A stretch of 58,970 nt of DNA from Alphaproteobacteria bacterium (lineage in GTDB: Bacteria; Pseudomonadota; Alphaproteobacteria; Micropepsales; Micropepsaceae), in the NCBI GenBank assembly GCA_003139615.1, contig PLJH01000111.1, forward strand, positions 131 to 59,100, in the 5' to 3' direction. The notes under the pieces were generated by a model, which was not told the DNA's origin, did not search any database, and saw only the letters and a program-made list of their open reading frames with translations. Positions 1-58,970 of the stretch are shown in pieces. A program made the position numbers and the translations under genes. Every line of letters begins with the position of its first letter. Position 1 is the stretch's first letter.

Positions 1-2
1 TC

Positions 3-464
3 CGGGTGATCAATGTCGTCGACCTCATGCGGCTGCAGTCCGCCAGCGAGCACCCGCACGGCCTCAACGAAACGGATTACGACTCGCTCTTCACGAAGGA
101 CAAGCACATCATTTTCGGATTTCATGGATATCCGTCTCTGGTGCACCGGCTGACCTATCGTCGAACCAACCAAAATCTGCACGTTCGCGGCTACAACGAA
201 GAGGGTACGATCACGACGCCGTTCGACATGCGGGTGCAGAACAAGCTGGACCGCTTCCATCTGGTACAGGACGTGATCGACCGGTTGCCGCAACTGGGCA
301 CCAAAGGCGATTACGTCCGGCAAATCATCCGGGACAGGCTCATCGAGCACAAGGTTTACATCGACAGGCACGGTCAGGATCTGCCCGAGATTCGCAACTG
401 GAAATGGGGTGTAGCCAATCGGGCCGGTTCGGTTAATGTTGCAAGCCGGCCAGACAACCGATGA
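3..464 (+). CDS. xfp: Phosphoketolase, C-terminal part (5' end outside window)
   Basis: This is the last ~153 residues of xylulose-5-phosphate/fructose-6-phosphate phosphoketolase. That cytosolic thiamine-diphosphate enzyme cleaves ketose phosphates with inorganic phosphate to acetyl phosphate plus an aldose phosphate. The frame is open at the left edge, so the start and the cofactor-binding domains are missing. The blocks [27 protein letters not shown] and [15 protein letters not shown] are characteristic of the C-terminal domain of the family. The GTG at position 6 is internal, not a start. The stop at 462-464 is followed by about 180 bp without a convincing gene before the signalling block. 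The identification rests on recognised family blocks and is firm. Confidence 0.93.
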
Positions 465-645
465 GACGGTCGAGCAGCTTGGCGGCTTTCCGGAGTCCGG
501 TGACATCGTCAACCACGGCGGCAATTCCTTTTGCAAGGGCGGCATCCGTCGCGCCAGGAAATTGGCCGAGAAATGTATTCGCCACGTCGATTGCGGCACG
601 GCTGGCGGCGCTTGGGGAAGGACCCCATCCGAGTTACCTTTCTAA

Positions 646-1095
646 ATGAGTCGAGCCACGCCAAAGATGCGGGATTTCGCAGAGCGTCTCATCGCTTATG
701 AGACGAAAGGTAATAAATCTTCCGGGACAAAAACCGCGGTGGTCTTTCTCGTTGGTGAAAAGCTGCGCCTGCATCTGACAGCCCTCATGGGCAACGTCGG
801 TTTTCGTGCGCTCTTTTCGCGCGCGCTTGCGCTGGCCAACGCGGAAGTCCCGTGGCTGCACACGGTGCACGTCAAAGCGGACGGCTCTTTGGGAGGGCTG
901 GACGAACTTGGAGCGCAAGTCGCCTCGGAGAAGATTGCCGAAGGTAGCGTCGTTCTGTTCGCCCAGTTGCTCGGATTGCTGGTGGCTTTCATCGGCGGAA
1001 GTCTAACGCAGCGGCTCGTGCGCGAAATGTGGCCGAAAATCCCGCTAAACGATTTGGATTTCGGCAACGGAGATAAGAATGAAAATCCAAAATGA
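646..1095 (+). CDS. Hypothetical small membrane protein upstream of KaiC-like ATPase
   Basis: 149-aa protein of unknown function. Residues ~100-120 (VLFAQLLGLLVAFIGGSL) form one likely membrane helix. The rest is soluble, with a conserved-looking stretch LRLHLTALMGNVGFRALFSR near residues 40-60. Its 3' end overlaps the KaiC-like gene by 17 bp in another frame, so the two are almost certainly co-transcribed and translationally coupled. No good ribosome binding site precedes the ATG at 646; the ATG at 667 is an alternative. The context suggests a membrane-linked partner or input protein of the KaiC/HWE-kinase block. I do not recognise a named family. Confidence 0.7.
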   Translation: MSRATPKMRDFAERLIAYETKGNKSSGTKTAVVFLVGEKLRLHLTALMGNVGFRALFSRALALANAEVPWLHTVHVKADGSLGGLDELGAQVASEKIAEGSVVLFAQLLGLLVAFIGGSLTQRLVREMWPKIPLNDLDFGNGDKNENPK

Positions 1096-2647
1096 CGCGG
1101 GCAAACGCCAACCACTGAAAAGAATCGCGAGCCCGCCGGCCAAAGTCACGATCCGCAAACTACCGACCGGCGTTCGCGGACTCGACGACATCCTGGGCGG
1201 CGGCGTCCCGGAATTTTCCTTCAACATCATCGCGGGCACGCCGGGTTGCGGCAAAACTACGATGGCGCATCAGATCGTATTTGCCAATGCGACGGTGGAA
1301 AAGCCCGCGCTTTTTTTCACCGTTCTCGGCGAACCCGCCCTGAAAATGCTGCGCTACCAGCAACAATATTCTTTCTTCGACGAATCCAAGTTGGGCAATG
1401 CCATCCGCTTTATCAACCTGGCCGACGTGGTGATGGAGAAGGATTTGAACGCAGTTTTTGATGAAATTACCAAACAGGTCGCGGCGATCAATCCGGGCAT
1501 CGTGGTGGTGGATTCCTTTCGTACCGTGGTGCGCAAAACGACTGCCGGCGTGAGCGAAATGGAAATGCAGTCGTTCATCCAGCGTCTCGCCCAGTTTCTC
1601 ACCAGTTGGGAAGCCACGACCTTTCTGGTCGGCGAATATGATCCGGCCGAGATCCGCGACAATCCGGTGTTCACCATCGCCGATGGTCTCTTCTGGCTTT
1701 CGCAGAAGGCCGAGAGAAATTCCATCGTGCGAAAATTGCAAATTGTAAAAGTTCGCGGTCAGAACTCGGTGCCGGGATTGCACACCATCCGCATCAGCGA
1801 AGGCGGATTGCAAGCGTTCTCACGCACACTGGCATTCGTACCCCAAAACAAAAAGCCGGCGCGGCGCCAGCGGCTTTCCATGGGCATTCCCGAACTGGAC
1901 AAAATGATGGGCGGGGGGGTTCTCGAAGGCGATAGCCTTCTGGTGGCGGGGCCTTCGGGGACGGGAAAAACGGCCCTGGCCACCCAGTTTATTGCCGCAG
2001 GACTACGCAATGGAGAACCGGGAATTATCGCGATCTTCGAAGAACGCCCAAAAGGATATACGGATCGGGCCGACAGTTTCGGTTTGAACTTAAAAACGCC
2101 GCAGGAAAAGGGAAAGTTGGAAATCCTTTACCTTCGTCCGCTCGACCTTTCGGTGGATGAAACTATGCAGGAGATTCTCGATGCCGTCGAAAGAATCGGC
2201 GCGAAACGGCTGGTAATCGATTCGCTTGTCAGTCTTGAGATGGCGCTGGCGCCCGGCTTTCGCGAGGATTTTCGCGAGTCGCTCTATCGAATGATCGTGG
2301 CGTTGACGGCAGCCGGAGTCACGATTCTCAGCACGGTCGAAGTGGAGGATACGTTTACCGGGTTTTCCTTCAGCCACTATACGATCTCGTTTCTCACCGA
2401 TGACATCATCCGGCTGCGCTATGTGGAAATTGACGGCCAGCTGCGAAAGGTCATGGTCGTCATCAAAATGCGTGGCGGTAATCACAGCAAAGACATCCGC
2501 GAATATGTCATTACCAGCAAGGGCGTGGTCGTGATCCACCCGCGATCCACGGACTACGACGGGCTGACCACAGGAATTCCGCGGCAAACTGGCCCGCGCA
2601 AGGCGCAAAAGGTAGAAAGCGGGCCAGAGCCGAAGGCGAGGAAGTAG
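1079..2647 (+). CDS. KaiC-like two-domain RecA-type ATPase
   Basis: 522-aa protein with two KaiC/RecA ATPase domains, roughly residues 22-255 and 264-500. Walker A motifs are GTPGCGKTT (53-61) and GPSGTGKTA (291-299). Walker B-type strands are IVVVDS in the first half and RLVIDS in the second. A catalytic-type Glu pair follows in the second domain (IFEERPKGY, ~321-322); the first domain has only a single Glu (VLGEPAL). Aligned by eye with cyanobacterial KaiC, the serine phosphosite of domain II seems kept, while the adjacent threonine is Phe (TISFLTDDI). No kaiA or kaiB is nearby. The gene sits between a small membrane protein and an HWE kinase plus receiver protein, so a signalling or switch role is more likely than a circadian clock. 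Confidence 0.9.
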   Translation: MKIQNDAGKRQPLKRIASPPAKVTIRKLPTGVRGLDDILGGGVPEFSFNIIAGTPGCGKTTMAHQIVFANATVEKPALFFTVLGEPALKMLRYQQQYSFFDESKLGNAIRFINLADVVMEKDLNAVFDEITKQVAAINPGIVVVDSFRTVVRKTTAGVSEMEMQSFIQRLAQFLTSWEATTFLVGEYDPAEIRDNPVFTIADGLFWLSQKAERNSIVRKLQIVKVRGQNSVPGLHTIRISEGGLQAFSRTLAFVPQNKKPARRQRLSMGIPELDKMMGGGVLEGDSLLVAGPSGTGKTALATQFIAAGLRNGEPGIIAIFEERPKGYTDRADSFGLNLKTPQEKGKLEILYLRPLDLSVDETMQEILDAVERIGAKRLVIDSLVSLEMALAPGFREDFRESLYRMIVALTAAGVTILSTVEVEDTFTGFSFSHYTISFLTDDIIRLRYVEIDGQLRKVMVVIKMRGGNHSKDIREYVITSKGVVVIHPRSTDYDGLTTGIPRQTGPRKAQKVESGPEPKARK

Positions 2648-2780
2648 AGGGAACTTTACAAAGCCCGATTACGCAATTTGGCCTTTGAATGGTACAATGC
2701 ACGGGCCGGCGCGCCCTACCGTTGGAGTTTTAGTCTTTTGCGATCTGGTCGGTGCCGGCAGGCGAGCGCCTCTGGGAGTG

Positions 2781-4379
2781 ATGATTCAAGTGACCGAATC
2801 CGTACAATCCCGTGAAAAGATGCTCGCGATGAACGAGGCGTTGGTGCTCGGCTCGCTGCGCCAGCATGAACTCGCCGAAGCTTCGCAATTGTTGAACGCC
2901 CAACTGAAAAGGGAAATCAACGAGCGCAAGCAGGTTGAAGCAGCACTACGCGAAAGTGAAGCGCGTTATCGCAGTTTGTTCAATTCGATCGACGAAGGCT
3001 TTTGTGTCATCGAGAAGGTTGAAGGCGGAGTGGGCGAGGCGGTGGATTTTCGCTATCTCGAAGCCAACCCGGCATTCGCGACGCAATCGGGCATGAGCGA
3101 CATGGTCGGGAAAACCATCCGTCAAGTGTTGCCGGACGAACCTGAGGGATGGTGTTTTCTTTATGACACCGTTCTCAGTACCGGCAAGCCGATAAGGTTT
3201 GAACGTGAACTCGTTAGTCACGGGCGTACATTGGAATTATACGCCTTTAGGGTCGAAGACGAAACTCATCGTCGCGTTGCGGTTATCTTCAAGGACATCA
3301 CCGAGCGCAACCGGGCAGAATCGGTATTGCGTGAAAGCGAAGAGCGCTTTCACGCTTTGTTCGAGTTGGGTCCCGTGGCCGTTTATTACTGTGATGCTTC
3401 GGGCGTGATCCGGAATTTCAACCGCCGCGCCGCCGAACTGTGGGGCCGCGAGCCGGCGTTAGGAGATACCGACGAGCGGTTCTGCGGCTCATTCAAGTTG
3501 TTCCGTCCGGACGGCAGTTTTATGCCTCACGAACAAAGCCCCATGGCCGAGGTGATCTCTGGAAAGATATCGGAGGCGCGTGACGCGGAAGCGCTTATCG
3601 AGCGGCCCGACGGCTCAGGAGTTTCCGTCGTCGTGAATATCCGTCCGCTGAAGAACGAACGCGGCGAAATCACCGGAGCAATCAATTGCTTTTACGACAT
3701 CACCGAGCGCAAGGAGGCTGAACAGCGCCAACACTTCCTCATGAACGAACTGGCACACAGAAGCAAGAATCTGCTGGCCGTGATTGCATCGATCACGTCC
3801 CGCAGTCTGTCCGGGACGAGATCGCTCAGCGAGGCGCGCGAAGTGCTGATACATCGTATACAGGCACTTGCGCGCAGCCAATCGGCGCTTGTGACGGGAG
3901 GCTTCGAAGGCGCGTCCGTCGCCGAGATCATCCATCTCGAGTTCGAAGGATTCTCCGATCAGGTCAAGGCTGTCGGCCCCGATATGCTGCTGAATTCCAG
4001 AGTAGCGCAGACCTTCGCGCTCGTTGTGCACGAACTCGCTACCAATGCCACCAAGTACGGCGCGCTGTCCCTGCCGAACGGCCAAGTCGCGATTCATTGG
4101 TTGGTGGAGGGTACTGGTGCGGAGGCAAGGTTCAAGTTCCAATGGCAGGAACGCAATGGACCGCCCGTCGTCCCTCCGACCCGCCAGGGCTTTGGTCACA
4201 TGGTGATCGAAAAGGCTGCAGCACAGGATTTCGGGCCGCCGAAGATCAGATTTGCATCCGAAGGCCTGAGCTACGAGATCGACGCGCTGCTATCGGCCGT
4301 GGCCGCTGCGGGGGAGCAGTTCCTTGAGGGAAACACGGGAACGACAAAAATTGATAATGCGCTAAAAGTCGTAAGCTAA
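2781..4379 (+). CDS. PAS-PAS HWE-family sensor histidine kinase
   Basis: 532-aa soluble sensor kinase. A short coiled region (LRQHELAEASQLLNAQLKRE) leads into two PAS domains (about residues 55-175 and 185-305). The phosphoacceptor motif NELAHRSKNLLAVIASI and an HWE-type ATPase domain follow (ELATNATKYGALS as N box, FQWQERNGP as the WxE motif, GFGHMVIEK as G-box region). The frame stays open back to 2685. ATG 2781 is chosen because GGGAG precedes it, though the spacing is short; ATG 2820 is also possible. There is no transmembrane segment. The N-terminal coil resembles the linker found in larger chemotaxis-type hybrids, so the gene may be a shortened relative. Its likely partner is the receiver protein starting at 4461. 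Confidence 0.9.
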   Translation: MIQVTESVQSREKMLAMNEALVLGSLRQHELAEASQLLNAQLKREINERKQVEAALRESEARYRSLFNSIDEGFCVIEKVEGGVGEAVDFRYLEANPAFATQSGMSDMVGKTIRQVLPDEPEGWCFLYDTVLSTGKPIRFERELVSHGRTLELYAFRVEDETHRRVAVIFKDITERNRAESVLRESEERFHALFELGPVAVYYCDASGVIRNFNRRAAELWGREPALGDTDERFCGSFKLFRPDGSFMPHEQSPMAEVISGKISEARDAEALIERPDGSGVSVVVNIRPLKNERGEITGAINCFYDITERKEAEQRQHFLMNELAHRSKNLLAVIASITSRSLSGTRSLSEAREVLIHRIQALARSQSALVTGGFEGASVAEIIHLEFEGFSDQVKAVGPDMLLNSRVAQTFALVVHELATNATKYGALSLPNGQVAIHWLVEGTGAEARFKFQWQERNGPPVVPPTRQGFGHMVIEKAAAQDFGPPKIRFASEGLSYEIDALLSAVAAAGEQFLEGNTGTTKIDNALKVVS

Positions 4380-4460
4380 AATCTTTGAACGATTCGTGAG
4401 CGTCGGCGTTATAACAAATCGGGCTTTCTTCGCGCCCGCCGCCAACAGATTGGGACGCGC

Positions 4461-4844
4461 GTGACATTCGCTGGACGACGCGTCTTGGTGGTGGAAGACG
4501 AGTTTCTGGTGTCACTGACGACGGTCGATTTTCTGGAAAACCTTGGATGCGAGGTTGTCGGTCCGGCAGCACGCCTCGCGGCGGCGTTCGAACTTGCGCA
4601 ATCGGAATCACTGGACGCGGCTGTGCTCGATATAAACATCGCCGGCGACATGGTATGGCCGGTCGCCGAAGTATTGCGGCGCAGAGGTGTACCTTTTATC
4701 TTTCTTTCAGCTCATCCTCGGCTCAGTGAAATTCCTATGCCTTTTGCTGCCGTTCCGCGTCTGGAGAAGCCTTTGGAGGAGAATCGTTTACTGCGCCAGC
4801 TCGGCGCAATGTGGAATCCTTCATGTGGCGAACCTTCACCCTGA
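4461..4844 (+). CDS. Single-domain response regulator
   Basis: 127-aa CheY-like receiver without an output domain. Visible signature residues are the acidic pair in VVEDEF (~residues 10-12), the phosphoacceptor Asp in AVLDINIAG (~57), the Ser switch in FIFLSAHPR and the Lys in LEKPLEE. It starts with GTG at 4461. It lies 81 bp after the HWE kinase gene on the same strand, and single-domain receivers commonly pair with HWE kinases in alphaproteobacteria. The output therefore probably runs through protein-protein contact, perhaps with the KaiC-like ATPase upstream (inference). Confidence 0.9.
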   Translation: MTFAGRRVLVVEDEFLVSLTTVDFLENLGCEVVGPAARLAAAFELAQSESLDAAVLDINIAGDMVWPVAEVLRRRGVPFIFLSAHPRLSEIPMPFAAVPRLEKPLEENRLLRQLGAMWNPSCGEPSP

Positions 4845-4963
4845 GTGAAATGTCAGTTCTCGGGCCGTACAATCGATATGCGCTTTATAGCGACACCCTA
4901 AAAAACTAAGGCTATGGCGACACGATACGGATTCGCCCGGCGTTTTGCGAATGGGAATGGCGT

Positions 4964-6235
4964 TCACGCATGTGTCTCGCTCGCACCGTCGATCAAGCGC
5001 GACAGTCCTATCGGATCGACGACGATTTTGGTCGAGAAGTCCGCGCGGCGCAGGGCCCTGAACGCGGAATGTCCGACGAGAAATGCAACGATGTCCGCTT
5101 TTCCGAGCGCCGCTTCGGCGTCCGCCGTTTCCAGAAGCGGATGGTTCGCGAGCGATTGCGGCAGCACCTTGACGAGCGGATCGCAAACCAGGACGGCGAC
5201 GTTTGCCGACAGCAGCTCCTTAACGATCTCCAGGGCCGGACTTTCGCGGACGTCTTCGACATCGGCCTTGTAGGATACGCCAAAGCAGGCCACGACCGGC
5301 CGCTTGAATTTCGAGGCGTGCGCGATGATCTCTCGCGCCACCAGGAGCGGTTTGCCGTCATTGACGTTGCGCGCGGCGCGGATCAACGGGGTATGTTCCG
5401 GCGCGCCATCGACGATAAACCAAGGGTCGACGGCAATGCAGTGGCCGCCGACGCCGGCGCCGGGCGAGAGGATGTTCACGCGCGGATGCTTGTTCGCCAG
5501 CTCGATGACCTTCCACACATCGATATCCATATGGCCGCAAATCGAACTCAATTCGTTCGCGAAGGCGATGTTGACGTCGCGGAATGAATTCTCGACCAGC
5601 TTGACCAGCTCGGCCGTCCGGCAGTCGGTGACGAAACATTTCCCGGCCACAAACGTCTTATAGAGGGTCAACGCCTTTTCCGCGCAATCCGTCGTCATGC
5701 CGCCGATGATGCGATCGTTCCAGACGAGTTCGTGAACCATCCGGCCGGGCAACACCCGCTCCGGACAATGCGCCAGGCCGACGTCACTTGGGTTGGCGTT
5801 TTGGCCGAATTCGGGAAACGTCAGATCCGACCTCAGTTTCGCCAATGCCCGAGCCGCCCGTTCCGTCGCACCGACGGGACATGTCGACTCCAGAATGACT
5901 GTAGCGCCGCGAGTCAGAAATGGTGCGATAGAGGCGACAGCGTCGTCCACGAAGCTCAGATCGGGTTGCTTGTTCGCTTTGAACGGGGTGGGGACCGCGA
6001 TGATATAATATTCCGCGACGGTCGGCTGGTGCTGCGCCTTGAAACGCCCGGTGTTCACTGCGGCGTTCAGCAGCATATCGAGCTCCGGCTCGAAAAAGTG
6101 GGCCTCCCCGAGATTCACCCTGTCTACGATCTTTCGGTCGACGTCAAAGCCGGTCACCCTATCGCCCTTGCTCGCCAGCATGGCGGCGGTGGGAAGCCCG
6201 ATATAGCCAAGACCCACCACGCAGACGGCGCTCAC
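4964..6235 (-). CDS. wecC: UDP-N-acetyl-D-mannosaminuronate dehydrogenase
   Basis: 423-aa UDP-sugar 6-dehydrogenase that oxidises UDP-ManNAc twice with NAD+ to UDP-ManNAcA for surface polysaccharide synthesis. The N-terminal Rossmann motif is VGLGYIGLPTA. The central helix LVKLVENSFRDVNIAFANEL and the catalytic Cys motif GVGGHCIAVDPWF (~residue 267) are both present. The C-terminal UDP-binding domain starts near GVSYKADVEDVRESPA. Length is normal for the WecC family. The GTG start shares a GTGA overlap with the stop of wecB, so translation of the two is coupled. A UDP-glucose dehydrogenase identity is less likely given the wecB neighbour and sequence pattern. Confidence 0.93.
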   Translation of the reverse strand: MSAVCVVGLGYIGLPTAAMLASKGDRVTGFDVDRKIVDRVNLGEAHFFEPELDMLLNAAVNTGRFKAQHQPTVAEYYIIAVPTPFKANKQPDLSFVDDAVASIAPFLTRGATVILESTCPVGATERAARALAKLRSDLTFPEFGQNANPSDVGLAHCPERVLPGRMVHELVWNDRIIGGMTTDCAEKALTLYKTFVAGKCFVTDCRTAELVKLVENSFRDVNIAFANELSSICGHMDIDVWKVIELANKHPRVNILSPGAGVGGHCIAVDPWFIVDGAPEHTPLIRAARNVNDGKPLLVAREIIAHASKFKRPVVACFGVSYKADVEDVRESPALEIVKELLSANVAVLVCDPLVKVLPQSLANHPLLETADAEAALGKADIVAFLVGHSAFRALRRADFSTKIVVDPIGLSRLIDGASETHA

Positions 6236-7360
6236 AGCTGTGCGTCCCTTTGCAGGATGTCGACGATCTTCTGTGCCGCCGTTCCGTCTCCATAAGGAAA
6301 AACCGACCGTGCCGTCGCCCTATAAAGTTCCTCGTCGTCGATGAGCGGATAGACCGCGTTGCAGATGGTTTCGGGGTCGGTGCCGACCAGCTTTGCCACG
6401 CCCGTGGCGACTGCTTCGGGCCGCTCACTGACGTCCCGCATGACCATTGTCGGGATACCGAATGCCGGCGCCTCCTCCTGAATACCTCCAGAGTCGGTCA
6501 GGATTAAATGGGCCTGCCGCATCAGAAACACCATCTCTGCATAGTCGGTCGGTTCAATAAGATGGACGCATGACCGGCCGGAGAGGGCAGCGAGCACGGG
6601 CTCGCGCGCGTTCGGATTCGGATGCATCGGAAACACGATCTGAATATCTTCCCTGCGCGCGATCAGCGACAGTGCGGCACATATTCTCCGGAAACCTTCG
6701 CCGAAGCTTTCGCGCCTGTGCGCGGTTACCAACACCATCTTTTTCCGGGGATCGATCATGCCAAATTTGTTCGCCAGCGCACGCCGCAGTTCCGGGCTGT
6801 CGTCGATACGTTGCGCCATCTGAAGGACGGCGTCGATACCGGTGTTGCCGGTGACATACACCTGTCCGCGCAGCCCGGGCGTTGCGCGCAGGTTTGAGGC
6901 GGCCAGTTCGGTCGGCGCGAAAAGATAATGCGCAAGGCTGTCGACGATCTGGCGATTGAATTCCTCCGGCCAGGGGTGGTCAAGATCGAAGGTCCGCAAC
7001 CCCGACTCCACGTGCGCGAGGGTCGCGCCGGAATAAAATGCCGCAAGGCCGGCCGCCATCGCTGTCGTGGTGTCGCCATGGACGATAACCAACGCCGGCT
7101 GCGTGCGCGCAATGACGTCGGTCACACCCTGCAGCACCAGCGCCGTGAGATTCGACAGCGATTGGGACTCCGACATGACCTGAAGATCGACCGCGACCGT
7201 TTCGCCGAACAGGGACAACACTTGATCGAGCAGTTCGCGATGTTGCCCCGTCGCGACCAGCGTGGTCGCGATCCGCGCCTTTGCGCAGGGCGCCAATAAC
7301 CGGCATTAGTTTAATAGCCTCTGGACGCGTGCCAAAGACCACGAGTGCACCCCTACTCAT
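6232..7360 (-). pseudogene. wecB: UDP-N-acetylglucosamine 2-epimerase, frameshifted near the N-terminus
   Basis: The non-hydrolysing epimerase converts UDP-GlcNAc to UDP-ManNAc, the substrate for the adjacent wecC. The family N-terminus (MSRGALVVFGTRPEAIKLMP, then VIGALRK) is read from ATG 7360 in one frame. The rest (TGQHRELLDQVL, HGDTTTAMA, HVESGLRTFD, NTGIDA, DSGGIQEEAP) is read in another frame from ~7275 to 6232. Removing one G in the AAAGGCG run near 7277-7280 joins the two as ALRKARIATTLV. The span is 1129 nt, exactly one base more than a 375-residue protein with stop, which is the usual length. Either this is a sequencing error or a genuine disrupting insertion. A TTG at 7296 would give a protein lacking the first nucleotide-binding strand. 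Confidence 0.85.
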
Positions 7361-7709
7361 TGTTACTCAACGTCCCCCCCCGATTGGCTCTCCGGGGCTA
7401 TCGACACCCCCCCGAGGGGATCGGCAAATGGCGCGGTCGCACAGTACCCTGTCTATGACCGTACCAACAGTACCCAACGATCCGGGCCGTAAATCGACTG
7501 GACCCTGCCTGACAGCAAAGCGTGGACAACCAACGCGCGAATTAGCTTTATTAAGATTGGGAGTATAGGCATCACCCAGGATCGACCAAAGCGCAGATTG
7601 CCGCCATTTCATGTTCAACCGATATCGCTTGAAATGGCCCCGGTTGACGGCATGATTGCATTTTCGAAATGAGGTAGAGTGAACAGCAAGCTTAAAGCAG
7701 GGATGGCCG
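7361..7709. other. Divergent intergenic region between wecB and the glycosyltransferase gene
   Basis: About 350 bp without a convincing gene, rich in C tracts near 7374-7415. It must hold promoters for both directions. A weak rightward promoter candidate is TTGACG at 7644-7649, 17 bp before AAATGA at 7667-7672. I see no strong operator or structured RNA. Confidence 0.4.
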
Positions 7710-10040
7710 ATGCGGGCTGAGGGCATCGAGCCGGAAAAGGATCGTGCAACGCAAATGCCGCCCAACAATTCGCTGATTATGGGCGAATGGCGGGTGTGGT
7801 GGCGGTATGCGGAAGGCGTTCGTCCGGATTTTTCGGTACTCCCATCGGTTGAAACCGGTTGCATTGGGGTTACCATCCGATCGGCTCCGCTGTGGTTCAG
7901 AGTCTATTGCCCTCTTCCATTAAGCATGCGCGATCATCAGAAGATCGCACGCTACAAGGCTGCCGGGGAACCGGAGGCGGGCCGTCCGACTGCGGCCCCT
8001 GCGATCGATCGCATCTACATATTGAGGGACAGCGGAAAGGCATTTGACGCTCACTCGGTATTGGCGCGCGATATCGATCTGACTGCTTCGCCGAAAAATT
8101 GCGAATTGGATGACCCGGGACTTTTTAACGATAACGATACGGCGAATCTCTATTTCACAGTTCAGTTTCACCGGGAAGGCGTCTATCGGCTTCTGGGGCT
8201 TAACTTTTCCCAACCGCCGCCGCAGGCAACCGCCTCGATCGATCGCACGCTGGCCTGCTGGGCCGCGATCCGCGACCTCGCACCGCCGGCGATGCGGCAG
8301 TTTCTGTCCGACAGCCTGCTCGAGTCGCTCGCGCCGGATTATGGCGGTGCAACCGACGCACCATCCAAACGGTTCCGGACCGTTTTGGCGCATGCGAGCG
8401 AGGTGAAGGAAAGGAAAGCCGCGCTTGCGATCCAGCGCTTGGGTTCGGAAGGCTTGGTCGCATGCCTGAACGAAATCTTCACGTCGTATGACGACGCGGA
8501 GCGGAGCGCGGCCATCCTCGAGCGAATCGGAAACAACTGCGGCGACAACTGGCGGGACGCGCTGTTGTTCTATTGGCTGGCTTACGGAAGCGATCCCGCC
8601 GGCGCGAGGGCGGGCCGAATCGGCTGCAAGATGTTCAACCTGGGCGACATCAGAAGCGCCGCAGCACTTGTGCGTCTCGGAGATATTTTGCCCAGGACGA
8701 CAGCGGTGGGCGAACTCGAACTCGCTGAACGGCTGCTGGGAAGACTGGAATCATCGGAATTGATTCCGGCTCCGGCCGCGGAACGGGATGGTGCGCGGCT
8801 TTCGCGGACCCATCCGAAAGTCGCTTACGTCGCCTCGTCGGTTCAGCCGTGGTCGAACGTGGGATACACGATCCGGACCCACGAGCTGCTGCGCGGTCTG
8901 GTGAGCGAAGGCATCGATGTAGAGTGCGTCGTTCGCCCGGGGTATCCCTGGGATAGAATGGCGATCGAGAACGGGGACGCGGTGCAGGAACTTTCGGTGT
9001 TGGACGGGGTTCGCTATCACTGCCGCCGGCTCGGCGGCGTCGAGATGTGGGGCGCCGAATTCATCGAGAAAAGCGCGCAATCCCTGGCGGCGCAATTCGA
9101 GACTCTGAACATCAACATCGTGCACGCAGCCTCGAACAACCGCAACGCGCTTCCCGCGCTGATGGCCGCGCGCCGGCTCGGGCTGCCCTTCGTCTACGAA
9201 GTACGCGGGCTCTGGGAGCTCACCGCGGCGAGCAAGAAATCATGGTGGGAGGAGACCGAGCGATATGCGCTCGACCGCGATCTGGAACACCTGATTGCGA
9301 CCGAAGCCGACCATGTGTTCGTCATCACCGGCGGCCTCGGCCGGGAGCTGATCGACCGCGGCTTGCCGCCCGGCAAGCTGTCGCTGTTGCCGAACGCGGT
9401 CGACCCCCAGAGCTTCGCGCCGGCGAATCCGAGCCCGCTTTTGGTGGCGCAATACGGGCGCGAGCAAAGCGATCTCACCCTCGTCTATGCCGGCTCGCTG
9501 ATGGTCTATGAAGGCATGGACGACGTCGTCGCCGCCATCGCCCTGCTGCGCGAGCGCGGCCTGCGCGTGGATTTTCTCTTGATCGGCGTGGGGCCGGCGC
9601 TTTCCGATCTGCAAAAGCAGGTCGCCGATCTGGGACTGGATGGTCAGGTGCAGTTTCTGGGACCGAAGCCTCCCGACGAGGTGCAGGGCCTTCTCGCACT
9701 GGCCGATGCGGTCGCGCTGCCGCGCAAGGCCTTTCGGGTCTGTCGGATCGTTTCCCCGCTCAAGCCCTTCGAAGCGATGTCGATGGGTAAGCCCGTCATC
9801 CTCAGCGACCTGCCGGTGTCCCGGGAGATCGTTGAGGACGGCGTGACGGGCCTGATTTGCCGGCCGGACGATCCGCGCGATCTGGCCGCAAAACTTGAAT
9901 CCCTGGCGAGGGATGCCGGGCTGCGCACGCGGCTTGGAGCGTCCGCGCGCGAGTGGATTTTGCGCGAACGCACATGGGCCGCAAACGCGCAATTCGCGCG
10001 GAGGACATATGAGTCTCTTCTCGTGCGCGAAGCTTTATAG
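7710..10040 (+). CDS. Large glycosyltransferase, GT4-type C-terminal half
   Basis: 776-aa protein. The C-terminal half (~residues 365-765) is a family-4 GT-B glycosyltransferase. It begins KVAYVASSVQPWSNVGYTIR and continues with VYEVRGLWEL, LSLLPNAVD, LVYAGSLMVYEG and KPFEAMSMGKPVILSD, the last being the nucleotide-sugar binding E-x7-E-like region. The N-terminal half is unrelated to glycosyltransferases I can name. It starts with a beta-rich segment (~1-170) followed by an alpha-helical, TPR-like stretch (LLFYWLAYGSDPAGARAGRI). No membrane helix is visible. It is divergent from wecBC and overlaps the heparinase-like gene by 32 bp. It probably adds a sugar to the polysaccharide made from UDP-ManNAcA (inference from context). 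Confidence 0.88.
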   Translation: MRAEGIEPEKDRATQMPPNNSLIMGEWRVWWRYAEGVRPDFSVLPSVETGCIGVTIRSAPLWFRVYCPLPLSMRDHQKIARYKAAGEPEAGRPTAAPAIDRIYILRDSGKAFDAHSVLARDIDLTASPKNCELDDPGLFNDNDTANLYFTVQFHREGVYRLLGLNFSQPPPQATASIDRTLACWAAIRDLAPPAMRQFLSDSLLESLAPDYGGATDAPSKRFRTVLAHASEVKERKAALAIQRLGSEGLVACLNEIFTSYDDAERSAAILERIGNNCGDNWRDALLFYWLAYGSDPAGARAGRIGCKMFNLGDIRSAAALVRLGDILPRTTAVGELELAERLLGRLESSELIPAPAAERDGARLSRTHPKVAYVASSVQPWSNVGYTIRTHELLRGLVSEGIDVECVVRPGYPWDRMAIENGDAVQELSVLDGVRYHCRRLGGVEMWGAEFIEKSAQSLAAQFETLNINIVHAASNNRNALPALMAARRLGLPFVYEVRGLWELTAASKKSWWEETERYALDRDLEHLIATEADHVFVITGGLGRELIDRGLPPGKLSLLPNAVDPQSFAPANPSPLLVAQYGREQSDLTLVYAGSLMVYEGMDDVVAAIALLRERGLRVDFLLIGVGPALSDLQKQVADLGLDGQVQFLGPKPPDEVQGLLALADAVALPRKAFRVCRIVSPLKPFEAMSMGKPVILSDLPVSREIVEDGVTGLICRPDDPRDLAAKLESLARDAGLRTRLGASAREWILRERTWAANAQFARRTYESLLVREAL

Positions 10041-11973
10041 GATGATTTTTTCGCACGAAGCCCATCGCCTGTATGTGGCGACGCCATCCGAGATCGAAAA
10101 CATTCGCGCCATGGCGGCCGATCTGCCCCTCCGTCCACTGGAGGAGATCGAGTTTACATCACCCAAGTCGCTGGGGGCGGTCGATCGCATGTTGCGGCAA
10201 GGCTGGATGGTCGATGAAGCGACAATCAATCTGAACGATCCGCCTTCCGGTTGGGACGAACATAATCGGTCACTGGCGTTTCATCTCCATGAATGGGCGC
10301 CGGTGTCCTATATCCTGGCGGCGTACAGCAAAAGCGCCAACGAAGTTTACTTCAACCATGCCCTCAGAATCGTGATGGCATGGATGAGGGACTTTCAGGT
10401 GAAACACCTGAGTCTGCCGCTCGACGATACGGTGTGCGCTCTCGTTCCGAACGACGAAAGTACAAAAGCCTGGTACGATATGGCTATCGGTATGCGCGTC
10501 TACCGGATCGCCTATTTGCTCGATCTGATCGCGCACGGCGTGGGAAAAGGGCCCTACAAAGCGGAATTCGACACGTTGTTCCGTTCATTGATATTCCATC
10601 AGGAATTGCTCTCCCAGCCCGGAATTTTCCGGGCTCACAACAATCACGGATTCTATCAGGCTCTGGGCCAGGCGGCGGCTTCGCGACGCTTCGCAGTGGC
10701 CCCGGGATTCGTAGTGTATGCCGGCCTGGCGCAGCAACGTCTGAAAGCGATGGTCGAGCAAAGTTTTTTTCCCAGCGGCGTGCACAAAGAGCATTCCCCC
10801 CAATATCATTATATGGTTTTGAAATCGCTTGTGGGGGCAGTCCAGGAGAAACTTATCGCCGATGAAAGCACCGACGCGCTTGTCCACCGCGCACAGGACG
10901 TGCTGCCGTGGATGCTCCAGCCGAACGGCGTCCTGGTTCCCATCGGGGACACGGAAGCCGCGAATTCCGCGAAGGGCGTGGGGGATTTCGGCGGTGCGGA
11001 ATTGAGAGAATTTGTGAGAAGTGACGGTCGGAACATTGCGGCTGGGAATGGCGTCGCAGCCTTTTACGATGCAGGCTACGTGTTCGCGAAAATCCAACAT
11101 CCGCCGTCGCCGCAGATCGCAAGCTATTTTGCGCAAATCGCTGGGTTCCATTCGCGCACGCACAAGCACGCCGATCATTTGAGCTTCGTCTGGATGGAAG
11201 GCCAGACGGAAATTCTCGTCGACGCGGGCAAATACGGCTACGCCGGCAAGACCAGTCCGGGCGACAAGCTTTTCAACGAGGGTTTCTATTATTCGGATCC
11301 CAAGCGCGTTTATGTCGAGACGACCCGGGCGCACAATACCGTCGAGATCGATGACACGGATTATGCCCGCAAGGGCGTAAAACCCTTCGGCTCCGCGCTG
11401 CGATTTGCGGCCGAACAGAACGGTCTAGTGGTGACGGCGTGCGAAATGCGGCCGCTGCGGTTTGTGCGACATCAGCGGACGATCGTCCTGAAGCCGGCGC
11501 AATTCATCATGGTGTGGGACTGGTTGACGGACCAGGAGGGAGCCGAACACAAATTCCGGCAATGGTTTCACCTTTCGCCTCGCTGGACCGCGGAGAGAAA
11601 CGATCGGAGTTACGCCGCAACGAACACTTCGGACGGAACTTCTCGTGTGCTCTCCGTAGCCAGTGTCTTCCCGGATGTCGAACCCACCGAGGTGTTTTGC
11701 GGCGCGACGTCTCCCATGATGCAAGGCTGGATATCGGATAAGTTTATGGCGCTTAACCCGGCCCCCGCCTTTGCCTTTGAAGCAGATCGAGTCAGCGCAG
11801 TTCGCTTCGGTACGTTGATTTCCCTGTCGTCATCGATTGCGATCGAGCGCGTGAAGGCCAACGGGTCGCTTCGAGATGCCAGTGTCGAATGGAGAGACGA
11901 TTTTGGGAAGCATCGCTTGCGCTTGCGGCGTGATGCCGATTGCCGGGTAAGCACCAATTATGCGATGAATTAA
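10009..11973 (+). CDS. Heparinase II/III family protein
   Basis: 654-aa protein of the heparinase II/III-like superfamily, whose polysaccharide lyases cleave uronic-acid polymers. The N-terminal alpha/alpha toroid spans about residues 1-350 (FRAHNNHGFYQALGQAA, FFPSGVHKEHSPQYHYMVL carry candidate catalytic Asn/His/Tyr). The C-terminal beta-sandwich spans about 370-654 (HSRTHKHADHLSFVW, TTRAHNTVEIDD). The frame is open back to 9895, but ATG 10009 has GGAGG at 10000-10004. It starts inside the end of the glycosyltransferase gene, so the two are coupled. No signal peptide is visible at this start. The protein may trim or remodel the exopolysaccharide, as such lyase-like proteins often occur in EPS loci. 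Confidence 0.9.
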   Translation: MSLFSCAKLYRMIFSHEAHRLYVATPSEIENIRAMAADLPLRPLEEIEFTSPKSLGAVDRMLRQGWMVDEATINLNDPPSGWDEHNRSLAFHLHEWAPVSYILAAYSKSANEVYFNHALRIVMAWMRDFQVKHLSLPLDDTVCALVPNDESTKAWYDMAIGMRVYRIAYLLDLIAHGVGKGPYKAEFDTLFRSLIFHQELLSQPGIFRAHNNHGFYQALGQAAASRRFAVAPGFVVYAGLAQQRLKAMVEQSFFPSGVHKEHSPQYHYMVLKSLVGAVQEKLIADESTDALVHRAQDVLPWMLQPNGVLVPIGDTEAANSAKGVGDFGGAELREFVRSDGRNIAAGNGVAAFYDAGYVFAKIQHPPSPQIASYFAQIAGFHSRTHKHADHLSFVWMEGQTEILVDAGKYGYAGKTSPGDKLFNEGFYYSDPKRVYVETTRAHNTVEIDDTDYARKGVKPFGSALRFAAEQNGLVVTACEMRPLRFVRHQRTIVLKPAQFIMVWDWLTDQEGAEHKFRQWFHLSPRWTAERNDRSYAATNTSDGTSRVLSVASVFPDVEPTEVFCGATSPMMQGWISDKFMALNPAPAFAFEADRVSAVRFGTLISLSSSIAIERVKANGSLRDASVEWRDDFGKHRLRLRRDADCRVSTNYAMN

Positions 11974-12061
11974 AGCGTCCCGCTCTCGCCTGTTGCCTAC
12001 AAAACGGATATCGGCAATATTTATTCGCGTGCCTGACTCTGAATGGTTCTAAGGGCGAAGC

Positions 12062-13048
12062 ATGGCATATGCAGACTTCGTAAAAATGTACGCGGCGGAC
12101 AGAAAAGTCTCGCCGGAATCGCTGCTGCAAGCGAAGCCCCTTTCGTTTCCGATGAGCACCAACAGCCGCGGCGAGCAGATGATAGAATTTCTGCGCTCTT
12201 CGCTCGCGCTCGAACTGACGGGGAAGCGGGTTCTCGATATCGGGTGCGCGTATGGCGGATTCTCGATTGCGTTGGCCAAGGCCGGCGCGGTCGTGAGCGG
12301 AGTGGATGTCAGCAAGCCGTTCATCGATTACGCCATAGTCAATGCGAGCGAAACCGCGGAGGTTGACTTTCACGTGGCGGATGCTTCGAGCGTCAGCATT
12401 CGCAAGCTATTCCCGAAAGGCTCATTCGACTTCATCGTGCTCAATGACGTGTTGGAGCACATTTACGATACCACAGGCCTGATTTCCAATCTCGATTGGC
12501 TCTTGAACGAAACCGGACGATTCTATTTCAAGGTGCCGAACGCCCATTCTCCGCGCTGGGCCATTTCCGAGGGGCATCGAAAGATATTCGGGCTCACGCT
12601 TCTGGACCCCGATTGCTGGTTTCACCTTTATCCCAAGCGCGCGTCGATCTTCTATCGTCGGCTCGGCTATTTCCAGAGCATATTCGAGCACTATAATTTT
12701 CCGAAACTACTGTTCGTGGATCAGGAGGCTGTCTTCGAGAGATTCCCCCAGCGTAAGCTGGATCGCGAATTCAAGGAACTTGCGAAAAGGGCGAGGACAT
12801 TCGAATATCCCAATGCGGACGTGAAGGTGTATCTGCGCCAGGGCATCAGCCGGTTTCGCGAAGAATATCTCTACGACCTGGAGAATTCCGATTTCGGACT
12901 CGTGCAGTTCAAATACGGATCGTATTTTTTCACCGGATTTGCTGGTCGGCCGAGCGCGGAATTGTCTCCCATTCAACCGGCGGTCGGCATTAAGGGACTT
13001 GGTCTGGTTGCTGAACGCGGTTCACAGCACGATCTTTTGGCTGAGTGA
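12062..13048 (+). CDS. SAM-dependent class I methyltransferase
   Basis: 328-aa protein with a class I methyltransferase fold in the first ~200 residues. Motif I is VLDIGCAYGGFSIALAKAG with the acidic end of strand 2 at VSGVDVSKP. A strand-4 motif FDFIVLNDVLEHIYDT follows, as in UbiG/Methyltransf_11-type enzymes that act on small molecules or sugars. The C-terminal ~100 residues are not recognised. It follows the heparinase-like gene by 88 bp on the same strand. In this context it probably methylates a glycan or glycan precursor (inference). The ATG at 12062 follows AAGGGCGAAGC, a fair ribosome binding site. Confidence 0.85.
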   Translation: MAYADFVKMYAADRKVSPESLLQAKPLSFPMSTNSRGEQMIEFLRSSLALELTGKRVLDIGCAYGGFSIALAKAGAVVSGVDVSKPFIDYAIVNASETAEVDFHVADASSVSIRKLFPKGSFDFIVLNDVLEHIYDTTGLISNLDWLLNETGRFYFKVPNAHSPRWAISEGHRKIFGLTLLDPDCWFHLYPKRASIFYRRLGYFQSIFEHYNFPKLLFVDQEAVFERFPQRKLDREFKELAKRARTFEYPNADVKVYLRQGISRFREEYLYDLENSDFGLVQFKYGSYFFTGFAGRPSAELSPIQPAVGIKGLGLVAERGSQHDLLAE

Positions 13049-13111
13049 GATCGCGCGTATTCTGACACGCATCGCACTAGAGGTTATGAGGCTCCGACTT
13101 AATGCTGTCCA

Positions 13112-13906
13112 TTAAGCTCGCGTGCCGACCCACCAAGTGAGGCTTTTTTTCGTGGCAGAATCGAGCCAACGCACCTGCTGAATTGAGAATCCATACTTAC
13201 GCCATTCCCCGGCAAACCATTCCCGTCCGAGATTTACAATGGGCTGCCTATAGTCCTTTTCATAGTAAGGCGCGTTCCCACCTGTCCGGTAGCGCACAAC
13301 ACTGGCTGCTTCGTCTCCCGGCAAAAGCCGTTCGTCGCTTACATGAACGAAAATCACTGCCTTTCGCTTCAAAACCCGCGCGACATTCCCAATGGCTCTC
13401 GCGACATCCGGAACGTAATCAAAAACCTGACACGCTTCGAACAAATCAAAGGACTCTGCTTCGAATATTCCCATATCGCAGATGTCGCACGTGACGTGAC
13501 CCTTCCCGTAGTTTCCGTAGAGGGAAAATGTCACGAGCGAAGAAGTGAGAGGACCAATCAATTCTCTTTCCAGACCGGATGGGGAAGCCATCAGGCCTTG
13601 CGCTGATCCGCAAATGCCCAACGTCTCGCAAGCCGACCTGCCGATTGTGCCAATCGTATAAGCCATGGCGCGGATTCGAGGACGGGAGTGGCAACGTATG
13701 CAGTTCTGGCCACCCTCATCTGTTTCACAACTCGTAATTATTCCAGCCTCGGCTTCAGCTCTCAGCACGGGGTTGCAGTAGTTGCAGCCTTGCTCGCCCA
13801 TGACGCGCGCCATCTCTCCTACTTCTCCACGGTCTGTTGTTGTCCCGCTGAGACTATATTGCGAATTCACACGGTTCAATGGTTTACGGAAGATACCCAT
13901 TGGCAA
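13112..13906 (-). CDS. Methyltransferase-like protein with N-terminal Cys pairs
   Basis: 264-aa protein. An N-terminal segment has paired cysteines (CNYC at ~41-44, CIRC at ~71-74) like a metal-binding knuckle. The middle resembles a class I methyltransferase missing a clear glycine-rich motif I, with later strand motifs FDLFEACQVFDYVPDVARA and VLKRKAVIFVHVSDE. Such Cys-knuckle plus methyltransferase proteins occur in polysaccharide loci. The start is uncertain; the internal ATG of MARVMGEQGC is an alternative. The gene runs convergently towards the methyltransferase at 12062-13048. Base composition looks less GC-rich than the flanking wec genes, which may indicate separate acquisition. Confidence 0.65.
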   Translation of the reverse strand: MPMGIFRKPLNRVNSQYSLSGTTTDRGEVGEMARVMGEQGCNYCNPVLRAEAEAGIITSCETDEGGQNCIRCHSRPRIRAMAYTIGTIGRSACETLGICGSAQGLMASPSGLERELIGPLTSSLVTFSLYGNYGKGHVTCDICDMGIFEAESFDLFEACQVFDYVPDVARAIGNVARVLKRKAVIFVHVSDERLLPGDEAASVVRYRTGGNAPYYEKDYRQPIVNLGREWFAGEWRKYGFSIQQVRWLDSATKKSLTWWVGTRA

Positions 13907-13977
13907 ACGCGCCGTCGAAAGAACTTCTCCGCAAAAGCGGCGTGCCCAGCATAATATTCTAAACCGGAAAGCTCGTC

Positions 13978-14115
13978 CTACGTGAGATATTTCCAGTGGC
14001 GATAGGTGGGCACGTTAGTGCGTTCAAATTCAGTCCCTTTGCCATAAACACTGTGCAGCATGGCCTTGACGAGGTTCCTCCCGTGCACTGGGAATGAAAA
14101 ATGCCAAAAGATCAT
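13978..14115 (-). pseudogene. Possible 3' remnant of a lost gene
   Basis: A 45-codon open frame on the minus strand reads like a natural protein C-terminus (NLVKAMLHSVYGKGTEFER, then PTYRHWKYLT and a stop). Just upstream the sense appears to move to another frame (KNIDLSGFPMSFVPLPDD, around 14115-14190), as if a single base was lost. No full-length gene is present and no family is recognised. It lies 71 bp before the methyltransferase-like gene in the same direction and next to the sialidase-like gene start. It may be a decayed gene of the polysaccharide locus. Support is compositional only. Confidence 0.3.
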
Positions 14116-14320
14116 CCGGCAGCGGAACAAAGCTCATCGGAAACCCGCTTAAATCTATGTTTTTTTGGACTTCTGAATCGTCTCGACCTATGATAGCCCG
14201 AGTTTTGCGGCACGAACGGCACCGCGAACATGGGCAGATGATCACGACAAATGTAGCAGCCGTAACGTACAAATACCCCTCGATTTCGTTATTAACGCGC
14301 GACGTTTGCTGAAGGCCGAA
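14116..14320. other. Leader region of the sialidase-like gene
   Basis: Upstream region of the BNR-repeat gene with no complete gene. It contains a T7 run at 14159-14166 and relatively AT-rich sequence. GAAGG at 14311-14315 serves as the ribosome binding site for ATG 14321. No clear promoter was identified. Confidence 0.4.
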
Positions 14321-15586
14321 ATGACAGAATATGTCTACGACCAGACGTTTTCTAGGCCCGTGGATCCCGCGTTCGGCTTCCGCCGCGTCGTGACGCGGCT
14401 CACTATTCCGAAATTTCCGCCCAAGGTGGCCATTGCTTCGTTTGCAGAGCACGTTTATGACCGCACGAACAAATGCTCGACAAAGTCGGTGATCGCAGTC
14501 CGTCGCGGTGGTGTGTCGGTGTCCAATGACCTCGGTGAGGAGTGGCAACACATCGAGCTTGTGGGCTGTAAAGATATCAATCTTGACCACTGCTTTACGC
14601 TCAACGACGGAACGCATTTGCTGCAGGGCAAGCCCAGCAAAGGTGCGGGACCACAATTGTCCGATTCTTTCGTTGCCCCATTTTTCCTCTATTCAGCAGA
14701 CTGGAAGCTTCTGGGGGAATCGTATCCGGAAGAAACTCACTGGCATGGATCGAGATCCGTTGACGAAGCCGGGGGCGTCGTCATGTTTGCACACTACCCC
14801 GCCAATGTAGGCAAGCATGGTATCGATCTCGGCGACCCGGAGTTAGTGGCGAAGCACGACATTCGTACCCCGAAAGTTTACCGCTCGATGGACGCCGGTC
14901 GAACCTGGTCCGTTGTGTTTAGCCGGTCGCCGAAAGATATTCGCCACTTTCATACGCTGATCGCTGACCCGTTTGTTCCAGGCACGTGGTGGTTGTCATC
15001 AGGTGATCAGTTTGACGAATGTCACATCTGGCTTTCGCCCGATAACGGAGAAACATGGGCGGAAGTGAGCCAAAAAAACCCCGGCGTTGAATTGCATCCT
15101 TCTATGGCCGGTCGGAGCCAAGCCGTATTTCGACACACCGATATGTGGGTTGGTGAACACGAGGTATCCTGGGGATCCGATGATTGGTTGGGGGGAGCTT
15201 CAAATTACGGGGATCCGAATGTACCTGTGCGCGCTGGGTCGCGCATGTATCGTGCAACGAAGAGTTATCCACTCGTTCCGAAGTTAGTCGGCTTTGTGGG
15301 CAATCCCGTTCGATCGATCATCGATGTCGGCGCTGCATTTATTATTACTACCGAAGCAAAACAAGAAATTTTGCCGCGGCCCCAGGTGTTTGTCGTCTCC
15401 AAACAGGCACCCAATCTCCTCACGGAGCTTTTTACGATCGATGTCGTAGATGGCAGCCGGACCGGATTTACCTTCTCGCGCGCGAGCCGCGCCGCCTGCG
15501 ACGGCACATTCTTCACTTATCGCGGAAACCACGACCTCGCAAATTCGCCGACACGCATCCTGCGCTGGCAGATCGATCTTGAATAG
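14321..15586 (+). CDS. Sialidase/BNR-repeat beta-propeller protein
   Basis: 421-aa predicted beta-propeller related to exo-alpha-sialidases. Asp-box-like repeats are visible: VSNDLGEEWQHIEL (~70-85), RSMDAGRTWSVVF (~195-207) and LSPDNGETWAEVS (~243-255). These S-x-D-x-G-x-x-W blocks mark the turns of sialidase propellers. They do not prove glycosidase activity, and I cannot identify the Arg triad by eye. There is no signal peptide, so it may act in the cytoplasm or be misstarted. ATG 14321 is preferred over TTG 14306 because GAAGG precedes it by five bases. The position next to glycan genes suggests a glycan-binding or glycan-cleaving role. Confidence 0.75.
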   Translation: MTEYVYDQTFSRPVDPAFGFRRVVTRLTIPKFPPKVAIASFAEHVYDRTNKCSTKSVIAVRRGGVSVSNDLGEEWQHIELVGCKDINLDHCFTLNDGTHLLQGKPSKGAGPQLSDSFVAPFFLYSADWKLLGESYPEETHWHGSRSVDEAGGVVMFAHYPANVGKHGIDLGDPELVAKHDIRTPKVYRSMDAGRTWSVVFSRSPKDIRHFHTLIADPFVPGTWWLSSGDQFDECHIWLSPDNGETWAEVSQKNPGVELHPSMAGRSQAVFRHTDMWVGEHEVSWGSDDWLGGASNYGDPNVPVRAGSRMYRATKSYPLVPKLVGFVGNPVRSIIDVGAAFIITTEAKQEILPRPQVFVVSKQAPNLLTELFTIDVVDGSRTGFTFSRASRAACDGTFFTYRGNHDLANSPTRILRWQIDLE

Positions 15587-15710
15587 TCGCTAAGACCAAC
15601 CTGCGTTGACAATCATGCGTGAGCCCACTGTCGGCGTCCGATGGACATGATGCGCCAAAGCTGATCGCGAAGTCGGTTCCAAGCTTCGCAGCAGAGATCG
15701 ATGCCAGTCG

Positions 15711-15771
15711 GTGACAGGAGCTATAATACGAGACGTATTTCCGAACCTTCGGGGATTTTAGCTCCTGTCAC
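15711..15771. repeat. 13-bp inverted repeat enclosing two smaller palindromes
   Basis: GTGACAGGAGCTA (15711-15723) is perfectly complemented by TAGCTCCTGTCAC (15759-15771). Inside the 35-nt loop lie AATACG-AGA-CGTATT (15725-15739) and CCGAA-CC-TTCGG (15742-15753). The whole can fold as an outer stem with two inner hairpins, a cloverleaf-like or cruciform form. It ends 23 bp before the start of the ExbD-like gene. It could be a structured leader, a protein-binding site, or the remnant of a small mobile element. Confidence 0.7.
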
Positions 15772-15794
15772 TGCAATTTTGGAGGCACCTTGAC

Positions 15795-16217
15795 ATGGAG
15801 GTTTCGCAGGACAGCGCCGTCGAGACGTGTTGTCGTGCCGTGCGGGGCCGATTAAACCGGACGCGCTATCTCGCCGTGTCTGCGATCGCAGCGCTTACGC
15901 TTCTTGTTCTGTTGCCCGCTCGCGCGCAATCCGACGAACGTCCATATTGCATCGAAACTCTCGCGATGCGCGACGGTTCTGTCGAAATCGAAGGCGCACG
16001 ATTCAACACCGTCGATGCCTTGCGTTCGAAGCTGGTCGAAATCAAAAAGCGGCACCCTGACTCTTACATCGGGCTTGAATACGAGAAAGGTGCAACCTTC
16101 AGGCAGCTTGGAGGCGCGATTCTCATGATTCAGGAGACCGGCATTTTTCCTCAAGCGGGATTTCTTACCGAGCCTCGCGCGGTCACCCCCGACAATCCGA
16201 TTAAACCTCCCCGCTAA
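15795..16217 (+). CDS. Secreted ExbD/TolR-like domain protein
   Basis: 140-aa protein with a signal peptide or signal anchor at residues ~25-44 (YLAVSAIAALTLLVLLPARA) followed by about 90 periplasmic residues. That part follows the ExbD/TolR periplasmic pattern: a short strand (GSVEIEGARF), VDALRSKLVEIKKRHP, a strand IGLEYEKGATF, a helix GGAILMIQETG and a final strand FLTEPR. ExbD-family proteins couple proton motive force to outer-membrane transport, but normally sit beside exbB/tolQ, which is absent here. GGAGG at ~15781 supports ATG 15795. The assignment is from pattern, not a certain homology. Confidence 0.55.
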   Translation: MEVSQDSAVETCCRAVRGRLNRTRYLAVSAIAALTLLVLLPARAQSDERPYCIETLAMRDGSVEIEGARFNTVDALRSKLVEIKKRHPDSYIGLEYEKGATFRQLGGAILMIQETGIFPQAGFLTEPRAVTPDNPIKPPR

Positions 16218-16375
16218 TTGGAGTTACGGAAGGCGTTCATCGTGGCAGTAGGGCACGTGTTGACCGACACACAAGTTGAAAGCGCGAACGCTGCGCCCAC
16301 GTTTCCGTCACATGCTTTGGGACGCGCGCCGGCCTTGCGTGTCCCCGATGAGCGGCAGCGTTTAATCGGCTATTT

Positions 16376-16423
16376 ATTGGCCAGAGCGGCGGGATTTGAA
16401 CCCGCGACCTCCAGTCCCCCAGA
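16376..16423 (-). repeat. tRNA-Pro 3'-end fragment, distal att-like site
   Basis: 48 bp matching the 3' half of the tRNA-Pro(GGG) gene at 24172-24219 at 44 of 48 positions. It covers the CCA end, T arm and part of the anticodon loop, then stops. It lies 141 bp before the integrase start. This is what an integrase using a tRNA 3' end as attachment site would leave at the distal junction. Confidence 0.8.
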
Positions 16424-16564
16424 AAATTATTTCAGATTCGCATAGCGGAACATAGCGTCTTCTAACGCCCTGAAGCCATTGACAGATTCTCGCTTCGGCT
16501 CAACATCGGTGAATAGAACAAAACATGCTTTCGTGCGTGTTTTGTGAGCCCCGGGAGAGAACAC

Positions 16565-17737
16565 ATGCGTCTCACTGACCTCTCTATCAAGAGACTGCGG
16601 GTGCCGGTTAATGGACGCGTCACATACACCGACGACACCCTTCCCGGCTTCAGCGTGCGCGTCACCGCTAGCGGCGTGAAGACCTTCACGCTCATGTATG
16701 GCAGGAATAGGAAGCGCATCACCATCGGCCGCTATCCGGCGATCACGCTTGCCGAAGCCCGCGCCAAGGCGCGTGAGCTGGTGGCGCAGCGTACCCTCGG
16801 CAAGGAAGACCTGCCCACCATCAAATTCGAGGACGCCGTCCCCATCTTCCTGGCAAGTCAGTACCCCGAGCACAGCCTGAAGCCACGGACACGAGCGGAA
16901 GCTGAGCGGGTGCTCCGAAAGCATTTCCTCGCGCCCTTTCGGTATGAGCTCCTCCACACCATCGCCACGCACAACGTGACCCAAATCGTCGATCGCATGA
17001 GAAAGACCCCGAGCGAAGCGCGTCATGCGTTCGCGATCATACGGTTGTTCTTCAACTGGGCTGAGAAGCGCCGCTATGTTCCTAAGAGTCCCTGTTGGGG
17101 TGTTGACTCGCCAAGAGCCTCGCCACCGCGTGAGCGCGTCCTTTCCAAAGATGAAATCAAGACGGTGCTCATAGCCGCGCGAGAGAGCAGCAACACATAC
17201 ACGACCATAGTTGAACTTCTCCTCTATACCGGACAGCGACGTGGCGAGATCGCCGGTCTTCGTCATGAATGGATCGACTGGGAGAACCGCACGATCACGT
17301 TCCCGGCTGCGATCACGAAAAACAAACGAGCGCACACGATCCCTTTCAGAACTCGCGTCGAAGAACTGCTGCGCAGAGGGAAGGACAAAGGAATCCTATT
17401 TCCCGGTCGCGGCGTCGACACGCCGTTCGATGGCTGGTCGAAGTCAAAGCCTCGGTTTGACGCGCGCTGCCCGTTGCCGCACTGGACGCTCCATGACCTG
17501 CGCCGCACCTTCGCTACGAACCTGGCTGCGCTTGGCGTGCCGGTGCACGTCACGGAGAAAGCCCTGAACCATGTCTCCGGTACGACCGGCGGCATCGTCG
17601 CCGTCTATCAGCGGCACACGTACGAGCGGGAAATAGGGGAGGCTATGGCTGCCTGGTCCTCCTGTCTTGAGGAGTTGACGCGCGAGACGCGGAGCGTCGA
17701 GCGCGTCGAAGAGCTCCCGCTCCGAATTGTGGCTTAG
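16565..17737 (+). CDS. Tyrosine-type site-specific integrase (P4-like)
   Basis: 390-aa tyrosine recombinase that would integrate the island at tRNA-Pro. The N-terminal arm-binding DUF4102-type domain reads LPGFSVRVTASGVKTF and RITIGRYPAITLAEARAKA. A core-binding domain follows at ~95-185. The catalytic domain shows the first Arg in YTGQRRGEIAGL, the His-x-x-Arg box in LHDLRRTFAT, the second His in ALNHVSG and the nucleophile Tyr in QRHTYEREI. ATG 16565 is chosen because GGGAGAG precedes it by a proper distance; the frame extends back to a GTG at 16544. It sits beside the distal tRNA fragment and reads into the island. All catalytic residues appear present, so it may be functional. Confidence 0.93.
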   Translation: MRLTDLSIKRLRVPVNGRVTYTDDTLPGFSVRVTASGVKTFTLMYGRNRKRITIGRYPAITLAEARAKARELVAQRTLGKEDLPTIKFEDAVPIFLASQYPEHSLKPRTRAEAERVLRKHFLAPFRYELLHTIATHNVTQIVDRMRKTPSEARHAFAIIRLFFNWAEKRRYVPKSPCWGVDSPRASPPRERVLSKDEIKTVLIAARESSNTYTTIVELLLYTGQRRGEIAGLRHEWIDWENRTITFPAAITKNKRAHTIPFRTRVEELLRRGKDKGILFPGRGVDTPFDGWSKSKPRFDARCPLPHWTLHDLRRTFATNLAALGVPVHVTEKALNHVSGTTGGIVAVYQRHTYEREIGEAMAAWSSCLEELTRETRSVERVEELPLRIVA

Positions 17738-18297
17738 AAGGCTAGAAGTCGGGCTGCAAGTTGTTGCGGACAGCGACGGCAACGCTTTGATTCATCGACG
17801 CAATTGGCGGCAAAGCTGCGAGTGCTGATGGGGACACTGTATCCCCCAGTGTATCCCCCTGCGTATCACCGGGAGACGGCTCCTTTCGAGCAAGGATTTC
17901 TAGGTTGATCGTTCAATTGCAAACGGACATCCAGGGGCGGCCTGTTGACTGATCTTTCGCCTGCCTGTCTGATATTGGCAGTTGATTGGTCCGGGCAATT
18001 GGGACCAAAATCCAACATAGGGTTTATTTTTAGCAAAGACTGTCCATTACTTCCGAGGGGGCGAATCTCATGGCATATCAACGCAGACAAGTCCCATATC
18101 TAGCGCATCCTCCACTCCACGACTCAACCCGTTGACCGTACGCCGGTCGATCCGTGGTAGGATTACCCGAGGTGGTCCTTGATTCCTTGGTTAGCTGCAT
18201 TTGCGAGTGAGTTGCAGGTTGACATCTGCCGCACGCTTTGGCTTATGCCCGCTTCGCCGCCGAAAGGGCCGCCCAACCTCTACCGGGAGCGGACAGC
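17738..18297. other. 560-bp intergenic region after the integrase
   Basis: No convincing gene is seen. A short repeated motif GTATCCCC occurs at about 17838-17860, in a stretch that could contain integrase arm-binding repeats. TTGACC near 18133 could be a -35 element, but no well-spaced -10 follows. The region presumably carries the promoter of the cysteine protease-like gene. Confidence 0.4.
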
Positions 18298-18474
18298 ATG
18301 CGCAGGATACCAGCCGTGAAGAAAGACGAAAAACAAAGCTCGAATCAGACTTCAAAAATCACCGCGGAAAGGCCTGCCGCGGCGAAACTCACTTCGAGCC
18401 GAGAAATGATAAAGCAGGCCAAGGGAGTATGCCGTGGATCCGTCGAGCACCGACGCGTCCCTTTCAACGTTTAA
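18298..18474 (+). CDS. Small ORF upstream of the protease-like gene
   Basis: 58-codon ORF, basic and Lys/Arg/Ser-rich (MRRIPAVKKDEKQSS), beginning at ATG 18298 with GGGAG nine bases upstream. It overlaps the next gene by 41 bp in a different frame. No family is recognised. It could be a leader peptide or small partner of the protease-like protein, or a chance frame. Confidence 0.3.
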   Translation: MRRIPAVKKDEKQSSNQTSKITAERPAAAKLTSSREMIKQAKGVCRGSVEHRRVPFNV

Positions 18475-20056
18475 GGCAAAAAAGCGCTACCAACTCCGAC
18501 CGTTTGAATCCGGTCAGGATCTGGTGGCGCTTTTTCTTGCGGCCTCGCCAAAAGCGCGTCCCGAAATACTCGCTCTAAAGCCGCAGCTAACATATCTCGT
18601 CGACTTCTGTGTGGCGGCCAAGATCAAGACTCTAGTGCTCGAATACGAATATGTAGACCGACATTTCTCAGAGGATTACGGCTACTACGTTAAGTGCCAT
18701 AGCCTATACGAGAAAAAATGCTGTCGCATTCATTACTTTACCAAACAGTTTGATGAAAATGCGTTCGATGAAGCGGTGTTGAGACCGCCACTAATCAGCA
18801 ATTTCGGATATCACGGATTCACCGTTGTAAAACCATTACAACGAACTGTCATAGGGCGCAGTTGCCTGGCTCCTCCGCGCCATCCTCACTCAATATTTGT
18901 CGAGCCAAAATATACCCCGGACCTCTTCGGTAGCGAACTCAAAACCAATGCCTTGCCGTTTCAAGAGCAAGACCGAGAGGTGGCCGCCTGTGCGACAAGC
19001 GCGCTCTGGAGTTCCCTACATGGCACGAGCCGCCTATTCGATCATCCAACTCTGACGCCGCTCCAAATCACCCGAGCTGCACTCGACGGAACTGCGGCAC
19101 CAGGTAGAACTCTCCCCAACGACGGGCTGACCATCGATCAAATGGCATCAGTCGTCCGCACCAGCGGCCTCGAACAAGACTATTACGATCTTACGACACC
19201 GCGCGACTTAAGCACCTTCCTGCTCAAAACAGTCACAATGGCTTATCTGCCGATGGGAATTCCTCCCGTATTGGGCTTTGATTTTAACATTCAGTTTCCC
19301 AAAGGTCAGCGACGGCTCCATGCAGTCGCAGTGACAGGCTTTGGTAACGAAGGAGACCTTGTCCCATTCAAGGGATATGCGATGGAAGATGGAACTCGGT
19401 GGGGAGAAGGGCTGTTACTTTCCGCCAGCAGAATTGGCACTTTGTACGCGCACGACGACGGGGTCGGGCCGTATTGTCCGATTTTATTTGAAAGCGAACC
19501 CGGCCTGATCAAGACGTCATGGATTCGAGAAAAAGGCGGCGTCAAAGTCAATGAGCTGGCGCGCTTGTACAGCCTTCTGGTTCCTCTTTACCATCAAATC
19601 CGTATAGACTTCGAAGATGTTCTGCTCGTCGTAATCGAACTAGACTCCCTCATCGAGCAAGTCCGGCGGATCGGTGCCATTGAATTTTTTCATCGTATCG
19701 AATGGGATATCAAGCTCGATATCGGTGTTGCCCTAAAGCGAGACGCGTTGCAGAACGGTGCGCTAGAGGCCGCAGTGAAGTACACGATAGCGACTCGCAG
19801 CATGCCGCATTATGTATGGCGCGTGAGTGGGACTACTGAGAACCAAAAGCGCTTTGAAATCATTCTTGACGCGACCGATTTACGTCAAGGACGATGGCTG
19901 ATAGGGGATATCATTTCTTATGATGAAAGTTTCCTGTCCTTGATAGCCTCACGGCTCGGTCCTTATGAATTGGGTCCGGATTTCTTCGACAACGAGACCA
20001 GTTGGGCGGTGATAGAAAACCTACTTGCTAAGGCTTCGGAAGCCGAACCGCACTAG
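18434..20056 (+). CDS. Predicted C39-like (papain-fold) cysteine protease domain protein
   Basis: 540-aa island protein with no named family that I recognise. The centre looks like a peptidase C39/papain-like domain: Cys186 in REVAACATSALWSSLHG, LTPLQITRAA, GLTIDQMASVVRTSGLE, His296 in RRLHAVAVTGFG and Asp341/342 in LYAHDDGVGPY. These are spaced as a Cys-His-Asp triad. The first 175 and last 180 residues are unassigned. There is no signal peptide or membrane segment, so it acts in the cytoplasm. The start is GTG 18434 behind AAGGGAG. Codon usage is visibly more AT-rich than in the housekeeping genes, consistent with transfer. The island setting makes a defence, toxin-maturation or regulatory protease plausible (inference). 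Confidence 0.7.
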   Translation: MDPSSTDASLSTFKAKKRYQLRPFESGQDLVALFLAASPKARPEILALKPQLTYLVDFCVAAKIKTLVLEYEYVDRHFSEDYGYYVKCHSLYEKKCCRIHYFTKQFDENAFDEAVLRPPLISNFGYHGFTVVKPLQRTVIGRSCLAPPRHPHSIFVEPKYTPDLFGSELKTNALPFQEQDREVAACATSALWSSLHGTSRLFDHPTLTPLQITRAALDGTAAPGRTLPNDGLTIDQMASVVRTSGLEQDYYDLTTPRDLSTFLLKTVTMAYLPMGIPPVLGFDFNIQFPKGQRRLHAVAVTGFGNEGDLVPFKGYAMEDGTRWGEGLLLSASRIGTLYAHDDGVGPYCPILFESEPGLIKTSWIREKGGVKVNELARLYSLLVPLYHQIRIDFEDVLLVVIELDSLIEQVRRIGAIEFFHRIEWDIKLDIGVALKRDALQNGALEAAVKYTIATRSMPHYVWRVSGTTENQKRFEIILDATDLRQGRWLIGDIISYDESFLSLIASRLGPYELGPDFFDNETSWAVIENLLAKASEAEPH

Positions 20057-20211
20057 CCGTTGATTAGGTCGAGTCCGAGAGTATCGGGCACCATTGCCAA
20101 AGCACGAACAATCCGGATTCCAAAATAATTCTGAAATTCCCACAAGGTGGTAAAAGGGGACCCCCAGTCACAAAGTGCCCCCTACCCGCTCCCCGCGCGC
20201 TGCGAGACACT

Positions 20212-20430
20212 ATGACGATGCCCGCGCATCGTCCCGGCGACGTCATTCTCAATAAATATCTGCCGAATGCCTCGCCGGAGGAGCGTGAGGCTGCGCGCGA
20301 GAGCTTGAAACGCCTCGCACGCCTGCTCATACGTGTGCATGAGCGCCTCGCGCTTGACAATCCACAGTCTGCGATTCGCGCTAATGCCGATCCCGCGCTA
20401 GAGTCGGAGTCGCTTTCCACTTCCGTATGA
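20212..20430 (+). CDS. Small protein coupled to the serine recombinase
   Basis: 72-aa, largely helical, charged protein (SPEEREAARESLKRLARLL). Its stop overlaps the start of the recombinase gene by four bases (ATGA at 20427-20430), so translation is coupled. ATG 20212 and ATG 20218 are both possible. No DNA-binding motif is obvious. Small ORFs of this kind just upstream of large serine recombinases may be directionality or expression factors (inference). The function is unknown. Confidence 0.65.
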   Translation: MTMPAHRPGDVILNKYLPNASPEEREAARESLKRLARLLIRVHERLALDNPQSAIRANADPALESESLSTSV

Positions 20431-21935
20431 ACAAGACTTATTTCGCATACATCCGCGTCTCCACGGTCAAGCAAGGCGAGCACGGTTCATCCCTCACTGA
20501 ACAGAAGAGCGCCATCGAGGCGTATGCCGCTCGCAACGAGCTCACGATCATTGGCTGGTACGAAGAAGTGGAGACGGCAGCCAAGCAAGGGCGCCGTCAG
20601 TTCACCCAGATGCTTTCCATGGTTAGATCGGGCAAGGTCGACGGTCTCATCATCCACAAGATCGACCGCAGCGCGCGCAACCTGCGCGACTGGGCCGACC
20701 TTGGGGATCTCATAGACCGCGGCATCGATGTTCGCTTCGTGAGCGACAACTTCGACCTGCTCACTCGCGGCGGCCGCCTCTCGGCCGACATCCAGGCTGT
20801 CGTCGCTGCCGACTACATCCGCAACCTGCGCGAGGAGGTGAAAAAGGGGATGTATGGCCGCTTGAAGCAGGGTTTGTATCCCTGGGCTGCTCCGATCGGC
20901 TATCTCAATTGCGGCAAGGGCAAGTTGAAAGTCATCGACCCGGTCAAAGGCCCGCTGGTGCGCCAGATGTTCGAACGCTATTCCGCAAACATCGTCGGCT
21001 TCGAAGAGCTGCGCCATGAGATGTGGACCAAGGGACTGCGCACTTCTGTCGGCAAGCCCCTATACGACAACACGCTCACCGCCACCCTCAACAACCCCTT
21101 CTATATGGGCGTGATCCGCATCAGCACTACCAACGAGACGTTCCCCGGCGCACACGCCCCGCTCATTTCCAAAGATATCTTTGAACGCGTTCAATCTATC
21201 CTGCGGGGCAAGACGGTGCCCAAGGCGAAGAAGCACCGCTACCTGCTGCGTCAGATGGTGAAGTGCGGCAACTGCACGCGCCGCCATCTCACCGGTGAAT
21301 TCCAGAAATCCCACCTCTATTACCGCTGCCACGGCGAGCATTGCCAAGGCGTCTCATGGAAGGGCGACGTTCTCGAAGGCGTCGCACTGGATTACATCCA
21401 GCGCATTCGCATCGACGAGAGTGGACTTAGGGACTTCAGGGACGTTGTACGGGACATATACAGCGAGCAGGAAGGCGACAGCGAACCCCGCAAGGCATCG
21501 CTGACGCTCCGGCTGCAACACCTAGACGATCGTACCACCCGTCTCACCGATCTTCTGATCGACGAAGCCATCGACCGTACCACGTTCAACGCGCGCAAGG
21601 AGAAGCTGCTTATGGAGCGCCAGGGCATCGTGGAGGAGCTTGAACGCGCCGACCGCCCCTCCCCGCTCCAGGAACTTTTCGAAGAGTTCGAACGCAACAA
21701 CCGCGAGCTTTTGCGCTATGAAACGCTGCTTGATGACGAAAAACGCGAATTGCTCGATATCGTATGTTCGAACTTCTCCGTGTCCGACAAAACTCCAACG
21801 TTTACGCTGCGAACTCCATATCGAGAGATATCAGAAATAGAAGATTTAGAGGAATGTGCTCATCATCGAGACAATGTTCGAATGAGACACATACTCAGTA
21901 TACTGAAGAATATAGCAGAGAGTGGGAGAACATAG
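20427..21935 (+). CDS. Large serine recombinase
   Basis: 502-aa serine site-specific recombinase. The N-terminal resolvase domain (1-150) has the nucleophile Ser in YIRVSTVKQGEHGSSL and the conserved HKIDRSARNLRDW segment. A recombinase domain follows at ~160-270 (PIGYLNCGKGKLKVIDP, NNPFYMGVI). A zinc ribbon of the type CGNC...CHGEHC lies at ~281-312, then a coiled-coil region at ~355-450. This is the architecture of phage and ICE integrases and of large resolvases. It shares an ATGA overlap with the 72-aa gene. Finding both a tyrosine and a serine recombinase in one small island suggests nested elements or a second integration route. Confidence 0.93.
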   Translation: MNKTYFAYIRVSTVKQGEHGSSLTEQKSAIEAYAARNELTIIGWYEEVETAAKQGRRQFTQMLSMVRSGKVDGLIIHKIDRSARNLRDWADLGDLIDRGIDVRFVSDNFDLLTRGGRLSADIQAVVAADYIRNLREEVKKGMYGRLKQGLYPWAAPIGYLNCGKGKLKVIDPVKGPLVRQMFERYSANIVGFEELRHEMWTKGLRTSVGKPLYDNTLTATLNNPFYMGVIRISTTNETFPGAHAPLISKDIFERVQSILRGKTVPKAKKHRYLLRQMVKCGNCTRRHLTGEFQKSHLYYRCHGEHCQGVSWKGDVLEGVALDYIQRIRIDESGLRDFRDVVRDIYSEQEGDSEPRKASLTLRLQHLDDRTTRLTDLLIDEAIDRTTFNARKEKLLMERQGIVEELERADRPSPLQELFEEFERNNRELLRYETLLDDEKRELLDIVCSNFSVSDKTPTFTLRTPYREISEIEDLEECAHHRDNVRMRHILSILKNIAESGRT

Positions 21936-22346
21936 TATCTGCTACAACATCCCCAACATCCCCACGTCCCCCGATGAGCACCGAGGGCTCGGTCAGGCGC
22001 GGCTTCATTCAAACAAAGCCGCGCCGTACCACCGGGTCGTCGGTGGTCGTATATGTCGGCTACAACGTCCCTGAAGTCCCTATGTCCCTGTCTCCCTGAC
22101 TTTGGCAAGAACTCCAAAACAATTTAAGCGGTCCAGCCCTTCGATTAGACTCACGAAACAGTTCCGGATTTCATGCCACCCATGCCGCCAAATACAGCTA
22201 GGATAGCGCCGCTCTCGTGCAAAGGTAGGCCGCCTCAGCGGCACTGCGGCAAAGTTGTGGAATAGAGCCATAATGACGGCGCACACCGATGCCAACCGGA
22301 TAGATTTCCAAAGAAATCTATGTCAAAAAGAAAGTCTGGGGGGTCC
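21936..22346. other. Intergenic region with three adjacent hairpins
   Basis: About 400 bp without a gene. ACCGAG/CTCGGT (21980-21993), GGCGCGGCTT/AAGCCGCGCC (21996-22005 and 22016-22025, perfect 10-bp stem) and ACCACCG/CGGTGGT (22028-22034 and 22041-22047) form three consecutive palindromes within 70 bp. There is no T tract, so a standard intrinsic terminator is not certain. They could be a terminator cluster, or a recombinase binding/attachment site next to the serine recombinase gene. Confidence 0.5.
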
Positions 22347-22934
22347 ATGTTTAGCCACGCAAGCGCTTTTTCCCGTCACCTAGTACTAGGTATACTGATG
22401 TTATCGCTCGCGGGTTGTTCAAACTCGAACGAGGCGCCGAGGTGCGATGATTCAAGCGTGCAAGCAAAGGCCTGGGACCTTCTTAAAAAATCGCTCTTCA
22501 GCGATCAAGACGTAGACTTGGGATTCACACGGCCAGTAACGCAGCTGAATCCTGGATTTATGATGTCCGACGGTTCTGCCCCCCTCACGATTCCTCGCGC
22601 AAGCCTGATGACGGCGCTCAGCTTCACCGCGACCTCAGCACGAACGGCAAAATATGACGCTTCGATACGAAAACGTTGGTGCAAAGCCGACCTCAGCGTA
22701 TCGTATGATTTAGACAAGGTTGATCAATCTACCGTTAAATATCCGGCGTCTGATCCCGAACACGTGTTTTATCCTCCGGTAATGGGACCTAAAGCTTTTG
22801 TACCGGAATCGGTTTCAGAGCTACTTGATCGATACTTTAACCAGGAGACGTTTCCGTCTGTATTTGAATACGCGGTACAGGTTACAGACGATGGTAATAC
22901 GTATATCACCCTCGAACCGACTCCAGCGGAGTAA
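22347..22934 (+). CDS. Predicted lipoprotein, unknown function
   Basis: 195-aa lipoprotein precursor with a typical signal: FSRHLVLGILMLSLAGC ends in the lipobox LAGC (Cys ~24 from ATG 22347). The mature part has three further Cys residues and no recognised domain. A run of G residues just before 22347 supports this start; ATG 22320 in frame would add nine residues. The 3' end overlaps the convergent membrane protein gene by 29 bp. It is cargo of the tRNA-Pro island with no clear role. Confidence 0.7.
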   Translation: MFSHASAFSRHLVLGILMLSLAGCSNSNEAPRCDDSSVQAKAWDLLKKSLFSDQDVDLGFTRPVTQLNPGFMMSDGSAPLTIPRASLMTALSFTATSARTAKYDASIRKRWCKADLSVSYDLDKVDQSTVKYPASDPEHVFYPPVMGPKAFVPESVSELLDRYFNQETFPSVFEYAVQVTDDGNTYITLEPTPAE

Positions 22935-23490
22935 CTGCGCCCATTCCTTCAACCGCAATCTCGCCGTTATCGCCGAGCACCCATTTCCCTCGATATTCCC
23001 CTCCAACTCGAAGTTGGTACATAACCCGCTCGTATTTGTCATTCATGCATTTCAAAAGATCGCTGTACTTTTTGCGCTCCGAGGCTGTGGGGATTCCTGT
23101 ACTGTCAGGTCGCCCATCAAGCCACCACCACAATTCATTCGCTGAGCACATATAGTCGCCAACGCACTTTGCGAGTGCAGAATCGGATACGACCACGGCT
23201 GACCAGCGACCAATTTCATCTTGAATTTTTATAAACGGTTCGTCGGCCACTTTTCCTTTAAGATTGAAAGATCGCAATGTCTTTCCGACATGCTCGTGGT
23301 CCCATGCCAGCATCACTCCCAGATGACGACGCAAAGGTTCCCAGCGTCGCTTCTCAAAAGCCTTCCAGAGCTGTCGCCACACAACGGGTACCATTCCTCC
23401 AATCAACACCGTCGTGATTACGGCCCACCATGCCTCGCGAGAAAAGCCGTAAGGCCCAGTCTGGTCAAATAGAAGATCGTGAAAAGTCAT
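22906..23490 (-). CDS. Membrane-anchored hypothetical protein
   Basis: 194-aa protein with one N-terminal membrane helix (AWWAVITTVLIGGMVPVVW, ~18-36) followed by a soluble domain rich in Trp and charged residues (CSANELWWWLDGRP near the middle). ATG 23490 is chosen because GGAGG lies six bases upstream. The frame continues to 23619, but that extension runs towards the tRNA repeat and looks spurious. No family is recognised. It is convergent with the lipoprotein gene and is the last gene of the larger island unit. Confidence 0.65.
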   Translation of the reverse strand: MTFHDLLFDQTGPYGFSREAWWAVITTVLIGGMVPVVWRQLWKAFEKRRWEPLRRHLGVMLAWDHEHVGKTLRSFNLKGKVADEPFIKIQDEIGRWSAVVVSDSALAKCVGDYMCSANELWWWLDGRPDSTGIPTASERKKYSDLLKCMNDKYERVMYQLRVGGEYRGKWVLGDNGEIAVEGMGAVTPLESVRG

Positions 23491-23617
23491 CCGGTTCCTC
23501 CGCATGGGAATGATCGTCATCATGGGTAGCAGCAGAAATTTTGTTGGTGCGATGCGAGCCCCCGCTGCGCCCCGCGCCTTTTCGGCGCTTCCCGTTCTTC
23601 TGTAACCCTTTGAATTC

Positions 23618-23675
23618 ATTGGTCGGAGCGGCGGGATTTGAACCCACGACCCCCAGTCCCCCAGACTGGTGCGCT
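23618..23675 (-). repeat. tRNA-Pro 3'-end direct repeat, internal att-like site
   Basis: 58 bp identical to 24172-24229, the 3' part of the tRNA-Pro gene including CCA, T arm, anticodon arm and part of the D arm. Similarity then decays over the next ~15 bp. It is a truncated tRNA and cannot itself be functional. It marks the junction between two integrated units and lies 11 bp from the hicA stop. Confidence 0.9.
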
Positions 23676-23685
23676 GACCAAACTG

Positions 23686-23898
23686 TCACAGCTCACCGGA
23701 AGCAAGCCCCGTTTGTTTGGCGATCTTCGCCGTCATTCTGGGCCCGATCTCATCGGCATCGTGGAACGCAAAGACGTAATCTGGCGAGCCGTGGCGGGAA
23801 AGCGTTCGGTGTGAACCTGTCTGTCGCTTGACGATCCAGCCCTTACGAAGCAAAGCCCGCAGCACCCGGGACGCCTTGGCCGACGGCCACTGACTCAT
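23686..23898 (-). CDS. hicA: HicA family toxin (mRNA interferase)
   Basis: 70-aa HicA-type toxin with the double-stranded RNA-binding-like fold. VLRALLRKGWIVKRQTGSHR contains the conserved catalytic His in GSHR, followed by HDADEIGPRMTAKIAKQTGL. HicA toxins cleave mRNA and are neutralised by HicB. Its start overlaps the hicB stop by four bases. The gene ends 11 bp from the internal tRNA-Pro repeat, at the edge of a 0.55-kb unit holding only this pair. Confidence 0.9.
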   Translation of the reverse strand: MSQWPSAKASRVLRALLRKGWIVKRQTGSHRTLSRHGSPDYVFAFHDADEIGPRMTAKIAKQTGLASGEL

Positions 23899-24092
23899 GC
23901 GGCGAACAGGTCCCGCGCCTCGTCGGGCACGGGCTCACCGTGTTCCATTTTGTCGGCGAGAATGCGGAAGGCGAGCGCCTCGACCTTGGCTCGCGCTTCT
24001 TCCTTGGTCGCGCCGTAAGCGAGCGCGCCCGGCAGCGCCGGAACTTCGCCGATCCAGCGGCCGTCTTCTTCCCGCTCGATTTCAACCCGCAT
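23895..24092 (-). CDS. hicB: HicB family antitoxin
   Basis: 65-aa HicB antitoxin core: VEIEREEDGRWIGEVPALPG then GATKEEARAKVEALAFRILADK, the partial RNase-H-like fold of the family. It seems to lack the C-terminal DNA-binding extension seen in longer HicB proteins. ATG 24092 follows GGAGCG at good spacing; the frame continues to 24158, but the extra 22 residues do not look like HicB. Antitoxin first and toxin second with a 4-bp overlap is a usual arrangement. The pair may stabilise the island by post-segregational killing. Confidence 0.9.
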   Translation of the reverse strand: MRVEIEREEDGRWIGEVPALPGALAYGATKEEARAKVEALAFRILADKMEHGEPVPDEARDLFAA

Positions 24093-24173
24093 CGGGTTCG
24101 CTCCAAAGTATTCGCGGAACAAATTATGCCGGACGCTACATTTCGTCCAGCTTAGCACGGAGGGCTTGGTTAT

Positions 24174-24251
24174 TGGTCGGAGCGGCGGGATTTGAACCCA
24201 CGACCCCCAGTCCCCCAGACTGGTGCGCTAACCAGGCTGCGCCACGCTCCG
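24174..24251 (-). tRNA. tRNA-Pro, anticodon GGG
   Basis: The 78-nt minus-strand gene folds as a full cloverleaf. The acceptor stem is CGGAGCG/CGCTCCG with an encoded CCA. The D stem is GCGC/GCGC, the anticodon stem CCAGT/ACTGG with loop CTGGGGG (anticodon GGG), and the T arm GTGGG-TTCAAAT-CCCGC. The discriminator is A, usual for proline. Its 3' end is the right attachment site of the island. Confidence 0.95.
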
Positions 24252-24359
24252 TACCGGTTTTGACGGCATCCGCCGTCGAGGGGCGCGGACTATAGTCGGC
24301 AGGTTCCGGGAGGGCAACGGGCGCGGGACAGGGAATTTGTGAAGGTTTGCCGCTGCTTT

Positions 24360-24501
24360 CTTCCCCAGTTTACGGGGGAAGTGGATCGCGCGCGGCAGCG
24401 CGCGAGACGAAGGGGGACCGCGAGGATAAAGGGGGACTGTGCGGCGTCGCCCCCATCCCCCGGCTGCGCCGGGTACTTTCCCCGTGAACGGGGGAAGAAA
24501 G
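24360..24501. repeat. Two palindromic intergenic repeat units
   Basis: CTTCCCC-x7-GGGGGAAG-like palindromes occur at 24360-24381 and 24476-24501. Between them is a GC-rich palindrome (GCGCGCGGCAGCGCGCG). The 22 bases at 24480-24501 recur as an exact reverse complement at 58949-58970. This is a REP-like dispersed element between tRNA-Pro and the MerR gene. It is non-coding and may act as a terminator for the leftward operon. Confidence 0.65.
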
Positions 24502-24529
24502 AAGTTAGGCGGCGTTCGCGTTCGGCTTC

Positions 24530-25087
24530 TTACGCCACGCCTTCGCGGGCTTTGCGCAGGCGCGCTTTCATTTGCTGCAATTCGGCGAGCAGCACTTCGA
24601 GATCGACACGGCGTTGTTCATCCAGCGTCTCGCGCGCTTCGGCGTGGAAGCGGGCCAAGGTTGCGAGTGCGGCGACGGTGGGGCTTTGGTTTTCGGTGCC
24701 GGCCACCACAACATCTTCCATCTCTTCGATCGTGGGAATGTTCGCGGGCGCGCCGAAGCCTGCGAGCTTGCCGCGTCCGATCTCCGCCACGTAACGCAAG
24801 CCCCGATCGCGCAGCACCTTCTGCACGCCCTTGATCGTGTAGCCTTCGAAATAGAGCAGCGATTTGATGCCGCGCAGCAGATCGAGATCCTCCGGGCGGT
24901 AGAAGCGCCGTCCGCCTGCCCGCTTGATCGGCTTGATCTGCGCAAAGCGCGTTTCCCAGAATCGCAACACATGCTGCGGCACGTCGAGCTCGGTCGCGAC
25001 TTCGCTGATGGTGCGGAACGCCTCCGGCGATTTGATGCTGCGCGGCGCAGGCGCGGGCTGCGGGGCAATCATTGCAGGAGAACTCAT
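24530..25087 (-). CDS. MerR-family transcriptional regulator
   Basis: 185-aa regulator with an N-terminal winged helix of MerR type. The recognition part is [20 protein letters not shown], and the wing part is [22 protein letters not shown] helix then a long C-terminal coiled coil follow ([20 protein letters not shown]). No effector-binding cysteines are seen. The start overlaps the ihfA stop (ATGA at 25084-25087). This ihfA-merR order is usual in alphaproteobacteria. The target is unknown. Confidence 0.88.
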
Positions 25088-25404
25088 TCGTCGACGATCT
25101 CGAGGTTCGGCGTTTCGCCGTTGATCATGGCCTTGAGCACATGGCTCGGCCGGAACACGAGCACCCGGCGGGGCGCAATAGGCACTTCGGTTCCCGTTTT
25201 CGGGTTGCGCCCCATGCGTTCGGATTTCTGGCGCACCGCGAACGTGCCAAAGGAGGAAAGCTTCACCGTCTCGCCCTTGGCGAGCGCGTCGCACACTTCT
25301 TCCAGCATATCCTCCACCATCTGCGAGGATTCGTTGCGCGAAAGGCCCACGGACTGAAACACGGCTTCGGCGAGGTCCGCCCGGGTCAAGGTATTGGTTG
25401 TCAT
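25084..25404 (-). CDS. ihfA: Integration host factor subunit alpha
   Basis: 106-aa HU/IHF family protein that bends DNA as a heterodimer with Ihf[18 protein letters not shown], the [20 protein letters not shown] segment and the DNA-intercalating arm region [16 protein letters not shown] are typical. Length is normal. It lies 93 bp after fabH and overlaps the MerR gene, both on the minus strand. IHF also assists tyrosine integrases, so a host factor useful to the neighbouring island lies nearby. Confidence 0.94.
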
Positions 25405-25497
25405 GGAGAATCGACTCCCTCAGCGGCCGAAACCCTAGGCGCGGGGCTTTTAGCGGTCAACTTCAAAGGGATAGGCGGGATAGTTCAACCCGAGGCT

Positions 25498-26475
25498 TCA
25501 CCAGCGGACGAGTGCGGCGCCCCAGGTGAAACCTCCCCCCATGGCCTCCAGCAGCAGGAGGTCTCCCCGCTTGATCCGTCCGTCTGCTATCCCCGCGGCG
25601 AGTGCCAGCGGGACCGAGGCCGCCGAGGTATTGCCGTGTTCCGCGATGGTCGAAATGATGCGCTCGGGCGGATAGCCGAGCTTGTGGGCGGTCGAATCCA
25701 GAATGCGCTGATTGGCCTGGTGCGGCACGATCCAGTCGATTTCGTCAACGGTCACTCCGCCTGCGCGCGCGGCCTCGCGGATCGCATTGGTCGTGTTCAC
25801 CACCGCATGCTTGAACACTTCCTTGCCCAGCATGCGCAGCTTGCCGGTGGTCTGCGTGGTCGAAGGTCCGCCGTCGACATATAAAAGGTCGTGCAGGCGC
25901 CCGTCGGAATAAAGCTGCGTGCCCAGCACGCCGCGGTCGCGCGCATCTCCGTGGCCCGAGCCCGCCTGCATCACCACCGCGCCCGCGCCGTCGCCGAACA
26001 GGATGCAGGTTGCGCGGTCTTTCCAGTCGAGCAGCCGCGACATCGTCTCCGCACCAATGAGCAGAACCGTCTTCGCCTGCCCGCATTTGATGAAATTGTC
26101 CGCGACGGAAAGCGCGTAAACAAAGCCCGTGCACACCGCCTGGATATCGAAACCCGCACCGCGCGTCATGCCGAGGCGTGACTGGATCTTGGTGGCGACC
26201 GCCGGGAAGGTTTCGTCGGGCGTGGTGGTGGCCACAACAATCAGGTCGATTTCGGAAGCACTTACCTTCGCATCTTCAAGGGCTGCGTGAGCCGCCTTGA
26301 GCGCCAGATCGGAGGTCGTTTGTCCGTCAGCCGCGATGTGGCGGCGGCGAATGCCCGTGCGCTCCACGATCCATTCGTCGCTGGTGTCGACGCGGCGCGC
26401 GAGCTCGGCATTGCTGAGAACGGTGTCCGGCAGATACGCGCCGCAACCGAGAATATGGGAACGCACAATGCTCAC
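25498..26475 (-). CDS. fabH: Beta-ketoacyl-ACP synthase III
   Basis: 325-aa condensing enzyme that starts fatty acid synthesis from acetyl-CoA and malonyl-ACP. The thiolase-fold catalytic residues are visible: Cys in [14 protein letters not shown] (~112), His in VPHQANQRI and Asn in [14 protein letters not shown]. The C-terminal [13 protein letters not shown] end is standard. The GTG start shares a GTGA overlap with the plsX stop, as expected for the conserved plsX-fabH pair. Confidence 0.96.
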
Positions 26476-27530
26476 TGAGCGGCCGCTCCGGCGTTGGAAG
26501 CGGCCAATATGGCCCGGTCGGCGGCGATCTTGGGAATCACATCGGCGCGCGCCATGTCGATGGCCATGTCGAGCGCGCTGGCGAAGCCCATTGCATCGGT
26601 GCCGCCATGGCTCTTCACCACCACGGCGTTGAGGCCCAGGAAGATGCCGCCGTTGGAGGCGCGCGGATCGAGCTTGCGGCGCAAGGTGCCGAGCGCGCCG
26701 GCCGCGATGAAGCCTCCGATTTGCCCCAGCAGCGAACGGCGCAGCGCCGTGCGCAGGAAATAGACGAGAACCTTCGCCGTGCCTTCGGCCGTCTTGAGCG
26801 CGATGTTGCCGGTGAAACCATCGGTGACGATCACGTCCACGGTGCCTTCGGCAATGTCGTCGCCCTCGACAAAGCCGGCATATTCCATCGGCAGTTTCGC
26901 GCCGCGCAGAATGTGAGCCGCGGCGCGAACCTCTTCGCCGCCCTTCTGATCTTCGGAGCCCACGTTCAGAAGCCCGACCGTGGGTCGCTCAAGCCCCAGA
27001 ATGGAGCGCGCGAACGCCTCACCCATTACGGCAAAATCGACCAGCTGCTGCGCGTCGCACTGGATGTTGGCGCCCACATCGAGCACCACGCTTTGCCCAC
27101 GTTTGGTGGGCCAGAGTGCGGCGATGGCGGGTCGATCGAGTCCGTCGATCAGTCCCAGCTGATACATCGACATCGCCATCAGCGCGCCGGTGTTGCCGGC
27201 GGAGATCGCAACTTCGGCTTCCTTCTTCGCGACCGATTCGATGGCGCGCCACATGCTCGTGTTGCGGCCGCGGCGCAGCGCCTGGCTCGGCTTCTCTTCC
27301 ATGCGCACGCGTTCCGCGGAGTGGCGGATTTCGATGCGGGGCAGAAGTTTGGGGCGTTTGTCGAACAGCGGCTTCAGCACGGCCTCGTCGCCATGCACGA
27401 GAAACTTCACGGCCGGATGGCGGATGATCGAACGCGCAAGCGCGGTCACGACAATGCCTGGGCCGGCATCGCCGCCCATCGCATCGATCGAAACCGTCAG
27501 ATCGCGGCTCACCCTAGCCTCGCTTCCCAT
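26472..27530 (-). CDS. plsX: Phosphate acyltransferase PlsX
   Basis: 352-aa enzyme that makes acyl-phosphate from acyl-ACP, feeding phospholipid synthesis through PlsY. Family blocks seen are [16 protein letters not shown] near the start, [37 protein letters not shown] and [15 protein letters not shown] near the end. Length is normal. It overlaps fabH by four bases and follows rpmF by 53 bp. The start at 27530 is the furthest upstream ATG; a GTG six codons later is an alternative. Confidence 0.96.
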
Positions 27531-27583
27531 GAGACGGCCCGGTTATTGGATTTCTCCAAGGGGGCCCCTCCGGCGAAACCGGT

Positions 27584-27763
27584 TCAGCCCTTGGCTTTCT
27601 GAACCTCGCGCCCATCGTAATGGCCGCAAGATGCGCAAACATGGTGCGGGCGTTTTTGTTCGCCGCAATTGGGGCATTCGACATGGGTGGTCGGCGCGAG
27701 TGCGTCATGCGAACGGCGCATATTGCGCCGCGACGGCGACGTCTTTCGTTTGGGGACCGCCAT
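27584..27763 (-). CDS. rpmF: 50S ribosomal protein L32
   Basis: 59-aa ribosomal protein. The translation of the minus strand begins [20 protein letters not shown] and contains the zinc-ribbon pairs CPNCGEQ and CASCGHYDG, ending REVQKAKG. All four Cys residues are kept (zinc-dependent form). AAAGGAG lies about 12 bases upstream of the ATG. It sits between the DUF177 gene and plsX, the usual place. Confidence 0.95.
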
Positions 27764-27926
27764 TGCGGTGCAAGCTCCTTTTGGCTCCTCGCGAATGGGA
27801 TAGTGGCGCGCTCAAGAGCGCGCCGGCCATCGGCGATGGGGCGGGCAAAACAAGGGGCGGAGTGAAGCCGAAACGCCTGCGCGATTCAAGCGGAGAAAAT
27901 CGAGGGATTCGGCCATTATTCGCGTA

Positions 27927-28472
27927 TCAGCCCTGCCCTTTGAGCTGTTTGAGCACGGCAAAGGGGCTTTCCGGCTTGTCCGACTCGGGCGCGGGCACCT
28001 CGAATGCGACGCCCGGCGCGCGGGGATAGGGGTCGATCGCCAGCACGAATTCCTCGAGCAGCGGACCCGCCAGATCGTAGCGCGAGCGGGCGATCTCCTC
28101 CGGCGCATCGTCGTCGGCGGCATCCAGCGTGACAGCACCGCCCTTGTCGGCGAAGCGATGCACATTCGGAATGAGGTGCAGCTCGCGATGGAACTTGCGC
28201 GAAATATGCGATGTCACGGGCTCAAGCGTCACCACGCAGCTTTGCACCACATCCGCTTCGAGATCCGCGTCGTAGGAAAAACGGTTATGCCCGTGCCGGC
28301 GCAGTTCGACGATGCCTTCGAACGCATCGACCGCTTCGACTTCGAGCCATTCCGCGAGCTTCGCGCGATCCTTCGCATCGGGCACGATGCGCGCTTCATA
28401 GCCCGCTTCCGACAAGTCCGCGAGATCGTAGATGCGCGAGATGGGCGCAGGAATTTCGGCGGGCGAACTCAC
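27927..28472 (-). CDS. DUF177 (YceD) family protein
   Basis: 181-aa YceD/DUF177 protein, commonly found just before rpmF-plsX and linked to 23S rRNA or ribosome metabolism. Family features are the paired segment DLEADVVQSCVVTLEPVTSHI (a CVVTLEPV core) and the acidic C-terminal part GPLLEEFVLAIDPYPR ending PFAVLKQLK. The GTG start shares a GTGA overlap with the stop of the cytochrome chaperone gene. Only one Cys of the bacterial CxxC pattern is visible, as is usual in alphaproteobacterial members. Confidence 0.9.
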   Translation of the reverse strand: MSSPAEIPAPISRIYDLADLSEAGYEARIVPDAKDRAKLAEWLEVEAVDAFEGIVELRRHGHNRFSYDADLEADVVQSCVVTLEPVTSHISRKFHRELHLIPNVHRFADKGGAVTLDAADDDAPEEIARSRYDLAGPLLEEFVLAIDPYPRAPGVAFEVPAPESDKPESPFAVLKQLKGQG

Positions 28473-28984
28473 GGCGCGGCAACCTCGACCGGCAACGGAC
28501 CGAAATCGAGACCATCGAGGTTCGACACCGAAAGATGCGCCCGCGTCCTGTAAGCATAGTTCGCAAGCTCGCGCGCGGCATCCGCGCCGCGTTCGTCGCC
28601 GCGATAGATGTTGCGCAGGATCGCCGCCGCCAATTCGTTCTCGTTTTTCGCGGCGCCATACGCCTTCAGGCGCCCGTAAAATGCATCCGCCATTTTCTTC
28701 ACCCGGTGCCCGATCCCGATATCGCCCACGCCCAGCTGACGCAGGCCATCGTCGAACTGGACGAATATGGTATCTATCAGGGCTTGGGAAAGGTCGCGGT
28801 CCTCGGCCAGCCGCTCCAGCACCAGCCAGGCATGGAGGGTCAGGAGGTCGAAGCGCCCGTCCAGCGTGTCGGGAACCTTAAACTCCAGAAAGAACAGGGG
28901 CTCCCGCGACCGGGCTGTGAGGCCGGCGAACAGCTTTTCCGCCAGTCTTTTGCGGTCGCCCAGACGGCGCAATGCCTTTAACAT
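28469..28984 (-). CDS. Ubiquinol-cytochrome c chaperone family protein
   Basis: 171-aa protein of the CBP3/UQCC1 chaperone family, assembly factors of the cytochrome bc1 complex. Typical stretches are LLTLHAWLVLERLAEDRDLS, LIDTIFVQFDDGLRQLGVGD and HRVKKMADAFYGRLKAY. ATG 28984 is preferred over the upstream frame (to 29089) because GGAGCG precedes it at good spacing and the family starts here. It heads the leftward cluster and is divergent from the BamE-like gene, 107 bp apart. Confidence 0.9.
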   Translation of the reverse strand: MLKALRRLGDRKRLAEKLFAGLTARSREPLFFLEFKVPDTLDGRFDLLTLHAWLVLERLAEDRDLSQALIDTIFVQFDDGLRQLGVGDIGIGHRVKKMADAFYGRLKAYGAAKNENELAAAILRNIYRGDERGADAARELANYAYRTRAHLSVSNLDGLDFGPLPVEVAAP

Positions 28985-29091
28985 CTTAACGCTCCAAATC
29001 GACCGGACCTTGCAACACAAGGCCCGCAACGCTAGCACATTCGCCCAAGGGACGAGCCCTCCACCGAAGGCTCCGGCGTAAGGACACATAT

Positions 29092-29598
29092 ATGAGAATT
29101 CCGGCGCTCTTGAGAATGGAAGTTTTGGTGCTTGGCGCGCTCGTGCTGCTCGGCTGCACGCCCGTGTTGAACACGCGCGGCTACCTGCCGGATCCCATCG
29201 GCGAGGCCTCGATCAAGGTTGGGACCGATACCAAGACCACCATCCAGCAACGCCTCGGCGATCCCTCCACCCAGGCCACCTTCAACGGCGACGCGTGGTA
29301 CTACATCTCCAGCGTCGAGAAGCAGATCGCGTTTTTCGACGCCATCACCGAGACACGGGGCGTCCTTGCGATCCATTTCGACAAGGACGGCAAGGTCCTC
29401 GACATTCACCATTATGGCCTGAAAGACGGTCACGTCATCGCCTTCGAATCGCGCACGACGCCTGCGCGCGGACGCGAACTGACCTTCCTGCAGCAACTCT
29501 TCAACGCCACACCGGGCGTTCCGATCGGAACCCAGGGTCAAGGCCAGGGCGGCAATCCCGGCGGCGGCGGCGGAGCTCCCGGCGGCGGATATCCGTAA
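29092..29598 (+). CDS. bamE: BamE/OmlA-like outer membrane assembly lipoprotein
   Basis: 168-aa lipoprotein with signal MEVLVLGALVLLGC (lipobox LLGC, Cys ~20). The SmpA/OmlA domain follows: GYLPDPIGEASIKVGTDTK, TTIQQRLGDPSTQATF, WYYISSVEKQIAFF and VLAIHFDKDGKVLDI. BamE is part of the BAM complex that inserts beta-barrel proteins. The C-terminal tail is low-complexity Gly/Gln/Pro (PGGGGGAPGGGYP), an extension frequent in alphaproteobacterial homologues. AAGGA precedes the ATG. Confidence 0.92.
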   Translation: MRIPALLRMEVLVLGALVLLGCTPVLNTRGYLPDPIGEASIKVGTDTKTTIQQRLGDPSTQATFNGDAWYYISSVEKQIAFFDAITETRGVLAIHFDKDGKVLDIHHYGLKDGHVIAFESRTTPARGRELTFLQQLFNATPGVPIGTQGQGQGGNPGGGGGAPGGGYP

Positions 29599-29615
29599 GC
29601 GCTGGGCGCAGGACG

Positions 29616-29969
29616 ATGATCGAATCCTCATGTCATTGCGGTGCGGTGAAACTTGAGATCGATACCGCGCCCGAAACCGTGAAGGACTGCAACTGCTCCA
29701 TCTGCCGCCGCTACGGCGTGCTGTGGGCCTATTATAGTCCGAACCAGATTCGCATCTCGGGCGGTCCGACCGACATTTATATGTGGAACGACCGCGAGAT
29801 CGAATTCCACCGCTGCCGGCATTGCGGCTGCGTCACCCATTGGGCGCCGGTGGACAAATCCTTGAGGCGCATGGGTGTCAATGCGAGGCTGATGGCGCCG
29901 CAGGTTCTGGCACGCGCCCGCGTGCGACGCCTCGACGGCGCCGACACCGAAAAATATCTCGACGAATAG
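29616..29969 (+). CDS. GFA/CENP-V family zinc protein
   Basis: 117-aa glutathione-dependent formaldehyde-activating (GFA/CENP-V) fold protein. Zinc ligands appear in SCHCGAVK, CNCSICRR and CRHCGCVTHW. Family members are usually uncharacterised; formaldehyde-glutathione adduct formation is proven only for a few. ATG 29616 has AGGA upstream and is 17 bp after the BamE gene on the same strand, so they may be co-transcribed. Confidence 0.88.
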   Translation: MIESSCHCGAVKLEIDTAPETVKDCNCSICRRYGVLWAYYSPNQIRISGGPTDIYMWNDREIEFHRCRHCGCVTHWAPVDKSLRRMGVNARLMAPQVLARARVRRLDGADTEKYLDE

Positions 29970-30005
29970 CGGACGCAGCGGAAATCCGCGCTGGAGCCGT
30001 GCGCT

Positions 30006-31436
30006 TCAATCGTTATCCGGCGCAGTCGGCTTTCTTTTGTCGTTTATAAAATCCTGGGCCTTCATGGTCGTGGGAATAGCCCTGAAGGCACGCGGCGCCG
30101 CCGCGAAGTTGTAAAACGCCGACAGATCGCTGGCGGCCCGTTTGTCGGCGAATGTCAGCGCACCATCCGGAATTTCGAAATTGTGCTCGATGGTGCGCAG
30201 CATGCTGCCGAAATCATAGCGCGTGTTGCTGATGAACTCCTCCGGCGTATAAGCCGACACGAAAATGAACGGCACGCGCGCGCCGTATTGATAGCCGCCT
30301 TCGGGGTTGGGCAGAATTACCGGCGGTTCGTGATCGTACCAGCCGCCCCAATCGTCCCAGACGATCAACACGGCAGTCGAGTTCCAGTAGGATGTCTTAT
30401 TGCTGTTCTTGCAGGTGCTGGTCCCGACGGCATTGACGATCGACGCAACCCAATCCGGTCCTCCCGCCTCGTTGTTGCCGGCATGATCCGAATTCTGTCC
30501 AATCGGCGTGACCCAACTCACCTGGCGCAGATTGCAATTGGCGATGTCGCTCAGAATGTCCGCAGGCGTGTTGTCGACGTTGCCGGTATACAAACTTCCC
30601 GAGCAGCTGCCGGCGCTCGCCACGCAGATATGCTGAATAGCATTCGGCGCATCCCAGATGGAGAGATTCACATCGTCGACGGCATAGTATCGCCAGGTGA
30701 TACCCTTGTCGCCGAGCAGATCCGAAAGCGTCGTGCGCTCGAAGCACGGAAAGACAAGGTTGACCTTCCTCTCCACGCCTTCCTTGTTGATCAGCTGCAC
30801 CGTCTGGTCGGCCGGCGCGGTACAACCCGCCCGTTCGGTGCCCTTCACCGGGTTTTCCGAAGCAAACAGACCGGCATGATCGTCCAGCTCGCTGGGGGCT
30901 GACGATCCGCCGAATAGAAACTGATGCGCCGGGAAGCTCGGCCCCTGGTTGGTCTGGAACATGTAGTTGGCCCAGCCGTACTCGCCCGCCAGAAGCAGAT
31001 AGGGGTTCAAAACGCCGGTCGAGTTGTCGACATACATAAATGCCAGTTTGGAGGGGCAGGCACCGTCGCCGACCTCGCATTCCACGCCATTGCCCCCGTC
31101 CATCGCGCACACGCCTGTCGTAGCGTTCGCATCGCACAACGTTTCGAACGAGGGATGGTTGTGAGCCGGGCCCCAAGTGGATGCGAGAGGCACAGGCAAT
31201 GGTTGAATCACCCCACCCGGCGATGTTTTGTCGAGCCAGTTGGAGGTCTGGATGTCGTACTGGGTGGAACTCGGGGTCGTGCTGCAACTAACATATTGGC
31301 AGAACCCGTAGAACAGATTATCCGGCGTCCGATTTTCCTGCACGATCACGATGATATGTTCGAAACGATTCAGTCCGGCGTCGGCGTTTCCGCTGAACGA
31401 AATGCAAAGCGCCAATGCCGCCAATAATCTCTTCAT
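30006..31436 (-). CDS. Secreted phosphoesterase (phospholipase C / acid phosphatase family)
   Basis: 476-aa exported protein of the PF04185 phosphoesterase family. The signal peptide is MKRLLAALALCISFSGNADA. The metal-binding N-terminal motif FEHIIVIVQENRTPDNLFYG and the C-terminal IVWDDWGGWYDHEPP and RVPFIFVSAYTPEEF segments match the alkaline-phosphatase-like fold, with Asn/Thr of ENRT near the active site. Many Cys residues suggest disulfides outside the cytoplasm. Substrates could be phospholipids or phosphomonoesters. It is convergent with the GFA gene and begins the secreted/uptake block. Confidence 0.88.
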   Translation of the reverse strand: MKRLLAALALCISFSGNADAGLNRFEHIIVIVQENRTPDNLFYGFCQYVSCSTTPSSTQYDIQTSNWLDKTSPGGVIQPLPVPLASTWGPAHNHPSFETLCDANATTGVCAMDGGNGVECEVGDGACPSKLAFMYVDNSTGVLNPYLLLAGEYGWANYMFQTNQGPSFPAHQFLFGGSSAPSELDDHAGLFASENPVKGTERAGCTAPADQTVQLINKEGVERKVNLVFPCFERTTLSDLLGDKGITWRYYAVDDVNLSIWDAPNAIQHICVASAGSCSGSLYTGNVDNTPADILSDIANCNLRQVSWVTPIGQNSDHAGNNEAGGPDWVASIVNAVGTSTCKNSNKTSYWNSTAVLIVWDDWGGWYDHEPPVILPNPEGGYQYGARVPFIFVSAYTPEEFISNTRYDFGSMLRTIEHNFEIPDGALTFADKRAASDLSAFYNFAAAPRAFRAIPTTMKAQDFINDKRKPTAPDND

Positions 31437-31634
31437 TGCATCCGAACTCCGCTATCCGCTTCGCGGTCGCAAGAACCAACCATTGCCGGTGAGCCGCGGC
31501 CGCCGGCGACTGCCGTTGCGACCGCAGCACGATAGACTATATGGCAAGCCCCCGTGCAGGTTATTTGCGTTGCACGGATTGCCGCAAGTCCCCCGGCTTG
31601 ATCCCGTCCGCCTAGCGCGCAGCGCCAACCGCGT

Positions 31635-33566
31635 TCACGCGCTCCGGAGCGTCCTCACTGCGGGCTGCAGGGCGATCACGCGCGAACGCGGCAGCGATAC
31701 GGTGACCATGGTCCCGTTGCCGACGGAACTTTCGAGCGCCAGCGTGCCGCCATGCAATTCGGCGAGGGAGCGCGCGAGCGGCAGGCCAAGCCCCGTTCCC
31801 TGATACTTCCGGCTGAACGCCGATTCCACCTGGCCGAAAGGCGCAAGCACTTTTTCCAGATCGCCGGGCGCAATGCCGATCCCGGTATCGCGCACACTGA
31901 CGGAAAGTCCGCCGTCCTGCCGAATGAACGCCGAGAGCGTGACGCTGCCGCCGGTCGGTGTGAATTTGAACGCATTGGACAAAAGGTTGACGAGAATCTG
32001 CACGAATTTGCGTTCGTCGACGCGCAAAAGCGGCGGCGGATCCGGCGTGTCGATGCGAAACGAAATGTCCTTGTGCGAAGCGCCCAGCAGGGCGCGCGTC
32101 TCGGTGACAAGGCGGTCCAAGGGCACATCCGTTTCCGTGAGAACCGTGCGGCCCGATTCGATTTTCGACAGATCGAGGATGTCGTTGATGATGGAAAGAA
32201 GATGTGCGCCCGAATTGTGGATGTCGCGTGCATAATCGGAATAGCGATCGAGCGCGCCGTCGCCGAACATGCGCGTCGAGATGATGTCGGAGAAGCCCAA
32301 TATGGCATTCAACGGCGTGCGCAATTCGTGACTCATATTGGCGAGGAATTCCGATTTGGCGCGATTGGCGATTTCGGCGCGGGTTTTGGCGTCTCTCAGC
32401 GATTGCGCGTCATAGACCTGCGCCGTGATGTCGGCGCCGATGCCACGATAGCCAAGGAATTGACCCTCCTTGTCGATATTGGGCTTGCCGGAAATCGCGC
32501 AATAACTGTTGGTTCCGTCGGGGGCGATGAATCGCAGGCAAAGGCCGCGAAACGGAATCTGCATCGCAATGGCTGCGAGGCATTCATTGCGATGCACGGG
32601 GTTTTCCGCGCTCTCCCGGATCAGCGCGGCGACATCGCCGCCGATCACTTCCTCCGCCGCCACATCCATGATCGCGTAGAAGCGCTCCGACAGGTAGGTG
32701 ATGCGGTTGCCGGCGTCCATTTCCCAATACCAGTCGGACGCGACTTCGGCATAATCGCGGAAGCGGCTCTCGCTCGCAGCGAGCTGACGGTCGAGCACCT
32801 GCTGCTCGCGGAACAGGCGCGTGGCGAAGAACATTCCGATCGCCCAAAGAGCGATCGTGGCAATGCCGAGAACCAACACGACAAGGGCCGTGGCGCCGCG
32901 CGCGGCCTCGCCCATATGGGTCGAGAACGTATTTTCACGACTCGTGAGCACATCGTCGAGCGTTGCTATACGATGCAGCAATCGGGCGCGCGCGGGGGCG
33001 TCGAAGCTTCCATTCGCAATCGATGCATGCAGCGCTTCCTCCTCGCCGAAAAGTCCTGCCACCTGGGTATTGGCAATGCGCCAATCTTCCAGCGCGGCAG
33101 CGAAAGGGCGCCACCATCTGAACCATTCGAACATGAAAATCAGGCCGCCAACGTCGTTCGGATGGTTCTGCCCGCGCAGCAATCCTTCGCGCGCGGCAAC
33201 GAGATCGGGCGGCGACGTTTCCAGAGCAGCGCGCGCAAAACGATCGCCGAGCGGCACCGCAATATCGGTCAGGAACGCGTGGCGATCGCGTGCATCGCCG
33301 GTGTTGGCGTAGCGATACATGTCCAGGACCGCCATTTTTTCGGCCTTGGAAAAACGGCCCTCCCCCGTCGCATAGGCACGCGTGTCGTTGACGAGTTCGA
33401 TGGCAGCCCAACTCGCGGCAAGCGCAATCACCAGCAAGGTCAGGAACAGCGCGGCGATGACGACATAGCTGCGCCGCTTCCAGCGAGCCACGCTCGCCGG
33501 TGCACCTGTCGATCGCTTCTGGAAAAATGCGCGCAAGTTCGCTTCGGTCCCCCGCACCGCAAGCAA
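31635..33566 (-). CDS. Membrane PAS sensor histidine kinase
   Basis: 643-aa inner-membrane sensor kinase. The first membrane helix is at ~34-58 (YVVIAALFLTLLVIALAASW) and the second at ~222-246 (ALVVLVLGIATIALWAIGMF), with a periplasmic helical sensor between. A PAS domain follows at ~260-380. The HisKA box is KSEFLANMSHELRTPLNAIL and the HATPase domain holds NLLSNAFKFT, VRDTGIGIAP and GTGLGLPLARSL. No receiver domain or partner regulator is adjacent. The frame begins at TTG 33566; GTG 33557 is another possible start. The promoter side faces the hairpin at 33614. Confidence 0.92.
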   Translation of the reverse strand: MLAVRGTEANLRAFFQKRSTGAPASVARWKRRSYVVIAALFLTLLVIALAASWAAIELVNDTRAYATGEGRFSKAEKMAVLDMYRYANTGDARDRHAFLTDIAVPLGDRFARAALETSPPDLVAAREGLLRGQNHPNDVGGLIFMFEWFRWWRPFAAALEDWRIANTQVAGLFGEEEALHASIANGSFDAPARARLLHRIATLDDVLTSRENTFSTHMGEAARGATALVVLVLGIATIALWAIGMFFATRLFREQQVLDRQLAASESRFRDYAEVASDWYWEMDAGNRITYLSERFYAIMDVAAEEVIGGDVAALIRESAENPVHRNECLAAIAMQIPFRGLCLRFIAPDGTNSYCAISGKPNIDKEGQFLGYRGIGADITAQVYDAQSLRDAKTRAEIANRAKSEFLANMSHELRTPLNAILGFSDIISTRMFGDGALDRYSDYARDIHNSGAHLLSIINDILDLSKIESGRTVLTETDVPLDRLVTETRALLGASHKDISFRIDTPDPPPLLRVDERKFVQILVNLLSNAFKFTPTGGSVTLSAFIRQDGGLSVSVRDTGIGIAPGDLEKVLAPFGQVESAFSRKYQGTGLGLPLARSLAELHGGTLALESSVGNGTMVTVSLPRSRVIALQPAVRTLRSA

Positions 33567-33914
33567 GCGGGTAATACCTAGCGAACCTCCCCTAACATGT
33601 GATTAGTAACACTCGTGAGGCCCGCGTTGCGCGGCGCCTCACGGTAAACAAAGACTTAATAGTCGCGCTCCAGCGGCGATACATCGCCGGTCACCGGGCC
33701 GCCTAAATCCATGCGACCTTGATGTTCGGATAAGGCCCCGTGCCCGACCAATACGTAACCGTATCCGTGCCGGTCACTTGCGAACTAGTCGCATCTTGCG
33801 CTAGGGTTTTGGTCTGAGGGAAATCCGATGGCCTGCGGGGTTCGCGCGAACTGCGCAGGCCGATCCGATGCCCATGGGTTGCCGACATTTGTTGGAAACG
33901 GGAGTTGCCTGAAA
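33567..33914. other. Intergenic region with strong hairpin and an oxidase-gene remnant
   Basis: No intact gene. CGTGAGGC-CCGCG (33614-33626) pairs with CGCGG-C-GCCTCACG (33630-33643), a 13-bp stem with one bulged C and a 3-base loop. Next to it lies the 87-bp remnant of the multicopper oxidase gene (separate entry). GGGAG before 33915 supports the start of the propeller gene. Confidence 0.6.
33683..33769 (-). pseudogene. Multicopper oxidase gene fragment (duplication remnant)
   Basis: 87 bp almost identical to 35972-36059 inside the multicopper oxidase gene, with one missing base and a few substitutions; the best 50 bp (33718-33755 region) are identical. On the minus strand it still reads VTYWSGTGPYPNIKV before the frame breaks. 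The copies lie on either side of the propeller gene, in the same orientation. It is a non-functional scar. Confidence 0.85.
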
Positions 33915-35813
33915 ATGACCGATTGCTCTTTGCCGCGCACGAAAATGTTCGTCCGTTCGGTGCTTACGGCCATGGCGCTTGTTGCGGCATGCTCGGCAAG
34001 CGCGTTGGCCGTCAACGTGACGACCTACCACTATGACAATCTCCGGACGGGCTGGAACCCCAACGAAACGATACTCACGCCGTCCAGCGTCGCGAACGGG
34101 AGTTTCGGCGTCCTGGCCACCGCGATTGCCACCGGAAACATCGGCGCCCAGCCGCTCATCGTTCAAAACGTCAACATCGGGAGCAAGGGTATTCACGACG
34201 TCGTCTATGTGGTCACCAACGCGGACACTGTGGACGCCTTCGATGCCAATACCGGCGCAAGCCTTCTGTCGGTCAATCTCGGGACGCCGCCTCCCCGGGA
34301 TACGTTTCCCAATCCGCTTCAAGTGGGCATTTCGTCGACTCCCGTGATCGATATCGCGCAAAACGCGATTTTCCTCGTCACCTGCACATTCGAGAACAAT
34401 TCGCCCGTATATCGGCTGCACAAGCTCGACCTCGGCACGCTGACCGATCAGATACCGTCGGCGGTCATCACTGCCAAGACCGTGCTGGTCAACGGCAAGA
34501 AAGTTGACTTCCAGACCTATGCGGAAAGGCAACATCCCGCCTTGCTGGAAGCCAACGGGAACATCTACGTCGCGTTCAGCAGCTTCGCCGACCTGGCGCA
34601 AACGGTCTCGCGCGGCTGGCTGTTGGGCTGGAAGGCGACCACGCTGGCCCCGCTCTATGCGAACTCTGTCATGAACAGCCGTTCGGCGTTAAATGGTAAG
34701 TGCAACAAATACCAATCGGGAGGACCGTGTTTCCTGTCGTCGATCTGGATGTCCCAGGCCGGCGTTGCGGCGGATACGTCGGGAAATCTGTTTTTGGTGA
34801 CCGGAAATTCCGAACCCGGAACATACGGCCCGCCCGCCAATGTTCAGGAAAGCGCGATCAAGTTGACGGGAGATCTCACAAAGCTCAAAGACATTTTCAC
34901 GCCGCATGAGGTCAACAGACTGGATGATTTGGATTGGGATTTCGGCGCGGGCGGCATTACGCTTCTGCCGACGCAGCCCGGCAAGATTCCGAATCTCGCG
35001 GTCGCCGCCGGTAAAAGCGGGAAGATGTATCTTATCAATCGCAACGACATGGGCGGTCACACCCTCAAAGCGCCGGACAATGTCGTGGATCAGGTCGATA
35101 TCGGCGGCTGCTGGTGCGCAGAATCCTATTTCACTGGCTCCAACGGCGTGGGCCGCGTGGTTTCCAGCGGCGGCACCACCCTGAAGGTCTGGCGGGTGCA
35201 GACCTCGCCGACGGTGGCTTTGCTCCATGACAGCGAATCGGCTCAGCTTGTCTCCGGCCAGGACAGCGGCTTCTTCACAAGCGTTTCCTCCAACGGAACC
35301 ACGAAGCAGGCGCCCATCATATGGGCCGCGACGCGACCGACGACGACGCAAGGAAACATCACGCTCTATGCGCTCAATGGCAACGACAGTTCGACGATCT
35401 GGTCGTCGGTCGCGGGCACATGGCCGAATGTCGGCGAGAACGCCAACGTCATGCCTGTCGTGGCAAACGGGAAGGTTTATGTGTGGGGCGGTCCCGATCT
35501 GGCGATCCTCGGTCTCGGCGCCGCGCCGGGGGCTACGGTGAAGCGAACCGCCGGCGCGGTCCAGCGGACATCCGGTCATGAAATCTACGGCACGGTCCAG
35601 GCGCTCGATGGAAACATGATCACCCTCAAGACGCGGACGGGCAAGATCGTGATGGTCGACAATTCCCCTGCGCAGGCCGCAGACCGCACGATCGAACTCT
35701 TCGTCGGTCGCTCCCTCGTCATCGACGGCGACTACGACGGCGCCGGAATCATGCACGCCAAGCTGACCCAGCGGGCCAAGACTTCGCCGCTGCTCTGGTA
35801 CGACGACAAGTAG
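33915..35813 (+). CDS. Secreted PQQ-like beta-propeller protein
   Basis: 632-aa exported protein. The signal peptide lies within the first ~35 residues (FVRSVLTAMALVAACSASALA). The body is a beta-propeller of the PQQ/pyrrolo-quinoline type (YHYDNLRTGWNPNE near the start, VYVVTNADTVDAFDANTGAS, GNLFLVTGNSEPGTYGP, AAGKSGKMYLINRNDMGG). A short C-terminal beta domain (~555-630, GTVQALDGNMITLKTRTGK) resembles DUF5666/OB-like modules. No enzyme active site is clear. The frame extends back to 33828, but ATG 33915 gives a proper signal peptide and has GGGAG upstream. It is convergent with the multicopper oxidase gene. Confidence 0.8.
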   Translation: MTDCSLPRTKMFVRSVLTAMALVAACSASALAVNVTTYHYDNLRTGWNPNETILTPSSVANGSFGVLATAIATGNIGAQPLIVQNVNIGSKGIHDVVYVVTNADTVDAFDANTGASLLSVNLGTPPPRDTFPNPLQVGISSTPVIDIAQNAIFLVTCTFENNSPVYRLHKLDLGTLTDQIPSAVITAKTVLVNGKKVDFQTYAERQHPALLEANGNIYVAFSSFADLAQTVSRGWLLGWKATTLAPLYANSVMNSRSALNGKCNKYQSGGPCFLSSIWMSQAGVAADTSGNLFLVTGNSEPGTYGPPANVQESAIKLTGDLTKLKDIFTPHEVNRLDDLDWDFGAGGITLLPTQPGKIPNLAVAAGKSGKMYLINRNDMGGHTLKAPDNVVDQVDIGGCWCAESYFTGSNGVGRVVSSGGTTLKVWRVQTSPTVALLHDSESAQLVSGQDSGFFTSVSSNGTTKQAPIIWAATRPTTTQGNITLYALNGNDSSTIWSSVAGTWPNVGENANVMPVVANGKVYVWGGPDLAILGLGAAPGATVKRTAGAVQRTSGHEIYGTVQALDGNMITLKTRTGKIVMVDNSPAQAADRTIELFVGRSLVIDGDYDGAGIMHAKLTQRAKTSPLLWYDDK

Positions 35814-35854
35814 ATCGGGGACCTGTTTCCTCCGGAGGCGCCCGCCTGCCCGCA

Positions 35855-37534
35855 TCAGGCATGATGGGCGGGCGCGCTCCTGCTTTCGGCATGATTCGGC
35901 TTCGGCAGCACGCGAATGATCGCCATCATGCCCGCGTCTTCATGGCCGAGAATATGGCAGTGATAGACGAAATCGCCGGTCACCGGGCCGCGAAAATCCA
36001 TGCGCACCTTGATGTTCGGATAAGGCCCCGTGCCCGACCAATACGTGACCGGATATGTGTCGTAGAATTGGCGCTGGGCTGCTTGTACCGGCACACCGTT
36101 CACTTCCAGAAGCAGGAAATGGATCTGATGGATGTGAAACACATGCATTTCGGTTGCGCGGTTCTCGATGGTCCAGTCCTCGACCGCGCCCTGTTGCGTC
36201 GTGATGGCAGGCGGGTTGGCGGCGTCGAACGCCGTCGGTTTGGCGCCGGCAACGGTTATAAAAAGTTTCGTCCCAGCTTTGTTTTCCGAGAAATAAATCC
36301 GGCGCCTCGCGGTCGGCACCGCGTCGGCCAAGCCCTCAAAGCGTTGAGCATTGGCGCCGCCGTGGGGCATCGGCGTTCGCGGTAACGCCGCGGGCTTGTC
36401 GCTAGCCCGAATGATCGCAAGAGGCCGCGTCGGATCGTTGTCTCCCAACGGTCCGGTGTCGATGGCGCGCGTTTGCAGGACGGCATTGACCGCGTGCGAC
36501 TGTGGTCCCGTCACAATGAATTCCGCGCGAGACGCGGGCGGCAGAAAGATATCCGTCTGTGTCTCGATCGTGCCCTGGCGCCTTCCATCCTGCGAATTGA
36601 TGGGAACACCGTCGAGGGCGACCAACTGAAGCGGTTGTGCCGTGCCGTCATAGAGCAATTGGAGATCCATTATCGTGTCGGCCGATGCGTTCGTAACCCG
36701 CCAGAATTCCTGTGCGCCCGCCTGCATTTCGATAATCGACGGCTTGTAGTTCGGATAAAGTATCGGCACGTAATTCAAGGAGACGTCCCAGGCGGGGCGC
36801 GCGGCGTCATTGGGCTTGCGATGCGTGATGAGTTGATCGCGGATCAAGAGAAAACGTTCGGGCAACCCTCCGACTGCCGGCTGCACATTCGAGATTCCCT
36901 CGACTTCGATCGCGCCGGAAGCGCCGCCCTGCACGGCGCCTTCCGCCAATCCATGGATATGCGGATGATACCAGTAAAGGCCGGGCGGCTCGTCGGCCGG
37001 GATTTTCACGTTGTAAACGAAGGTCTTTCCCGAATTGACCATCGTGTGAACGACTTCGTCGGAGTGGCATCGCGGCGACGTGTTGGTGCCGTGGAAATGC
37101 AGGTTCACCGACGTGATGGTCATTATCGCCGAGCCGCAATGCGTCGACGCTTCGGAGATAATCTCCGACGGTGCGGATCCCGGAGGCGCGGGAACCATAT
37201 TGGTGAGCGTCAGCTTGATCGTGTCGCCGGGATTGACGTGAAGCGTTGGCGACTGTTGCCCGCCGGGGGTCACGAAGCAGAACAATGTGTGGCCCGCCTC
37301 ATCCACGGTCGTGTAGTAGTCGAATGCGACGGTTAGGACGCCACTGGCGCTGTAGAGATCGGGAGGTGGGACAACGATGCTGCCGACGGCAGGGCGCGGA
37401 CAGGGATCGGTCGACGCGGATGCTTCCGTGGCAAGGAACGCCGCGGCCACCAATACAAAGAAAAAGCGAATCCACCGTCCTGCACGTTCGCCGAAATTGG
37501 CGGATTGGCAGAATTTCTCGCGCAATCTAATCAT
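35855..37534 (-). CDS. Secreted multicopper oxidase
   Basis: 559-aa three-domain laccase-like oxidase. All copper motifs are visible: HFHG (first type 3 pair), WYHPHIHG (second), HVFHIHQIHF near the C-terminus and YHCHILGHEDAGMM holding the Cys-His bridge and type 1 ligands. The signal segment is RWIRFFFVLVAAAFLATEASA. Such enzymes oxidise metals or phenolics, or protect against copper; no Met-rich insert is seen. ATG 37534 is preferred to 37576 because the upstream residues are not signal-like. It is divergent from the first TonB receptor gene, sharing a 200-bp regulatory region. Confidence 0.93.
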   Translation of the reverse strand: MIRLREKFCQSANFGERAGRWIRFFFVLVAAAFLATEASASTDPCPRPAVGSIVVPPPDLYSASGVLTVAFDYYTTVDEAGHTLFCFVTPGGQQSPTLHVNPGDTIKLTLTNMVPAPPGSAPSEIISEASTHCGSAIMTITSVNLHFHGTNTSPRCHSDEVVHTMVNSGKTFVYNVKIPADEPPGLYWYHPHIHGLAEGAVQGGASGAIEVEGISNVQPAVGGLPERFLLIRDQLITHRKPNDAARPAWDVSLNYVPILYPNYKPSIIEMQAGAQEFWRVTNASADTIMDLQLLYDGTAQPLQLVALDGVPINSQDGRRQGTIETQTDIFLPPASRAEFIVTGPQSHAVNAVLQTRAIDTGPLGDNDPTRPLAIIRASDKPAALPRTPMPHGGANAQRFEGLADAVPTARRRIYFSENKAGTKLFITVAGAKPTAFDAANPPAITTQQGAVEDWTIENRATEMHVFHIHQIHFLLLEVNGVPVQAAQRQFYDTYPVTYWSGTGPYPNIKVRMDFRGPVTGDFVYHCHILGHEDAGMMAIIRVLPKPNHAESRSAPAHHA

Positions 37535-37632
37535 CTCTCGTCGCCCCCAGCGTCGCTCCCGACCGGAACAATCCATGGCTTAGGCCAGGAAATCCGGTCG
37601 GATAGGGGGGAGCTTAATAGGATTGATAATCA

Positions 37633-37646
37633 GTTGCAATTGCGAC
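37633..37646. promoter_or_regulatory. Near-palindromic operator candidate between oxidase and receptor genes
   Basis: GTTGCAATTGCGAC is a 14-bp dyad with one mismatched pair, inside a wider imperfect dyad GATA...TATC (37625-37650). It lies between the two divergent starts, so one regulator could control both. The core resembles metal-regulator boxes, but the identity is not established. Confidence 0.35.
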
Positions 37647-37733
37647 TATCGTAATGTTGCTCGGGATTGACGACCAGGGGATTCCATTTGTCGCCGCCGG
37701 TAGGCGCGCGATCAGGGGCAAGGGGTATTGCGC

Positions 37734-39995
37734 GTGAATCATCGAACGATCGGCATGCTGATTGCCGCTCTGGGGATTTCGGCCGGCTCAACGTCCGTCC
37801 AGGCGGACAGTGCGAACCTGGAGACAGTGATCGTCATCGGTACAGCGCCGGCAGACGTTCAAACCGTCAGCCCAACAGACATCTCTGCGTCGCATGCGGA
37901 TACCGCGACCGCGCTTCTCAACGAGTTTGTACCTTCGGTGTTTCTCTCCGATACCGAGTCCAATCCGTTCCAGGAAGACTTGTACTATCGCGGTTTCGAC
38001 GCGTCTCCCGTGCTTGGAACGCCGCAGGGCCTTGCGATCTATCAGGGCGGTACCCGCATCAATCAGCATTTCGGCGACACCGTGTTGTGGGATCTCGTGC
38101 CGTCTTTCGCCATTCGCAGCATCGATGTCGTGCCGGGTTCGGATCCCGTTTTCGGACTGAACGCGTTGGGCGGCGCCATCGTGCTCAACATGAAAACCGG
38201 ATTCGATGCGCCGCAGGGCGAGCAGGTCGACGTCGCGGGCGGCTCCTTCGGCCGCGCACGGATCATTTTCGAATCCGCCCATACCGATGGCAATCAGGCA
38301 GTTTATCTGGGCGCCACTGCGATCGACGATTCCGGCTGGCGCTGGTTTTCGGGATCGCAGCTTTATCAGGCTTATGGCGACTATGCCGTGCGCTCGGCAC
38401 GCGGCAGCGCGGGTATCAGCGTCACCCTGGTGACGGACGACCTGAACGAGAACGCCGCGGTGCCCGTGCAGGATTTCACCAAGGCTTCCTTCGCCGCACC
38501 CGATACGGCAGATGACAAGGATTTTCTTCTGCAGGGCCGCGGCGAATATGATTTCTCCTCGCAATCGATATTGCGCGGGTCACTCTATGCACGCGCCACG
38601 CATATCGCAACCCAGAACGGCGGCGCGTCGGGCTTCGCGCCCTGCGCGTCGCAACCGGCCATTCTGTGCGACGACAACGGCAACCCGCTCGTGACAAGCG
38701 CCGGCGCATCCGTCTCCGCAAGCGTCAGCGGCGGCGGCGCGGGCGACGATCCCATCGAGACGATTGCGACAACCGCGCTGGGCGGTTCGCTGGAGATGGA
38801 TCTCACCGGCACGCTGTTCGGCCACAACAACAGTCTCGTCGTGGGAGATTCGTTCGACTGGGCCTATACGGGATTTGCCTCCAACAACATCCTCTCGAAC
38901 CTGACGTTTCAGTCCGGCGGCGTGACGGCTGTGCCGATCGGCATTTATCTCGGCACCCCGGAATTCCAGGTCGAACTCGGATCGACGAATGTCGATGAAG
39001 GGCTTTACTTTCAGGACTCCTTCGCGCTCACACCTGCGCTGTCGCTCGAACTTTCGGGACGCTACCATTACGACGAGGTCGATCTCGAAGACCGGTTGGG
39101 CACCGCGCTGACCGGAGATCACGACTATGAAGGGGTCAATCCGGCTGTTGAACTCGCCTGGCAAGTTGCCGACGACTTGAGCGCCTATATCGATCTCGAG
39201 CAATCGAGCCGCACACCGACAGCGGCGGAACTCAGTTGCGCCAATCCGCTGCAGCCTTGCGTGTTTCCGCTGAGTTTCCTGTCCGACCCCGGCCTGCGCC
39301 AGGTGGTGGCCCAGACTGCGGAGACCGGCGCCAAAGGCAAACTCGCCCTGGGCGACGTCGCGATCGATTGGTCCGCGGACGTTTACGCGACTCGCAACCA
39401 GAACGACATTATTTTCGAGAGTTCCGGTCCCACCATTGCGTCGGGCTTTTTCGCCAATGCCGGAACGACACAGCGTATCGGTAGCGACATTACCGTCGAT
39501 GCCAGATGGCAGGATTTCGATTTGCGCGCGAACTACGCTTTCGTCGACGCAACATTCGAGTCGCCGTTCACCGATCCGAGCGAGGACAATCCGGCCGCGG
39601 ACTTCGACGGAAACATCTATGTGACGCCCGGCGATCGTATTCCCGCGATCCCGCGCTCGACGGCGAAATTCAATCTCGGCTATCAGGCGACGCCGCTCCT
39701 GCACCTGGCCGTCAACGCGACCCTCGAATCGTCGCAATATCTGCGCGGCGACGAAGCAAACCAGCAGGCGCCCCTGCCCGGCTATGTCGTGTTCGGCGCC
39801 GAAGCGGATTACCAGCTGACGCAATCCCTGAACCTGTATGTCGAAGGCGAAAACATCCTCGACCACCGGTATTCGACCTTCGGGCTGTATGGCGATCCCA
39901 CCGGAAACGGCGCATTCCCGCAGTTCACCAATCCCCGTTTCATCGTGCCCGCGCAGCCTTTCGGCGTGTGGGTGGGCGTGCGCGCCAAAATTTGA
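37734..39995 (+). CDS. TonB-dependent receptor
   Basis: 753-aa outer-membrane receptor. A signal peptide (IGMLIAALGISAGSTSVQA) is followed by a TonB-box-like segment (LETVIVIG). The plug domain comes next (NPFQEDLYYRGFDASPVLG, GLAIYQGGTRIN, DVVPGSDPVFGLNALGGAI), then a ~600-residue beta-barrel ending in the usual aromatic-poor strand WVGVRAKI. It imports an unidentified chelate or polymer using TonB energy. The start is probably GTG 37734 with AAGGGG upstream, rather than TTG 37728. The divergent copper oxidase suggests a metal or siderophore role. Confidence 0.92.
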   Translation: MNHRTIGMLIAALGISAGSTSVQADSANLETVIVIGTAPADVQTVSPTDISASHADTATALLNEFVPSVFLSDTESNPFQEDLYYRGFDASPVLGTPQGLAIYQGGTRINQHFGDTVLWDLVPSFAIRSIDVVPGSDPVFGLNALGGAIVLNMKTGFDAPQGEQVDVAGGSFGRARIIFESAHTDGNQAVYLGATAIDDSGWRWFSGSQLYQAYGDYAVRSARGSAGISVTLVTDDLNENAAVPVQDFTKASFAAPDTADDKDFLLQGRGEYDFSSQSILRGSLYARATHIATQNGGASGFAPCASQPAILCDDNGNPLVTSAGASVSASVSGGGAGDDPIETIATTALGGSLEMDLTGTLFGHNNSLVVGDSFDWAYTGFASNNILSNLTFQSGGVTAVPIGIYLGTPEFQVELGSTNVDEGLYFQDSFALTPALSLELSGRYHYDEVDLEDRLGTALTGDHDYEGVNPAVELAWQVADDLSAYIDLEQSSRTPTAAELSCANPLQPCVFPLSFLSDPGLRQVVAQTAETGAKGKLALGDVAIDWSADVYATRNQNDIIFESSGPTIASGFFANAGTTQRIGSDITVDARWQDFDLRANYAFVDATFESPFTDPSEDNPAADFDGNIYVTPGDRIPAIPRSTAKFNLGYQATPLLHLAVNATLESSQYLRGDEANQQAPLPGYVVFGAEADYQLTQSLNLYVEGENILDHRYSTFGLYGDPTGNGAFPQFTNPRFIVPAQPFGVWVGVRAKI

Positions 39996-40028
39996 CTGTT
40001 GGCCATTTTTCCTTTGCCGCGGATTCCA

Positions 40029-42785
40029 TCACGGTAATGCCCCCAGGCGCGGAACCGGTCTTGAAGACGATGCCCTCGCGTCGTCCCACAGAATCCTGTT
40101 CAGCGTCGTGGCATCGGCCGCATCGGGGCGGGTGAAATCCAGCTTCGCCGATTTTTGGGCACCTGGCGCCTTCTGAACATTCGTCTCGTAAAGAAGCCCG
40201 TCCTTCAGATTGGAATCATCGACCTGATAGGGCGGTTGCGTTCCGGGGCCGGCAAACAGCGGCGCGATCAGCGGCGCATGCGTGTCGAACAGATCGATCG
40301 GCGGAAGCCCGATCAGATCCTCCATTGTATGGATCATGCCGACGGTCGTGTAGAAGTGATGGTCGACGAAAGGCTTCTGACCCCTGGGAGAATATTTGCT
40401 GATCACCAGCGCGATGGAGCGATGCGCATCCACATGGTCCGCGCCGTTCTGCGCATCGTCTTCCACCACGAAGATTGCCGTGTCGTCCCAATAAGGGCTG
40501 TGCGACACCGCATCGACGACGCGTCCGAGCGCAAGATCGTTGTCGGCGACGGACGCGCGCGGCGTCGGCTTGCCGACGCGCGTTCCTCCCGTGTGATCGT
40601 CGGGCAGATAGAGCAGGACAAACTGCGGCAACCCCTGCGCCGTGCCGCGCGCAGACACAAACCCGTCGAACTCGCGAAGAAATTCGTCCGCGCGCAGCTG
40701 ATCGGGATAATCCACTTCGAAGTCCGGATAGAGCGGATCGAGGTGATCGCGCTGCGCGGCTTTCATGGGACGGACGGTCTCGAAACGCGGCACCGCCCAC
40801 GGCCACGGGCTCGCCCCGCCCTGAGGATTGCCGACGCCCGGCGGCAACGTCCCGCCTTGCGCGATCTCCGCGGCCGGACACGCATCCGCAACCTGCGACG
40901 GTGTTCCCTCCCGGGGCGTGACGACTTTTTCGTCCTTGCACCAGATGGTCTCGGCCATCTCTCCATAAATGCGATAGCTGAAATGGTGCCTGGCAAGGTT
41001 GTCCCAGAGAAAGCCTGTGCCCGGATCGTCCATTGCGGGGAGTTCCTGCTCGAGCGCGTTTCCGAAATCCTCCGGGCGTTCGCTTCCCCGATAGAGGATG
41101 GGCCAGATTTTCTCGATGTAATCGGAACTGGCCGCGCCGTCGGACCAGAGATGGCCGTTGGCAGACACTTCTCCGCTATCATAAAAATTGTCGAGAACGC
41201 CGAACTGCAATGCGAGCTTGTGCGCATTTGGCGTTATCGCGGCGCCATACATGGTCAGCGACGGATCGCCGTCGCCGGCGGGGAGATCGCCCAGAATCTG
41301 ATCGTAGGTGCGATTTTCCCGCAGCACATAGATCACGTGGCGAATGGGGTTCGCGCCGGACGCAAACACGATTTTTCCCGGGTCGACATGCAGGAGATTG
41401 TCCTCCTCGACCTGCCGCGTGAAGCTGCGAAGGTTCTTCCCGATGACGCGCAAGCTCAATCGCTGAAGCGAGCCGCCAATCAATGTGGGAATATAGGGGT
41501 GCGGAACGGGATGCAGGCTGGACTGCAGGGTCGCCTTCATATTGTTCGGGCCGGCGCCTTCGCCCTTGGCGGTCGCGATGAGCAAATCATTTCCCGCAAC
41601 GGCAATGGCGCTGGGGTACCACTCGGTGGGGATGAAGCCGAGCGGCCGGATCGCGCCGCCGGACGACTTGCCGACATGGGCAACGTCGAACACCGCAACG
41701 GCATTGAGCGACGCGCTCGTTGCATAGAGATGCGATCCGTCGTGCGAGAGCGCGATGGTGATGGGAACGGCGCCGACGGCATCGTTCTTGTTCAACGCCA
41801 CAACATAGGTGCGGACGGTGAGACCCGTTTTGAGATTCACGGCCGCAATGCCGTCGGATTCGGCCGTCGCCGCATTCGACAATGCGACGTAGAGGATATC
41901 TTCTCTGGGATTGAGCACCATGCTTGTGGGATGAACCCCTGGATCTGCCGAATCGGCTGAGCGCCGAAACTCGATTCGGCGAGCAACCTTGCCCGTCGCC
42001 AGATCCAGTTCGACTACCGCAGAATTATTCCACAGGCTGACCCACGCTTTGGTTCCGGCTTTGTTGGCGATTGCCGAATAGGGGTACGCGGCCGGAACGT
42101 ATTTACTCTCAGTGCTCAGGTCGAACGCGTTTAAGATCCGCCCCGAGGCGACATCGAGCAGCACGGCATTGTCCGAAAGATTGTTCGCGACGAGCAGCCG
42201 GTCGCCGGCTTGGGTGGCGATGACGGCGAATCCGGCGGGATAAGCCGGCGCGGTTCCGGCCGCAATATTGTCGGCCTTGTAGGCGAGTTGCTTGGATTGC
42301 GCGAGCTGCTGCGCCGGAATTGCGATGAAGCGTTCGGGTGTGACTTGTCCGTGCACGAATTTGTAAATAGCGATGCCGCTTTGGGAGACCGACGACAGCG
42401 ACGCATAGAGATACCCGCCGTCGCTCGAGACGGCGAGCCCGACGAAGTAGCTTTGCAGAGTCGATTTCTCGTCAGCGCGCAGGCGCGCGTCGGGAAAATC
42501 GGCCAGCCGGTTGCCGGCGAGGTCGAGCACGCCGATCGACTGCGCCAAGCCGCTCTGCAGCGTACCGTATCCCTGATTCAGCAGCGCGGCGTAGCGGCCG
42601 TCGGGCGAGATCGCGATTGCCGCGGGGTAGCTGTTTGTGCGGGCGACGAAGCCCGGGACGGGAAGCGTGATGGTTTTGCTCGTTGGCAAGTCCACCTTGC
42701 GCGAAAGAGTCTGCGCGAGCGTGCTCGCGCGCGACAGACAGAAAACGGCGAGTCCGGCGAAGAGAACAGCGAAAATCTTTTTCAT
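40029..42785 (-). CDS. Secreted beta-propeller/phosphoesterase fusion protein
   Basis: 918-aa exported protein with two parts. Residues ~45-430 are a YncE/YVTN-type beta-propeller (AIAISPDGRYAALLNQG, LAVSSDGGYLYASLSSV, IALSHDGSHLYATSASL). Residues ~480-870 are an alkaline-phosphatase-like phosphoesterase (HVIYVLRENRTYDQILGDL with metal-site Asn/Thr, DDTAIFVVEDDAQNGADHVD, ALVISKYSPRG). The signal peptide is MKKIFAVLFAGLAVFCLSRA. The family is common in soil bacteria with unknown substrate. AGGGGA precedes the ATG. The gene lies between two TonB receptor genes, so released products may be imported by them (inference). Confidence 0.9.
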   Translation of the reverse strand: MKKIFAVLFAGLAVFCLSRASTLAQTLSRKVDLPTSKTITLPVPGFVARTNSYPAAIAISPDGRYAALLNQGYGTLQSGLAQSIGVLDLAGNRLADFPDARLRADEKSTLQSYFVGLAVSSDGGYLYASLSSVSQSGIAIYKFVHGQVTPERFIAIPAQQLAQSKQLAYKADNIAAGTAPAYPAGFAVIATQAGDRLLVANNLSDNAVLLDVASGRILNAFDLSTESKYVPAAYPYSAIANKAGTKAWVSLWNNSAVVELDLATGKVARRIEFRRSADSADPGVHPTSMVLNPREDILYVALSNAATAESDGIAAVNLKTGLTVRTYVVALNKNDAVGAVPITIALSHDGSHLYATSASLNAVAVFDVAHVGKSSGGAIRPLGFIPTEWYPSAIAVAGNDLLIATAKGEGAGPNNMKATLQSSLHPVPHPYIPTLIGGSLQRLSLRVIGKNLRSFTRQVEEDNLLHVDPGKIVFASGANPIRHVIYVLRENRTYDQILGDLPAGDGDPSLTMYGAAITPNAHKLALQFGVLDNFYDSGEVSANGHLWSDGAASSDYIEKIWPILYRGSERPEDFGNALEQELPAMDDPGTGFLWDNLARHHFSYRIYGEMAETIWCKDEKVVTPREGTPSQVADACPAAEIAQGGTLPPGVGNPQGGASPWPWAVPRFETVRPMKAAQRDHLDPLYPDFEVDYPDQLRADEFLREFDGFVSARGTAQGLPQFVLLYLPDDHTGGTRVGKPTPRASVADNDLALGRVVDAVSHSPYWDDTAIFVVEDDAQNGADHVDAHRSIALVISKYSPRGQKPFVDHHFYTTVGMIHTMEDLIGLPPIDLFDTHAPLIAPLFAGPGTQPPYQVDDSNLKDGLLYETNVQKAPGAQKSAKLDFTRPDAADATTLNRILWDDARASSSRPVPRLGALP

Positions 42786-43186
42786 GAATGAGTCCCCTGC
42801 TTCAGCATTCCCGTGCCGTTGAAATCGGCGTTTGCGTCCACGTCATTCGGATTCACCTCGATATTGGCGACCCGATATCTGTCGGCGAGAGTAGCAACTT
42901 TCCGCGACGGGACCTGCCGCCTTGTGATGGTGCGCGCCTGCAGAAACGAACATAGCCGCCACGTAGGAAACGCATTGGCACGGGAGCGCACACGCGAACC
43001 GGTCCAGGCGACAGGCGCCGGATGCGGGATCCGCTCACTTCCGAATGCGAGACCCAGTCCGTTGATCTGCTGCAACACCGCGCGGTTTGAGCGCACGCAT
43101 GGTGAGAAAAGTTGCTTGCCAACGTCTCGTAAATGCGAGTAATTCTCAATAGCAAGATAGTACTGCAGTTATAGAGCAGGCTAATT
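42786..43186. other. Divergent intergenic region before the second TonB receptor
   Basis: 400 bp between the phosphoesterase fusion and the receptor gene. A 104-codon minus-strand frame (42782-43096) ends with an ATGA overlap, but it is Arg-rich and not convincing. The right part carries the Fur-like box at 43133. No structured RNA is evident. Confidence 0.45.
43133..43153. promoter_or_regulatory. Fur-box-like sequence upstream of TonB receptor
   Basis: The 21 bases at 43133-43153 (TGCGAGTAATTCTCAATAGC core, with GAG-TAATT-CTC dyad) resemble bacterial Fur boxes. They lie 34 bp before the receptor start, where a repressor would block transcription. Iron control would fit a TonB-dependent receptor. 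The match is by eye only. Confidence 0.4.
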
Positions 43187-45322
43187 ATGAACGTTTTCAA
43201 TATCTTAGGTAGAATCGCCGCACCCATATTGCTGGCGGCTACCGTGGGGTTTCCGGCATACGCACAGGTCGATAGCTCGACGACTGCGCCGCGGCCTGTG
43301 CAATTGGCGTCGAATATCGAAACCGTCATCGTCACGGGCCTTCGCCTGGCCGGTCCCGGCGTATCCGACAGCGGAGCAAACGATTATTCCTTCAACAGCG
43401 CAGACATCGCCGCCCTGCCCGCAGGCGACAACACCTCGATCACAGACGTGCTCACGCAGATGCCCGGCGTGGCGATCGACCAGAACGCGCAGATTCACAT
43501 TCGCAACACCGAAGGCCCGCAATTTCAATACCAGATCGACGGCGCGTTGATCCCGCTCGATATCAACACCAACCCGCCCTTCATCTCCATGATCAATCCG
43601 ATGTTCGTCTCGCGGCTCGATCTGCTCGACGGGATTCTTCCCTCGCGCTACAGCTATGCGACCGGCGGCGTCGTGGACATCGAGACCAAGGACGGCTGCC
43701 AACAGCCGGGAGGCAGCGCGACGATCTTCTTCGGACAACGCGGCACCTTCGAACCCAGTGCGGAATACGCAGGATGCGACGGAAAGATCAGTTACTACAC
43801 AAGCGCACTCTATGATCAGAACGAAATGGCGTTCAGCTCGGCGACGCCGGGCCCGAATGCGATTCACGACCAGGCCTATCAGGGCCAGACGCTCGATATG
43901 CTGTCCTACGCGATCAATGACGATACCAAGGTCAGCCTTCTCGTGTCGGCAGCCGCAAGCAACAATCAATTGCCGAACGTCCCCGGCCTTCAGCCGGAAT
44001 TTACGCTTGCGGGGGCCCCCGTCATCCCGTCCTCGCGGATCAATTCCACGCTCGACTTTCGCGATTATCTCGCCGTTCTCTCGCTCAGCAGCGTGCCCAC
44101 CGAGCAACTTTCCTATCAGATATCCTATGCCGCGCATTCGATCTCCGAACGATTCGACCCGGACGATGTCGGCGAATTGATCTATCAGGGAGTCGCCTCG
44201 CATGCCTCGCACAACGACCTCGACAACACGCTGCAGGGTGATCTGACGTACAAGTTGGGAGCGCATACGATAGGAGCCGGCTTCTATCTGGGCGCTTACG
44301 ATGTCACGGCCGACGACAATTCGCTGGTGTTTCCGGGCTCTGCGTCGGGGCAAACGAGTGACGTGCCCTACAACGTGATCAACAATAGTTATGCCACGAA
44401 TATCCTCACCGGACTTTATCTGAACGATCTCTGGCAGATCGATTCCACGCTGCGCGCCGATATCGGGCTGCGCTGGGACACGCTGTCGGGTTTCACCCGC
44501 GCCAACCAGCTCGATCCCACGATCAATCTCACTTACATGCCGCAGCCCGACACGACGTTCCATATCGGCGCTGCCCGCTACATGCAGGTGCCGAGCTTTC
44601 TGGGCATTTCGCCCGGCGCGCCGGACGTCTTCAAAAACTCGACGGCCGAAGAGCCGTCCGGCATCGTCACGCCCGTAACCGAAGACGATGTCGAGTTCGA
44701 CCTCGGCGCCTTTCACACCCTCGCGCCCGGGTTGACGATTTCGGAGGACAATTTCTACGAGATCACCAAACATTATCTCGATACGGGCCAGTTCGGCGTG
44801 GTGCCGATCTTCGCGCCGTTCAACTACAACAACGGTTACATCTGGGGCTCGGAACTCGCGATCGCTTACAAGGCCGACAATTTTTCGACCTATGGAAACG
44901 TCACCGTGGGACGCAATATGCAAAAAGGAGTCGTCACGGGTCAGTTCAACTTCGACGATCCTGGCGAACTTGCTTATATCAACGCGAACCAGATCGTGCT
45001 CGACCACCAGCCACTTCTGGGGATCACAGCCGGCGGAACCTATGACTGGGATTCCTGGTCATTCAGCGCGGATGCCACCTACAGCAGCGGCCTGCGCGCG
45101 GGCTTTGCGGATACCGAACAGCTTCCGAATCTGTTTCAGGTCAATGTCGGAATCGAACGCAAGTTCGAGGTTCCGGGCGTGGGCGAAGTCAGCGACCGGC
45201 TCACAATTCTCAACGCGTTCGACCGCACCAACCTGATCCGGCCGTCCGAGGGAATCGGAATCTTCCAGTCTGCCTACGGACCCCGATTCACGGTATTCGA
45301 TGCGATCACCGTGCCGCTCTGA
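43187..45322 (+). CDS. TonB-dependent receptor
   Basis: 711-aa outer-membrane receptor. The signal peptide spans about residues 1-27 (GRIAAPILLAATVGFPAYA). The TonB-box-like segment is IETVIVTGLRL. The plug is typical (TSITDVLTQMPGVAIDQNAQ, IHIRNTEGPQFQYQIDGALI, GILPSRYSYATGGVVDIETK). A ~22-strand barrel ends at PRFTVFDAITVPL. Two Cys (DGCQQP, YAGCDG) could form a loop disulfide. It is divergent from the propeller/phosphoesterase gene. The substrate is unknown. Confidence 0.92.
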   Translation: MNVFNILGRIAAPILLAATVGFPAYAQVDSSTTAPRPVQLASNIETVIVTGLRLAGPGVSDSGANDYSFNSADIAALPAGDNTSITDVLTQMPGVAIDQNAQIHIRNTEGPQFQYQIDGALIPLDINTNPPFISMINPMFVSRLDLLDGILPSRYSYATGGVVDIETKDGCQQPGGSATIFFGQRGTFEPSAEYAGCDGKISYYTSALYDQNEMAFSSATPGPNAIHDQAYQGQTLDMLSYAINDDTKVSLLVSAAASNNQLPNVPGLQPEFTLAGAPVIPSSRINSTLDFRDYLAVLSLSSVPTEQLSYQISYAAHSISERFDPDDVGELIYQGVASHASHNDLDNTLQGDLTYKLGAHTIGAGFYLGAYDVTADDNSLVFPGSASGQTSDVPYNVINNSYATNILTGLYLNDLWQIDSTLRADIGLRWDTLSGFTRANQLDPTINLTYMPQPDTTFHIGAARYMQVPSFLGISPGAPDVFKNSTAEEPSGIVTPVTEDDVEFDLGAFHTLAPGLTISEDNFYEITKHYLDTGQFGVVPIFAPFNYNNGYIWGSELAIAYKADNFSTYGNVTVGRNMQKGVVTGQFNFDDPGELAYINANQIVLDHQPLLGITAGGTYDWDSWSFSADATYSSGLRAGFADTEQLPNLFQVNVGIERKFEVPGVGEVSDRLTILNAFDRTNLIRPSEGIGIFQSAYGPRFTVFDAITVPL

Positions 45323-45342
45323 GCGTGACGGCGAAGCCCCCA

Positions 45343-45496
45343 CCCTAACCCTCCCCACAAGGGGGAGGGAATTCTTTCACCGCATTTCTGGACTGTCCGT
45401 GACTAGTCTTTCGCTTTCACATGGAGATGAAAAGCACGCGCAGATGTTTGGGAAGCACGCGTTCAAGTCCCCTCCCCCTTGTGGGGAGGGTTAGGG
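45343..45496. repeat. Inverted pair of GC-rich intergenic repeats
   Basis: CCCTAACCCTCCCC-ACAA-GGGGGAGGG (45343-45369) and its near-complement at 45470-45496 face each other. Each unit is itself a hairpin. Such CCTCCCC-TTGTGGGGAGGG units are dispersed in many alphaproteobacterial genomes. The right unit is read into the end of the phosphatase ORF. Confidence 0.8.
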
Positions 45497-46122
45497 CGGG
45501 AAGACGCCGGTTTCAGAACACGCGCATGTTGGCCGGGAAGATTGCGAAACGAATCCTCCATGCCCCGCGCGTCGAGCCACGCCATGAAATCCTCCGGCGT
45601 GTAATCGGCGGCGATCCATTGGCGAACGGGAAGATCGCCGGCCTCCTCGCGCGCATAGATCAAAAACAATCTCGCCCAGCGTTGGTGGCGCTTGGGCATA
45701 TGCAGATAGGGCCAGCCTGCGAATTGCTGCTGCGCCTGCGCCGCGGCACTCCAGCCGAACCGGTCGACAATATAGAGCGAAGACGCAAAGCTCGTGCGGT
45801 CTTGTCCGCCGGAGCATTTGATCAGAAACGGCCGCTGCGACTTGTCGACTACGCCGAACAGATCGAGCAGGGTCCGGCGCGCGGGAAGCGTGCGGGAATT
45901 CACGCGCACGTCGAAATGCGCGATGCCGAGCCTCTCGCAGGTTTTCTTTTCGCTGCGCCACCAGCCGAAGTCGGGGTTCGAGCCGCGCAGATTGATCACG
46001 CTGCGAATACCGCGGCCGCGCAGGAAAGGTCCGAGAAACCCCGCATAGGCCTGCGCCGAGCGCGACGCTTCGCCCGGCACGACCCAGTGGAAATTGTAAA
46101 GAACTTCGGCAAGTGAACGCAT
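45463..46122 (-). CDS. Protein tyrosine/dual-specificity phosphatase-like protein
   Basis: 219-aa cytoplasmic phosphatase of the PTP fold. The P-loop KCSGGQDRTS (CX5R, Cys ~100) is intact, and IRSVINLRGSNPDF plus the upstream Asp segment FDVRVNSRTL match the bacterial DSP-like DUF. Such proteins occur as stand-alone phosphatases acting on phosphotyrosine or phospholipids. The last ~12 residues (SRPNPPHKGEGT) are encoded by the intergenic repeat at 45470-45496, so the natural stop has probably been replaced by repeat sequence. The stop lies just beyond it. Confidence 0.8.
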   Translation of the reverse strand: MRSLAEVLYNFHWVVPGEASRSAQAYAGFLGPFLRGRGIRSVINLRGSNPDFGWWRSEKKTCERLGIAHFDVRVNSRTLPARRTLLDLFGVVDKSQRPFLIKCSGGQDRTSFASSLYIVDRFGWSAAAQAQQQFAGWPYLHMPKRHQRWARLFLIYAREEAGDLPVRQWIAADYTPEDFMAWLDARGMEDSFRNLPGQHARVLKPASSRPNPPHKGEGT

Positions 46123-46155
46123 CGAGTGTCCGTGAAGATGGGAATTGCGGCGTCG

Positions 46156-46605
46156 CTAGTCGTAGGAACGCATCTGCCGCCCGCCGAGCAGATGCATGTG
46201 CAGATGATAGACCGTCTGCGCGCCTTGCGGGTTGGTGTTGATCACGAGCCGGAACCCCGATTGATCGATGTGCTTCTCGCGCGCCAGCTTCACCGCGAGC
46301 CCAACCATTTCCGCCACGATTTCAGGCGGCGCGTCGAGCACCGTGTTGTAGCGCTTTTTCGGGATGATGAGGATATGAACGGGCGCGTTGCGGTTGATGT
46401 CATTGAACGCGATCGCGTTCGCGGTTTCCCCGACCCATTTGGCGCGCGGAATGCTTTCAAACGGCGTGGGATGAGCCAGGCTCTCGGCGCGGATCTGCGG
46501 CAGGCGCCATTCGGCGAGTTTCCAATAGGCGAATCCGATCGGATTGAGTTGACCGATGACAAAGGCCGCCAGAACCGCGACCCCAATCCGCCAGTACTTC
46601 AACAT
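46156..46605 (-). CDS. Membrane-anchored HIT-domain protein
   Basis: 149-aa histidine-triad protein, normally a nucleotide hydrolase or transferase. The catalytic triad HLHMHLLGG (H-phi-H-phi-H) is at ~137-141, with the preceding NINRNAPVHILIIPKKRY block typical of HINT-like members. Unusually, the N-terminus has a hydrophobic helix (IGVAVLAAFVIGQLNPIG, ~6-24), so it may be membrane-bound or exported. It ends 33 bp from the start of the phosphatase gene on the same strand, suggesting co-transcription. Confidence 0.85.
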   Translation of the reverse strand: MLKYWRIGVAVLAAFVIGQLNPIGFAYWKLAEWRLPQIRAESLAHPTPFESIPRAKWVGETANAIAFNDINRNAPVHILIIPKKRYNTVLDAPPEIVAEMVGLAVKLAREKHIDQSGFRLVINTNPQGAQTVYHLHMHLLGGRQMRSYD

Positions 46606-46695
46606 TTCCGATGTCCCCTCTTCGTTGGATAATTGACCGAGATAAATCGTCGATATTCCGTTCGACCCGACTCAGCGCCGGATTCAGCGCCCGAT

Positions 46696-47115
46696 TCAGC
46701 GCTTGTGCGGATAGCAGACACTGTCTCCGCCGGTACAGGACGGGCGCCCCTGAAGCTCGCGAATGCGCTGCTCCGTGAGGCGTATCTCGCAATCGGAATG
46801 CGCGAGCCAATAATTCTCGTCGCGTGGCGTGCCGTATTCATAATTGCATTCCCGGTCTTTGTAGACGATCCAGGCGCGCTCGACGTCGCGTAGCGCGGTA
46901 GCGCTTCCGACATAGAAGGTCTTTTGCGCCATCAGGCCCCGGTATGTTTCGTCCAGCACTTTGTTCGCCGCCGCGAGATTGGCGGCGTAGCATTGATGAA
47001 AAGCGACTGCCGACTGCCCGGCTGGATCGCAATTCTGCTTCGCGTAGGGCGGTGCGTCGGCCGCCGCCGCGCCAAACGATGCCAGAGTTGCGAGGGCGAG
47101 TATCAGGGCTTTCAT
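46696..47115 (-). CDS. LprI-like (DUF1311) secreted protein
   Basis: 139-aa exported protein with signal MKALILALATLASFGAAAADA. The LprI/DUF1311 pattern follows: CDPAGQSAVAFHQCYAANLA, LDETYRGLM, LRDVERAWIVYKDRECNYE, then SDCEIRLTEQRIRELQ. Several Cys residues suggest disulfides. In some bacteria the family inhibits lysozyme, but most members are uncharacterised. ATG 47115 has GGAGGAG upstream. A small tandem repeat (CGATTCAGCGCC-like, three copies, ~46668-46700) touches its 3' end. Confidence 0.85.
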   Translation of the reverse strand: MKALILALATLASFGAAAADAPPYAKQNCDPAGQSAVAFHQCYAANLAAANKVLDETYRGLMAQKTFYVGSATALRDVERAWIVYKDRECNYEYGTPRDENYWLAHSDCEIRLTEQRIRELQGRPSCTGGDSVCYPHKR

Positions 47116-47346
47116 GCGGCACTCCTCCAAATCGACCGGTGAATAACAGTCGGAGACAATACAAGGAATTGCGGCGAAACGAGCTCAACAAGATAATCGA
47201 AGGCTTCATCGGCATTTGCCCTCAAAATGTATCTCCCAATTTCGGTCATACCGTCATTGCCCTCGCAGTGGTAACGGACTTGGCCTTGGAGTTTAAATAT
47301 GAAATACGACAAGCGACAAGCTGCGCATTCTCCGCTAGGGTGACGC

Positions 47347-48396
47347 ATGAGCTTTCAACACATCCGCATTTCCCGCTTCGGCGGGCCCGAGGTTCTCGAA
47401 CTCGTCGAGGAGCCGGCCGTTCCCGAGCCGGGCGTGGGCGAAGTGCGCATCAAAGTGCTCGCGGCCGGCACCGGCTTCACGGATGTCTTTATCCGCAACG
47501 GCCGTTATCCCGACTTCAAGGGGCCGCTGCCGTTTACGCCGGGCTACGAGCTTGTGGGGATTGTCGAAAAGATCGGGCCCGGAGTGACGTCTCTCCGCGA
47601 AGGCGAAACCGTCGCCGATCTGTGCGTGGTAGGCGGCTACACCCAATATGCGATACGCCCCGCGCAGTTTCTCGTGGCTGTGCCCGACGGCGTCGATCCG
47701 GCCGAGGCAGTGTGCATTCCCCTCGCCTATCTCACCGCGTTCCAGATGCTCACGCGCTACCGCAAGCTCGCGCCGGGCGCCAAAATCCTCGTCATCGGTG
47801 CGTCGGGAACGGTGGGCACCGCATTGCTCGACCTCGCCAATCATTTCGGGCTCAGGTCGATCGGCACCTGCTCCGCCGTGAACCTGTCCATCGTGAAGGG
47901 GTACGGCGCGAAAGCCATCGACTACAAAGCGGGAGACTTCGTGCGCGCCGTGCGCAAGCTGACGGCGAAACGCAAAGGTGGCCGAGGGGTCGATATCGTG
48001 TTCGATGCCATCGGCGGCGCGCATTTCAAGCGCTCGTTCGCGTGCCTCGCGCGCGGTGGATTGCTCGTCGGATACGGCGCTCAAACGATGGCCATCGGGC
48101 GCGCGAGCCTGATATCGGCGGGCATTGGTTTGCTGCGCCTCAATGTGTGGAGTGCGTTCCGCTTTCTGCATGGCGGCCGCAACGCTGTGTTCTACAGCAT
48201 CACTGCGCGGCGAAAGCAGAAGCCGGAGGAATTCAAAACGGACATGGTGACATTGTTCGATTTGCTTCGTGCGGGCGCAATCCATCCCGTCGTCATTGAC
48301 CGCCTGCCGCTCTCGGCCGCACGCGACGTTCACAAGCGTATCGAAAGAGGCGGTCTCGGCGGCAAGATTGTGCTCGTACCCTGGGCGGCGACGTAG
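47347..48396 (+). CDS. MDR-family NADPH:quinone/zinc-type oxidoreductase
   Basis: 349-aa medium-chain dehydrogenase/reductase. The N-terminal GroES-like domain has LVEEPAVPEPGVGEVRIKV and PFTPGYELVGIVEKIGPGV. The Rossmann domain has KILVIGASGTVGTALLDLA (nucleotide loop) and GGRGVDIVFDAIGG. The zinc ligands of alcohol dehydrogenases are not evident, so it is most like the quinone-oxidoreductase or enoyl-reductase branch. Substrate unknown. It is monocistronic as far as seen, in an accessory region. Confidence 0.9.
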   Translation: MSFQHIRISRFGGPEVLELVEEPAVPEPGVGEVRIKVLAAGTGFTDVFIRNGRYPDFKGPLPFTPGYELVGIVEKIGPGVTSLREGETVADLCVVGGYTQYAIRPAQFLVAVPDGVDPAEAVCIPLAYLTAFQMLTRYRKLAPGAKILVIGASGTVGTALLDLANHFGLRSIGTCSAVNLSIVKGYGAKAIDYKAGDFVRAVRKLTAKRKGGRGVDIVFDAIGGAHFKRSFACLARGGLLVGYGAQTMAIGRASLISAGIGLLRLNVWSAFRFLHGGRNAVFYSITARRKQKPEEFKTDMVTLFDLLRAGAIHPVVIDRLPLSAARDVHKRIERGGLGGKIVLVPWAAT

Positions 48397-48479
48397 CAGA
48401 GCACGCCTGCTTCATCGCTTTCCCGTGAACTGCTATTCTGCTTCGGTCCGTGCTTTTTGTATTCTTCGGGGAGAATGAA

Positions 48480-48878
48480 ATGCGCAATGCCGTTCTGACT
48501 TTTGCCGCGCTGATCTTGTGCGGCTGCCAATCCATGGGAGAGACACATATGACATCCGCAACATCGGGCGCACCGATCGTGTTTTTCGATATCGCGGGAC
48601 CGGATGCGGCCACGCTCAAGGCTTTCTATGCCGGCAATTTCGGCTGGAGCATCGATGCCGACAATCTGATCAAGGCCGGCGCTCTCGACGGCGCGCTCCG
48701 GCAGGATCCTGCCGAGAAGATCATCTATATCGGCGTGCCGGATCTCGATGCGGCGATTGCGACGGTGAACGCATCGGGCGGCAAGGTCGTCACGCCGAAA
48801 ATTCCGATCCCCACCGGCACCTTCGTGCTGTTCGCCGATCCGGCCGGCAATCGCATGGGGCTGGTGCAACTGAAGTAA
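48480..48878 (+). CDS. VOC-family lipoprotein
   Basis: 132-aa protein with a short signal ending LILCGC (a lipobox-like Cys ~18). Behind it is one vicinal-oxygen-chelate (glyoxalase-fold) unit: PIVFFDIAGPDAATLKAFYA near the start, AIATVNASGGKVV, then FVLFADPAGNRMGLVQL at the end. VOC proteins are usually cytoplasmic, so a secreted form is unusual. ATG 48480 is chosen because GGGGAGA precedes it; the frame goes back to 48450. Function unknown. Confidence 0.8.
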   Translation: MRNAVLTFAALILCGCQSMGETHMTSATSGAPIVFFDIAGPDAATLKAFYAGNFGWSIDADNLIKAGALDGALRQDPAEKIIYIGVPDLDAAIATVNASGGKVVTPKIPIPTGTFVLFADPAGNRMGLVQLK

Positions 48879-48897
48879 GGTTGGGGGCGCGCGGGGC

Positions 48898-49209
48898 ATG
48901 ACACCAAACGTTCGCCCGATGACGCTGCCGGAGACGGGGCTCATCATCGAATATTTTCACACTGCCGCGCCCGAACATCTCGAAACGATGGGCGTTGACC
49001 CGACACGCCTGCCCGCGCGCGAAGCCTGGCGCGAGCGCTTCGCCGACGACTTCGCGCGGCCGATCGAACAGCGGCAAGCCTTCCAGACGATCTGGCAGGA
49101 GGACGAACGCGCCATCGGCTTTTCGACGACCGACAAGATCGTATTCGGCGAGCAGGCCAACATGCATCTGCACATGATCGATGCCCAGCGCTGCGATCGC
49201 GGCGCCTGA
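48898..49209 (+). pseudogene. GNAT acetyltransferase-like gene, copy 1, 3'-truncated
   Basis: Homologue of the gene at 50924 (APEHLETMGVDPTRLPA, QRQAFQTIWQEDERAIGFST). It keeps a complete first half, but after HLHMIDAQRC the sequence similarity stops near 49200 and the frame ends after three unrelated residues. The family GNAT core needs the missing second half, so it is probably inactive. It lies directly after the VOC gene. Confidence 0.75.
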
Positions 49210-49347
49210 GCAGATGGACACCCGTCCCCGACGTTTCGCATCGGGGTTGCAGCCCACACCTGCACCCTCAAGTCTTGTCGACCGCTATTCCCGACAGACT
49301 GCATCCGCAGGCTGTCGCGAGACAACGATGCGAGACCGGCGAGAATG

Positions 49348-50367
49348 TCACGTCGGCAACGTGCCCGTGCGTTCCGCGCGCACGCCATAGAAAATCTGTT
49401 CGTCTTGAAGCGGCGACGCTTTGCCTGCTTCGTGCCCAAACATGCCCTTGGCGAGGTTCAACATCGAATTGTCGTCTGCAAGCGCGATGACGGTATCGGG
49501 GTCGAGAAGGCCGCCGGATGCATGGGCCCAACCGGTCAAATACGCCCGAACGGCGGGATCGTCGCTCGAATTGACGCCCGCATATCGCACCGCAAGCTGG
49601 GTCACGGTGAAGCTGCCTGCCGTTCCGAAACCGTAGCGATCGGAGAGGAGATAGTACCAACTCGCGACGCCGTGTTCCGGAGTCCGATAGATTGTGGTGC
49701 GATTGCCGGCGCTGTCGGGCGGAGTGATCGCCACGAAGCCGCGCCGCGATTCCTGCCAGGGCGAGATATTCAGCGCTCCCGGGTTGTTCGTCCGAATCGA
49801 ACGCGGGACCGAGAGGTCGTCCGGATTCGAACTGAAAAATCCTCCCGAAACCAAAGAGGCGAACCAGACGCCGTATTTGGCATTGTAAACTCCCGACTGT
49901 GCGCCGAGCACGCTCAACGCGGAAACAACGGAAGACGCCGTGTTTTGGGCGACGGCCGTCATCGCGCCGGTTGGCGGCGGCGCCGCCGGCGCGCCGGGCG
50001 CCCCCACTTGCTGCGGCGGCGCCGCGGCGTTCGTCGGCGGCGCTGCCCCCGGCAGCAATTGACCCATCAGGCCCTCGATAAAGTCGGTACCCGCATATCC
50101 GGCCGCGGCAAAGGCGATAATGGATTGCGAATTCATATCCGCAGAAACGGGATGCAGAATGAGAGCCGACAGAACGCCGGCGATGAAACCGATCAGAAGG
50201 CTCACCCAGAGTCGAGAAGGATTGAAGACATCCGACGGCGTCGCTCCGGGGCTGCCGGTTACATCGTTCAGCTTCTTGAGGCCCACAACGGCACGCGCGC
50301 CTTGGCCTATGGCGCCGGCGATTCCCGCGACAAGAATAATCTGCAACCACACTGTCACCGACGCCAT
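49348..50367 (-). CDS. Membrane protein with C-terminal phage-type NPG lysozyme-like domain
   Basis: 339-aa protein. Three hydrophobic segments lie at ~6-24, ~52-72 and ~80-104. A Pro/Ala-rich linker follows at ~105-135. The C-terminal domain (~185-335) contains RTNNPGALNISPWQ, RTPEHGVASWYYLLSDRYGF and VTQLAVRYAGVNSSDDPAV. This resembles the phage structural P5-type cell-wall domain with its NPG core. It might be a prophage-derived lysis or virion protein, or a toxin with an immunity-less layout. It sits between the two broken GNAT copies, on the opposite strand. Confidence 0.7.
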   Translation of the reverse strand: MASVTVWLQIILVAGIAGAIGQGARAVVGLKKLNDVTGSPGATPSDVFNPSRLWVSLLIGFIAGVLSALILHPVSADMNSQSIIAFAAAGYAGTDFIEGLMGQLLPGAAPPTNAAAPPQQVGAPGAPAAPPPTGAMTAVAQNTASSVVSALSVLGAQSGVYNAKYGVWFASLVSGGFFSSNPDDLSVPRSIRTNNPGALNISPWQESRRGFVAITPPDSAGNRTTIYRTPEHGVASWYYLLSDRYGFGTAGSFTVTQLAVRYAGVNSSDDPAVRAYLTGWAHASGGLLDPDTVIALADDNSMLNLAKGMFGHEAGKASPLQDEQIFYGVRAERTGTLPT

Positions 50368-50923
50368 GTTCCAATGCTCCTCGTATGGGAGGCTTGCTCT
50401 TTATGAGTCGGATTTCGGATCGGACGCGGGGACGCAGAACAAACCAGGCTGAGAGCCGACGAGCGCTCGGTGTTCAACGCCGTCCCGGCATTGTTGAACT
50501 CGTCAATCGCTCACAAATTACGCGTTACACTCGCCGACGCCCTATAAGTAAATCTCAGAGCGAAGACACGAACACTTCAACCCCACCGCAACTCGAGCAA
50601 CGCCCCTACAGTAAATCGGGACAAATTTACACTTGTTTGCATGCATTGCGCAAGACTGCCGCGGCGAGAGCCCGGCGCTCGACGGTCGTTCGCCCATAGA
50701 GATCGAAGCGAACTTGCCGCTCCCGTTGCGCCTCGGCAGCCATCGAGCCCGGCGCGCCCGATAGCGCGTCAAGCGGCGGGTCGCGGCGCCGCACGACACG
50801 GGCGTCTGGATCGCGACGCCGGCGCGCCGCCCGATTTCGCGAGATGGGATCGGCTCAGAGAATGGGGAGACATCCAAAAATGCTTCGGGTATTTTGCAGT
50901 GCACAATGTCAGGAGATCGCGCG
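50368..50923. other. 556-bp intergenic region
   Basis: No convincing gene; the frames present are Arg/Ser-rich and do not continue sense from either side. GTAAAT/ATTTAC (50611-50629) is a short palindrome in an AT-richer patch (50600-50650). AGGAG near 50911 is the ribosome binding site for the GNAT gene at 50924. Confidence 0.45.
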
Positions 50924-51436
50924 GTGACCCTGCACATACGTCCGATGGCTCTTTCGGAAACCGATCTCATCGTCGATTATTTTTACGGCTCGACGCCCGA
51001 GCATCTGGAAACGATGGGTGTGGATCCGACCCGCCTGCCCGCGCCCGCGGCGTGGCGCGAGCGCTTCGCCCACGACTTCGCGCGGCCGATGGAACAGCGG
51101 CAAGCCTTCCAGACGATCTGGCTCAAGGACGAATGCGCCATCGGCTTTTCGACGACCGACTAGATCGTATTCGGCGAAGAGGCCAACACGCATCTGCACA
51201 TGATCGATGCCCACCGCCGCAACGGCGGCGCGGGCGCGCCTTGCGTGCAGCAAAGCGTGAATATCTATTTCGAGACCTTGCGGCTGAAGCGCCTTTTCTG
51301 CGAGCCCAACGCATTCAACGTCGCGCCCAATCGCACGCTGCAAAAGGCCGGTTTCAAATATCTGAAAACCCATATGACCGTCCCCGGCCCGCTCAACTAC
51401 CACCAGGCCGTCACGCGGTGGGTGACGGAGCGGTAA
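50924..51436 (+). pseudogene. GNAT acetyltransferase gene, copy 2, in-frame stop
   Basis: 170-codon gene of the GNAT family (CVQQSVNIYFETLRLKRLF, NAFNVAPNRTLQKAGFKYL and KTHMTVPGPLNYHQAVTRW in the second half). An amber TAG at 51161-51163 interrupts it. Copy 1 has AAG (Lys) at the same place, so one base change made the stop. Reading resumes in the same frame to 51436. GTG 50924 aligns with the start of copy 1 and has AGGAG upstream. Related enzymes acylate siderophores or aminoglycosides. The stop may be a sequencing error. Confidence 0.75.
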
Positions 51437-51605
51437 ACGGCATTCGGGTCATGTCGTGGCGGAAGCAATGTTCTCTACGAAAGAATTTCCGGCAAGATCG
51501 GGTGACACGAAGACGGAGAGGCCAGCGGAATACCTCGACAGATGGCGAGTTGCGCAGGAGAATGGCGAGGCATTCCGGTTCGAACCAATCTTCGGGGAAA
51601 ACGCC

Positions 51606-52085
51606 ATGTTCCGCATATTTGCCGTGATCGCGCTTGCCGTCTGCACCGTTGCGCCCGCGTTCGCGGCGCCGCAAACGCCTTCAGAAACACCACAAGCCTT
51701 CCTGCAGGACATCTATGCGCATTATCGCGGCAGCGCCTCCAAGGGCGTCCCGCTCGACAAGGATGCCGATCGGCACCGCTATTTCACGGACGGTCTGGTT
51801 GCGCTCATCGTCACCGACGAGAAGGCGGCCGCAAAATCGGGCGACATTCCCACGCTTGACGGCGATCCCTTTATCGATGCGCAGGATTGGGACGTCACGC
51901 ATCTAACGATTCACATCGATACCCAATCCGCGACCGCGGCGACGGCCACCGTCAAATTCGAGAATATCAAGGAACCCAAGACGCTCCACATCAAGCTCGT
52001 CGCGACACAGAAGGGCTGGCGCATCGACGATATCGCCTGGTCGGGCGACGAGGGAACGTTCCGGGGACTGTATAAAAAGAAGTAG
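51606..52085 (+). CDS. Secreted DUF3828-like protein
   Basis: 159-aa exported protein with signal MFRIFAVIALAVCTVAPAFA. The mature part reads ETPQAFLQDIYAHYRG, RYFTDGLVALIVTDEKAA, DPFIDAQDWDVTHLTIHID and WRIDDIAWSG, a pattern of DUF3828-type periplasmic proteins. Function unknown. ATG 51606 has GGGGA upstream; the frame goes back to 51456 but would lose the signal peptide. Confidence 0.75.
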   Translation: MFRIFAVIALAVCTVAPAFAAPQTPSETPQAFLQDIYAHYRGSASKGVPLDKDADRHRYFTDGLVALIVTDEKAAAKSGDIPTLDGDPFIDAQDWDVTHLTIHIDTQSATAATATVKFENIKEPKTLHIKLVATQKGWRIDDIAWSGDEGTFRGLYKKK

Positions 52086-52250
52086 GAGCGTTCGCTCCCA
52101 TCGATATCGTCGGCTGCTTCAAGCCCGCATTTGGCGGTTGATTTGTGTGCAGAAACGGGACGGCGTCGAAGGCTTCAAAACCGCTCGGGAAAGTGCCATT
52201 GTCCGCTTCGGCACGGCATTCATTCGAATGCCGACACACTGGGGCACATC

Positions 52251-53255
52251 ATGAAAATCACCGAACTCTTCGGCGCAGCCGGAAAATGCGTTGCGCGCGG
52301 CGCTGTCATCGGCGCATTGGGCATCTCCCTGTCGGTCGCGGCCGAAGCGGCGCCTCCCGCGTCCACGCTCGCCCAGCTTCAGGATGCCTGGAGCACATCG
52401 ATCGCGCGCACGCCCGTGCCGGCGGAGGGATGCTTCTCCGCCGCTTACCCGAACACCAATTGGACTTCGGTTGCGTGCACGGCCGCGCCGGACCGCCGCT
52501 ATGAACCGGCGCATGGGGCCGGCGGCTATACGGTCGGCGACGGCAACGACTTCGCGGCGGTGTCCGCCGGCATCATTGCCGCGTCGGTCGGTTCGTTTCC
52601 CGTCGTCAAAGGCGTGACGAAAGAATTGGACGGCAAAGTCGCCAATGAATATTCGCTGCAGCTCAACACGCAGTTCTTCTCCTCGTCTCCGGCCTGCAAA
52701 AAGGCCGCGACGCCGTCATCGTGCCTCGCATGGCAGCAATTCGTGTTCGCCGAACAAGGCGGCACGGATGCCGGCGGAGTGGCGTTCATGCAGTATTGGC
52801 TGATCAACTACGCAGCGACCTGCCCATCGGGATGGATGTCCTTTTCCACGGATTGCTATCGCAACAGCGCAGCCGTCGACGTTCCCAAGCAGATAATCGC
52901 GCAGCTCCGCAATCTGAAAGTGTCGGGCGCTGCGATTGCGGGCGGTCTCGATACGATGGTTCTCACCACGAAGACGGAAGCCTACAGCACCACGGGCAAA
53001 GACAGCGTGGTCACGCTTGCGAAGTTCTGGAATGCGTCGGAATTCAACATCATCGGCGACGGCAACGGATCCGAAGCCACGTTCAACGCAGGCCCCACGA
53101 TCGACGTGAACATCACGGTGGACGACGGAACGACCAATGCCCCCGCCTGCAAGGCCAATAGCGGCACCACGGCGGAGACCAACAATCTGACGCTCGGCAA
53201 ATGCAAAGCCACCGCCGGAGTCACGCCATCGGTGAAGTTCTCGGAGACGAATTAG
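52251..53255 (+). CDS. Secreted protein of unknown function
   Basis: 334-aa exported protein (signal: VARGAVIGALGISLSVAAEA, preceded by KITELFGAAGK). Four Cys-containing stretches are in the mature part (PVPAEGCFSAAYPN, SSPACKKAATPSSC, ATCPSGWMSFSTDCYRN, NAPACKANS), so disulfides are likely. A mainly beta fold is suggested by FMQYWLINYA and TMVLTTKTEAYSTTG. No family is recognised. ATG 52251 is used because it starts the signal peptide; the frame itself opens at 52131. A perfect 10-bp hairpin follows the stop. Confidence 0.7.
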   Translation: MKITELFGAAGKCVARGAVIGALGISLSVAAEAAPPASTLAQLQDAWSTSIARTPVPAEGCFSAAYPNTNWTSVACTAAPDRRYEPAHGAGGYTVGDGNDFAAVSAGIIAASVGSFPVVKGVTKELDGKVANEYSLQLNTQFFSSSPACKKAATPSSCLAWQQFVFAEQGGTDAGGVAFMQYWLINYAATCPSGWMSFSTDCYRNSAAVDVPKQIIAQLRNLKVSGAAIAGGLDTMVLTTKTEAYSTTGKDSVVTLAKFWNASEFNIIGDGNGSEATFNAGPTIDVNITVDDGTTNAPACKANSGTTAETNNLTLGKCKATAGVTPSVKFSETN

Positions 53256-53295
53256 CAGCACTATGCTGTCGATGGACCGCGGGCATCTTGCCGTA

Positions 53296-53329
53296 TTGCC
53301 GGAGCCAAGCTTCAGCTTCGCTCCGGCAA
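53296..53329. terminator. Possible intrinsic terminator
   Basis: TTGCCGGAGC (53296-53305) pairs perfectly with GCTCCGGCAA (53320-53329), 41 bp after the secreted protein stop. No T run follows, so a Rho-independent terminator is not assured. A second small stem (GCGGGC/GCCCGC) lies just downstream at ~53362-53379. Confidence 0.4.
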
Positions 53330-53446
53330 CGTGATCGCTGCGCAGGTTTCACGGCCCATGCGGGCGAGGATGCCCGCAGTTCATCTGCGTTGTGCCCGGC
53401 TCCGCGATCGCGGCGTATCTTGCGGCGGAAAAGGATCGAACACGCG

Positions 53447-54931
53447 ATGCAGCGAATTCAGGTGAGCCTGCCCGACGGGATTGTGGAAGGCACGGCGCAA
53501 GACGGCATTCGGCGCTTCTACAGCCTTCCCTATGCCGCGCCGATGACCGAGGAGCGCCGCTTCCGCGCGCCCCAGCCCGTCGAGCGATGGGGCGGCGTGC
53601 GCGATGCAAGCGTTGCAGGCCCGCGCGCGCCGCAGAATCCGTCGCCACCCATCGAAATCGATGTCGACGCCTTGATGGGCAAGCCCGGCCCGGAAGGCGG
53701 GGATTATCTGACGCTCGATGTCTATACGCCGGAGCGAGTGGATGCGCCGCGGCCGGTCATGGTGTTCATTCACGGCGGGAGCTTCGTTGCCGGCAGCAAG
53801 GACGCGCCGATCTATGACGGCAGCGCTTTTGCGCGCGACGGCGTGGTGTGCGTCGTGATCAACTATCGCCTCGGCATCGAAGGCTTCCTGCCGCTTGAGG
53901 ACGTTCCCACCAATCTCGGGCTGCGCGACATGATCGCGGCGCTCCAGTGGATCCAGGCCAACATCCCTCTGTTCGGCGGGAATTCCGGCAATGTGACTTT
54001 GTTCGGCGAATCCGGCGGCGCGTTTTGCATTGCCGCCCTGATGACATCGCCGCTTGCGAAGGGGCTGTTCCACCGTGCGATCTGCCAGAGCGGGCACATC
54101 CTTCTGAGCCGCGATCGCTCGGTCATGGAGCGCGTAACCAAACGCGTTGCCCGGAAGCTGCGTGTAAAGCCGACCCGCGCCGAATTCCTCTCCGCCGGTA
54201 TCGCGAAGATGCTGGCGGCGCAGAATTGGGTGATGCTCCCCAGCCTGTTTCTCGACATGCGGGACAAGACAGGCCGCGATCCCAGCTTCGGCATCACCCG
54301 TTTCATGCCGGTGCATGGCGACGATGTGTTGCCCGAACCGATGATCGTGGCGCTCGGCAACGGCGCGAGCCGCGAGATCGATCTCCTGATCGGAACGACG
54401 TCGGAAGAAGCCAATCTCTTCTTCGTGCCGGGCGGCATTCGCGACAAGCTCGGCCGCTGGACTTCGCTGTTCTTCTTGCGGCGCGCGCTGCCCCGCGCGC
54501 GCGACGCGCTCCGCGCCTATGGCTTCGACAAAAAGAGCGAAAAGCCGGGCCACGTCCTCACCCGCGCACTGACCGACCTCATGTTTCGCTGGATGGCGCG
54601 ACGCACCGCCGAGCTGCATCACGGGCGATCTTACGTCTATGAATTCGACTGGCGCTCTCCTGCGTTCAACGGGCAGCTCGGGGCTGCGCATGCGGTCGAA
54701 CTGCCCTTCGTGTTCGACACCCTGGCCTGCGCCAGCGGCGAGCGGGGACTGCTCGGTCCGGCGCCGCCGCAACAACTCGCGGATTCGATCCACCGGATTT
54801 GGATCGGCTTTGCCACCGACGGCACCGTGCCATGGCCGCAATACAATTCTGCGGACCGCCAGGTTTATTCGCTGAGCCGTGGCGTTGCCGAGCATGAGCC
54901 CGTCATGGCGGCGGCCGATTTTCTGCCGTGA
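53447..54931 (+). CDS. Type B carboxylesterase
   Basis: 494-aa alpha/beta hydrolase of the carboxylesterase B family. Visible residues: oxyanion hole VFIHGGSFVAGSKD, nucleophile Ser in LFGESGGAFCIAAL (~185), catalytic His in LGAAHAVELPFVF. The N-terminus VSLPDGIVEGTAQDGIRRF is typical. There is no signal peptide with ATG 53447, so it is cytoplasmic; the longer frame to 53201 lies across the previous gene and is not used. Natural substrates are unknown esters. Confidence 0.9.
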   Translation: MQRIQVSLPDGIVEGTAQDGIRRFYSLPYAAPMTEERRFRAPQPVERWGGVRDASVAGPRAPQNPSPPIEIDVDALMGKPGPEGGDYLTLDVYTPERVDAPRPVMVFIHGGSFVAGSKDAPIYDGSAFARDGVVCVVINYRLGIEGFLPLEDVPTNLGLRDMIAALQWIQANIPLFGGNSGNVTLFGESGGAFCIAALMTSPLAKGLFHRAICQSGHILLSRDRSVMERVTKRVARKLRVKPTRAEFLSAGIAKMLAAQNWVMLPSLFLDMRDKTGRDPSFGITRFMPVHGDDVLPEPMIVALGNGASREIDLLIGTTSEEANLFFVPGGIRDKLGRWTSLFFLRRALPRARDALRAYGFDKKSEKPGHVLTRALTDLMFRWMARRTAELHHGRSYVYEFDWRSPAFNGQLGAAHAVELPFVFDTLACASGERGLLGPAPPQQLADSIHRIWIGFATDGTVPWPQYNSADRQVYSLSRGVAEHEPVMAAADFLP

Positions 54932-55024
54932 CGATCCGGCGCCGGCCGCCGGCGCTGGCCCATTCGTGCTTTCTTTTTCAAAAATCGCCGCGTAGAGCTT
55001 GGGCCGAAATGAAGGGATGACTTC

Positions 55025-55759
55025 ATGTTGGCGGACGTCGTTGCCGAGCTGGCGCCCACCGGCGTATTGCGCGCGGGCATAAACCTTTCGAATTTTCTGC
55101 TCGTGACGGGAAAGAGCCCCAACGGCGATCCCGAAGGTGTCGCACCCGATATGGCGCGCGAGGTGGCGCTGCGCCTGGGCGTGGCCGTGAAATATGTGAC
55201 GTTCGAGACGCCCGGCAAACTGGCGGATATGGCGGGTCGCGGCTCCTGGGACATCGGGCTCATCGGCGCGGAACCGCAACGCGCCGAAACGATCGCTTTC
55301 ACGGCGGCCTATTGCGAAATCGAAGCGACCTATCTCGTTCCGGCCAACTCCCCGTTCAACGTCATCGCCGACATCGATGCCGCCGGTGTGCGGATCGCGG
55401 TGACCGGCCGCAGCGCTTACGGATTGTGGCTCGAGCGCAATATTCGGCGGGCCGACCTCATGCGAACGGAAACGCTCGACGGGGCCTATGATGCGTTCGT
55501 GCGCGACGGTCTTGAAGCGCTTGCCGGCCTGAAACCGCGCCTGCTCATGGACCAGGCGAAACTGCCCGGCGCGCGCATTCTCGACGGACGGTTCACGGCG
55601 GTTCAGCAGGCCATCGGAACAGCCGGAGCGAATTCATCGGGCGCCGCCTTCCTGCGCGACTTTGTCGAAGAGGCAAAACCCTCCGGCCTGGTCGCGCGCC
55701 TCATCGCACGCCACAATGTCCGCGACCTTTCCGTGGCGGCGGCGGCCTCTCCAACTTGA
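55025..55759 (+). CDS. Periplasmic-binding-protein-like solute receptor without signal
   Basis: 244-aa protein of the bacterial family 3 (amino-acid type) binding fold: VLRAGINLSNFLLVTGKSP, GVAPDMAREVALRLGVAVKY, SWDIGLIGAEPQRAETIAFT and YLVPANSPFNVIADIDAAGV. No signal peptide precedes it and no ABC permease is nearby, so it may be cytoplasmic or use an unseen export route. Related signal-less PBP2 proteins occur as stand-alone sensors. It follows the esterase gene by 93 bp on the same strand and may be co-transcribed. Confidence 0.85.
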   Translation: MLADVVAELAPTGVLRAGINLSNFLLVTGKSPNGDPEGVAPDMAREVALRLGVAVKYVTFETPGKLADMAGRGSWDIGLIGAEPQRAETIAFTAAYCEIEATYLVPANSPFNVIADIDAAGVRIAVTGRSAYGLWLERNIRRADLMRTETLDGAYDAFVRDGLEALAGLKPRLLMDQAKLPGARILDGRFTAVQQAIGTAGANSSGAAFLRDFVEEAKPSGLVARLIARHNVRDLSVAAAASPT

Positions 55760-55982
55760 AGCTCCGGATACTTCGGATCGGAGATGGGAGAAACTGTCAT
55801 CTTTCCCGAAAGTCCACTCTGACCCCGTCTACGCACCGTCTACGCACAGCTCTTGGCGGAGTCGAAGAATGGCCGCTGCAGCAAGGTTCAATGCCTGTCA
55901 CCGCGACTGGATCGTGGTATGCTCGACTTCCGGTGAAGCATCTTTCGCGTGTCTTGGCGCAACGCGTTTGGGAGAATGGCGA

Positions 55983-57290
55983 ATGTCTTATATTCCCCGT
56001 ATCATTCGCGGATGCAGTTTGAGCTTCATTTTGGCGTTTGTTACGCTTTTCGCATTCGACGCCGCATACGCGCAGAGCTACAAGGTCCTTTATTCCTTCC
56101 ACGGCATCACCGATGGGGCCGATCCTGGGGGCGCACTACTGCGAGACAAGCACGGCAATTTTTACGGAACAACCGAGCGCGGAGGCCTCAGCAGCCTCGG
56201 AACCGTATTCGAACTTACGCCAGATGGAACGGAAAGCATCCTCCATACCTTTCTTGGTAATTCCCACCATAATATGGACGGCGCCAGCCCCTTGGGCGGG
56301 TTGATCGAAGATCGTGCCGGAAATCTCTACGGCACAACGAATTCGGGTGGCAGTGGAACCGCTTGCGACACGGAGTCACCGTGCTGCGGTACGGTTTTCA
56401 AGATCGACGCAGAGGGGAACGAAAGCATTCTCCATTATTTTTGCTCGCATTCGAATTGTGCAGACGGTTCCTACCCGGCCGCGCCCTTGGTCATGGATAC
56501 CTCCCGGAATCTCTATGGCACGACAAGTTCCGGCGGCAGCGGCCACGGACCCGGCTGCGTTGGGGGTTGCGGAACGATCTTTAAGCTTGCTCCCGATGGC
56601 ACCGAGACAGTTCTCTACAATTTCTGCTCGGTTGCGCCCTGCGCCGACGGGAGGTTTCCGCAGGGTGCGCTCATCATGGATTCGGCGGGAGATTTGTTCG
56701 GCACGACAGAATTTGGAGGCGGCAACGGTTGCAGACCAAACGGGGGATGCGGCACCGTGTTCAGGCTTGCACCGAACGGAACGGAGACCGTCCTTTATGC
56801 CTTCACGGGGGGCAGTGACGGTGCGATGCCGGAAGCCGCGCTCTTGATGGTCGCCGGCAATCTTTATGGAACCACCGCCTATGGCGGCAGGAACGGCTGT
56901 AAACCTGCTCAACCTGTTCTCGACAGTTGCGGTACGATTTTCGAATTGTCTCCAACCAATGGCGAAACAGTGCTGTATGCCTTCGAAGGGCAAGGGGACG
57001 GAGCTCATCCTCACGCAGGCGTAATAGCGGATGCGTCCAGCAATCTCTTTGGAACCGCGGTCTATTCCGGCAACAATACGAACGGTACGTGCCCCAAAAT
57101 CCAGTTCGGCTGCGGTACGATTTTTGAGCTTTCACCGAATGGCAGTGAGAAAGTTCTCCACACATTCAGCAAGAAAGGCGGCAGACCGTACGGTTCGCTG
57201 ATCGAGGACAATGCGGGAGATTTCTATGGCACGGCCATGTTCGGTGGCGATTACAACGATGGTGTGGTTTTCAGAATAATAAATAATTAG
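55983..57290 (+). CDS. Secreted GloVer-repeat protein
   Basis: 435-aa exported protein (signal IIRGCSLSFILAFVTLFAFD). It consists of about seven ~50-residue beta repeats with the core GTVFELTPDGTE...LYAF followed by a linker such as DGANPGGALLRDKHGNFYGT. This is the tandem repeat called GloVer, common in Acidobacteria and some soil Proteobacteria. Repeats may form a beta-propeller; function unknown. GGGAGAA before ATG 55983 supports this start over the longer frame from 55662. The number of Cys in the linkers varies. Confidence 0.88.
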   Translation: MSYIPRIIRGCSLSFILAFVTLFAFDAAYAQSYKVLYSFHGITDGADPGGALLRDKHGNFYGTTERGGLSSLGTVFELTPDGTESILHTFLGNSHHNMDGASPLGGLIEDRAGNLYGTTNSGGSGTACDTESPCCGTVFKIDAEGNESILHYFCSHSNCADGSYPAAPLVMDTSRNLYGTTSSGGSGHGPGCVGGCGTIFKLAPDGTETVLYNFCSVAPCADGRFPQGALIMDSAGDLFGTTEFGGGNGCRPNGGCGTVFRLAPNGTETVLYAFTGGSDGAMPEAALLMVAGNLYGTTAYGGRNGCKPAQPVLDSCGTIFELSPTNGETVLYAFEGQGDGAHPHAGVIADASSNLFGTAVYSGNNTNGTCPKIQFGCGTIFELSPNGSEKVLHTFSKKGGRPYGSLIEDNAGDFYGTAMFGGDYNDGVVFRIINN

Positions 57291-57444
57291 ACCCAGACGT
57301 GAACCATATGTTCGATCGCGACCGGCAAGTTTATTCCGGCGCGGAGCGAACGGACGTAAACGCTGAATTGAGAAGAAAGAAATAGGGTTAGACTCCATTT
57401 CAGCCCAAATTCGCATCACTAGAATCCCCGGATACCGCCTTCCC

Positions 57445-58125
57445 TCACGCCCCGGCGATCACCGTGAACTGCATCTCTCGCCGCGTCTTGAATCCGATCT
57501 TCTCGTAGATCACCTTCGCGCCATTTTCGTTTTTCACGTGAAGGAACGGAATGCGTCCCGCGGCGAAGACTTCGCGCGTCAGGGTCACGACCAAATCGCG
57601 CGCATAGCTTTTGCCGCGGAATTCCGGATCGCAACAGACCGCACTGATTTCGGTGAAGCCTGCGAGCGCCATTCTCTGTCCCGCCATCGCCATCAGGCGG
57701 CCGTCGACGTTTCGCAGGCCGATATACTTGCCCATGCGGATGGTGCGCGCGGCGAACGGTCCGGGTTCGGTCAGGGCGGTGAGCGCGAGCATGTCGGGCA
57801 CGTCGGCGTCGCCCAGCACAAGCGGCTGCACGTCGATATACGGCGGCACCTCCGTGCACACCATCTGCTCGATTGGGCGGTCGCGCAGGATTTGCCAGCC
57901 GTCGGGAATGGCATGTGGTTCGGTCGTCACAAACGCCACGCCGTCATTCGGGCCGAGCAATGCCCTGAGATCGTCAAACGCCTCAGGTGTCGGCGCACGC
58001 AGCGCCGCGAAGGGCGAGACGTCCGGCAGATAGCGCAGCGCGAGGCCGTTCACCCGCGCGAGCGAGGCGTGCGAGCCCGTGAGCGCGCCGAGGACCGGAT
58101 TGTCGAGAGGCGAGAGATCGGTCAT
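57445..58125 (-). CDS. GNAT-family N-acetyltransferase
   Basis: 226-aa protein. The C-terminal half is an FR47-like GNAT domain with the acetyl-CoA loop VCCDPEFRGKSYARDLVVTL (R-x-x-G/K-x region ~165-175) and the final strand GAKVIYEKIGFKTRREMQF. The N-terminal half (~1-105) is a degenerate GNAT-like or binding domain. Substrate unknown. It is convergent with the GloVer gene and divergent from the small membrane protein gene. Confidence 0.88.
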   Translation of the reverse strand: MTDLSPLDNPVLGALTGSHASLARVNGLALRYLPDVSPFAALRAPTPEAFDDLRALLGPNDGVAFVTTEPHAIPDGWQILRDRPIEQMVCTEVPPYIDVQPLVLGDADVPDMLALTALTEPGPFAARTIRMGKYIGLRNVDGRLMAMAGQRMALAGFTEISAVCCDPEFRGKSYARDLVVTLTREVFAAGRIPFLHVKNENGAKVIYEKIGFKTRREMQFTVIAGA

Positions 58126-58264
58126 CGCGGCTCACTATGACGCCGCAGCGAGCCGATTGCGGCGCGGTTTGGCGGTAAGATTTGAGTCAAGGCGTCAACC
58201 CCGTGTTCGCAAACGCGGCGATAATGTTCACGCGACAGCAGAGCAGCAACACGCCGGCTTCACG

Positions 58265-58516
58265 ATGAGCAACAATTATTTTTCAGGAGACCCCGTACAC
58301 CTGCTCGTCAGCGTTCTCTTTGCCGGCATCGGCGCCTGGAATCTGTGGACCGCGTATCAATATGGCTACGTATCCGGGCGGCGCGTCCGCAGCACGCGCG
58401 CCGATCAGCCGGTCGCTTCTTGGATCCTTACAAGCGCTTCGACGGTGTGCTGCGTCGCGGGCCTGTATCTCGTCGCCTGTGCGCTGCTCGGCATTCCGGC
58501 CCCCTGGTACCCCTGA
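58265..58516 (+). CDS. Small membrane protein, two helices
   Basis: 83-aa protein with helices at ~12-31 (LLVSVLFAGIGAWNLWTAY) and ~58-77 (STVCCVAGLYLVACALLGI), joined by a basic loop (SGRRVRSTRADQ). No family is recognised. The ATG at 58265 follows ACGCCGG-type sequence without a clear ribosome binding site. Confidence 0.6.
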   Translation: MSNNYFSGDPVHLLVSVLFAGIGAWNLWTAYQYGYVSGRRVRSTRADQPVASWILTSASTVCCVAGLYLVACALLGIPAPWYP

Positions 58517-58582
58517 CGGGCAAACGCGGCCAAGGACCAATCCGGTTGACAGTTGAACCAGTATGGATTTAGGGTCCGATAG

Positions 58583-58597
58583 GAACACAAAGTGAAC
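58583..58597 (+). promoter_or_regulatory. LexA-box-like sequence
   Basis: GAAC-ACAAAGT-GAAC matches the alphaproteobacterial LexA pattern GAAC-N7-GAAC, ending four bases before an ATG at 58601. Eight fixed bases are expected ~1.8 times by chance in this window on both strands, so it is only suggestive. Confidence 0.3.
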
Positions 58598-58600
58598 GAA

Positions 58601-58970
58601 ATGATGGCGCATGGTCCGCAATCGCCTGCCGGTGAAACACGAGCCAATCGTTTCACCCCGTTCGATCAGTTCGAAGACGCGGGCGCGAAGGCCCGTTGGC
58701 GTGTCTATGTTTTGTGCGCCGCAGCAGAGGTTCCCCTGTTTTTTTCGCCTGATAAACAGGGGAACGGGCACGTACCCATCTTGCACTGCACCAACAAACT
58801 TCGGGCGGATAACAGGCGGATATCAGGCAAAAGAACAGGCGGATTATCAGGCGAACATCAGGCGCAGATTCCGCCTGTTGCGCGCGAGAAAGCTGCGGAT
58901 TTCCTGGACTTTTCGAGTGAAAAAAGGGCGAAGAGATTTTTACATTCACTTTCTTCCCCCGTTCACGGGG
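58601..58970 (+). CDS. Open frame running off the right edge (weak)
   Basis: 123 codons without stop from ATG 58601 (alternative 58604) to the window end. The middle encodes a 12-bp hairpin (58730-58765) and three GCGGAT/ATCAGGC repeats (58804-58870), and the end is a dispersed repeat. The residues after ~60 therefore look like translated repeat. The first ~45 residues (TPFDQFEDAGAKARWRVYVL) look more protein-like. Probably not a real gene, or a small gene that has been extended by a repeat. Confidence 0.25.
   Translation, partial: MMAHGPQSPAGETRANRFTPFDQFEDAGAKARWRVYVLCAAAEVPLFFSPDKQGNGHVPILHCTNKLRADNRRISGKRTGGLSGEHQAQIPPVAREKAADFLDFSSEKRAKRFLHSLSSPVHG
58730..58765. repeat. 12-bp perfect inverted repeat
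   Basis: GTTCCCCTGTTT (58730-58741) and AAACAGGGGAAC (58754-58765) with a 12-nt spacer. The AACAGG motif recurs at 58812 and 58831. The repeated CAGGCGGAT/TCAGGC words make this a candidate intergenic repeat family, as seen in several Rhizobiales-like genomes. Confidence 0.65.
58949..58970. repeat. Dispersed palindromic repeat at the right edge
   Basis: The last 22 bases are the exact reverse complement of 24480-24501 and include a CTTCCCCC/GGGG palindrome cut by the window edge. This is a second copy of the repeat next to tRNA-Pro. Confidence 0.8.

Follow-up and report, generated by a model that had tools for sequence, protein, structure and literature searches.

The closest described systems are the TIRtrons, in which Y1 genes are flanked by terminal inverted repeats, many of them with the motif GGGGWSAS (PMC3733652, PMC6006769). 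The name TIRYT denotes the terminal-inverted-repeat-associated Y1 tyrosine transposases, and solo or dimeric copies of the repeats, some of which are self-complementary, are described from elsewhere in some genomes (PMC3733652). The REP and REPIN sequences of RAYT (TnpA-REP) are short extragenic palindromes for which a Y1 transposase acting in trans is the presumed means of movement (PMC3116915, PMC6006769), and bacterial MITEs are given as 70-300 bp in size (PMC3733652).

Here we analysed a hairpin in a stretch of 58,970 nucleotides, referred to as the window, from an alphaproteobacterium of the family Micropepsaceae. The hairpin is probably a solo, diverged and non-autonomous mobile palindrome of the TIRtron/REP-like kind that is located beside a truncated IS630 end, rather than a control element dedicated to the gene that follows it. 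The features of the region are:

15592..15702, minus strand: truncated IS630-family end, with TA, a terminal repeat starting AGACCAACCTGCGTTGA and the 3' end of the transposase gene
15711..15723: left arm of the hairpin, GTGACAGGAGCTA, which together with the preceding CG (15709-15710) gives the foot CGGTGACAG
15724..15758: interior of 35 nt, with two possible small hairpins in the DNA and minus-strand RNA folds
15759..15771: right arm of the hairpin, TAGCTCCTGTCAC, followed by TG (15772-15773), which pairs with 15709-15710
15781..15785, plus strand: GGAGG between the hairpin and the start codon, from its sequence probably a ribosome-binding site
15795..16217, plus strand: gene for a 140-aa protein resembling the periplasmic part of ExbD

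The motif GGGGWSAS of the TIRtrons differs at one of eight positions from GGTGACAG, the foot of the hairpin family, and the likeness extends to the GGGGWSAS-like inverted repeats around Y1 genes among relatives and to the solo or dimeric copies, which exist here for the wider family, not for the exact window sequence (PMC3733652). The difference is that the window copy is without a transposase and single in its genome, and that its GGTGACAGGAGC foot was not seen around a Y1 gene (PMC3733652). Neither GTGACAG nor CTGTCAC occurs in the text of PMC6006769, and GACAG does not occur at the start of a word in the text of PMC3733652, figures excluded. Like REP and REPIN sequences, the element is a short extragenic palindrome for which movement in trans is proposed, but its hairpin is longer and has inner hairpins, it is single-copy in place of high copy number, and no GTAG tag was seen at its foot by eye (PMC3116915, PMC6006769). 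With MITEs it shares inverted ends, the absence of coding capacity and a position adjoining genes, but it is shorter than 70-300 bp and no target-site duplication was identified (PMC3733652).

The arms at 15711-15723 and 15759-15771 are perfectly complementary over 13 bp around a 35-nt loop, as claimed in the preliminary description of the locus, and the stem can be followed to 15709/15773 through one G-T and one C-G pair, giving 15 pairs in total, one of them G-T. On the minus strand, the right arm extends as AAAATCCCCG, which is near the CTATTCCCCG of a relative in another genome (G040). Folded as DNA or as minus-strand RNA, the loop forms a 6-bp hairpin with a 3-nt loop and a 4-bp hairpin with a 4-nt loop; for the plus-strand RNA this two-hairpin form is present in the centroid fold, whereas the minimum-energy fold has one longer inner hairpin only. 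The earlier statement that two palindromes lie within the outer stem, making three stems, is thus true, though not of every fold. Among perfect stems of at least 10 bp with loops of 3-50 nt, this is the longest in the window and the only one of 13 bp. Stems of at least 13, 12 and 10 bp were observed 1, 4 and 12 times, compared to means of 0.1, 0.4 and 4.6 in 30 dinucleotide-preserving shuffles of the window, and the mean of 0.1 shows that the figure of about 0.04 first put forward for chance was of the right order. Folding z-scores were -5.0 for the plus-strand RNA, -4.8 for the minus-strand RNA and -7.4 for the DNA. The hairpin is thus real, and a search of 15600-15900 against Rfam gave no meaningful match, the only hit being mir-335 at 14.6 bits versus the 64 needed (E 1.9).

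A strong hairpin within an intergenic gap could be the intrinsic terminator of an upstream gene, or another ordinary hairpin belonging to it, if that gene disappeared upon truncation of the IS630 element. The plus strand has TTTT (15777-15780) after the 13-bp stem, with five other bases between, and in a Bacteroides MAG a similar-looking hairpin has a T run after it. By eye, however, there is no longer T run on the plus strand and none on the minus strand, and sequence likeness to the elements G040 and L136, described below, is unexpected of a terminator; we consider this origin quite unlikely. The terminator scan of 15500-16500 takes loops of 3-8 nt, and the absence of a hairpin with a 35-nt loop from its list is therefore uninformative.

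To the left of the hairpin, positions 15590-15703 have 71-78% identity with four places on alphaproteobacterial plasmids, of which three carry an IS630-family transposase annotation, and another place in the same genome (L034) matches the IS630 end at 88% over 112 nt. The last homologous position is at about 15702, about 8 nt or less from the hairpin. Since this homology lies to the left and GGAGG and the ExbD-like gene to the right, the hairpin is placed between an IS630 remnant and a gene. The proximity would also be expected if the hairpin belonged to the IS630 element itself or arose as a foldback when the element was cut, but L034 and the four plasmid places all continue differently past this point, and relatives of the hairpin are present in other genomes, which makes such an origin highly improbable. 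A TA-duplicating insertion that splits a CTAG palindrome was also considered, and was dropped because no separate ends are seen in the 35-nt interior.

IS630-family ends were seen at three places in the genome (window 15592-15702, L034 1501-1612 and L035 7-45), and as two of these are near contig ends, the element may break the assembly. Further upstream in the window, 14306-15586 codes for a BNR/sialidase-like protein (weak Pfam match) with two homologs in the same genome (L025 and L026; 36-37% identity).

On the right side, the hairpin is separated by 23 nt from the ATG at 15795, in agreement with the distance first reported. The identification of the gene as ExbD-like stands in part, in that there is a Pfam match, but a weak one below the cut-off (E 0.0083, 16.6 bits versus 25.4). 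Matches to the gene were present in 11 of the 68 further genus genomes (best E 6.8e-9); at 22-40% identity these may not be orthologs, and three of them look like full ExbD proteins. A tblastn search with the protein against the genome contigs collection gave no relative.

The location just ahead of the ATG would suit a hairpin under selection as a structured 5' leader of the ExbD-like gene or as a stabiliser of its mRNA. The folding is much stronger than that of shuffled sequences. GGAGG is free in the centroid fold, but the minimum-energy fold pairs it with bases downstream of it. On the other hand, none of the 11 genus matches has a perfect stem of more than 8 bp within 150 nt upstream, a limited test as these are distant matches of 22-40% identity with automatic start codons and three look like full ExbD. 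A consensus scan of 15500-16500 found no sigma-70-like promoter, and the ORFs adjoining the relatives of the hairpin, which are unannotated, do not look alike. A role as leader is in our view unlikely, and any effect on the downstream gene may be incidental. For the structured leader or regulator site initially suggested, position is what remains, upstream stems, promoter scan and Rfam all having been negative.

The exact sequence is single in its genome. BLAST found no second copy in the genome, and searches with 15700-15800 and with 15704-15800 against 96 genomes of the family returned only the window itself, with none in the 95 others at E 0.01. When E values up to 0.1 were allowed in 69 genomes of the genus, two 25-nt pieces (in G038 and G014; E about 0.04) were obtained, which we took as chance. 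There was no match of 15700-15800 to plasmids, and nine phage records at E about 3 were rejected, as was one Bacteroides hairpin with a T run that was found in the genome contigs with a pattern of 11-base arms, for which our chance estimate was about 0.5. In viral contigs, neither the exact-arm nor the left-arm pattern was found. Matches there to CGGGGATTNTNGCTCCTGT (10 stretches, two different sequences), to GTGACAGNNNCTA...TAGNNNCTGTCAC (three stretches of two kinds in long ORFs, L093 and L095, with L094 like L093) and to CGGTGACAGNNNNNCTATTNCC (16 stretches, in which no hairpin was seen, although L122 ends too soon after the match to tell) were judged to be chance. The pattern GTGACAGNNNCTAN{8,38}TAGNNNCTGTCAC matched the window alone in 385 genomes of the class, five of them from the family of the window, and CGGTGACAGNNNNNCTATTNCC was absent from 398 genomes of the phylum, in which the family is represented by the window's own genome only; since the former pattern misfits G040 and G002 and the latter misfits the window, these are weak tests of the breadth of the family. 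A longer form of the GGTGACAG motif gave nothing in the wider collections.

Diverged relatives were identified with pattern and covariance-model searches at 11 other places in eight related genomes, one of them weak, and on one IMG/VR contig. They share the foot GGTGACAG...CTGTCACC, are 37-63 nt in length and have stems that change together on both sides. The pattern CGGTGACAGN{22,52}CTGTCAC yielded 24 rows, corresponding to 17 distinct places in 12 of the 96 family genomes, and the reversed-pattern control yielded three rows; a palindrome may be counted on both strands, so the proper comparison is 17 versus 3. Eleven of the 17 places, in eight of the 96 genomes and including the window, were picked by eye as elements. 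Six of these are of the GTGCAC type (one in G086, two in G089, one in G090 and two in G091), and the others are from G002, G040, G094 (two) and the window. One of the G091 elements is the flank of the Y1 gene at L076, and the G090 element is about 1.3 kb from a Y1 gene. The six places left out are in contig C41 of the window's own genome, G034, G036, G038 and G095 (two, one of which has a 13-bp stem).

The sole match of a covariance model built from the single window sequence, in G045, is weak, and its E of 0.035 for one genome means that about three would be expected over the 96, which is chance level; it has CGGTGACAG and CGGGGATTnTnGCTCCTGT in common with the window. The IMG/VR contig (L136) was found with a 26-base pattern and reads CGGTGACAGGAGCACTATTC...GCTCCTGTCACCG on its minus strand, close to G040. 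The arms of G040, L136 and the window have CGGTGACAGGAGC...GCTCCTGTCACCG in common, the right foot in the window being CAGTGACAG, and the interior of G040 contains TCCCCG, as does that of the window. The solo elements of G002, G040 and G094 start with AATACGGTGACAG and continue to CTATT(T/C)CC. BLAST with the G040 element against plasmids gave nothing, CGGTGACAGGAGCNNTATTNNCC in the viral contigs gave L136 again and nothing further, and an empty site was not found. The search of the arms and the whole unit across the genome and relatives that had been proposed at the outset thus gave a single exact sequence, with diverged relatives by pattern and covariance model.

Because the outer foot is set by the search pattern its constancy proves nothing, and covariation was tested for the seven pairs next to it. 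For 13 elements, 77 of 91 cells pair, compared to a mean of 48.4 when the right arms were re-dealt, and none of 20000 such shuffles, which leave the relatedness among the sequences in place, was as high. To allow for the choice of elements by eye, all 19 rows, the six left-out places included, were then tested in the same way (94 of 133 versus 59.1; 0/20000). The 16 pattern places other than the window also gave an excess (78 of 112 versus 52.9; 0/20000), and a weaker one was obtained for the seven GGAGC-like elements alone (40 of 49 versus 28.1; 97/20000). The stems of the diverged family thus covary. The preliminary description had named as refutation a sequence that is unique with no covariation, or a known repeat in many copies; the exact sequence is unique, but it belongs to a diverged low-copy family with covarying stems, so that this refutation does not apply as it was written.

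The variation of the stem letters with pairing largely kept fits recognition of a hairpin, not of a duplex operator, and so bears on whether the palindrome could be a site for a site-specific recombinase or an operator for a regulator. A tyrosine integrase (16544-17737) and a serine recombinase (20427-21935) are encoded nearby, but the integrase adjoins a 3' fragment of tRNA-Pro, its likely attachment site, and we judge either function very improbable. An attC site was also considered, and was dropped as no GTTRRRY was seen by eye.

The tRNA-Pro 3' fragment (16380-16423) beside the tyrosine integrase gene is 7-8 kb from two complete tRNA-Pro(GGG) genes (23620-23698 and 24174-24251), and these are probably the two ends of an integrated island. 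The serine recombinase gene, which is of the large type with Resolvase and Recombinase domains, is located inside the same stretch.

The presumption that GGTGACAG-like ends occur near IS200-like transposases was tested. Genes matching PF01797 were present in 32 of the 96 family genomes (56 matches), and the window's own genome has five Y1 genes; G002 and G040, both of which carry elements, had no match in the PF01797 list. We scanned 45 PF01797 loci (30 + 15) for the motif. CGGTGACAGTGCACTTA or a close variant was found on both sides of the gene at four of these, namely L076 in G091, where there is a whole hairpin on each side, L077 in G095, and L085 and L087 in G090. The CGGTGACAGTGCAC repeats of these four of the 45 loci are related to the window hairpin, and GGGGAC-type repeats flank the Y1 genes at L056, L068, L071 and L080. 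An inverted repeat of at least 11 bp surrounds the Y1 gene in 18 of 28 loci examined, and 12 of the 18 are by eye of the GGGGTCAG, GGGGAC or GGTGACAG type, while the others differ.

The window's own genome also has a Y1-flanking repeat that contains AATACGGGGACGTC. A 21-bp repeat, GAAATACGGGGACGTCTAATC, with TATTTC after it, brackets one of its Y1 genes (L080) and is like the AATACGGTGACAGGAACCCTATTTCCC of G002; the Y1 gene of L068 lies between copies of the 23-bp repeat CGGGGACATGATACATATTCCCC, with AATA before it. GTGCAC-type hairpins are also located away from Y1 genes, as far as the PF01797 list shows, in G086, G089 and contig C43 of G091. The types linked to Y1 genes are GTGCAC and GGGGAC, and GGAGC-type ends were not seen on both sides of any Y1 gene; none of the scanned neighbour genes in the window matches PF01797, and there is no transposase within the window copy. 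Among the three original readings, a recombination site comes nearest, in that the hairpin resembles repeats that flank Y1 (HUH) transposase genes.

Two further observations concern the Y1 loci. At L085 (1236, 1968 and 2436), CGGTGACAGTGCACTTA is found twice, with almost identical sequence downstream of it, to either side of a Y1 gene region, which suggests duplication or transposition of this element in G090. The Y1 genes at L072, L081, L088 and L090 are accompanied by long repeats rich in GCGGGC..GCCCGC or GCCGGC-like palindromic tracts, which are more like REP elements.

For a solo mobile palindrome, we propose mobilisation of the IS200/IS605 type, with single-strand cleavage at the foot by a Y1 protein. 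The unit would consist of two opposed transposon ends of about 15-20 nt each, made up of the foot CGGTGACAG and a variable stem, with a short filler between, and relatives of this kind of unit flank IS200-like Y1 (HUH) transposase genes as inverted repeats in the manner of TIRtrons/TIRYTs. A Y1 transposase acting in trans may recognise the single-stranded hairpin and cleave at its foot, and the hairpin would have been inserted next to the IS630 remnant, after which the inserted copy would have decayed. A bolder view, that the hairpins form an undescribed family with a fixed foot GGTGACAG, a covarying stem and a length of 37-63 nt, mobilised in trans by TIRYT-type transposases and dispersed across this bacterial family and to viral DNA, with one copy now serving as the 5' leader of the ExbD-like gene, seems doubtful to us.

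As this case shows, a strong hairpin ahead of a gene is not necessarily a regulatory leader. A survey of such TIRtrons is left open in the text of PMC3733652. The hairpins described here are a compact set whose stems covary, and they may connect solo palindromes with Y1 transposases beyond the classical GTAG REPs.
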